From the NCBI GenBank assembly GCA_005889225.1, contig VBEW01000079.1:1-40876 (forward strand): a DNA stretch of 40,876 bases, read 5' to 3'. Positions 1 through 40,876 of this stretch are shown in pieces; the first letter of the stretch is position 1; the number at the start of each line of letters is the position of its first letter. Both the position numbers and the translations under genes were made by a program. Source of the stretch: Chloroflexota bacterium. GTDB lineage: Bacteria; Chloroflexota; Dormibacteria; CF-121. A model generated the notes under the pieces. It made no database searches. It was given only the letters and a program-made list of their open reading frames with translations, and was not told where the DNA came from.

Positions 1-728
1 ACCACTCCGCTCTGCGACGCGATGACGCTGACGGGAGTCCCGCCCAGCAGATGCAGCGTGATGAAGCCATCGGCAAGGATGAAGGTGCCCAGCATGATCA
101 GCAGGGCGCCCGTCCGGCGGGCGTGGGCGAGCCACAGCGCCCCCACCAGCCAGAGGCTGATGGCGATGGCCGCCGCGAACGCCCCGTCTGCCGGCGTGGC
201 AGTCCCAAAGTCTTTTCGAGCGACGTTGTCGGTGGTATGCAGGACGGCCAGAATCGCGCCCAGGAGGGCGACAAGGAGGAGGGGCAGCGTTTCGAGCTGC
301 CTGAGGCGTCCCCCCGGGTGGCTCCAGGAGACGATGGCGCCCATCACCGCCAGGGCACAGGCTGGCAGTAGCGCGATCAGGACGGCGGCAACGGCAAGCC
401 CCTCGTGCTTCGCGTAGGCATCGATTTCCCAGGGTGCGGCCACGAAGTGACCCGCGGCGAGCACGCCGAATTCAACGAAGGCGATCAGACCGGCAAGGAA
501 CACGGCGAGGCGGAAACTACGCCAGGCGAGGAACAGACTGACCAGCCAGATGAAGCCAACCACACCGCCCACCGCCACGTAGATGGTGTCGACGTTGGTG
601 CTGCGAAGCTCATGAACGAGGTTGAAGCTGCCCAGCGCGACGGACAGCAGACCTGCCGCCAGTAACAGCATCCGCGCCGGCAGCACGAACGGGCCCCGCG
701 CGACTCGAACCGCCGGACTCGCTCGCAT
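1..728 (-). CDS. Multi-pass membrane protein, C-terminus truncated by window edge
   Basis: Absent from ORF track because it runs off the edge. Reverse-strand translation from ATG at 728 is open to position 1: MRASPAVRVARGPFVLPARMLLLAAGLLSVALGSFNLVHELRSTNVDTIYVAVGGVVGFIWLVSLFLAWRSFRLAVFLAGLIAFVEFGVLAAGHF..., with many hydrophobic segments. Confidence 0.8.
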   Translation of the reverse strand, partial: MRASPAVRVARGPFVLPARMLLLAAGLLSVALGSFNLVHELRSTNVDTIYVAVGGVVGFIWLVSLFLAWRSFRLAVFLAGLIAFVEFGVLAAGHFVAAPWEIDAYAKHEGLAVAAVLIALLPACALAVMGAIVSWSHPGGRLRQLETLPLLLVALLGAILAVLHTTDNVARKDFGTATPADGAFAAAIAISLWLVGALWLAHARRTGALLIMLGTFILADGFITLHLLGGTPVSVIASQSGV

Positions 729-764
729 TCGGCAACATCTTATTCGCTAGACTGGCAGCTTCAG

Positions 765-2189
765 TTGGGAACGCAACCGCGCCGGCGGCGCGCGTCCGCC
801 GCGCTCGGCCCGCTGCGCGTCTGGCTGTCTGCCCGCGCCGCCGTGGCCGTGATCGCTGGAGTGGCCCTGCTGGTCGCGGGGCTGGCCGGGTTCCGCGTCT
901 GGTCGACCATTCACGCGATTGCGCCGCGCGCCCAGCCTGCCGACCTGATCGCGCTGGTCCATGCCCAGACCGACGAGCCGGGCTCGCTTGGCTGGAAGAT
1001 CAAGCACGACGAGCGGATCAACATCCTTCTGCTTGGATACGGAGGGCCAGGACACGATGGGGCCTATCTCACCGACTCCATCATGGTGCTCTCGATCCGC
1101 CCGGGAACGCGCCAGGCGACCATGGTCTCGCTACCACGGGATCTCTGGCTGAAGATTCCTGCCCTTCCCAACAACCGTTTCATGATGGGCAAGCTCAACA
1201 GCGCCTATGCGATCGGGACCGATCGCCGCAATTATCCGAACGTGCGCAGCGATTGGAAAACTGCAACCGGCGGCGGGGACCTGGCGGCGGCCACCATCTC
1301 GCAGATCATCGGACAGCGGGTCGACTACTGGATCGGCGTCGATTTCAAAGCCTTCCGTGACGTGGTTGATGCTCTCGGCGGAGTTCAAATCAACGTGCCG
1401 ACCGTGCTTGACGACCGGCGCTACCCGCGGGGCGAGACCACGGGAATGATGCACATCCACTTCGATCCCGGTTGGCGGCAATTCGACGGCGAGCGGGCCC
1501 TCCAGTATGCCCGCTCCCGGGAGTCGACTTCCGATTTCGACCGCTCTCGACGCCAGCAGCTCATCATGCTGGCCGTCCGGCAGCGCGTCTTCTCACTGAA
1601 TGCGATTCCTCGGCTACTCTCGCTACTCGGCGCTCTGCAGGACAACGTGCGCACCGACCTGCGGCCCGCTGAGATGCAGCAGCTGGCCGAGCTGGCCGGG
1701 CAGTTCAAGGAGGAGGACATCCGGCGGATTGCGATCGACACCTCGAATTTCTTGCGCAGCGGCTACAACAGCAGCGGCCAGTATGTCCTGCAACCGCTCG
1801 ATCCAACCTACGACGCACTGCATCGTTACCTGGCGATGGCGCCGGTTGACCGGTCGGTGCTGGCGACCCAGGTACCGTTCCAGGTGCAGGATGGAAGCGG
1901 CCGCTACTGGTTGCCCTACGGAACTGGGACGCCGGCCAGCATCATGACGTCCATGCTCAAGGCGCAGGGATGGGACGCCCGCCTGGGAGCGGCCACCACG
2001 CAGCGGGTGGCGCAGACTCGCATCCTGGACGGCTCCGGTGGGAGTGCGGCCGCGACCGTGGCCTGGCTGCAGCGCTACTTCGGGGGAGTGGTGACGACGG
2101 TCGCGCCGCCGGCCACCGGTCCCAGCGTGACCGTCCTGCTCGGCTCCGATTTCACGCAGAGAACCTTTCCCGCGCCTGCCAAGAGGTAG
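765..2189 (+). CDS. LCP (LytR-CpsA-Psr) family protein with C-terminal LytR_C-like domain
   Basis: N-terminal TM; NILLLGYGG...TDSIMVLSI...VSLPRDLWLKIP; DALGGVQINVP; ALQYARSRESTSDFDRSRRQQ. TTG start as given by the ORF track. Confidence 0.9.
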   Translation: MGTQPRRRRASAALGPLRVWLSARAAVAVIAGVALLVAGLAGFRVWSTIHAIAPRAQPADLIALVHAQTDEPGSLGWKIKHDERINILLLGYGGPGHDGAYLTDSIMVLSIRPGTRQATMVSLPRDLWLKIPALPNNRFMMGKLNSAYAIGTDRRNYPNVRSDWKTATGGGDLAAATISQIIGQRVDYWIGVDFKAFRDVVDALGGVQINVPTVLDDRRYPRGETTGMMHIHFDPGWRQFDGERALQYARSRESTSDFDRSRRQQLIMLAVRQRVFSLNAIPRLLSLLGALQDNVRTDLRPAEMQQLAELAGQFKEEDIRRIAIDTSNFLRSGYNSSGQYVLQPLDPTYDALHRYLAMAPVDRSVLATQVPFQVQDGSGRYWLPYGTGTPASIMTSMLKAQGWDARLGAATTQRVAQTRILDGSGGSAAATVAWLQRYFGGVVTTVAPPATGPSVTVLLGSDFTQRTFPAPAKR

Positions 2190-2229
2190 GCCAACCCGGC
2201 CAAACGTCCGCTGATAGGATGCGTTCGAG

Positions 2230-3177
2230 ATGAGTTTGGCCGGCGCCTTACTGTCCGGCGATGTCCGGGCGCTGGCGAGGGCGATCAGCCTGGCGGAAGA
2301 CCGTGACCCGCAGGCAACCGAACTGGCGGCCGAGTTGCAGCCCCACACCGGTAAGGCGTACCTGGTCGGGCTCACCGGTGCCCCCGGCACCGGCAAGAGC
2401 ACGCTGGCCGACGCGCTGGTCAAAGTCATCCGTGACCGCGGGCAAACCGTCGGGGTGATTGCGGTGGACCCGAGCAGTCCCTTCACCGGCGGTGCTGTTC
2501 TCGGCGACCGCATCCGGATGTCGCGACATACCCTCGACCGCGGCGTCTTTATCCGCAGCATGGGTGCTCGCGGTCATCTGGGTGGGCTGGCCGCCGCCAC
2601 CCGAGAGGCGATTCACCTGCTCGATGCTTACGGACGGGACGTGATCCTGGTGGAAACCGTCGGAGTCGGGCAGTCCGAACTGGAGATCTCGACAATCTGC
2701 GACACCGTTGTCCTGACGCTGATGCCCGAGTCGGGCGACGCCGTCCAGACGATCAAGGCGGGCATCCTGGAGATCGCCGATGTTTTCGTCATCAACAAGG
2801 TTGACCTGGGCGGCGCCGAGAAGACCCGGCGGTTGATCCAGGACGCCATGGCTCTGGGTCCCAAGCAGCCGTGGCGGCCGCCCATCGTGGTGGCATCCGC
2901 CGCGAAAGAGGAGGGGATCGCAAAGGTCTGGGAGGCAATCCTCTCGCACCAGGCCTTTCTCAAAGATAGCGGCGCGCTGACCTCCCGGCGGCAGGAGCGT
3001 GTCAAACAGGAAGTCGTCGCCCTGGTGGCCGAACGCGCTCGCGAGCAGGCGCGCCGGCTTCTCGACGGCGACACTGCCGTAGGACGGCGGCTCCGGGAGA
3101 ACCGGAATGGGAAACTAAACCCATACGCGCTCGCCGAGGAGCTCCTCGCGGAGCGAGCGTCGCAAGGAGGCAGTTGA
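2230..3177 (+). CDS. meaB: MeaB/ArgK-family G3E GTPase (acyl-CoA mutase chaperone)
   Basis: [45 protein letters not shown]; directly upstream of the mutase genes. Confidence 0.93.
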
Positions 3178-4829
3178 TGGCGCTTCGCCACAAGACCGCG
3201 TACGAGGACTGGGCGACCCGGTATCGAGCCGGGAAGCGGGCCCCCAAGGAGACCGCCACCACCATCTCCGGCATGCCGGTCGAGCCGCTCTATACGCCGC
3301 AAGACCTGGCCGGGTGGCGTTACGACGAGAAGCTCGGATACCCGGGTGAATTTCCCTACACCCGCGGCGTCTATCCATCGATGTACCGGGGGCAACTGTG
3401 GACCATCCGTCAATTCGCCGGCTACGGTACCGCCGAGGAGACGAACCGCCGCTACAAGTTCCTGCTCTCTCAGGGTCAGGCTGGTCTGTCGGTGGCCTTC
3501 GACATGCCGACCCTGATGGGCTACGACTCCGACGACCCGCTGAGCGAAGGTGAGGTGGGCCACTGTGGGGTCGCCATCGACTCGCTGGAGGACATGGAAA
3601 CCCTCTTCAACGGCATCCGGCTGGACCAGATCACCACCTCGATGACGATCAATTCGCCGGCAGCCATCCTGTACGCCATGTACATCGCCGTCGGCGAGAA
3701 GGAAGGGTTGGCTCCCGGAACGCTGGGTGGCACCTTGCAGAACGACATCCTGAAGGAATACATCGCGCAGAAGGAGTACATCTTCCCGCCCGAGCCGTCG
3801 ATGCGGCTGGTGGTGGACACCATCGTCTTTGCCGCCCGCCAGATGCCCCGCTGGAATGCCGTCTCGATTTCCGGATACCACATCCGGGAGGCCGGCTCGA
3901 CAGCGGTCCAGGAGCTGGCGTTCACCCTGGCTGATGGGATGGCCTACGTGGAGGCGTCCGTCAAGGCCGGCCTGAAGGTCGACGAGTTTGCGCCTCGGCT
4001 CTCGTTCTTCTTTGACTCCCACATCGATTTCTTCGAGGAGATCGCGAAGTTCCGGGCTGCCCGGCGCCTGTGGGCACGGATCATGCGCGACAAATACGGC
4101 GCCCGCGATCCCAAATCGTGGATGCTGCGGTTCCACACCCAGACCGCCGGCGTCTCACTCACCCGGCAGCAGGTCGAGAACAACATCAGCCGTACGGCCT
4201 ACGAAGCGATGGCTGCCGTGCTCGGCGGAACGAACTCGCTGCACACCAACTCGATGGACGAGGTGCTGGCGCTGCCGACCGAACGGGCGGCGCAGATTGC
4301 CCTTCGCACCCAGCAGGTGCTCGCTCACGAGACCGGCGTCACGAATACCATCGACCCGCTGGCCGGGTCCTTTTTCCTGGAGCGGTTGACCGACGAGATG
4401 GAACGCGGCGCGCAGCAGTACTTCGATCGGATCGACGAGCAAGGGGGCGTGCTTCGCTGCATCGAGAATGGATTCTTCCAGCGGGAAATCGCCGATGCGG
4501 CGTTCGAATTCGAGCGCAAGCTGGAGGCCAATGAGCGGATCATCGTGGGCGTCAACGCCTACAAGGAGGGCGAAGGTGCCGATGTGCCCACCCTCAAGAT
4601 CGGGCCCGAGACCGAGCAGGGCCAGGTTGCGCGGCTCAAGGCCCTCAAGGCTCGCCGCGACAACATCAGCGTGCGCAACCGGCTGGACGAGCTCAAAGTC
4701 GCGGCTCAGGGCAATGACAACCTGATGCCGCCGCTGCTGAACTGCGTCAAGGCGTACGTCAGCGAGGGGGAGATCATGGCCGCGCTCAAGGAGGTCTTCG
4801 GCGTCTACCGTGAGCCGATCCTCTTCTAG
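3177..4829 (+). CDS. B12-dependent acyl-CoA mutase catalytic subunit; specificity residues match isobutyryl-CoA mutase (IcmA-like)
   Basis: [77 protein letters not shown] 3177 follows AAGGAGG and overlaps the meaB stop. Phe80 (TTC 3414-3416) and Gln198 (CAG 3768-3770). Confidence 0.93.
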
Positions 4830-4919
4830 ATGATTCGGCTTCGCTTTTCTCTGTTGGGACGGGTGATAGCGGCCATCGCCGTCGTTGTGATCGTCGTCCT
4901 CTACGTGATGCGGCACTGA
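4830..4919 (+). CDS. 29-aa predicted single-TM mini-protein between mutase subunits
   Basis: ATG abuts the upstream stop (TAGATG) and its TGA overlaps the next ATG (TGATG). Translation [29 protein letters not shown]. Below the ORF-track length cutoff. Confidence 0.5.
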
Positions 4920-5362
4920 TGGCGCCGGCAGAGACCTCGACCAGGTCACACACGCCGATGAATCAAGACAAGCGCTGGCGGGTGCTCACCGCCAAAGTTG
5001 GCCTCGATGGTCACGATCGTGGGGTCAAAGTTGTATCGCGCGCCCTGCGCGATGCGGGCGTTGAGGTGATCTATGCCGGACTTCGCCAAACGCCCGAGAT
5101 GGTCGTGGAGGCGGCCATCCAGGAGGACGTCGATGCCATCGGTGTCAGCCTGCACAGCGGCGCGCACATGACCCTGATCCCCCGCATCCTCGAGCTCCTC
5201 AAGGAACGCAACGCCTCCGACATCGTCATCTTTGGCGGCGGCATCATCCCCCAGGACGACGCCACCGAGCTGAAGAAGATGGGTGTCGTCGAGATCTTCG
5301 GGCCGGGCAGCTCGCTGCAATCGATCATCGACTTCGTGAACAAGGGATTCAAGGCGGCGTGA
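4919..5362 (+). CDS. B12-binding subunit of acyl-CoA mutase (IcmB/McmA2-like)
   Basis: [14 protein letters not shown] (DxHxxG), [20 protein letters not shown]. Confidence 0.93.
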
Positions 5363-6198
5363 TCGCCGCGGCGCCGCGAAAGCTCGGCCGTTTCGAGCTT
5401 CACTGCGTGAGCGATGGGGTCTGGCGTATGGATGGCGGCGCGGTCTTTGGCGTCGTTCCCAAGGTCATGTGGGAGAAACTGAAACCCCCGGATGCCCGCA
5501 ACCGGATCGCGATGGCCACCAACTGTCTGCTCGTCCGGACGCCTGACGCCAACATCCTGATCGAGGCCGGCATCGGGCCGAAACTCTCCGACAAGGAACG
5601 CGACATCTACGCCTACGAACGAGATCCCGGGATTCCCGATGGGCTGGCCGGCATCGGCCTGAAGCCGCAGGACATCGATCTGGTCGTCCTCAGCCACCTG
5701 CACTTCGACCACGTCGGCGCTCTGGTGACGCCGGGCCGCGACGGTGAACTGACGCCACTGTTCCCACGAGCCCGGCACGTCGTGCAGGCACGGGAGCTCG
5801 AGGCGTGGCGCCACCCGGATCCCCGCAGCAAGCCTTCATACAAGCCCGAGAACCTCAGTCTCCTCGAGGAGGCGGGACGGCTCCAGGTTGTCGACGGCGA
5901 CCAGGACATCGCACCAGGCGTGCGCGTCCGGGTGACGGGCGGTCACACCGCTGGACACCAGGCGGTCTACGTTCAGGACCAGGAACAAACCGTCGTGTTC
6001 ACCGGCGACTTCCTCTTCATGCGCGCCTTCATGAAGGTGAACTGGGTGAGCGCCCTGGATCTCTTCCCGCTGGAGGCCATCGAGCGCAAGGCGGCCTTCC
6101 TCAGTGAGGCCGCCCGGGAACGGTACCTGATCTGGCTCTATCACGAGACCGAGCAGATGCTGGGCTACTGGACTGGCGAAGGCTTTACCAGCGTTTAG
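5359..6198 (+). CDS. MBL-fold metallo-hydrolase
   Basis: [12 protein letters not shown] motif, [19 protein letters not shown] overlap with upstream gene. Confidence 0.88.
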
Positions 6199-6201
6199 CG
6201 C

Positions 6202-6420
6202 CTAACTCACGATAAGAAGGACTTCTGCGCCACAGCGTTCGCACTCGCCTCGCACGACGTAGTTGCCTGTCTTCAAATCCATGGCGGAGGGGCGCAAAAT
6301 GGCGACCGATTGCCGGCACACCCGACAATTGGCCTTCATGGGCGCGACCGGGATCTCCGGCGCCTTAAAGGTCCAGGTATGAGGTGCCACCTGGTGCATG
6401 GTCGAGTGGGCAAGGGCCAT
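6202..6420 (-). CDS. Small zinc-ribbon protein
   Basis: CRVC...CERC pair of CxxC motifs; AGGAG upstream of ATG at 6420; convergent with MBL gene (3-bp gap). Confidence 0.65.
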   Translation of the reverse strand: MALAHSTMHQVAPHTWTFKAPEIPVAPMKANCRVCRQSVAILRPSAMDLKTGNYVVRGECERCGAEVLLIVS

Positions 6421-6530
6421 GTTGAGCTCCTACCCTCTCTAACGCGCAGGGCCACAAAAGGACGTCCGTCGTTTGGCCGGTCTGCTTACGGCAAACCGCG
6501 TAGAGGTGGGCGCCGCCGGGCTGTTCTGGC

Positions 6531-7811
6531 TCAGTAGACGATGACGGGAGTGCCGGTCGGCGTCCAGTTCCAGAGCCAGACCATGTTGCTGTAGGGAACG
6601 TTCACGCAGCCATGGGTGCCGTTGTCCTCGCCGGTGGGGTCGTAGTGGGGAAACTGGGTTCCGGGTCCGTACCGAGATCGCCAGTAGGCGTCGTGGATTC
6701 CCGCCCCGCCGTTGAACCACATCACCATCCGGACTTTGCTGTCCGGGTACCAGTACGGCGAGCCCTTCGGCCAGGGTGAGTGCATAGTCCAGGGCGAAAT
6801 CTTCCAGTACACCTTGAAGCTGCCGGGGTCGGTCTCCAGGCCTGGCCGCCCGGTCGTCACGTAGGTCCAGAACACCTGCTGGCCGTGTGAGTAGGCCCGA
6901 ATCACCTGCTCTTTCAGCGAGATGGTGAGCGCCTTCTCCGGGAGGGTCTCGCTCATGGCCGTCTGCAGGACCTTGTCCTCAACGGCGAAGCCTCCGTTGA
7001 TCTGCTCCAGGTCGGCGACGGTGGCTGCGCTGCTCAGCTGGGTAGCCAATTTCTGGACATGAAGGTCGACGATCGCCACGTCCATCTGAAAGATCCGAGC
7101 CGTCTGGAGATCGGCCCGAACCTGGGTGAGCGCCGCATTCGCCCCGGCCCGCGCCAGGCCGGGGTCGCCGTGGTCCTTCGCCGCCGCCTGGGCGGCGTAT
7201 TCGCCGACGAGCTTGTTGGTGGTTTCCTGGTCGGCGATGATGAGCGAGAGCTTCGACAGCGGCGCCGTCAGCTCGGTGCTGACCGCGCGGAAGGCGCGGA
7301 CGGTGGTCGCCTCGTTGACCTCGACCTGGGCCTTTACTGGAATGCCGGCGAACTCGCCGAGCAGCTGATCGTCGACGCCGAGTTGCCTGGCCTTTCCCAG
7401 GTTCAGGGACAGCTGCCTGACCGATGCCTGAGCCGAGTCATGGGTCTCGGCCAGCAGCTTCTGCACCCGTGTCTCGAGCTGCTCCTTGATGTCACTTTCC
7501 TGGGTGGCCGCCCTCGAGAAGAAAGCGATCCGCTCCTCGTTGAAAGGCGCTGTGACGCTGGGGGGTACCTCCGCTGCCGTCGTCAGCTCCTGGCGTTGCA
7601 GGTCCGAGTACTCGGCCGTATCCAGGCCCAGCTGAGCGGCGCGGGCCTGGGCTGCAAGCACCTGGGTGCGGGCGCTCTGGTAATCCTGCTCTGCGAACGC
7701 CTCCCGCATCTGCTGAACGAAGATGAAGCTGGCCACCAGGGCGAACGTCCCCAGCACCACTCCTATTCGGAGCGCGTTTCCACGCAGAAATCTAAGACAT
7801 GATGCCAGCAT
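6531..7811 (-). CDS. L,D-transpeptidase (YkuD domain) with long helical N-terminal region
   Basis: C-terminal HGCVNVPYSNMVWLWNW catalytic motif; N-terminal TM. Confidence 0.88.
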   Translation of the reverse strand: MLASCLRFLRGNALRIGVVLGTFALVASFIFVQQMREAFAEQDYQSARTQVLAAQARAAQLGLDTAEYSDLQRQELTTAAEVPPSVTAPFNEERIAFFSRAATQESDIKEQLETRVQKLLAETHDSAQASVRQLSLNLGKARQLGVDDQLLGEFAGIPVKAQVEVNEATTVRAFRAVSTELTAPLSKLSLIIADQETTNKLVGEYAAQAAAKDHGDPGLARAGANAALTQVRADLQTARIFQMDVAIVDLHVQKLATQLSSAATVADLEQINGGFAVEDKVLQTAMSETLPEKALTISLKEQVIRAYSHGQQVFWTYVTTGRPGLETDPGSFKVYWKISPWTMHSPWPKGSPYWYPDSKVRMVMWFNGGAGIHDAYWRSRYGPGTQFPHYDPTGEDNGTHGCVNVPYSNMVWLWNWTPTGTPVIVY

Positions 7812-7952
7812 CGGTGTCAGCCGATTCTAAGGACTTCGGCCACCCAAGGTAACGGCCAAACGGCGGAAAAGTTCCGGTGAAGGCCCGTTCAGCGGCCGCG
7901 AAAGCCTGTGTTAAGATGGGCGCCGCCGAATTCGCGCCGAAGGAGAATATCA

Positions 7953-8630
7953 CTGGCCACGGCCACCCCCGTTACGCTCAAACTCGAGCCCCGTGACGAT
8001 CGCGGGAAGCACACCCGGGTGCTTCGCCGCCAGGGCCGGCTGCCCGCCGTCGTCTATGGCCACAACGTCGATGCCCTGACGGTGGCGGTGGACGGCCGCG
8101 AGTTCGTCAAGGCCTTCCAGAAGGTGGGCCGGAATCAGCTCCTGGATCTCCAGGTCGGCGACGAGCCGGTGCGGAAGGCGCTCATCCGCGAGGTGCAGCG
8201 GAGCCCGCGGGACGGCGATCTGCTGCACGTCGACTTCTACCAGGTCAATCTCACCGAGAAGATCGAATCGGAGGTGCCCATCGAGCTCGAGGGTGAGATC
8301 GAGCTGGTCGTGAAGGGGGAGGCCGACCTGCAGCGGGGCCTGCATGCGCTCAAGGTCGAGTGCCTGCCGACGGATCTGCCCCCCGTGATCACTGTGGACG
8401 TTTCCGGCTTGAAGGAGATCGACGACGAGATCCGGGTGAAGGACCTGACGATTCCTCCAGGCTGCGAGATCCTCGATGAGCCCGATGACCTGATCGTCAA
8501 GGTCGCCGCCCACCGGGAGGAAGTCGAAGAGGTCGCACCGGCGCCGGCTGCCGCCGAGGTGCCGACCGTTGGTGAGACGGAGGCTCCCGCCGAGCCCGCC
8601 GCCGAGGGCGAAGCCCCGACCGAGAGCTAA
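7953..8630 (+). CDS. rplY: 50S ribosomal protein L25/Ctc family
   Basis: ATATPVTLKLEPRDDRGKHTRVLRRQGRLPAVVYG...; acidic C-terminal tail. Start placed at CTG 7953 because AAGGAG (7940-7945) lies 7 nt upstream; the ORF track starts at GTG 7908. Confidence 0.9.
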   Translation: MATATPVTLKLEPRDDRGKHTRVLRRQGRLPAVVYGHNVDALTVAVDGREFVKAFQKVGRNQLLDLQVGDEPVRKALIREVQRSPRDGDLLHVDFYQVNLTEKIESEVPIELEGEIELVVKGEADLQRGLHALKVECLPTDLPPVITVDVSGLKEIDDEIRVKDLTIPPGCEILDEPDDLIVKVAAHREEVEEVAPAPAAAEVPTVGETEAPAEPAAEGEAPTES

Positions 8631-8644
8631 CGCACAGGCGCCCG

Positions 8645-8650
8645 TAGAAT
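8645..8650 (+). promoter_or_regulatory. -10-like TAGAAT, 7 nt before ATG 8658
   Basis: Hexamer and spacing read directly. Confidence 0.5.
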
Positions 8651-8657
8651 GGGCGCG

Positions 8658-9416
8658 ATGTGGGACTGGATAACCACCCACTGGGACGAAGAGTGGGCCC
8701 GCTTTGTCGAGGGGCTACTCCTCCTCCTCGTTGCCATTGTCCTGGCGGGCTTCGTTCGGAGGACGGCTCGCAACCAGCTCAAACGGACCCACGTCGACCC
8801 CCAGGTCATCCTGCTCGTTTCGCGGATGGCCTATCTGGCGACGGTGCTTCTGGGCATCATCGCCTTTTTCACGCGCTGGTTCGGAAACAGCGCCCTGGTG
8901 TTCGGAGGGTTCGGGTTCTTCGCCCTGGCGGTCAGCCTTGCCTTTCAAGACATCCTGAAGAATTTCATCGCCGGGCTCTTCTTGCTTATCGAGCGGCCAT
9001 TCCGACTGGGCGACGAGATCACGGTGGACAATCACACGGGCATTGTCGAGAACATCGAGATGCGCGCCACGACGCTGCGAACGAGTGAGGGCGAGCAGGT
9101 GATCACGCCGAACTCGCTTGTCTATACGGGGACGATCATCAACCGCACGCGGTATCCCACGCGCCTATTCACGCTGACGGCCAAGGTCCCAACCGGCGTC
9201 ACTCTTGATGGGCTGGTGGAAAGACTCAAGGAGCAGATCCAAAGCCGTCCCGACATCGCCAAGGATCCAGCTCCGCACGTGGGGCTGCAACCCAACGTCG
9301 ACGGCGGCCTGACGCTCGAAGTCCGCTACTGGCTGGACTACCGCCGCAACGATCCCCTGGCGGTGCAGGCCGCGGTGGGACAGCAGATCTACCAGGCGAT
9401 TCAATCGACCAAATAG
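8658..9416 (+). CDS. Mechanosensitive ion channel (MscS family)
   Basis: FGGFGFFALAVSLAFQDILKNFIAGLFLLIERPFRLGDEI. ATG 8658 preferred over 8649 because 8649 overlaps a TAGAAT -10-like hexamer. Confidence 0.9.
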   Translation: MWDWITTHWDEEWARFVEGLLLLLVAIVLAGFVRRTARNQLKRTHVDPQVILLVSRMAYLATVLLGIIAFFTRWFGNSALVFGGFGFFALAVSLAFQDILKNFIAGLFLLIERPFRLGDEITVDNHTGIVENIEMRATTLRTSEGEQVITPNSLVYTGTIINRTRYPTRLFTLTAKVPTGVTLDGLVERLKEQIQSRPDIAKDPAPHVGLQPNVDGGLTLEVRYWLDYRRNDPLAVQAAVGQQIYQAIQSTK

Positions 9417-10663
9417 GGAGCGCCCTTCGCCGGGCGCTGGCTGGCTTTCGCGCCTTCAGCCCGGCGGCGCGGCAGTTTCTCGCCTTCTCGCTGCTGATAT
9501 CGATTGCGTTCGCCATCTTCAACCTCGTCTTCAACCTGTACATGAGCGCGCTCGGCTTTTCGAATGACCTCATCGGGGTCTTCAACTCGCTGCCGGCGCT
9601 CGCCCTGCTCGGGGTCGGGCTTCCCCTGGCCGCGATGGCCGATCGGCTCGGCTATCGCGCCTTCCTTCTCGGCAGCGGCCTCCTGGCAGTGCTGGCCTCG
9701 CTGGTGCTGTCGATCGCGGGGGCACCGCTCGTGGCGGTCCTGGCCGCCGGGAGCTTCGCCCTAGCCCTGACCGTCCTCGAGGTCTTGAGCGGGCCGCTGC
9801 TGGCGCAGGTCAGCGCGGAAGCCGAGCGGGTCTCGCTGTTCGCGGTCAACCAGGCCCTCGCCTGGCTGGCGACCCTGGTTGGCGATCTGCTGGGTGGCGG
9901 CATTCCCGAGGCCGTCGCCCGGACGACCCGGAGCTCGAGTGCCTCGGCCACCTCGATTCGTTCGGCCTTCGCGGCTATGGCCGTCCTGACCGTGCTCGGG
10001 TTACCGTTTCTCGTTCGTCTGGCGAGAAGCGCCGGAGTCAGGCCGGTGGTGGTCTTGCCGATGCGCGACCTGTTTCGGGTTGATTCCGCTCGCTTCCTCC
10101 GCATCCTGCTGCCTGGCTTCGTGCTCGGGATCGGCGCCGGCATGTACCTGAACTTCGTTCAGCTTTACCTGGCGCAGCGTTTCGGCTTGACCCCCGGTCC
10201 CATCGGGTTGATCCTGGCCGTCGGTGCGGCGCTGACGGCGCTCGTCACACTCTCGGCGCCGAGTCTGGCGCGTCGATTCGGGATTACGCGGAGCATCGGG
10301 CTTCTGCAGGCCGCGGGATCGCCGCTCGTCCTGGGGCTCGCGTTCGTCATGACCTTGCCTCTCGCGGTCGTTATCCTCTACGTCCGGCAGCTGGCCCTCA
10401 ACCTTCAGGCGCCGCTCAGCCAGGCGTTTGGGATGGAGTACGTCGAGCCGCAACAGCGCGCCCGGCTGGCCACGGCGCAGACCGTCGTGGTCGGCATCGG
10501 CCTGGGCGGAATCGGCCCACTGGTTAGCGGCTTCCTGCAGGTCCGCGGCGGATATCAGCTGGCTTTTTCGGTCAGCGCGCTCTTCTATCTGCTGGCGGGC
10601 CTCATCTTCCTGAGGCTGTTCGGCCAGGTCCGGCTGCCATCGGAGCGCGCCGCGACCGGCTAG
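9413..10663 (+). CDS. MFS transporter
   Basis: Multi-TM MFS-like sequence. The first ATG (9542) would remove TM1; the frame is open upstream with RAFSPAARQFLAFSLLISIAFAIFNLVFNLY. No in-frame ATG/GTG/TTG seen upstream; ATA 9413 overlaps the mscS stop. 5' boundary uncertain. Confidence 0.75.
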   Translation: MGSALRRALAGFRAFSPAARQFLAFSLLISIAFAIFNLVFNLYMSALGFSNDLIGVFNSLPALALLGVGLPLAAMADRLGYRAFLLGSGLLAVLASLVLSIAGAPLVAVLAAGSFALALTVLEVLSGPLLAQVSAEAERVSLFAVNQALAWLATLVGDLLGGGIPEAVARTTRSSSASATSIRSAFAAMAVLTVLGLPFLVRLARSAGVRPVVVLPMRDLFRVDSARFLRILLPGFVLGIGAGMYLNFVQLYLAQRFGLTPGPIGLILAVGAALTALVTLSAPSLARRFGITRSIGLLQAAGSPLVLGLAFVMTLPLAVVILYVRQLALNLQAPLSQAFGMEYVEPQQRARLATAQTVVVGIGLGGIGPLVSGFLQVRGGYQLAFSVSALFYLLAGLIFLRLFGQVRLPSERAATG

Positions 10664-11040
10664 GCGAGTTGACCCAGAGCCAGCAGGTTCCCTTCGCTGT
10701 CGCGGAACCACGCTGCCTTTTCGTACCCGAGATCGGCGATCCCCTGGTTGGTCTTGAGGCCGGGGAAGTCATATTCCTCGAAGTGGATGCCGCGACTCTT
10801 GAGCTTGGCGACACTGGCGACAATGTCCTTCACGAACCACGCCATCTGGGTATGTTGTCCAGAGGCGCGGGCGCCACTGGGGAAGAGAAGGAACCCACTG
10901 CTGCCGTTTCCTTCATAAAAGAGGGCGCTCGCGAACTCGCGTGTCGGCCTCAGCCCCAGCTTCTCCGCATAGAACGCCCTCGCGCGCGCGAGATCCTCCA
11001 CCGGCAGCGTCGTCTTCGCGATCGCGTCATTCAAGCTCAT
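10660..11040 (-). CDS. VOC/glyoxalase family protein
   Basis: TTLPVEDLARARAFYAEKLGLRPTRE...GSSGFLLFPSG...HFEEYDFPGL. Confidence 0.88.
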   Translation of the reverse strand: MSLNDAIAKTTLPVEDLARARAFYAEKLGLRPTREFASALFYEGNGSSGFLLFPSGARASGQHTQMAWFVKDIVASVAKLKSRGIHFEEYDFPGLKTNQGIADLGYEKAAWFRDSEGNLLALGQLA

Positions 11041-11046
11041 CGGAAG

Positions 11047-11052
11047 ATCTTA
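11047..11052 (-). promoter_or_regulatory. -10-like TAAGAT, 6 nt before VOC ATG 11040
   Basis: Hexamer and spacing read directly. Confidence 0.5.
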
Positions 11053-11063
11053 GAGCGAACTTC

Positions 11064-11069
11064 TATAGT
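11064..11069 (+). promoter_or_regulatory. -10-like TATAGT, 6 nt before rarA ATG 11076
   Basis: Hexamer and spacing read directly. Confidence 0.55.
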
Positions 11070-11075
11070 CAGCTG

Positions 11076-12422
11076 ATGGCGCAGGAGACGCTGTTTCCAG
11101 CTCCGGACGAGCCCGTCGCAAAAGACCAGCCGCTGGCGGCGCGCATGCGGCCGCGCACCCTCGATGAGTTCGTGGGTCAGGAACACCTGGTGGGACCCGA
11201 GCACGAGCTGCGCCGCGCCATCGAAGAAGATCGGGTCGGCTCGATGATCCTCTGGGGACCGCCGGGAAGCGGCAAGACCACGTTGGCCCGCGTGATCGCG
11301 CGCGTCACCTCATCGCATTTTGTCCCACTGAGTGCGGTCAGCGCCGGGGTGGCGGACCTGCGGCGGAACATCGAAGAGGCGCGGCTCCGTCGGGCCCAGT
11401 CGGGTAAGCGAACCATCCTGTTCATCGATGAGATCCATCGGTTCAACAAAGGCCAGCAGGATGCCGTGCTGCCGTTTGTCGAGGAGGGCGTCATCACCCT
11501 GATCGGGGCAACCACGGAAAACCCATCCTTCGAAGTCAATGCCGCGCTGCTGTCACGGACCCGCGTCTTCGTGCTCGGCGCGCTGGACGATGGGCAGGTG
11601 GGCGAGATCGTCGATCGAGCCGTGACGGACGCGGAGCGTGGGCTCGCCGGCCGCCCTGTCGAGCTCGACCCGGACGCCCGCGCCGCGCTGATCCGGGTGG
11701 CGAACGGCGATGCCCGGGTGGCGCTCAACGGCCTCGAGGCTGCCGCCGCCCTGGCGAGGCCGAGGCAGGGCCGGCGGAACGTCACCACCGCGCTCGTCGA
11801 AGAGGCAGTGCAGCGCAAGAACCTCCTGTATGACCGCGCCGGCGAGGAGCACTACAACATCATCTCGGCCCTGCATAAGAGCCTCCGGGACAGCGACCCC
11901 GATGCCTCGCTCTACTGGCTGGGCCGCATGCTCGAGGCCGGTGAAGATCCGCTCTACGTCGCCCGTCGGCTGATCCGCTTTGCCTCCGAGGACATCGGCC
12001 TGGCCGATCCGCAGGCCCTGACCCAGGCCGTCGCCGCCCAGCAGGCTGCGCACTTCATCGGGATGCCGGAGGCCAATCTGGCGCTGGCGCAGGCGGTGGT
12101 CTATCTCGCCACGGCTCCCAAGAGCAACGCGCTCTATGCCGCGTACACCAGCGTGCAGGAAGACGTCGAGCGGACCCGCGCCGACCCGGTGCCGCTGCAC
12201 TTACGCAATGCGCCGACGCCGCTGATGCGAAAGATCGGCTACGGCAAGGGCTATCGCTACGCCCACGATTACGAGGAGGCGCAGGTGGAGCAGCAGCACC
12301 TGCCCGACGCGATCAAGGACCGCACCTATTACCGCCCCTCGGAGCGGGGCTACGAGAAGTCCGTCAAGGAACGGCTCGATGCCTTTGCGGCCGCCCGCCG
12401 GCGAACCGGGGCGTCGAGCTAA
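11076..12422 (+). CDS. rarA: RarA/MgsA replication-associated recombination ATPase
   Basis: MAQETLFPAPDEPVAKDQPLAARMRPRTLDEFVGQEHLVG, LWGPPGSGKTTLA, FIDEIHRFNKGQQDA, GATTENPSFEV. Confidence 0.95.
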   Translation: MAQETLFPAPDEPVAKDQPLAARMRPRTLDEFVGQEHLVGPEHELRRAIEEDRVGSMILWGPPGSGKTTLARVIARVTSSHFVPLSAVSAGVADLRRNIEEARLRRAQSGKRTILFIDEIHRFNKGQQDAVLPFVEEGVITLIGATTENPSFEVNAALLSRTRVFVLGALDDGQVGEIVDRAVTDAERGLAGRPVELDPDARAALIRVANGDARVALNGLEAAAALARPRQGRRNVTTALVEEAVQRKNLLYDRAGEEHYNIISALHKSLRDSDPDASLYWLGRMLEAGEDPLYVARRLIRFASEDIGLADPQALTQAVAAQQAAHFIGMPEANLALAQAVVYLATAPKSNALYAAYTSVQEDVERTRADPVPLHLRNAPTPLMRKIGYGKGYRYAHDYEEAQVEQQHLPDAIKDRTYYRPSERGYEKSVKERLDAFAAARRRTGASS

Positions 12423-12791
12423 CGCGGCACCGCTTCGACGTGCGGCTTGAGCGCGGCATAGCCATTGCCATCACTCGCGTGTGGTTGGCGGCCAGCGCCC
12501 CGCGAGCCAGGGGCGCGATCAGGTTGAGGATCGGATTCGTGGTCGCAACATCTCAGTAGTAAGGGCGCTCGGCCTCGAGGACCTCTAGCGCGTAGGTGAG
12601 GCTGTAGGGGAGTGAGCCGCGCACCTCACACTCGACGACCGAGCCGACCGATCTGCCGTCGCCTCGGATGACCTTCACCCGCCGGAAGTTCTTCCACCAG
12701 CCCGGGTAACGCTGGATGTCGAGGATCACCACGCTTGCTCAACCGGGGATTTGAAGCGCCACTCGGTGGCGAAGTGATAGGTGATCGCCAC
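12419..12791 (-). pseudogene. Decayed SRPBCC/polyketide-cyclase-like gene
   Basis: Reverse-strand pieces: VAITYHFATEWRFKSPVEQAW(stop 12726-12728); then, shifted, VILDIQRYPGWWKNFRRVKVIRGDGRSVGSVVECEVRGSLPYSLTYALEVLEAERPYY(stop 12553-12555); then, same frame, NPILNLIAPLARGALAANHTRVM; then, shifted, GNGYAALKPHVEAVPR*. Confidence 0.75.
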
Positions 12792-12810
12792 GCGAGTATT
12801 TTATGAATGC

Positions 12811-13263
12811 GTGCTGTACAACCTGCTCAAGCTGCTGCACATCCTCCTGGCGATCACGGCGGTCGGTTCGAATCTCAGCTACGGCATCTGGCAGGGGCTG
12901 GCGGGCAACGATCCACAGCGCAACTCATTCGTGCTTCGGGGCATCAAGTTCGTCGATGATCATGTCGCGAACCCCGCTTACCTGCTGCTCCTGGTCAGTG
13001 GGCTAACGCTGGCCGCCTGGCACTGGTCCTACACGACACGCTGGATCGAAGCCGCCATCGTGCTCTATGTGATCGTGATCCTGTTTGGGTTCGCGGTCTA
13101 CTCGCCGGCGCTCGTCGGTCAGATCGAGGCGCTCGAGCGCGACGGGATCACCTCGGCTGCGTACCGATCGGCCGCCCTGCGGGCGACCACCTTTGGCATC
13201 GCCGTAATGCTGCCCGTTCTGGGCATCCTCTTCATGATGGTCGTCAAGCCGGCACTCGGATAG
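12811..13263 (+). CDS. DUF2269-like integral membrane protein
   Basis: MLYNLLKLLHILLAITAVGSNLSYGIW... four hydrophobic segments; GTG 12811 in frame with the ORF-track start at 12781. Confidence 0.75.
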   Translation: MLYNLLKLLHILLAITAVGSNLSYGIWQGLAGNDPQRNSFVLRGIKFVDDHVANPAYLLLLVSGLTLAAWHWSYTTRWIEAAIVLYVIVILFGFAVYSPALVGQIEALERDGITSAAYRSAALRATTFGIAVMLPVLGILFMMVVKPALG

Positions 13264-14050
13264 GCGGCGGCGGTAGACGTTCCACCACGTCCAGCATTCG
13301 ACGCATACTGTCGTACGCCTGGTCCTCGATGGGGATGAACTGCCGGATCAGGCCGCGGCCGAGGAGGGCACGGCCGGATGGGTCGTCGCCAAGCTCCGTC
13401 AGCGCGTCTCGCACTCGGACCGCGACCTCGTCGGGCAGGCTGGCGCTGCCCACCACCGGTGGAATCGGAGACGGACCAAGCACGGCGATCACCCGCAGCT
13501 GCCGGTGAAGACCCGGGTTGCGCCGGTGCTCGACGCCGAGGACATGCGAATCGATCGCCGAGGCACTGACCTCTCCGGCGACCACCCGTCGGATCGACTC
13601 CTGATGCCAGCCCGAGAAGATCACCTGGCCGAAGAATCCCTCGGTCTCGCCCATCTCGTGCAGCGTGTAGCGGCTCAGCAGGCAGCCTGAGTACGAGTCC
13701 TCAACGTTGTGCGCCCAGCTTCGCCCGCGCAGATCGTCAAAGGACCGGCAGGGGCTGTCCCGGCGCACGATCACGTCCGAGAAGTAGACTGGGCGGCCGC
13801 CATAGCGTGGCTCGTCCAGAACCGGCGCGGCCAGCAAGCGCAGCATGCCGGGCTGTTCGCGGCGGAGGCGCACGTAGGGGAGGCCACAGAGGAATGCGAT
13901 ATCGACCGAAGCCTGCCGCAGCTGGTCAAGGGAGGCACCTTCGACCAGTGTGGTCGGCGTGCCGAGCCGCTGGCCCACCCGGGCTGCCACCTCCGTGTAG
14001 GTCGAGGTCATGTTCGGCGCCAGGAAATTTGCGAAAACGAGCGTTCTCAC
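13244..14050 (-). CDS. PhnD-like phosphonate/phosphite-type substrate-binding domain protein without obvious signal peptide
   Basis: MRTLVFANFLAPNMTSTYTEVAARVGQRLGTPTTLVEG...DIAFLCGLPYVRL...PVYFSDVIVRRDSPCRSFDDLRGRSWAHN. GTG 14050 chosen. Confidence 0.75.
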   Translation of the reverse strand: MRTLVFANFLAPNMTSTYTEVAARVGQRLGTPTTLVEGASLDQLRQASVDIAFLCGLPYVRLRREQPGMLRLLAAPVLDEPRYGGRPVYFSDVIVRRDSPCRSFDDLRGRSWAHNVEDSYSGCLLSRYTLHEMGETEGFFGQVIFSGWHQESIRRVVAGEVSASAIDSHVLGVEHRRNPGLHRQLRVIAVLGPSPIPPVVGSASLPDEVAVRVRDALTELGDDPSGRALLGRGLIRQFIPIEDQAYDSMRRMLDVVERLPPPPIRVPA

Positions 14051-14090
14051 TGACGAGTTGACGGCAGTATCGCACAGCGATCGAGATTGC

Positions 14091-14119
14091 TTGCGCCGGC
14101 GGGCCGCTTCTGGCATACT
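14091..14119 (+). promoter_or_regulatory. Promoter candidate TTGCGC-N17-CATACT upstream of cupin gene
   Basis: Hexamers with 17-bp spacer, 21 nt before GTG 14141. Confidence 0.45.
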
Positions 14120-14140
14120 CCGAAAAACACTCGTTGCGAG

Positions 14141-14764
14141 GTGACGCCGCCCATCGCCGGCCCGATAATCGAAAATCCGCTCCACGGCGAGCGTATTCGG
14201 TTTCTGAAGACGGCTCCGGAAACCAATGGTGAGCTGGTGCAGTACGAATCCTGGCTGGCGCCTGGCGGCGGCGTGGGCGTTCCCCACATTCACCCGGTGC
14301 AGCAGTCGGACTTCACGGTTGTCTCAGGTACGGCCTCGTTTTCCGTCCACGGGGCGCGGTTTGTGCTCGGACCCGGCCAGAGCCTGACCGTTCCACCGGG
14401 AACGGAGCATTGTCTGTGGAACGCCGGCGAGGTCGAGGCTCACCTGATCGTCGAGTTCCGGCCGGGCCTGCTGAAGCAGGAGTACTCCGAAACCACCTTC
14501 GGCCTGGCTCGGGACGGCAAGCACCACCTTGGGAGCATTCCCAACGTCCTCCAGTGGGCGGTGATCACCGCCGCCTACCGCCGGGAGAGCCGGCCGCTGG
14601 GACAACCGCGTTGGCTGCGGCTCGGTCTGCTCGCCCTTGCCCCCGCCGGGTGGTTGGCCGGCTACCGCGCTCACTATCCTCAGTACTGCACGCGGTCCGA
14701 CGGTCAGCCCGATGGGCCGGAGGATCCCCATTTGATCCCGGATACCGACCGGCTCGCCAGCTGA
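14141..14764 (+). CDS. Cupin-domain protein
   Basis: GVPHIHPVQQSDFTVVSGTASFSVHGARFVLGPGQSLTVPPGTEHCLWN; GTG 14141 in frame. Confidence 0.82.
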   Translation: MTPPIAGPIIENPLHGERIRFLKTAPETNGELVQYESWLAPGGGVGVPHIHPVQQSDFTVVSGTASFSVHGARFVLGPGQSLTVPPGTEHCLWNAGEVEAHLIVEFRPGLLKQEYSETTFGLARDGKHHLGSIPNVLQWAVITAAYRRESRPLGQPRWLRLGLLALAPAGWLAGYRAHYPQYCTRSDGQPDGPEDPHLIPDTDRLAS

Positions 14765-14802
14765 GCTTCTCGCCGACGGCGCCATCCGGCTGCTGATCGT
14801 CC

Positions 14803-15966
14803 GTGGCTGAGGCCGCCTACGACCTGGCCATTATCGGCGCCGGCGTGATGGGCCTCTTCACGGCCCTGTTCGCAAGCCGCCGCGGCGCGAGGGTCCTGGT
14901 CCTCGACGCCTGGCGGATCGGCGACTCGAGGGCGGCTTCGTACAGCCTGACGCGGTCCGTCCGCAATGACTACCTGGATCCGCTCTACGCGCGCCTCGCG
15001 TATCAGGCCAGAAAGCTCTGGCTGGACTTCCAGGCCGAATCGCGCGAGCCCTTCCTGATCGAGTGCGGATGTCTGAATATCGCCAGCGCGAGCGTCACCC
15101 CGGCCCTCTCCGAAACGTACGCGGAGCAGAGCTACCGGGTCCTGCAGGGACTCGATCTGAAGACCGGGGCGTTCGACCGCGATGGCCTGCACGCGCGGTT
15201 TCCCCAGTTCGACGCCGATATCGGCCGGCTGGATGTGGAGGCGGGGTTCCTGTATGTGCCACCCATCACGCAAACGCTGCTTGCCGGGCTGCGGGCGGCG
15301 CGGGTGGTCATCGAGCAGGACACCCGGGTGCAGCAAATCAGCCGCCGACAGGGCCGGATCGTCATCGATACCTCCGCGGGGGAACGCCTGGCCGAGCGGC
15401 TGGTTTTCACTGCCGGGCTCGGGGTTAACGACCTTCTGGCCAGGACTCAGGGCTGTGACCTCCAGCTCCCGCTTCGCCCGGACCGGCCAAGTGAGTCGAA
15501 GTATTTCGTTCCGCCACCGGAAAGGCGCGAACTGTTCACGCCCGAGCGGCTGCCTGTTTTTGCGTACCTCGACGTCGGCATTTACGGCCACCCGATGCTC
15601 CAGGGAAAGACGCCCGGGGTCAAGATCGGGTACTACAACCCACCGGACGTGCGCCGGCAGGTGACCCGGATCTCCAGCGTGCTGAGCTTTGTGGCCGAGT
15701 GCATGCCGCAGCTAGTGGATGCCCGCGTCCTCGACGTCGAGGGGGCGGACCAATGCTCGTATGATCTGGTCGCAGATGACAATTTCATCCTGGGACCGGT
15801 CCCCGGACTTCCCCATCTGGCGATCGGCACCGGTTGGCGCGGCACCGGCTACAAGTTCGCGCCGCTTATCGGCCGGACGCTGTCGGAACTGGCCCTGGAT
15901 GGCAAGGCGGTCGAGGATATCTCCCGCTTTGCTCCGCAACGCTTCGTGACGAGCCATGCCGGTTAG
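14803..15966 (+). CDS. FAD-dependent amine oxidase (DAO family; sarcosine / N-methyltryptophan oxidase-like)
   Basis: DLAIIGAGVMGLFTALFASRRGARVLVLD; SRAASYSLTRSVRNDY; QCSYDLVADDNFILGPVPGLPHLAIGTGWRGTGYKFAP. Confidence 0.88.
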   Translation: MAEAAYDLAIIGAGVMGLFTALFASRRGARVLVLDAWRIGDSRAASYSLTRSVRNDYLDPLYARLAYQARKLWLDFQAESREPFLIECGCLNIASASVTPALSETYAEQSYRVLQGLDLKTGAFDRDGLHARFPQFDADIGRLDVEAGFLYVPPITQTLLAGLRAARVVIEQDTRVQQISRRQGRIVIDTSAGERLAERLVFTAGLGVNDLLARTQGCDLQLPLRPDRPSESKYFVPPPERRELFTPERLPVFAYLDVGIYGHPMLQGKTPGVKIGYYNPPDVRRQVTRISSVLSFVAECMPQLVDARVLDVEGADQCSYDLVADDNFILGPVPGLPHLAIGTGWRGTGYKFAPLIGRTLSELALDGKAVEDISRFAPQRFVTSHAG

Positions 15967-16993
15967 GAGCCAGCGAGGGATTCTCGACCGACTGCAGGCC
16001 GGTATCGTGCTGGGGGCGGAAGGGTACGTCTTCGAACTGGAACGGCGGGGCTACATCAAGGCCGGGCCCTATGTCCCCGAAGTCGTTCTCGATTTCCCCG
16101 ACGCCGTGCGCGAGCTGCACCGCGAGTTCCTTCGAGCCGGCGCGGACGTCATGGTGGCACTCACCTACTACGCGCATCGCGAGAAATTGAAGACGGTCGG
16201 TCGCGAGAATGACCTCGAGGCGTTGAACCGCCAGGCGCTGCGGGTCGCGAATGAGGTCGCGCGCGAGGGCGATGCAGTGGTTGCGGGGGACATCTGCAAC
16301 ACCTGGGCCTACGATCCGAAAAACAAGGAAGCGTCCTCGCGGGTGGTCCGCGCGATGTACGAGGAGCAGCTCTCCTGGGCGGTGGACGAGGGCATCGATT
16401 TCGTTATTGCCGAGACGAATGACTACCTGGGCGAGTCGCTGATCGCACTGCAGGTCATCAAGGAGCTCGGCTTGCCCGCCATGGTCACCCTGGCCTCGAC
16501 CCGGCCGCATCAGACCTGGGATGGCTACGACTATGTCGACGCCTGCAAGATCCTGGCGGACCAGGGGGCCGACATCGTCGGCCTGAACTGTGATCGGGGA
16601 CCTGCCACCATGCTGCCGATCATCGAGCGCGTCCGCAACCGGGTCAGCAGCTACGTCGCGGCGCAGCCCGTTCCGTTCAAAACCGATCCCGCCATGCCCA
16701 CCTTCGAGTCCTTGAAGACCGCGTCTGGAACGCGGGCCTTTCCGATCGCGCTCGAGCCGTTCCTCTGCACTCGTTTCGAGATGGCCGCCTACGCGGAGCG
16801 CGCCAAAGAGCTGGGCGTCAACTACATCGGGATCTGCTGTGGCGGCTCACCGCACTATGTGCGCGCCATGGCTGAGGCGCTTGGCCGAACCGTTCCGGCC
16901 AGTCGGTACTCGCCGGCGATCGAGCTCCACCCGATGATCGGGGCGCACGTCGAGGAAAAAGAGAAGGAATTCCTGGTCGACTGGAAAGGTTGA
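15956..16993 (+). CDS. Homocysteine S-methyltransferase family (BHMT-like)
   Basis: VGLNCDRGP and YIGICCGGSPHYVRAMAEALG: Zn-ligand-type C and CC motifs; overlaps upstream oxidase by 11 nt. Confidence 0.88.
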   Translation: MPVRSQRGILDRLQAGIVLGAEGYVFELERRGYIKAGPYVPEVVLDFPDAVRELHREFLRAGADVMVALTYYAHREKLKTVGRENDLEALNRQALRVANEVAREGDAVVAGDICNTWAYDPKNKEASSRVVRAMYEEQLSWAVDEGIDFVIAETNDYLGESLIALQVIKELGLPAMVTLASTRPHQTWDGYDYVDACKILADQGADIVGLNCDRGPATMLPIIERVRNRVSSYVAAQPVPFKTDPAMPTFESLKTASGTRAFPIALEPFLCTRFEMAAYAERAKELGVNYIGICCGGSPHYVRAMAEALGRTVPASRYSPAIELHPMIGAHVEEKEKEFLVDWKG

Positions 16994-17006
16994 TCGCCTA
17001 CTAGCC

Positions 17007-17034
17007 GGTGGCCCCGCCGCCGGGCGAGGCCACC
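17007..17034. terminator. Candidate bidirectional hairpin between convergent genes
   Basis: GGTGGCCCCGCC / GGCGAGGCCACC arms with one mismatch and a short loop, between convergent BHMT-like and SBP genes; no clear U-tract. Confidence 0.45.
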
Positions 17035-17051
17035 TGGATGCTCTGAGTTAC

Positions 17052-17975
17052 TCAGAAGCCGTGATCTTTGACCCACTTCGTGGCGAGGTCCGCTGGGTCT
17101 TCCTTGTCGACGTCGGCGCTCTTGTTGAGCGCAGTCAAATCGGGCGTATTGAGTTTGGAATCGATGCTGTTTAGCAGCGACGTGACTTCGCTGTTGGCAA
17201 CCGCGGTCCGGATTAGGGGAACGATGTTGTCAGCTTGTTGCAAGTGCTTGTCGTCCTCGAGTACGACGAGGTTGTTTGCCGAGATGCCGCCGTCGCTGGA
17301 GAAGACGAGCCCGATGTTGATGGCGCCGCTCTTGAATGCGGCGTACGTCAATGGACCGCCCGCATCGAGCGCCTTAAAGGCCTTGAAGTGAAGCCCGTAC
17401 GTCTGCTCGAGACCCGGCTTGCAGAACGGGCGCTGAGGGCATTCGGGCGGACCACCCAGGGTCCATCCGCTGGCGACTGCCGTGACGTCTGACAGCTTTG
17501 TCAGATGGTTCTGGTCGGCCTCCGCTTTGGTCACCGCAAAGGCGTTCTGGTCGACGGCGGGCGAGGGATCGAGCGCCTTGATGGCTTTCGAGCTGAGACG
17601 GGCGTTCAGCTTCTGCACGTTTGCCTGAGCGTCGGTTCCGGCTTCGAGATCGACGCTCTGGCGCTTATCGACGAAGTTCAGGTCTGTCGCCGCATATCCG
17701 GCGTAGAGGTCGATCTGGCCAGTCTCCAGGGCGGGTTCGACGATTTCGCGATTGCCCAGCTTGTCGCGATACTTGATGGTGTACCCCTTGTTCTTCAGGG
17801 CCTCGCCGTAGATGTGGGCCAGGATGATGCTCTCGGAGAAGTTGAACGAGGCGATGGTGATGGTCCCTTTCGGCGACGCGGAACTGGAGGGCCCACCTGT
17901 TGATCCGCACGATGTCGTCAACAAGGCTAGGGCCACCATGCTGGCACCCAGGACAAAAACTCGCTTCAGACGCAT
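17052..17975 (-). CDS. Glycine betaine/choline-type (OpuAC/ProX-like) ABC substrate-binding lipoprotein
   Basis: Lipobox-like LLTTSCGS; TITIASFNFSESIILAHIYGEALKNKGYTIKYRDKLGNREIVEPALETGQIDLYAGYAATDLNF; strong GGAGG upstream. Confidence 0.9.
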   Translation of the reverse strand: MRLKRVFVLGASMVALALLTTSCGSTGGPSSSASPKGTITIASFNFSESIILAHIYGEALKNKGYTIKYRDKLGNREIVEPALETGQIDLYAGYAATDLNFVDKRQSVDLEAGTDAQANVQKLNARLSSKAIKALDPSPAVDQNAFAVTKAEADQNHLTKLSDVTAVASGWTLGGPPECPQRPFCKPGLEQTYGLHFKAFKALDAGGPLTYAAFKSGAINIGLVFSSDGGISANNLVVLEDDKHLQQADNIVPLIRTAVANSEVTSLLNSIDSKLNTPDLTALNKSADVDKEDPADLATKWVKDHGF

Positions 17976-18006
17976 GCTATCTACCTCCTTCCTGAATTAC
18001 GACGGA

Positions 18007-18756
18007 TTAGGCCGCCACGCCGGCCGTGTCGAGGGCTGTCCCTAACGGTTCCTCCTTCTGGATGGCTTTGCTCGGACGCAAACCTGCCGGCGTTGCCATC
18101 CGCTGTACGCCGGCCAGTGTGAATTCCACGATCAGGGACAGAATTGCGACCAGGATGGCACCGGCATAGAGCATCGGATAGTCCTGCTGGCCGAGGCCGT
18201 CCACGATGAACCGGCCCAGCCCGCCCCACGCCACCAGGGCCGCCAGGGTTGCCGTGGCTACGATGTTGACCGCCGAGGTTCGGATTCCTGCCATGATGAA
18301 CGGCAGGGCGATGGGCAGTTCGACCCGCGATAGCACCATTCGACCCCGCATACCCATGCCGCGGGCAGCCTCGAGGACGTCGGCATCGACCTCACGCATG
18401 CCGATGTAGCTGTTGGTGACGATAGGTGGGATGCCAAGTGCCACCAGGGCGATGAACGCTGGGACAGCCCCAATGCCGACCAGTTCGACGGCAATGACGA
18501 GTAGAGCAAAGGACGGGACCGCGCGCCCAACGTTCGAGATGTTGATCGCCAGGTTGCCGCCTCGGCCTACGTGGCCCAGGATGATTCCGATGGGGAGCGC
18601 GATGACGGCGGCCGCCAGCAGCGAGATCCCCGACATGGCAATGTGCTCGCTCAGGCGGTGGGGAATACCACCGTCGCCCTGCCAGTGGGCGCCGTCGAGG
18701 AACCATTGGAGGACCTGCCCGATGAAGGTCATATCACCGCGCGGCCTCTCGACCAT
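18007..18756 (-). CDS. Betaine/choline-type ABC transporter permease
   Basis: EHIAMSGISLLAAAVIALPIGIILGHVGRGGNLAINISNVGRAVPSFALL...EAARGMGMRGRMVLSRVELPIALPFIMAGIRTSAVN. Confidence 0.9.
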   Translation of the reverse strand: MVERPRGDMTFIGQVLQWFLDGAHWQGDGGIPHRLSEHIAMSGISLLAAAVIALPIGIILGHVGRGGNLAINISNVGRAVPSFALLVIAVELVGIGAVPAFIALVALGIPPIVTNSYIGMREVDADVLEAARGMGMRGRMVLSRVELPIALPFIMAGIRTSAVNIVATATLAALVAWGGLGRFIVDGLGQQDYPMLYAGAILVAILSLIVEFTLAGVQRMATPAGLRPSKAIQKEEPLGTALDTAGVAA

Positions 18757-19412
18757 GGTGTGATCACGCGCTGAAGCGATGCCAGGCTGACATCTGCAAC
18801 AACAGCCAGCCCAACCGAGAGCACCGTGCCAACCACGAGCGGGGTCTTGAAGTCACGGATCAGCCCGTCAAGGATGAGGCTGCCGAGCCCGCCTTCGCCG
18901 ATCAACGCCGTGACCGTGACCAGGCCGATGGTTGTCACCGCCGCGATGCGAATGCCGGCGATGATTGCTGGAACAGCCAGCGGAAAGTCGACCTGGGCCA
19001 GTTGGTTCAGCCGCCGGTAACCCATGCCGCGTGCTGCCTCCCGAACCTCAGCTGGCACCGAATCGAGACCGATCACAATGTTGCGAATCAGGATCAGCAG
19101 GGTGTAACTGACGAGGCCAATCTCGGCGGTGAGCACGGTCAAGCCGGTGAAGGGGATGAGGAAGGAGAACAAGGCCAGTGACGGAATCGTGTAAAGGATC
19201 CCCGTCAGAGAGAACACGGGTCCTCGAAACAATCGCCTCCTCCAGGCCAGCAGGCCGAGCGGTACGGCGATGAGCACTCCGAGGCCCACGGCGATGACGG
19301 TCAACTCAATATGTTGGATCAGGGCAGCCCCGATGACGTCCAGGTGGCGCGATATCCAATCCCACCGGATCCACGGGTCTTCCGCCACCCCCACGACCCC
19401 GGTGGCCAGCAT
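18729..19412 (-). CDS. Betaine/choline-type ABC transporter permease
   Basis: HIELTVIAVGLGVLIAVPLGLLAWRRR...EAARGMGYRRLNQLAQVDFPLAVPAIIAGIRIAAVTTIGLVTVTALIGEGGLG; overlaps the next permease by 28 nt. Confidence 0.9.
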   Translation of the reverse strand: MLATGVVGVAEDPWIRWDWISRHLDVIGAALIQHIELTVIAVGLGVLIAVPLGLLAWRRRLFRGPVFSLTGILYTIPSLALFSFLIPFTGLTVLTAEIGLVSYTLLILIRNIVIGLDSVPAEVREAARGMGYRRLNQLAQVDFPLAVPAIIAGIRIAAVTTIGLVTVTALIGEGGLGSLILDGLIRDFKTPLVVGTVLSVGLAVVADVSLASLQRVITPWSRGRAVI

Positions 19413-19418
19413 TCGCCG

Positions 19419-19424
19419 ATGCTA
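19419..19424 (-). promoter_or_regulatory. -10-like TAGCAT, 6 nt before permease ATG 19412
   Basis: Hexamer and spacing read directly. Confidence 0.45.
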
Positions 19425-19466
19425 ACAGCCGTCCCGCCACGCCGCAATTTAGAGTAGAAGTTTCTA

Positions 19467-20585
19467 ATGATTCGGCTGGAAGGCGTCAGCAAGCGATACG
19501 GTGCACAGCTCGCGGTGCGGGACCTGACCATAGAGTTCCACACCGGGCAGCTCACCATGCTGGTTGGCCCGTCGGGCTGCGGCAAGACGACGACCCTGAA
19601 AATGATCAACCGGCTCATCGAGCCGAGCAGTGGGCGCATCCTGCACGATGACCAGGACGTCACCCATATCGACCCTGTGACGCTGCGCCTGCGTATGGGC
19701 TACGTGATCCAAAACGTCGGACTCTTCCCGCATCTCACCATTGCCGACAATGTCGCGACCGTGCCTCGGCTGCTGGGTTGGGACAAACGCCGGATCGCTC
19801 GCCGGGTCAACGAGCTCCTCGAGCTGGTCGGCCTTGACCCTCGCGCGTTCGCTCACCGGTACCCGCACCAGCTCTCCGGTGGACAGCGGCAGCGGGTTGG
19901 GGTGGCCCGCGCGTTGGGCGCCGATCCGCCGGTGTTGCTGATGGATGAGCCCTTCGGCGCCATCGACCGGATTGCTCGGGAACGCCTGCAGAACGAGTTT
20001 TCACGAATCCAGCGCGAAGTGCGCAAAACCGTCGTCTTCGTGACCCACGACATCGACGAGGCCATCAAGCTCGGCGACCGGATCGCGATCATGAACCAGG
20101 GGCGGCTCGAGCAGTACGACACGCCGGCCGCGATCCTGGCCAGGCCGGCCTCGGACCTCGTCATCGATCTCCTCGGGCCAGACCGCGGCCTGAAACGGCT
20201 CTCGGTCACCCCCATCGACCTCAATTTGCTCGAGCGCCCCCCCATCGTCCACCCCGACGAGTCGTTGGCCGACGCCCGCAGCCGGCTGGACGGGAAGTGG
20301 ATGCGGCTGGTCGTCCTCGATCGCGACGGCCGCCCCGTCGGCGAGCTGGACGGCAATCGCATCGACGGCGATGGGCGGGTCAGCGAGCGGGCCCGCCCCC
20401 TGGATGCCACGGTGCCGGCGGACCGTACCCTGTACGATGCCTTCTCGCAGATGCTGATCCGTCAGGCGAGCTGGGTGGCGGTCGTCGATGGCGATCGCTT
20501 CCATGGCGTGCTGACACCGGCTTCCTTCGTCGCGGCGATCCAGCGGGTGCCGGCGGAGGCTGAGGGCAGCGCCGCCCGTCGATGA
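19467..20585 (+). CDS. Betaine/choline-type ABC transporter ATP-binding protein with C-terminal CBS-like region
   Basis: LVGPSGCGKTTTLKMINRLIEPSSG, LSGGQRQRVGVARAL, LLMDEPFGAID; C-terminal CBS-like repeats. Confidence 0.93.
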   Translation: MIRLEGVSKRYGAQLAVRDLTIEFHTGQLTMLVGPSGCGKTTTLKMINRLIEPSSGRILHDDQDVTHIDPVTLRLRMGYVIQNVGLFPHLTIADNVATVPRLLGWDKRRIARRVNELLELVGLDPRAFAHRYPHQLSGGQRQRVGVARALGADPPVLLMDEPFGAIDRIARERLQNEFSRIQREVRKTVVFVTHDIDEAIKLGDRIAIMNQGRLEQYDTPAAILARPASDLVIDLLGPDRGLKRLSVTPIDLNLLERPPIVHPDESLADARSRLDGKWMRLVVLDRDGRPVGELDGNRIDGDGRVSERARPLDATVPADRTLYDAFSQMLIRQASWVAVVDGDRFHGVLTPASFVAAIQRVPAEAEGSAARR

Positions 20586-20863
20586 TTCTGAATCGAGGTA
20601 ACTTCTTTTCGTTCCTGGTGACGGCATTCGTCGGTGCCGTCTTTCTACTCATGGCCTTTGAGACCTGGGCCCTTTTCACCGGTAACAAGCCGATCAGCGA
20701 TTATTTTCGAGAGGCTGTTCATGCGTTCCCCGCCTGGGCCTTCATCGTTGCCGTCCTCGTAGGCATCGCGCTCGGGCATTTTCTCTGGGGCCCCGCCACG
20801 GGCCCCCTCGCGCCGGCGCCCCGGCACTTGCGCGAGCTGATGGGCCGACGTGCTGCAAATTAG
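20582..20863 (+). CDS. Small two-TM membrane protein (paralog 1)
   Basis: FFSFLVTAFVGAVFLLMAFETWALF...FIVAVLVGIALGHFLWG; ATGA overlap with the ATPase gene. Confidence 0.8.
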   Translation: MILNRGNFFSFLVTAFVGAVFLLMAFETWALFTGNKPISDYFREAVHAFPAWAFIVAVLVGIALGHFLWGPATGPLAPAPRHLRELMGRRAAN

Positions 20864-21065
20864 TCCGGGCGCCGTCCTCTCGTTGCTTGTCACGCTATTT
20901 GTCGGCGTGCTCTTCGTCATCATGCTGAGCGAGACGATTGCCCTCGGTAAGGGCCAAGATCCGCTGACCAACCTCATCCGGTCGCTGGTGCGCGCTTACC
21001 CTCGCTTCAGCTACGTCGTCGCCGTCGTCATCGGGATGCTCATCGGCCATCTGTTTTGGCCCTGA
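20850..21065 (+). CDS. Small two-TM membrane protein (paralog 2)
   Basis: VLSLLVTLFVGVLFVIMLSETIAL...YVVAVVIGMLIGHLFWP; overlaps the preceding ORF by 14 nt and aligns to it without gaps. Confidence 0.8.
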   Translation: MLQISPGAVLSLLVTLFVGVLFVIMLSETIALGKGQDPLTNLIRSLVRAYPRFSYVVAVVIGMLIGHLFWP

Positions 21066-21095
21066 GGTCCCCGGTTCAACCAGTCAGCCGGATGC

Positions 21096-21965
21096 TTACG
21101 CCGTCTTACGTCGCCTTTGTGAGGTGCGCCGACCGGCACTCGACGCGTTGCGTTGGGTTGCGCCGCGTTTCTTCCTGGTCTGCTCGACGCTCGCCCGGAG
21201 CGCCTCCATCAGGTCGACCACCTTCGCGCCTTTTTCCGTTGGCGCCTCGGGGAGTGGCGCGCCTTCGACCTTGGCATCGATGACCTGCTTCAGCGCGGCC
21301 TGATATTCGTCCTGGTAGCGCTCGGCGTCGAAACTATCGCTGAGATTTTCGATCAAGGAGACGGCCATCTGCAGCTCTTTGGGTGAGACCTTCGCCCCGT
21401 CGGCGGCGATGTCGTCGGTCGACCGGATCTCATTCGCATAAAACATCGTCTCCATCGACAGCAGATCCTCATAGGGCCGGACCAGGCAAAGATTCTCCCT
21501 GTCGCGGATGGCTACCTTGGCTACGGCGGCGCGGCCGGTCTGCTGGAGCGCCTGCCGGAGTAAGGCGAAGGCTTTCACCCCCGCCTCCTCCGGTGCGAGG
21601 TAGTACGCCTTGTCGTAGTAAATCGGGTCGACTTCCTCGAGCTTGACGAAGTCGGAGATGTCGACGGTGTGGACGGTCTTGACCGGAAGATGGTCGAGAT
21701 CCTCTTCGCTGATCGGCACGTACTTCCCCTTGGCGTACTCGAATCCACGCACGACCTCGTCCCAGGGGACGGCCTTTTCGTCTTTGGGGCACCAGCGAAC
21801 ATTTTTCAACCGGACGCCATCCCGCTTGTGCAGCAGGTGGAAACGGACGTCGTGCGATTCGGTGGCAGTGTAGAGGTTGACCGGGATGCTGACCATCCCG
21901 AAGGAAATCGTGCCGCGCCAGATGGCTCGTGGGGTTCGCGCGGCCTTTGATTTCGGCGCGGCCAT
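21096..21965 (-). CDS. ku: Ku protein (NHEJ)
   Basis: RAIWRGTISFGMVSIPVNLYTATESHDVRFHLLHKRDGVRLKNVRWCPKDEKAVPWDEVVRGFEYAKGKYVPISEEDLD; ATG 21965. Confidence 0.95.
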   Translation of the reverse strand: MAAPKSKAARTPRAIWRGTISFGMVSIPVNLYTATESHDVRFHLLHKRDGVRLKNVRWCPKDEKAVPWDEVVRGFEYAKGKYVPISEEDLDHLPVKTVHTVDISDFVKLEEVDPIYYDKAYYLAPEEAGVKAFALLRQALQQTGRAAVAKVAIRDRENLCLVRPYEDLLSMETMFYANEIRSTDDIAADGAKVSPKELQMAVSLIENLSDSFDAERYQDEYQAALKQVIDAKVEGAPLPEAPTEKGAKVVDLMEALRASVEQTRKKRGATQRNASSAGRRTSQRRRKTA

Positions 21966-22024
21966 AGCTGATATCGAGAATATCACCATCGGTTTGAGGT
22001 GTCGACGCGCCGGCGCTGCCTCGA

Positions 22025-22030
22025 TAGACT
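22025..22030 (+). promoter_or_regulatory. -10-like TAGACT, 6 nt before DMT transporter GTG 22037
   Basis: Hexamer and spacing read directly. Confidence 0.55.
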
Positions 22031-22036
22031 CGCCCC

Positions 22037-22876
22037 GTGCCCCTGGCGGTCCTTCCCCTGGTTCTGGTCGCGGCCGTGCTGCACGCCACCTGGAACGCGC
22101 TGCTGAAGGCCTCGGAGCACCCGCTGGGCCTCGCCACCCGGGCGGTGAGCCTGAGCGCCGCGATCTCCCTCCCCGTCCTGGCCGCGGTCTGGTTCTGGCA
22201 GGGGAGGCCGGGCCTGATGCCGATGGCATGGCTGGTTGCCCTGGGTTCGGCCGCCCTCGAGCTCCTCTACTTCATCGCGTTGTCGACCGCCTATCGACGC
22301 GGCGAACTTTCGGTCGTCTACCCGATCGCCAGGGGGACCGCGCCGCTGCTCGCGGTGGGCGTTGGCGTTGTGCTTCTGGGTGAGCGGCTGCCGGTGGCCG
22401 CGGTTGTCGGTGTCGTCTGTTTGCTGCTCGGCATCTGGGCGGTACAGCGGCCGTCCCCGGCGGGCGCGGCGCTGGTTCCGGCACTGATGACGGGCGTTCT
22501 GATCGCCGCCTACAGTTCGCTTGACCGGATCGGAGTCCGCCCTGGGCCTCCCTGGCTTTACGGATGGGTCCTCTGGTTGTTTACGGCGGTCTTCCTCCTC
22601 GCCTACGCAACCGCGATGAACATCCCCGAAGCGCGCTTGACGGTTGCGCCTGGGACATCACTCCTGGTCGGCGTGCTGATGGCCGCCGCGTATTTCATGA
22701 TCCTCTTCGCCCTGAGCGTTGCTCCGCTCGCGGTCGTGGCTCCCTTGCGTGAGTCAGCCATCGTGCTGGTCACGGCCTGGGGTATCTGGCGGTTGAGGGA
22801 GCGCCGCGGCGCCTGGCTCCGGATGACGGGTGCGGTCGCCATCCTTGGCGGCATCGCGCTGCTGACGACCGCGTGA
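22037..22876 (+). CDS. DMT/EamA-family transporter
   Basis: AAVLHATWNALLKASEHPL..., multi-TM; GELSVVYPIARGTAPLLAVGVGVVLLGERL. Confidence 0.88.
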   Translation: MPLAVLPLVLVAAVLHATWNALLKASEHPLGLATRAVSLSAAISLPVLAAVWFWQGRPGLMPMAWLVALGSAALELLYFIALSTAYRRGELSVVYPIARGTAPLLAVGVGVVLLGERLPVAAVVGVVCLLLGIWAVQRPSPAGAALVPALMTGVLIAAYSSLDRIGVRPGPPWLYGWVLWLFTAVFLLAYATAMNIPEARLTVAPGTSLLVGVLMAAAYFMILFALSVAPLAVVAPLRESAIVLVTAWGIWRLRERRGAWLRMTGAVAILGGIALLTTA

Positions 22877-22987
22877 TCAAGGGAGCGTCGGCCGGAAGGT
22901 TGTGAGTGCAGGCAGGACAAAGAACCACATCACGGCCACGACGATGCCGGCGAACGTCAGCATGGCGATCAGGGTTCTGCCGGTCAT
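22877..22987 (-). CDS. 36-aa predicted single-TM small protein
   Basis: MTGRTLIAMLTFAGIVVAVMWFFVLPALTTFRPTLP; GGAG-like SD upstream of ATG 22987. Confidence 0.5.
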   Translation of the reverse strand: MTGRTLIAMLTFAGIVVAVMWFFVLPALTTFRPTLP

Positions 22988-23059
22988 GCCTCTTGCTCCT
23001 GCTGGGCAGAACCCGAAACCGCATCGAGAACCTGCTCGATTCCGGATGCGGATGTAGTG

Positions 23060-23134
23060 TCGGGGCGAGTGGATTTGAACCACCGACCTCACGGTCCCGA
23101 ACCGTGCACTCTAACCTGGCTGAGCTACGCCCCG
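23060..23134 (-). tRNA. tRNA-Pro (anticodon CGG)
   Basis: CGGGGCG...CGCCCCG acceptor; TAGCTCAGCCAGGTTAGAG D-arm; CACGG-TTCGGGA-CCGTG anticodon arm; GGTTCAAATCC T-arm; no encoded CCA. Confidence 0.95.
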
Positions 23135-23183
23135 ATCGGCGAATGTCAATGATAACCTCTCCTATGCGCCCTGCCGGCCTCAA

Positions 23184-23257
23184 GCCCTCGTAGCTCAGGG
23201 GACCAGAGCGCCTCCGTCCTAAGGAGGGCGTCGCAGGTTCGAGTCCTGCCGAGGGCA
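23184..23257 (+). tRNA. tRNA-Arg (anticodon CCT)
   Basis: GCCCTCG...CGAGGGC acceptor; CCTCC-GTCCTAA-GGAGG anticodon arm; GGTTCGAGTCC T-arm. Confidence 0.94.
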
Positions 23258-23266
23258 TTTCCGCCC

Positions 23267-23272
23267 TACCAT
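23267..23272 (+). promoter_or_regulatory. -10-like TACCAT, 7 nt before ATG 23280
   Basis: Hexamer and spacing read directly. Confidence 0.45.
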
Positions 23273-23279
23273 TGAGTCG

Positions 23280-23759
23280 ATGATCGCCGCGGACCTGAAC
23301 CCGGCGCTCACGCCGGTGGCGTTCTTGCTCGGAACCTGGCGCGGGGAGGGCGAAGGACAGTACCCGACCATCAAACCGTTCCGCTACCGGGAGGAAATCC
23401 GGTTCACGCACAACGGCAAGACGTTCCTCATCTACACGCAGCGGACGGAGGCGATCGACACCGGCCAGCCCCTGCATGGCGAGGCCGGCTACCTGCGGCT
23501 GGTCGGTGATGGCCGGGTGGAGTTCGTGATCGCCCAGCCGATCGGCTTCGCGGAGATCTCGCTCGGCCGCGTCGATGGCCAGCGGATCGACGTGACATGC
23601 GCCAGCGTCGGCCGGACGCCGACCGCCAAGCCGGTCACGTCGATCAGCCGGTCGTTATGGCTCGATCAGGAGACCCTTCGTTACGAGTTGAGGATGGCGA
23701 TGGAGGGTGTCCCGCTGGAACGCCATCTGGAAGCAAGCTTTCGTCGCACCAACGCTTAG
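23280..23759 (+). CDS. Nitrobindin-like / FABP-like beta-barrel protein
   Basis: LTPVAFLLGTWRGEGEGQYPTIKPFRYREEIRFTHNGKTFLIYTQRT... Confidence 0.85.
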   Translation: MIAADLNPALTPVAFLLGTWRGEGEGQYPTIKPFRYREEIRFTHNGKTFLIYTQRTEAIDTGQPLHGEAGYLRLVGDGRVEFVIAQPIGFAEISLGRVDGQRIDVTCASVGRTPTAKPVTSISRSLWLDQETLRYELRMAMEGVPLERHLEASFRRTNA

Positions 23760-23771
23760 CCTCGACCGAAC

Positions 23772-24554
23772 CTAATGCGGAGCCTGCTCGAGCAGCCGGC
23801 GCGAGACCCGGGTGATGACCGTGCGCGGTGACAGGCGGACCACGACCGGCAGCAATTTGTTGCCCCAGCCCGGAATGACTACCGACTTCCCCGCCATCAG
23901 CCCACGGTAGCCGGCCAGCGCCACCGAACCGGCATCGGCGATCTGCCCCCGGACCAGGCGTGCATCTTCGAGCGAGCCTCGCTCCTGGAAGCCCGTCCTG
24001 GTCGGCCCCGGGGCGAGGGCTGTCACCGTGACCCCGGTGCCCTTCAACTCGTTGGCCAGCGCTTGTGAAAACGACAGGACATACGCCTTGCTCGCGTAGT
24101 AGACCGCCATCAACGGGCCGGGGACGAAGGCTGCCGTCGAGGCCAGGTTGAGGATCCGGCCGTTGCCGCGTTCCACCATGCCCCGCACGAATAGCTTGGT
24201 GAGGGCGGTCAGCGCGACCACGTTGACCTGCAGCATCTCGAGCTCGGTGCGCAAGTCGGTGTCTACGAATCGGCCATAAACCGGGAAGCCGGCGTTGTTC
24301 ACCAGCACGTCGACCTTCATCGATGCGGCGCTGACCTCTTCATCGATCTCGTCCACAGCGCTTGGCTTGGAGAGATCCCTGGCAAGGACCAGCGTCTTGA
24401 CGCGAAATTCGCTCTCCAGTCGCGCGGCGAGCTCGTCGAGCTTGTCGCGGCTGCGCGCCACCAGGACGCAGTCGAAGCCGTCCCGCGCGAAGAGCAAGGC
24501 GAGCTCGTAGCCGATCCCACCCGAGGCCCCGGTGATCAGCACGGCCTTGCTCAT
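23772..24554 (-). CDS. Short-chain dehydrogenase/reductase
   Basis: VLITGASGGIGYELA; VNNAG; YYASKAYVLSFS. Confidence 0.9.
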   Translation of the reverse strand: MSKAVLITGASGGIGYELALLFARDGFDCVLVARSRDKLDELAARLESEFRVKTLVLARDLSKPSAVDEIDEEVSAASMKVDVLVNNAGFPVYGRFVDTDLRTELEMLQVNVVALTALTKLFVRGMVERGNGRILNLASTAAFVPGPLMAVYYASKAYVLSFSQALANELKGTGVTVTALAPGPTRTGFQERGSLEDARLVRGQIADAGSVALAGYRGLMAGKSVVIPGWGNKLLPVVVRLSPRTVITRVSRRLLEQAPH

Positions 24555-25183
24555 GCGAACACTTTCTCGCCCGCGCGCACCGGCACCGCCAGCCAGTTCT
24601 CGCGCGGGGCGAGCGGGCAGACCCAGCGCGCGTCGTACGCACACGAGGGGTTATAGGCGAAGTTGAAGTCGATCACGACATCGGGTGAGCCCGCGTGAAA
24701 CTCGAGGGAAAGCCCGTCGGTGTTCTTCACCGTGTCGAAGAGGTAGCGCCCGCCGCCATACGTCTCCGTCCCGGAGGTCGCATCGCGGAACGGCAGGAAG
24801 AGTCCGCCGGCGTATCCCACCAGGCTGAAAACCGTGAGCGTGCAGGGCTGGCCTTTGAAGGAAAACGCGAGCCGACCGGCGCGCCGGAATGTGATCACGC
24901 CATCCTCACCACCGGTATCGATCTCCAGGGGAGCGCCGGGCTCGCCGGGCTCGAGGCGGCAGCGGAGCTTTGCGGTGGGATCCGGGTCGAAATAGCGCAG
25001 GCCGGGAAAGCCCTGGCGCGCCTGTGGCGCGAGCGGCGACTGCGGGTGGCTGCGAAACAGCTCGTCGCGACCCCGGCGGAATCGCTCCAGCGCGTCCGGG
25101 CCGGACAGCCGGTAGAGGTCGCCCACGCGACGCCGCCAGTCGGCGAGATCGAGCTTGTCCTGCGGCAGCCGGACCTCGGTCAA
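24551..25183 (-). CDS. DUF1684-like protein
   Basis: PFRDATSGTETYGGGRYLFDTVKNTD...VIDFNFAYNPSCAYDARWVCPLAPRENWLAVPVRAGE; 4-nt overlap with SDR gene. Confidence 0.82.
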   Translation of the reverse strand: MTEVRLPQDKLDLADWRRRVGDLYRLSGPDALERFRRGRDELFRSHPQSPLAPQARQGFPGLRYFDPDPTAKLRCRLEPGEPGAPLEIDTGGEDGVITFRRAGRLAFSFKGQPCTLTVFSLVGYAGGLFLPFRDATSGTETYGGGRYLFDTVKNTDGLSLEFHAGSPDVVIDFNFAYNPSCAYDARWVCPLAPRENWLAVPVRAGEKVFA

Positions 25184-25209
25184 TGCGCGAGCTGAGTTGC
25201 TGGTCGCGC

Positions 25210-27786
25210 TCAGCCGCTGCGCTCGGCCACTTGCGCCGCGGCTTCGGGCTGCGGGGTGGCCGCCGGCTCAGCCACCGGGGTGCCTCCGTCGGGCGATGTT
25301 CCCTGCGTGCCATTGGTGGCGGCGAACCCGCCGCGTCGCCGACTACGCCGACGTCGAAACTTCCGCGGCGGCGCCGCTGCCCCATTCTCCGCGACGGGTG
25401 CTACCGCCGACTCGGTGCCGTTGCTGACCACGGGCGCTCCGGGCGTGACCGGACGGGGCCCGTAGCCGCGCCGGCGCCGACGCGGCCGGCCCGCCGGCCC
25501 ACCCGCCGGGCGCGGCCGTCGACGATCGCCGCGCCGCCGGCCACCCACGGCGGCGTCCATGGCGTGCAGCGCCCCGATCCCCGCGACGCGGCCCTCGCGC
25601 TCGACGTGCTCCAGCAAGGGTCGGTACAGGTCCTGGCCTTCGCGGCCGGTCATGGTTTCGATGTCGCCGACCACCACCAGCAGCTGCTTGGCCCGAGAGA
25701 TGGCGACGTTCAACCGCTGCGCCTTCTTCAGGAAGCCAATCCGCTCGGCCTCGTTGCTCCGCACCAGGCTGAGGATGACCACGTCCGCCTCTTCGCCCTC
25801 GAAGGCATCGACGGTGTCGACCGCCAGTCCGGGGAGCGCGACCATCCGCAGCTCGCGGCGCAGCTGCGTGACCTGGTCCTGGTACATGGCGATCACCGCG
25901 ACCCGCAACTGCTCGAGGTTAAGCCGCTGGAGGTGGCGGACGACACGGCCCACCGCCTCGATCTCGGCGCGGTTCGAGATGCTGCCCGATCCACCTTTCT
26001 TCTCCCGGCCGCGGATCGTCAGCCAGGTCAGGTTGCGGTTGAAGGGCCATGGCAGCGGAGAACGGAGCGCCGCCATCTCAGGCGAATTGCGCAGCCGGCC
26101 ATCGTACGAGGCGACCGACACATAACTCCCGATGGGGGCCGCCATCCGGTATTGCTCGTCGAGCATCACCAGGTTGGTCTCCGGCACGACGACCCAGCTC
26201 AACTCGAAGAAGCTGGCGTCCCGGACCATCGCCTTCGCCTCGTCCTCATCGACGGGGAAGGCCGCGGCACTTTCGTCGAGAACCGGCGGCAGCTGGCGGT
26301 GGTCGCCCACGAGCAGCCAGCGCGGGGCCAGCCGTAGCAGCGGCAGCGTCTCGGTGAAGCGGACCTTGTTGGCCTCGTCGAGGATGAGCCAGTCGAACAT
26401 CTCGGCTTCCTTACAGGCAAGCGCGATCCGGTTCACGGTTCCAAAGACGACATGCGCGTTGCGCACCCGTGGATCGTCGGCCTCCACGATGCTGGGCCGG
26501 AACTTCGGGTCGACCTTCTCGGGCTCGGCGATGCGCACCATTCGGAGCGAGTCGAGACCTTGCAGCCGCTCCTGCGCATTGTCCACGGCGGTGTTCGCGT
26601 GCGACGTCATCAGGATGCGCACGTTTGGATCCCGCGCCACCAACTGACGCACGGTCTCCACGATCGATGTCGTCTTCCCGGTTCCTGGTGGGCCCTGCAC
26701 CAGCTGCATGCTGCCGGGGAAGAGGTTGACCGCGCTGCGCACGGCTTGCTGCTGGCTGGGATTGAGGCGCTCGTCGAAGGGCTGCAACGCTCCAGTCCCG
26801 GGGGGCAGCACCTCGTCGGGTGCGATCAGCAGGGCCGCGACGCGGCGCAGGCTGATGTCGCCGGCGGCGAAGCCATTCAAGGTACGTTGCTGCACCTCGA
26901 CGACGGCCGTGATCGGCTGCGGCCGGACCGTGCCCGGCCCCAGCGCGCCGTCCTCCCGTAGCTTCACCAGCCAGCGACGGCCGCCGCCTTCCCCGCGGAG
27001 CAGGGTCCCTTCCCGGTCCGCGCCATGGGCGGTGCGGATGACGACGCGATCGCCTTCCTTGAACCCGCCGCGGCGACTGAGCACGATCAACGCCCCGGCG
27101 CTCCGGTCGCCGTTGGTCGCCCCGCACACGCTGCATTTGACGCCGTTCACCTGCAGGTTCTCGCACTTGCTGCAGATCACCCCTTCGGTCTCCACCTCGT
27201 AGGGCCGGGCGTCCTGCTCCGCCTGCCAGGCCAGCCACTGCCGTTCATGGTTGGCGAACGCCTGGCCGGCGAGCACCAGGGGCAGCTGCGCCGCCTCCTC
27301 GAGCGCCGTCAGCTGACGGCGGACCCAGTCTGCCTCGGGCACGTACGTGACGGCCTGCGGCACCGCCTCGGCGACCTCGATGGTGAGCACGTCGCCCGCA
27401 TCCTTCGTCGGGTCGGGGTCCGGCTGGAGGCGTTCGACGACGAAGGCGATGTCACGGCCCGGCAGGCCGAACAGCTGCCCGACCAGGCCGAAGCGCTCGA
27501 TGCTGGTGTCCGTCCGCTTCTGGAGGTTCAGGGTGTAGCGCACCGGCGCGTGCTTGATATCCACGTAGCCATCACCCTCGGTGGCCTCCGTCAGGAGGGC
27601 CATCAGGGCGTCCTGGCCGAGGTGTTCAAGCAACGTCTCAGCCTGGCTCTGCGGCGCGCCGCAGACGTTCAGCCGGACCGCGGTGATGTCGGGGGCACGG
27701 TGGGCAAACGGCGACCCCGCGACAACAGGCGGCAACCGTAAGGTCAAGGGCGCTCCTTGTGGCGCATAAGATTGGACCTGGCTCAA
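25210..27786 (-). CDS. SF1 UPF1/DNA2-like helicase with zinc-ribbon and Arg-rich C-terminal tail
   Basis: QGPPGTGKTTSIVETV, GDHRQLPPV, VDTVDAFEGEEADVVILSLVRSN, LNVAISRAKQLLVVVGD; CSKCENLQVNGVKCSVCG; C-terminal RRRR tracts. Confidence 0.9.
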   Translation of the reverse strand: MSQVQSYAPQGAPLTLRLPPVVAGSPFAHRAPDITAVRLNVCGAPQSQAETLLEHLGQDALMALLTEATEGDGYVDIKHAPVRYTLNLQKRTDTSIERFGLVGQLFGLPGRDIAFVVERLQPDPDPTKDAGDVLTIEVAEAVPQAVTYVPEADWVRRQLTALEEAAQLPLVLAGQAFANHERQWLAWQAEQDARPYEVETEGVICSKCENLQVNGVKCSVCGATNGDRSAGALIVLSRRGGFKEGDRVVIRTAHGADREGTLLRGEGGGRRWLVKLREDGALGPGTVRPQPITAVVEVQQRTLNGFAAGDISLRRVAALLIAPDEVLPPGTGALQPFDERLNPSQQQAVRSAVNLFPGSMQLVQGPPGTGKTTSIVETVRQLVARDPNVRILMTSHANTAVDNAQERLQGLDSLRMVRIAEPEKVDPKFRPSIVEADDPRVRNAHVVFGTVNRIALACKEAEMFDWLILDEANKVRFTETLPLLRLAPRWLLVGDHRQLPPVLDESAAAFPVDEDEAKAMVRDASFFELSWVVVPETNLVMLDEQYRMAAPIGSYVSVASYDGRLRNSPEMAALRSPLPWPFNRNLTWLTIRGREKKGGSGSISNRAEIEAVGRVVRHLQRLNLEQLRVAVIAMYQDQVTQLRRELRMVALPGLAVDTVDAFEGEEADVVILSLVRSNEAERIGFLKKAQRLNVAISRAKQLLVVVGDIETMTGREGQDLYRPLLEHVEREGRVAGIGALHAMDAAVGGRRRGDRRRPRPAGGPAGRPRRRRRGYGPRPVTPGAPVVSNGTESAVAPVAENGAAAPPRKFRRRRSRRRGGFAATNGTQGTSPDGGTPVAEPAATPQPEAAAQVAERSG

Positions 27787-27923
27787 CAGGTGGGCCGACA
27801 GCTAGCCACCCCTTCGGCGGAGCGTCGGACAGGCCGAATCGTCGATCCTGTCTAACCCGGCCCCCAGTATAACGCCAACTAGGGGCCGATGCCAGCGCCG
27901 CCGTTCCTCTAGCCTAGAGCGAG

Positions 27924-29474
27924 GTGGCAAAGACGGCATCCCTGAGCAGGGGCCAGCGGCGGGTGCAGCGCGCCCTGGAAGTGGCGCCGGGGGCGCTGAC
28001 CTGGACGATCCTGATCGCCCCGGCGGTCGCGTCATTCATCTTCGCCCCCTACATCGCGGTTGCCATGCTCGTGATCGACGTCTACTGGTTCCTTCGGACC
28101 GCGATGGTGGTGGTCGGCATTCGGAGGACCTACCGAAGGATGAAGCGCGCCATGAGCGAAGCCTGGTGGCCGCGCTGCCTGGCGCTGGCGCTCCCATCCG
28201 GCGCGCCGGATCCGCGCCGCATCGTCCATGCGGTCCTGATCCCCACGTACACGGAGCCCTATCAAATCCTCTACGAGACGGTCCGGGCGATCGCCGACGC
28301 CGACTACCCGAGCGAGAACAAGGTGGTGGCGATCATCACGCGGGAGAGCGACCGGCGCGGCTGGGAGAACGTTCGCCGGCTCCAGGAGGAGTTCTCACCA
28401 CGCCTTCGCGCGTTCTTTCATATCAAGGACCCGCTCCTTCCGGGGATCGTCGTGGGGAAATCCGCCGCCATGGCCTACGGCGGGCCGGTGTTGCGGCGCG
28501 AGCTGGACCGGATGGGCCTCGATCCGGTACGCGTCATCCTGACCGACCTCGACTCGGACTTCCGGGTCCATCCCCAGTATTTCGCGAACGTCACCTACCA
28601 GTACGTCACCGACCCGAGCCGGCGCGAGTGCCTCTTCCAGCCGATCCCGATGTTCCACAACAACCTCTGGCGGGTGCCGTTTGCGGTGCGGATCATGGCC
28701 AGCGCCTGCACCCAGTGGCAGATGTTCCTCTCGTCCCGGCCCGACCGGCTGGTCGCCTTCAGCAGCTACTCGATGTCGATGGACCTGGTCATCAAGGCCG
28801 GCTACTGGGACGACGACGTCATCCCCGAAGACTCGCGCTTCTACTGGAAGTCCTTCTTTGCCACCCACGGACGGCTCAAGGTGGTGCCCGTCTTCCTGCC
28901 CATCTACGGCGACGCGCCGGAGGCTTCGGATCGGGGCATGCCCTGGGAACGGGTGAAGACCCATGCCAATCAGTACAACCAGATCAAGCGATGGGCCTGG
29001 GGTGTGAGCGATGTGCCCTACGTGACCGTTCGGCTGCTCCGCCACGCCGAGATCTCCCTGTGGCTGCGCGCCCGTCGTTACGGGTACATGATCTTCAACC
29101 ACCTCACCTGGACCACCCTGCCGGTGCTCTTGCTGTTTGGCGCCGCGGTGCCCCGCTTGCTGCAAGAGGATTGGAACCTGGCGAACGCCGCCGACCGGCT
29201 CGGCCTCTACGCCTTCATCATCATCAACATCGCCTTCCTGAACATCGCCGCGCTGATCCTCGTCGAGCGGCGGATCAACCCGCCGATGCCACGTAACTGG
29301 GGCTTTACTCACCAGATCTGGGCCTACCTCCAGTTGGGGCTCTATCCGATCATTGGCCTGCTGTTCAGCGTCCTGCCGGCGCTCGAGGCCCAGACGCGGC
29401 TGATGCTGGGGATGTATCTCGAGTACAAGGTCACCGAGAAGGTGGCGGAGGGGACGGTCGAGGGAACCGCCTGA
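27924..29474 (+). CDS. Membrane-associated family 2 glycosyltransferase
   Basis: VLIPTYTEPYQILYETVRAIADADYPSENKVVAIITRE; LTDLDSDFRV; VIPEDSRFYWKSFF; flanking TM segments. Confidence 0.85.
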   Translation: MAKTASLSRGQRRVQRALEVAPGALTWTILIAPAVASFIFAPYIAVAMLVIDVYWFLRTAMVVVGIRRTYRRMKRAMSEAWWPRCLALALPSGAPDPRRIVHAVLIPTYTEPYQILYETVRAIADADYPSENKVVAIITRESDRRGWENVRRLQEEFSPRLRAFFHIKDPLLPGIVVGKSAAMAYGGPVLRRELDRMGLDPVRVILTDLDSDFRVHPQYFANVTYQYVTDPSRRECLFQPIPMFHNNLWRVPFAVRIMASACTQWQMFLSSRPDRLVAFSSYSMSMDLVIKAGYWDDDVIPEDSRFYWKSFFATHGRLKVVPVFLPIYGDAPEASDRGMPWERVKTHANQYNQIKRWAWGVSDVPYVTVRLLRHAEISLWLRARRYGYMIFNHLTWTTLPVLLLFGAAVPRLLQEDWNLANAADRLGLYAFIIINIAFLNIAALILVERRINPPMPRNWGFTHQIWAYLQLGLYPIIGLLFSVLPALEAQTRLMLGMYLEYKVTEKVAEGTVEGTA

Positions 29475-30615
29475 CGGGGCGGAGCAGCACGTAGGCGGTG
29501 AGGCCGCCGATGATCAGGGCGCCGTACAGGCCGACGGAGGAGAGCCAGGCCAGCGCCGGGTCTGCCTGGTAGACGGTCTCCCGAGCGCTGTCGAGCTGCG
29601 CCTGCAGCTCGAGAAGGAGCCACCCGACGGCACCGATCGCCACGAGCCACCAGCGGCCGCGGAGCGTGGTCCAGATGAAGACGACGCACAAGAGCAGCGG
29701 CGTGAAATTCCACAACGAGTTCTTGGGCGCCGCCACCACTCCGAGCCAGAGGCTGAGCGCCAGCGCGCCCTCCCACGGTCGTTGGGCGGCCACAAGCAGG
29801 ACCGCAACCGTGAGTGCCGCGAGGATGGCGACGGCGACCAGCATGAGCGGCTCAACCGGCAGTCCTGGCCAGGGCGGCCTGGTCCAGGTCGACGCAATCC
29901 CGAGCCGGCTGAGCCAGCCATTGATCGACTCGTTGGTCCAGTATGTGTCGGGTCCGAGGAAATATCCGGCCCGGCCCGCGACGCTGCCGGCGCCAAGCTG
30001 CGGGAGCAGCAGGACACCGAGCACCGTGAGGCCGATCGCGAGCCGGCGCCAGCGCGGCGGTCGCTCGGTGATGGCGGCCAGCAAGCCGCTTACCGGATAG
30101 AGCTTGATGGCGCTGGCGAGCCCGAGCATGGGTCCGGGGGCGACACAGCGATAGGCCACCGCCAGCGCAAGCAGGACCAGCAGGTTTGCCTGGCCGAAGT
30201 AGAGCGAGCCGATCACCGGCGGGAACAGCCCGGCGGCGGCCCCACCGGCAAGGGCGACGGGCCAGCTCAAACGTGGGATCGAGCCGAGCAGCAGCGCGAT
30301 CGCGCCACAAAGCGCGATCAAGCTCAGCCCCATGAAGATGAAGGAGGCCTGTGGCGCCGCGATCAGGGCCAGTGGCCGCAGCAGGTGCGCGAAGAAGACT
30401 GGATAGGAATAGCCAGCTCCTGTCTCTACCTGCAGGCCGGCCGCCCGCTGCACCGTGTGGAGGGCGCCGATGTCATATGGATCCTGGCCGCGATTCAGCA
30501 GCACACCCGCGGCCCAGTAATCGTAGAAATCGTTGAAAAGCCCGGAAGATCCGCGGGTTGCCACACTGTGGACCACCCGCGCCAGCGCCACCACCGCCGC
30601 CAGGACCCCGCCCAC
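29431..30615 (-). CDS. GT87/DUF2029-like polyprenol-phosphate-dependent glycosyltransferase
   Basis: FNDFYDYWAAGVLLNRGQDPYD...; GLASAIKLYPV; multi-TM. Confidence 0.8.
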   Translation of the reverse strand: MGGVLAAVVALARVVHSVATRGSSGLFNDFYDYWAAGVLLNRGQDPYDIGALHTVQRAAGLQVETGAGYSYPVFFAHLLRPLALIAAPQASFIFMGLSLIALCGAIALLLGSIPRLSWPVALAGGAAAGLFPPVIGSLYFGQANLLVLLALAVAYRCVAPGPMLGLASAIKLYPVSGLLAAITERPPRWRRLAIGLTVLGVLLLPQLGAGSVAGRAGYFLGPDTYWTNESINGWLSRLGIASTWTRPPWPGLPVEPLMLVAVAILAALTVAVLLVAAQRPWEGALALSLWLGVVAAPKNSLWNFTPLLLCVVFIWTTLRGRWWLVAIGAVGWLLLELQAQLDSARETVYQADPALAWLSSVGLYGALIIGGLTAYVLLRPVRRFPRPSPPPPSR

Positions 30616-30653
30616 GACGGCGGCTGGTGGGAGCAGCTCGCTGCGCCGCCGGC

Positions 30654-31652
30654 TTATCGTAGCCCGACCGCGTGTTGAACGCGCTGCAGGGTTGTGTCCG
30701 CGATCGGCGTCAGCCGATCGGCCGTCCCGCGCAGTTGACGCATCAGGGCCGCGTCGTCCGCACGGATCTCTCGATAGCGCTGCTGGATCGGGGTCAGGGC
30801 CTCGATCACGGCATCGGAGACCGCGCTCTTGAGCACGCTGTACGGCTTGCCGGTGAATTCCTGCTCGACGGCCGGCCAGGCCTTATCCGTAATGGTCCGG
30901 TAGATCTCCAGGAGATTTCGAACGCCTGCCCCGGCCGGGAACCGGACCGCCGGCTCGGCGTCCGTCTGCGCGCGGGCGAATTTCTTCCGGACCACGTCCG
31001 GTGGATCGAGCAGGAAGATGGCGTGCCCCGGCGTATCGCCGGCCAGGCTCTTGCTCATCTTCTTTTCGGGATCGTCGAGACCCATGATGCGGGCGCCGGC
31101 CGCCTGGATCATCGGCTCAGGCAGCGTAAATACGTCGCCGAACCGCTGGTTGATCCGCTGCGCGATATCTCGCGTGAGTTCAATGTGCTGTCGCTGGTCC
31201 TCTCCGACCGGCACGTAGCGCGTGTCATAAAGAAGGATGTCGGCGGCCATCAAGGCCGGATAGGCAAAAAGCCCGGCGCTCGAGCGCTCTCGCTCCCTTC
31301 CGCTTTTCTCTTTGAACTGCGTCATCCGCTCCAGCCAACCCATCGGGATGAAGCACTCGAGGATCCAGGCCAATTCGGGATGGGCGGGAATATGCGATTG
31401 GACGAACATCGCCTGCTCTTTCTTGATCCCGCTCGCCAGGTAGATGGCCGCCAGGCTCAACGTGTTCTCCCGCAGTGCCGCCGGATCTTGCGGGACGGTG
31501 ATGGTGTGCAGGTCGACGATGCAAAAGATGTTGTCGTACTTATCCTGGTCCCGGACCCAGTTCCGAATGGCACCCAGGTAGTTGCCGAGGTGAAGGCCAC
31601 CGCTCGGCTGGATGCCGGAGAACACGCGGGGCTTTCCCGGGTTCGATTGCAT
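30654..31652 (-). CDS. trpS: Tryptophanyl-tRNA synthetase
   Basis: VFSGIQPSGGLHLGNYLGAIRNW; KMSKS. Confidence 0.96.
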   Translation of the reverse strand: MQSNPGKPRVFSGIQPSGGLHLGNYLGAIRNWVRDQDKYDNIFCIVDLHTITVPQDPAALRENTLSLAAIYLASGIKKEQAMFVQSHIPAHPELAWILECFIPMGWLERMTQFKEKSGRERERSSAGLFAYPALMAADILLYDTRYVPVGEDQRQHIELTRDIAQRINQRFGDVFTLPEPMIQAAGARIMGLDDPEKKMSKSLAGDTPGHAIFLLDPPDVVRKKFARAQTDAEPAVRFPAGAGVRNLLEIYRTITDKAWPAVEQEFTGKPYSVLKSAVSDAVIEALTPIQQRYREIRADDAALMRQLRGTADRLTPIADTTLQRVQHAVGLR

Positions 31653-31658
31653 CCACGA

Positions 31659-31664
31659 ATGTTA
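31659..31664 (-). promoter_or_regulatory. -10-like TAACAT, 6 nt before trpS ATG 31652
   Basis: Hexamer and spacing read directly. Confidence 0.5.
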
Positions 31665-31694
31665 AGCAACCCGTTCCCGAAGGCCAGGCGGCGA

Positions 31695-32123
31695 CTACAT
31701 CAGCTGAAGGGTGTAGGTGAAGTTTGAGGTGACCGTCCTGCCGGCGACAACGGTAACTCGGCGCGGAGCCGCGTCTCCCACCACAGCCCCGATTCCGGTG
31801 GATGCCTGATGGGTGATGCCTGGCGTCACCGTCACGGCGTAGGTGCCGGGTGGCAGGGTAATGGAGTACACCCCGTTGGCATCGGTCGTCGCGGTTTTCT
31901 CCGAACCGCTTCCATTCGTCACCGACAGCCGGAATGTCAACGTGCCCGCGGCCAGCGGCCGCTCGGCACACCCCGATTGTTCTGGCCGGTAAGCGCCGCC
32001 GCACGCCCGGACGGTGACGTGGCCCGTCAACATGCCGGTCGAGGGGCCGAAGATGGCCGGACCGGCGGCGCAGCTGGAGAGGCTTATCGTCAGTAACCAG
32101 CCGACGACCGCTCGCTGCAACAT
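31695..32123 (-). CDS. Putative lipoprotein with carboxypeptidase-regulatory-like fold
   Basis: Lipobox LSSC; TTDANGVYSITLPPGTYAVTVTPG. Start ATG 32123 chosen. Confidence 0.7.
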   Translation of the reverse strand: MLQRAVVGWLLTISLSSCAAGPAIFGPSTGMLTGHVTVRACGGAYRPEQSGCAERPLAAGTLTFRLSVTNGSGSEKTATTDANGVYSITLPPGTYAVTVTPGITHQASTGIGAVVGDAAPRRVTVVAGRTVTSNFTYTLQLM

Positions 32124-32201
32124 TCTTCTTATTAGACGGATCAGGCCCTCGGAAAGTTCCGGTCCCGGAAGCGGCGAACGTGTTACGGGCTGAGGCTGAA
32201 C

Positions 32202-32207
32202 TAGAAT
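32202..32207 (+). promoter_or_regulatory. -10-like TAGAAT, 7 nt before flippase GTG 32215
   Basis: Hexamer and spacing read directly. Confidence 0.55.
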
Positions 32208-32214
32208 CCGCGCC

Positions 32215-33645
32215 GTGGGCGAGCGCCTGGCCTCCAAGACCTTGCGCAACAGCGCGCTGGTCGTGGGAGCGCGAGCCCTGGCCAAGCTCGCGGTGTTTGC
32301 GGTCGTGGTGCTCCTCGTGCGTCACCTCGGTGACGAGCGCTACGGGCGGTTCGCCACGGTGGTCGTCTATGTGACCCTGGTCGGCGTGGTGGCGGATCTC
32401 GGTTTGCAGACCGTCTTCATTCGGGACGTCTCGCGCGATCGCCGCGAGTTCCGCCGTTACCTCTCAAATCTCGTCGCTACGCGCTTCGTCCTGTCGGTGG
32501 CCGCGCTCGTTGTTCTGGCGGGTGCGCTCCGCCTCTTCGCCCCCATCCTCTTTCCCTACACGATCGCGGCCTTTACGCTGCTGCTCACCACCAGCTATTC
32601 GAGCCTGCTGCGCGCGGTCTTCTACATCCGTGGCCGGCTGATCTACGAGGCGGTTGCGATTATCGCTGAGGCGATCCTCCTCCTGGGCCTGACCTTGCTG
32701 GCGATCAACCGGGGGGCCAGCTGGGATGCCTTCCTCTGGGTCTACTCGGCAGGCTACCTCTTCACCTGCCTGTTCGCGATCGCGATCATCCGCTGGCGCT
32801 GGAACGAGCCCATCGAGCCGCGCCTCGACCCCGCCTTTGTCCGCCGCTTGCTGGCGGCCGGCATGCCGCTCGCGCTGGGCTTCACGATCACAACCATCTA
32901 CGCCCAGGTCGATGTCGTCCTCCTCCAGGTGCTCAAAGGATTCCAGATGGTCGGCTGGTACGCCGCCGCCAACCGATTCGTCGACGCCGTCGCCTGGATT
33001 CCCCAGTCGGCGATGGGCGCCGTCTTCCCGGCGCTCTCACTGGTGGCGGCGACGGAAACCCGGCGGCTGGTCTTTGCCTACGAGAAGTCCTTCAAGATGC
33101 TGGCGATCATCGCCCTTCCGCTGGCCGTTGGCATCGGCGTCACGGCCGACTCCCTCGTGACACTCGCGTTCGGTCACGGCTTCGCGCAGTCGATCCCTGC
33201 GCTGCGCATCCTTGCCCCGTCCATCGCGTTGCTGTTCGTCAACAACGCCTTCATCTACACGCTCACCGCCATCAATCGCCAGATCGATTTCACCCGGCTT
33301 TCGCTCGCCACCCTGGTCGTCAACATCACGCTCAACCTGGCGCTCATCCCACCCTACGGCTATCTCGGCGCTGCGGCGGCTTCGACCCTGACCGAAGTCG
33401 CGCTCTTTACCGGGGGTCTGTGGCTCCTGCGCCGGCATCTTGCCCCGCTGCGGGTGGTTGGAAGCACGGGGCGAGTGATCGCGAGCGCCGCCGTGATGGG
33501 CGCTGTCCTGTACCCGATCCGCGCGTGGCCGCTCGCTATTGTGGTCGTCATCGGCGCCGCGGTCTACGTGGCGGCGGTGTTCGCTCTGCGGGCGCTCGAT
33601 GCCGAGGAATGGTCGATCCTGCGCTCCGGGCTGATCGTCCGCTAG
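32215..33645 (+). CDS. Oligosaccharide flippase (Wzx/MOP superfamily)
   Basis: LASKTLRNSALVVGARALAKLAVFAVVVLLVRHLGDERYGRFA...; about 12 TM segments. Confidence 0.88.
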   Translation: MGERLASKTLRNSALVVGARALAKLAVFAVVVLLVRHLGDERYGRFATVVVYVTLVGVVADLGLQTVFIRDVSRDRREFRRYLSNLVATRFVLSVAALVVLAGALRLFAPILFPYTIAAFTLLLTTSYSSLLRAVFYIRGRLIYEAVAIIAEAILLLGLTLLAINRGASWDAFLWVYSAGYLFTCLFAIAIIRWRWNEPIEPRLDPAFVRRLLAAGMPLALGFTITTIYAQVDVVLLQVLKGFQMVGWYAAANRFVDAVAWIPQSAMGAVFPALSLVAATETRRLVFAYEKSFKMLAIIALPLAVGIGVTADSLVTLAFGHGFAQSIPALRILAPSIALLFVNNAFIYTLTAINRQIDFTRLSLATLVVNITLNLALIPPYGYLGAAAASTLTEVALFTGGLWLLRRHLAPLRVVGSTGRVIASAAVMGAVLYPIRAWPLAIVVVIGAAVYVAAVFALRALDAEEWSILRSGLIVR

Positions 33646-33661
33646 CTAACGGGCCTAACCC

Positions 33662-33667
33662 TAAACT
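33662..33667 (+). promoter_or_regulatory. -10-like TAAACT, 6 nt before apt GTG 33674
   Basis: Hexamer and spacing read directly. Confidence 0.5.
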
Positions 33668-33673
33668 ACTCGC

Positions 33674-34210
33674 GTGCCAGCAGATGGCGCTATCGTTCGC
33701 GCCCTCGCGGAGAAGATCCGCGATGTGCCGAATTTCCCCAAAGAGGGCATCCTCTTCAAGGACATCACCACCCTCCTCCAGGATGCCGGGGCCTTCAAGC
33801 AGGCGGTCGACATCATGGCGGACACCTACCGCGGGAAGGCGGTCGAGCTGGTGGTCGGCGTCGAGTCGCGCGGGTTCATCTTCGGCGGCGCGCTCGCCTA
33901 CCTGCTCGATGCCGGCTTCGTCCCGGTGCGCAAGGAAGGCAAGCTCCCCGGTCAGAAGATTTCGCAGGCCTACGCGCTCGAGTACGGTTCGGCGGTGCTC
34001 GAGATGCACAAAGATGCGATCAAGCCAGGTCAGGCGGTCGTGATCGTCGATGACCTGCTGGCGACCGGTGGCACGGCGCGGACGACGGCCCGCCTGGTCC
34101 AGCAGCTGGGCGGCAAGGTCGTCGGGATCTCGTTCCTCATCGAACTGAGGTTCCTCAAGGGCGCCGACAACCTGTCCGGATACAACGTCGTTTCCCATTT
34201 GAAGTTCTAG
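33674..34210 (+). CDS. apt: Adenine phosphoribosyltransferase
   Basis: KIRDVPNFPKEGILFKDITTLL; GVESRGFIFGGALA; VVIVDDLLATGGTARTT. Confidence 0.95.
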   Translation: MPADGAIVRALAEKIRDVPNFPKEGILFKDITTLLQDAGAFKQAVDIMADTYRGKAVELVVGVESRGFIFGGALAYLLDAGFVPVRKEGKLPGQKISQAYALEYGSAVLEMHKDAIKPGQAVVIVDDLLATGGTARTTARLVQQLGGKVVGISFLIELRFLKGADNLSGYNVVSHLKF

Positions 34211-37595
<3,385 letters not shown>

Positions 37596-37603
<8 letters not shown>

Positions 37604-38564
37604 AAGCCAGACTATCCTCGTTACCGGCATCGACGGCTTCGCCGGGAGCCACCTCTGCGACCTTCTCATCCGCCGCCGCTACTCGGTCCACGGGACGATC
37701 CGGCGTCCGCAGGCGGATCCACGGGCCGAGCTTTCGGCGCAGGTCGTCACCTACCGCGTCGACCTGCTCGACCGGGACGCCGTTGAGGCGCTGGTGCACG
37801 AGGTGCGGCCGCACTGGGTGTTCCACCTGGCGGCGCTGAGCAGCCCGGCGGCGTCGTGGGACGATCCCGGCGGGACGATCGCCACCAACGCCAGCCTCGA
37901 GGCGAACCTGCTGGGTGCACTGGTCCGGCTCGATCCGATGCCCCGGGTGCTGGTGGTGGGATCCGGCGATGAGTACGGCCGGCCGGCCGGCCGACGCCGG
38001 CTCGATGAGAACACCCCCTTGCGTCCGCTCACGCCCTACGGAGTGAGCAAGGTCGCCCAGGACCTGCTCGCGCTGCAGTACCACTTGAGCCATGGGCTGC
38101 CGGCGGTGCGGGTGCGACCCTTCAACCACGCGGGACCGCGCCAGGCCCCGCAGTACGCGATCGCCAGCTTCGCGCAACAGATCGCCCGGATCGAGCTGGG
38201 CAAGCAACCACCGGTGCTGAAGGTGGGCAATCTTCAGGCGCGGCGTGACTTTACCGATGTCCGTGACATCGCACGCGCCTATCTCCTCGCGGTGGCGAAG
38301 GGGAAGCCGGGTGAGGTGTACAACCTCGGCTCGGGATCGGCGTCGCGGTTGCGCGACGTCCTGGCGCGCCTCTTGACGATGACCCGGGCGAAGGTCGCCC
38401 TGGAGGTGGATCCGGGACGGGCGCGCATGGCTGAGGCCGATGTCTACCTCTGCGACGCCCGCCGCTTCCAGCGGCTCACCGGCTGGCGGCCGCGGATTGC
38501 GCTGGACCGCACCCTGCGGGACACGCTCAACTACTGGCGTCGCTCCGAGGGGAGTGCTGTCTGA
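37596..38564 (+). CDS. NAD-dependent epimerase/dehydratase, GDP-6-deoxy-D-mannose reductase (RMD)-like
   Basis: [18 protein letters not shown] Rossmann motif lies upstream of the ORF-track start (37794); [25 protein letters not shown]. Proposed ACG 37596 start with GGTGGTGGAG 7 nt upstream. Confidence 0.85.
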
Positions 38565-39634
38565 TGGCCCGCCATGTCGTGGTCCTGGCGGGCGGGAGCG
38601 GCACCCGGCTGTGGCCACGCTCGCGCGAGAAGTCGCCCAAGCACCTGCTGGCCTTGCATGGCCGGCAATCGCTGCTGCAGTCGACCGTCGAGCGGGTGCG
38701 CCGACTGACCGAGAACGTCTATGTGGTCACCGAGCGGTCGCAGGTGGAGAGCATCCGAAAGCAGCTACCCCAGCTGGCCGAGACCCAGCTCATCATCGAG
38801 CCGGCGCGGCGCGGCACGGCGTCCGCGCTGGGGCTCGCCGCGACGGTGATCGCGGAGCGCGACCCGCAGGCCACCATGCTCTCCGTCCATGCGGATCACT
38901 ATCTCGGCCACGATGAGGACGCCTACCTGGCGACACTCGACACCGAGGCCCGCTGGGCCGAATCCAGGCGCGCCCTGGTCACGGTTGGCCTGCGTCCGCC
39001 CTACGCATCGACCGCGTTCGGCTACATCCAGGTCGGTCCGCCGCTGGATGGCGTTACCGCACCGGCGGTGTATCGGGTGGTGCGTTTTGTGGAAAAGCCT
39101 GATCTCAAAACCGCCGAAGGCTTTTTAGTATCGGGCTCCTATCTGTGGAACCTGGGACTCTTCAGCTGGCCGGTCGACGTGCTGTTCACCGAGATCGCCA
39201 GCCACGCGCCCGCGCTCCACGAGGGTCTGGAGCGGGTGAGGCAATCGCGCCGGGCCGGACGCCCCGATGAGGCGGACGCCGCCTACACCGCCCTGCCAAC
39301 ACAGGCCATCGACTACGCCGTGCTGGAGCGAACCAGCAACCTGCTCGTCGTCGGCGCGACCTTCGAGTGGCACGATCTCGGATCCTGGGCCGACCTGCAC
39401 GACATCCTGGAACAGGACGAGGCGGGGAACTTCGTCGAGGGTGAGTCGGTGCTCATCGACTCCAAGAACTGCATGATCCACTCTCCGAACAAGCTGGTGG
39501 CCGCCGTGGGGCTGGAGGACATGGTCGTGATCGAGACCGACGACGCCATCCTGATCTGCCCGAAAGCCCGGTCCCAGGATGTCAAGTTGATCGTCGATCG
39601 CCTCAAGCAGATGGGCAAGACGCAATACCTGTGA
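38564..39634 (+). CDS. manC: Mannose-1-phosphate guanylyltransferase
   Basis: VVLAGGSGTRLWPRSREKSPKHLL; FVEKPD; WHDLGSWADL. Confidence 0.94.
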   Translation: MARHVVVLAGGSGTRLWPRSREKSPKHLLALHGRQSLLQSTVERVRRLTENVYVVTERSQVESIRKQLPQLAETQLIIEPARRGTASALGLAATVIAERDPQATMLSVHADHYLGHDEDAYLATLDTEARWAESRRALVTVGLRPPYASTAFGYIQVGPPLDGVTAPAVYRVVRFVEKPDLKTAEGFLVSGSYLWNLGLFSWPVDVLFTEIASHAPALHEGLERVRQSRRAGRPDEADAAYTALPTQAIDYAVLERTSNLLVVGATFEWHDLGSWADLHDILEQDEAGNFVEGESVLIDSKNCMIHSPNKLVAAVGLEDMVVIETDDAILICPKARSQDVKLIVDRLKQMGKTQYL

Positions 39635-39641
39635 CCGTCAT

Positions 39642-39647
39642 TAGACT
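39642..39647 (+). promoter_or_regulatory. -10-like TAGACT, 6 nt before gmd GTG 39654
   Basis: Hexamer and spacing read directly. Confidence 0.45.
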
Positions 39648-39653
39648 GTGGCC

Positions 39654-40682
39654 GTGACCAAGCGGGCGCTGATCACCGGCATCACCGGCCAGGATGGCTC
39701 CTATCTCGCCGAGCTGCTGCTGGCCAAGGGCTACGAGGTTCACGGCGTCGTGCGCCGCGCGTCGACCATGAACCGCAGCCGGATCGATCACCTCGAGCAC
39801 GGGTCGCCCGGCGACCAGGACGCGGCGCGCCTGGTGCTCCACTACGGGGACATGACCGACTCCGGCGGACTCAACCGGCTGGTGATGACCGCCGAGCCGG
39901 ACGAGATCTACAACCTGGCCGCCCAGAGCCACGTTCACATCTCCTTCGACCAGCCGGAGTACACCGGAAACACGGATGGGCTGGGCACGACCCGGCTGCT
40001 GGAAGCGATTCGGTCAACCCGGCTGCCCACCCGCTTCTATCAGGCCTCGACCTCGGAGATGTTCGGGTTGACGCCCCCGCCGCAGAACGAGCTCAGCCCG
40101 TTTCATCCGCGCAGCCCGTACGCCGTGGCGAAGCTGTATGCGCACTGGATGACGATCAACTACCGCGAGGCGCACGGCCTGTTTGCCTGCAGCGGGATCC
40201 TGTTCAACCACGAATCGCCCCGGCGTGGCGAGAACTTCGTCACTCGGAAGGTGACCCGCGGGGTGGCCGCCATCCTCGCGGGGCGCGCGACCAAACTGCG
40301 GCTGGGGAACCTCGACGCCAGGCGGGATTGGGGACATGCCCGGGACTACGTCGAGGCCATGTGGCTGATGCTGCAGCAGCCAACGCCCGACGATTACGTC
40401 ATCGCCACCGGCGCGCAGCGAAGCATCCGCCAGCTCGCCGAGCTCGCCTTTGGCCTGGCTGGACTCGACTGGGAAAAATATGTCGAGGTCGATCGGGCGT
40501 ACTTGCGGCCGGCCGAAGTGCCCGACTTGTGCGGCGATCCCGCCAAGGCCCGCAACAAGCTGGGGTGGCGGCCCAAGATCGCGTTCGCGGACATGATCCG
40601 CGAGATGCTGGAATCGGACCTCACGGCGCTCGGGGTTCGACCGGCCGATGTGCTGCGCACTCCCTCGGCGAAGGCCAGCTGA
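39654..40682 (+). CDS. gmd: GDP-mannose 4,6-dehydratase
   Basis: [54 protein letters not shown] 39654 chosen over 39648 from -10 spacing. Confidence 0.95.
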
Positions 40683-40751
40683 CGCCACCGTCCACCGATC
40701 GACCGGCGCCCTGACCGCTAGGATTAATCACGACCGTGGAGAACGCATAAG

Positions 40752-40876
40752 TTGAGCCTCGAGATCAAGTTCGGGACGGACGGCTGGCGGGGCATCATCG
40801 CCGACGACTTCACCTATGAGTCGGTTCGGGTCGCCACCCAGGGGATTGCCCAGTACCTCATCACCCGGTCGCAGCC
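40752..40876 (+). CDS. Phosphomannomutase/phosphoglucomutase N-terminus, truncated by window edge
   Basis: TTG start; [45 protein letters not shown] upstream. Confidence 0.88.

Follow-up and report, generated by a model that had tools for sequence, protein, structure and literature searches.

The three consecutive genes at positions 2230-5362 of the analysed window, a stretch of 40,876 nucleotides, very likely encode an adenosylcobalamin-dependent isobutyryl-CoA mutase (ICM), composed of an IcmA large subunit with a separate IcmB B12-binding subunit and accompanied by a MeaB protein. Several lines of sequence evidence agree on this reading: an acyl-pocket signature, the position in a tree with its AU test, neighbouring gene counts, co-occurrence with methylmalonyl-CoA epimerase, a separate methylmalonyl-CoA mutase (MCM) locus in the same genome, butyrate-oxidation genes upstream, and weak matches to 3-hydroxyisobutyryl-CoA hydrolase and HIBADH. 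The initial annotation had proposed ICM rather than MCM, a choice that the neighbourhoods, the epimerase distribution and the separate Tyr/Arg MCM support. The window corresponds to contig C295 of a MAG of 2.92 Mb and 90.6% completeness, whose closest named relatives are the soil Chloroflexi MAGs CF_94 (96%) and CF_27 (95%).

Features of the putative mutase operon and its surroundings, in window coordinates
Feature	Position	Strand	Evidence
Overlap with the end of contig G000:C153	1..169	.	169 bp, 3 mismatches
MeaB-type GTPase, putative metallochaperone loading adenosylcobalamin	2230..3177	+	TIGR00750 339.8 bits (cut-off 240.75), PF03308 316.3 bits; stop overlaps mutase start
Acyl-CoA mutase large subunit (IcmA type), 550 aa	3177..4829	+	PF01642 742 bits, TIGR00641 756 bits; tree position in Phe/Gln group with IcmA
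Phe80 codon (Tyr89 in MCM, Ile90 in HCM)	3414..3416	+	Alignment
Ala107 codon (Asp117 in HCM)	3495..3497	+	Alignment
Gln198 codon (Arg207 in MCM, Gln208 in HCM)	3768..3770	+	Alignment
Small B12-binding subunit (IcmB type), 147 aa	4919..5362	+	TIGR00640 166.7 bits, PF02310 99.1 bits
DGHDRG, DxHxxG cobalamin lower-ligand motif of the small subunit	5006..5023	+	Motif read
Metallo-beta-lactamase-fold hydrolase	5359..6198	+	PF00753 82.4 bits; start overlaps small-subunit stop

The mutase, the B12-binding subunit and the GTPase are three separate ORFs, the single fused chain of the IcmF type being absent, and the window genes scored 361.7 bits with NF045497, far under its cut-off of 1500. The separate small subunit expected of an ICM is present with its DxHxxG motif, which, like the catalytic SGYH motif of the large subunit, is as in the superfamily. 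The ATG at 3177 was taken as the right start of the mutase because it overlaps the MeaB stop and because the relative in the sister genome G003 begins MALRRKTAYEEW. The small subunit may instead start at 4958, since its 130-residue relative in G003 starts near there.

In MCM, a Tyr/Arg pair holds the carboxylate of methylmalonyl-CoA. Translation of 3177-4829 confirmed the residues that the initial annotation had read at these positions, Phe80 and Gln198, 118 residues apart and with the glutamine within KEYIAQKEY, and alignment to the 2-hydroxyisobutyryl-CoA mutase HCM (4r3u) likewise upheld its assignment of an alanine, Ala107 in LSVAFDMPT, to the place of the HCM Asp117. By the same alignment, the MCM-type Tyr89/Arg207 pair is absent and the Phe/Gln pair of ICM present, and Phe80 and Ala107 replace the Ile90 and Asp117 of HCM. 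These pocket positions can be considered fixed, since the window mutase is 48% identical to 4r3u. Among 181 near-complete aligned sequences, Phe80 and Gln198 occurred in 121 and Tyr80 and Arg198 in 60, the pair always being kept together; a few Ile/Gln HCM-like sequences were found in the aligned set besides these two classes, which were also split by columns 113, 199 and 200 at 90% or more. Given this partition and that of the neighbouring columns, the Phe/Gln signature is not due to chance. Two such pocket sites are described as specificity determinants (Jost et al., as cited in PMC7238569), and a literature search on the Phe80/Gln198 pair found nothing relevant. Phe/Gln alone does not separate isobutyryl-CoA from larger non-carboxylated acyl-CoAs.

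A tree of 69 rows, computed with careful settings and with very long branches left out, gathered the Phe/Gln and HCM sequences into one group apart from all Tyr/Arg sequences (support 99/99). Streptomyces-type IcmA was nested among the Phe/Gln rows, which include the window protein, although supports inside this group were moderate, many of them 80-95. Plasmid records yielded no named Streptomyces IcmA, and the IcmA-type references were drawn from Actinomycetota genomes and labelled via an IcmA sequence, to which L237 is 95% identical; on this identity, its length of 566 aa and F80/Q198, we take L237 to be Streptomyces-type IcmA. Forcing the window protein into the Tyr/Arg rows cost 43.7 log units and was rejected (p-AU 0.0138); tree and AU test thus bear out a position with IcmA and outside the MCM clade, placement inside which the initial annotation had named as a refutation of its reading. 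HCM and a haloarchaeal Phe/Gln branch formed their own group (100/98) beside the bacterial Phe/Gln group, and the true Ile/Asp/Gln proteins L070 and L072 grouped separately with 4r3u. The mutases of the haloarchaeal plasmids L076 and L236, located on this branch next to HCM, are of the Phe/Gln form (read in L076). As haloarchaeal Phe/Gln sequences adjoin HCM, the pair alone neither proves nor defines an ICM. On grounds of parsimony, we infer that the mutases of non-carboxylated substrates probably started out with Phe/Gln, the Ile/Asp of HCM being derived from it.

Exactly two mutase large subunits were found in the window's own genome. The other one (G000:C182:4427-5953) carries Tyr/Arg and directly follows a methylmalonyl-CoA epimerase gene; after it come a propionyl-CoA carboxylase beta / MmdA-type carboxylase and matches to both succinyl-CoA synthetase subunits, the genes of this locus being named via their sister-genome copies. 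By its content, this is the expected locus leading from propionyl-CoA to succinate, with the real MCM, and beside it the window mutase is not needed as an MCM. Neither an epimerase nor a propionyl-CoA carboxylase or succinyl-CoA synthetase gene is adjacent to the window mutase, whereas epimerase and carboxylase adjoin the mutase of C182.

Genes within 6 kb of 25 Tyr/Arg and 77 Phe/Gln mutase genes were then counted. Epimerase (15/25 for Tyr/Arg versus 2/77 for Phe/Gln), a PCC-beta-like carboxylase (16/25 versus 3/77), SucC (11/25 versus 0/77) and SucD (10/25 versus 1/77) accompanied the Tyr/Arg form, while MeaB (0/25 versus 30/77) and the small subunit (2/25 versus 29/77) accompanied the Phe/Gln form. 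Fisher p values ranged from <1e-8 to 7e-5 for the first five and reached 0.005 for the small subunit; they are descriptive only, the mutase genes being mutually related and the counts not phylogenetically independent. For acyl-CoA dehydrogenase and thiolase neighbours within the same distance, there was no significant difference between Tyr/Arg and Phe/Gln genes.

Mutases occur in 60 of the 61 genomes of the class that were searched, mostly two or more in each. Among the sequences read, orthologues of the window protein all carry Phe/Gln and second copies mostly Tyr/Arg; an Ile/Gln protein that has the aspartate of HCM was seen in two genomes of the class (L070, L072), and a close relative of Streptomyces-type IcmA in one (L071). 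Relatives with 57-69% identity come from Chloroflexota, Acidobacteriota, Nitrospirota, Bacteroidota/Ignavibacteriota, Bacillota, Actinomycetota and others, in a list biased by the presence of KEYIAQKE among the search peptides. All mutases were sought in 36 cross-phylum genomes and most sequences read: the Tyr/Arg form was also present in 32 of 35 genomes with the Phe/Gln form (in one, L226, as a partial piece with the arginine). Phe/Gln without Tyr/Arg was seen in Thermogemmatispora aurantia, Nitrospira defluvii and the Bacteroidetes MAG G090, which may be incomplete, having an epimerase with no Tyr/Arg mutase found. Methylmalonyl-CoA epimerase exceeded its curated cut-off in 63 of 66 genomes. 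Such a match was missing from Thermogemmatispora, from Nitrospira and from G077, a MAG of 1.1 Mb whose epimerase match is truncated. Since the Phe/Gln-only Thermogemmatispora and Nitrospira have no epimerase over the cut-off, the epimerase tracks the Tyr/Arg enzyme and not the Phe/Gln one. In an Anaerolineales MAG (L116:2281-7650), a Tyr/Arg and a Phe/Gln mutase share a strand at a distance of about 2 kb, and the epimerase is located between them.

Regarding the upstream region, C153 carries, in order, HMG-CoA lyase, enoyl-CoA hydratase, thiolase (acetyl-CoA acetyltransferase), two acyl-CoA dehydrogenases and 3-hydroxybutyryl-CoA dehydrogenase, as in G003, whose counterparts they match at 79-89%. 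In that sister genome, the same six genes, preceded by an MCC-beta-like carboxylase, stand upstream of the mutase cluster. Because the end of C153 overlaps the start of the window and G003 has these genes linked, the mutase operon very probably adjoins predicted butyryl-CoA-oxidising enzymes in its own genome too. A LytR-CpsA-Psr family gene (window 765-2189), directly upstream of the mutase operon, separates it from the butyrate-oxidation cluster, and such a gene recurs near the mutase operon within the genus and in further families of the class. On the other side, the metallo-beta-lactamase-fold gene is probably co-transcribed with the small subunit, and its product is possibly an acyl-CoA or hydroxyacyl-CoA hydrolase tied to the pathway; outside the phylum, homologues occur close to Phe/Gln mutases (L081, 43%; L140, Nitrospira defluvii, 38%; L156, 36%; L157, 44%). 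The Nitrospira defluvii MAG groups within 12 kb thiolase, 3-hydroxyacyl-CoA dehydrogenase, Phe/Gln mutase, metallo-beta-lactamase-fold hydrolase and small subunit with MCC-like carboxylase, enoyl-CoA hydratase, HMG-CoA lyase and MeaB, possibly a leucine/valine breakdown island; this organism oxidises nitrite and has no epimerase match above the cut-off.

In the proposed mechanism, MeaB would load the cofactor and the B12 radical would let the carbonyl group of the acyl-CoA migrate from one carbon to the next, interconverting isobutyryl-CoA and n-butyryl-CoA in a pocket with Phe80/Gln198 in place of the carboxylate-holding Tyr/Arg. Isobutyryl-CoA would probably come from valine, and the upstream genes for dehydrogenase, hydratase, 3-hydroxybutyryl-CoA dehydrogenase and thiolase would serve to convert butyryl-CoA to acetyl-CoA. 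Signature, gene order, separate MCM locus and tree position are observed; the reaction that the mutase performs, the direction it takes and valine as the origin of the substrate are deduced.

The classical valine route is only partly recognisable. No convincing canonical 3-hydroxyisobutyryl-CoA hydrolase was found in the own genome, where the best match (134.8 bits) was the C153 crotonase and where gene absences are soft evidence given the completeness of the MAG; the match in G075 reached 342 bits, the score of a real one, and a convincing hydrolase was present in at most 3 of 66 genomes. HIBADH exceeded its cut-off in none of 57 genomes searched, a strict cut-off that only 1 of 14 control genomes passed, and a crotonyl-CoA carboxylase/reductase route was represented by no match over the cut-off in 11 genomes. 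The genome has several E1 2-oxoacid dehydrogenase genes, branched-chain and pyruvate types pooled. Against a valine route through ICM, it also encodes MMSDH (624 bits), the last step of the classical route. MMSDH also serves inositol and beta-alanine breakdown. It could therefore mark a part of the classical route or act on other substrates.

An MCM whose substrate pair drifted to Phe/Gln with its substrate unchanged would explain why the best curated models carry the MCM name and why fold, catalytic SGYH and DxHxxG are those of the superfamily, but it is very improbable: the genome already has a Tyr/Arg MCM, accompanied by epimerase and carboxylase genes, Phe/Gln is conserved across phyla and persists in Thermogemmatispora and Nitrospira lacking an epimerase match, and the tree and AU test disagree with it. 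The MCM name itself arises by default, as had been predicted, the top NCBIfam match over its cut-off being TIGR00641 'methylmalonyl-CoA mutase N-terminal domain' and public records of relatives reading 'methylmalonyl-CoA mutase family protein'. We consider equally slim the prospect of an HCM/RCM-type enzyme, acting as a 2-hydroxyisobutyryl-/3-hydroxybutyryl-CoA mutase: no solved structure is closer than HCM 4r3u (575.8 bits), which shares the glutamine, but Phe and Ala occupy the Ile90 and Asp117 sites and the true Ile/Asp/Gln proteins of the class stand apart with 4r3u.

A mutase acting on another non-carboxylated acyl-CoA, e.g. isovaleryl- or pivalyl-CoA, with isobutyryl-CoA as a side substrate and isovaleryl-CoA supplied by the adjacent leucine-type genes, is unlikely. 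IcmF isomerises isovaleryl- and pivalyl-CoA too (PMC10481361), and the upstream genes of G003 include HMG-CoA lyase, an MCC-beta-like carboxylase and enoyl-CoA hydratase; yet the cluster offers leucine a complete-looking route without a mutase, 3-hydroxybutyryl-CoA dehydrogenase and thiolase suit butyryl-CoA, and the nested IcmA-type sequences carry the same Phe/Gln pair.

For the isobutyryl-CoA mutase reading, the right name alters the predicted metabolism: a propionate route through MCM together with an isobutyrate/valine-to-butyrate route, versus two MCMs under default annotation. Less expected was the regularity with which Phe/Gln and Tyr/Arg mutases occur as a pair. From the 32 of 35 genomes with both forms and the scarcity of a convincing 3-hydroxyisobutyryl-CoA hydrolase, we tentatively suggest, as a possibility on the doubtful side, that a Phe/Gln mutase, often MeaB-linked, is a standard partner of a separate MCM in many bacterial phyla, replacing the 3-hydroxyisobutyrate route, and that valine is commonly oxidised via butyryl-CoA in uncultured soil and sediment bacteria. 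The Phe/Gln versus Tyr/Arg test, combined with neighbourhoods, can relabel many 'methylmalonyl-CoA mutase family' genes across phyla, and valine breakdown in uncultured Chloroflexota becomes a directly testable question.

The operon is a further case of a known type, since ICM clusters with MeaB and the misannotation of such enzymes have already been published: IcmF is often annotated as MCM (PMC7764203). With MCM, the window enzyme shares the superfamily fold, the B12 motif and MeaB, but not the Tyr/Arg pair or the adjoining epimerase, carboxylase and succinyl-CoA synthetase genes. HcmA (4r3u), its nearest solved structure, has the glutamine in common with it and differs by Ile90/Asp117 and by its separate branch. 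IcmF has the chemistry predicted here and the same three modules, fused in IcmF but borne by three proteins in the window. In Syntrophothermus lipocalidus TGB-C1, a reported isobutyrate isomeriser, the ICM cluster Slip_0757-0760 was proposed to route isobutyryl-CoA to butyryl-CoA for beta-oxidation (PMC5017805); as described there, it likewise unites large subunit, small subunit and a MeaB-like protein, although the host is an anaerobic syntroph and the cluster adds a cob(I)alamin adenosyltransferase. Streptomyces IcmA/IcmB, with MeaB, resembles the window system in its separate subunits, its Phe80/Gln198 in the same numbering and its place in the same Phe/Gln tree group; the window protein differs in being about 54% identical to the IcmA-type L071, and in the window all three genes are joined in a single operon next to genes of butyrate oxidation.
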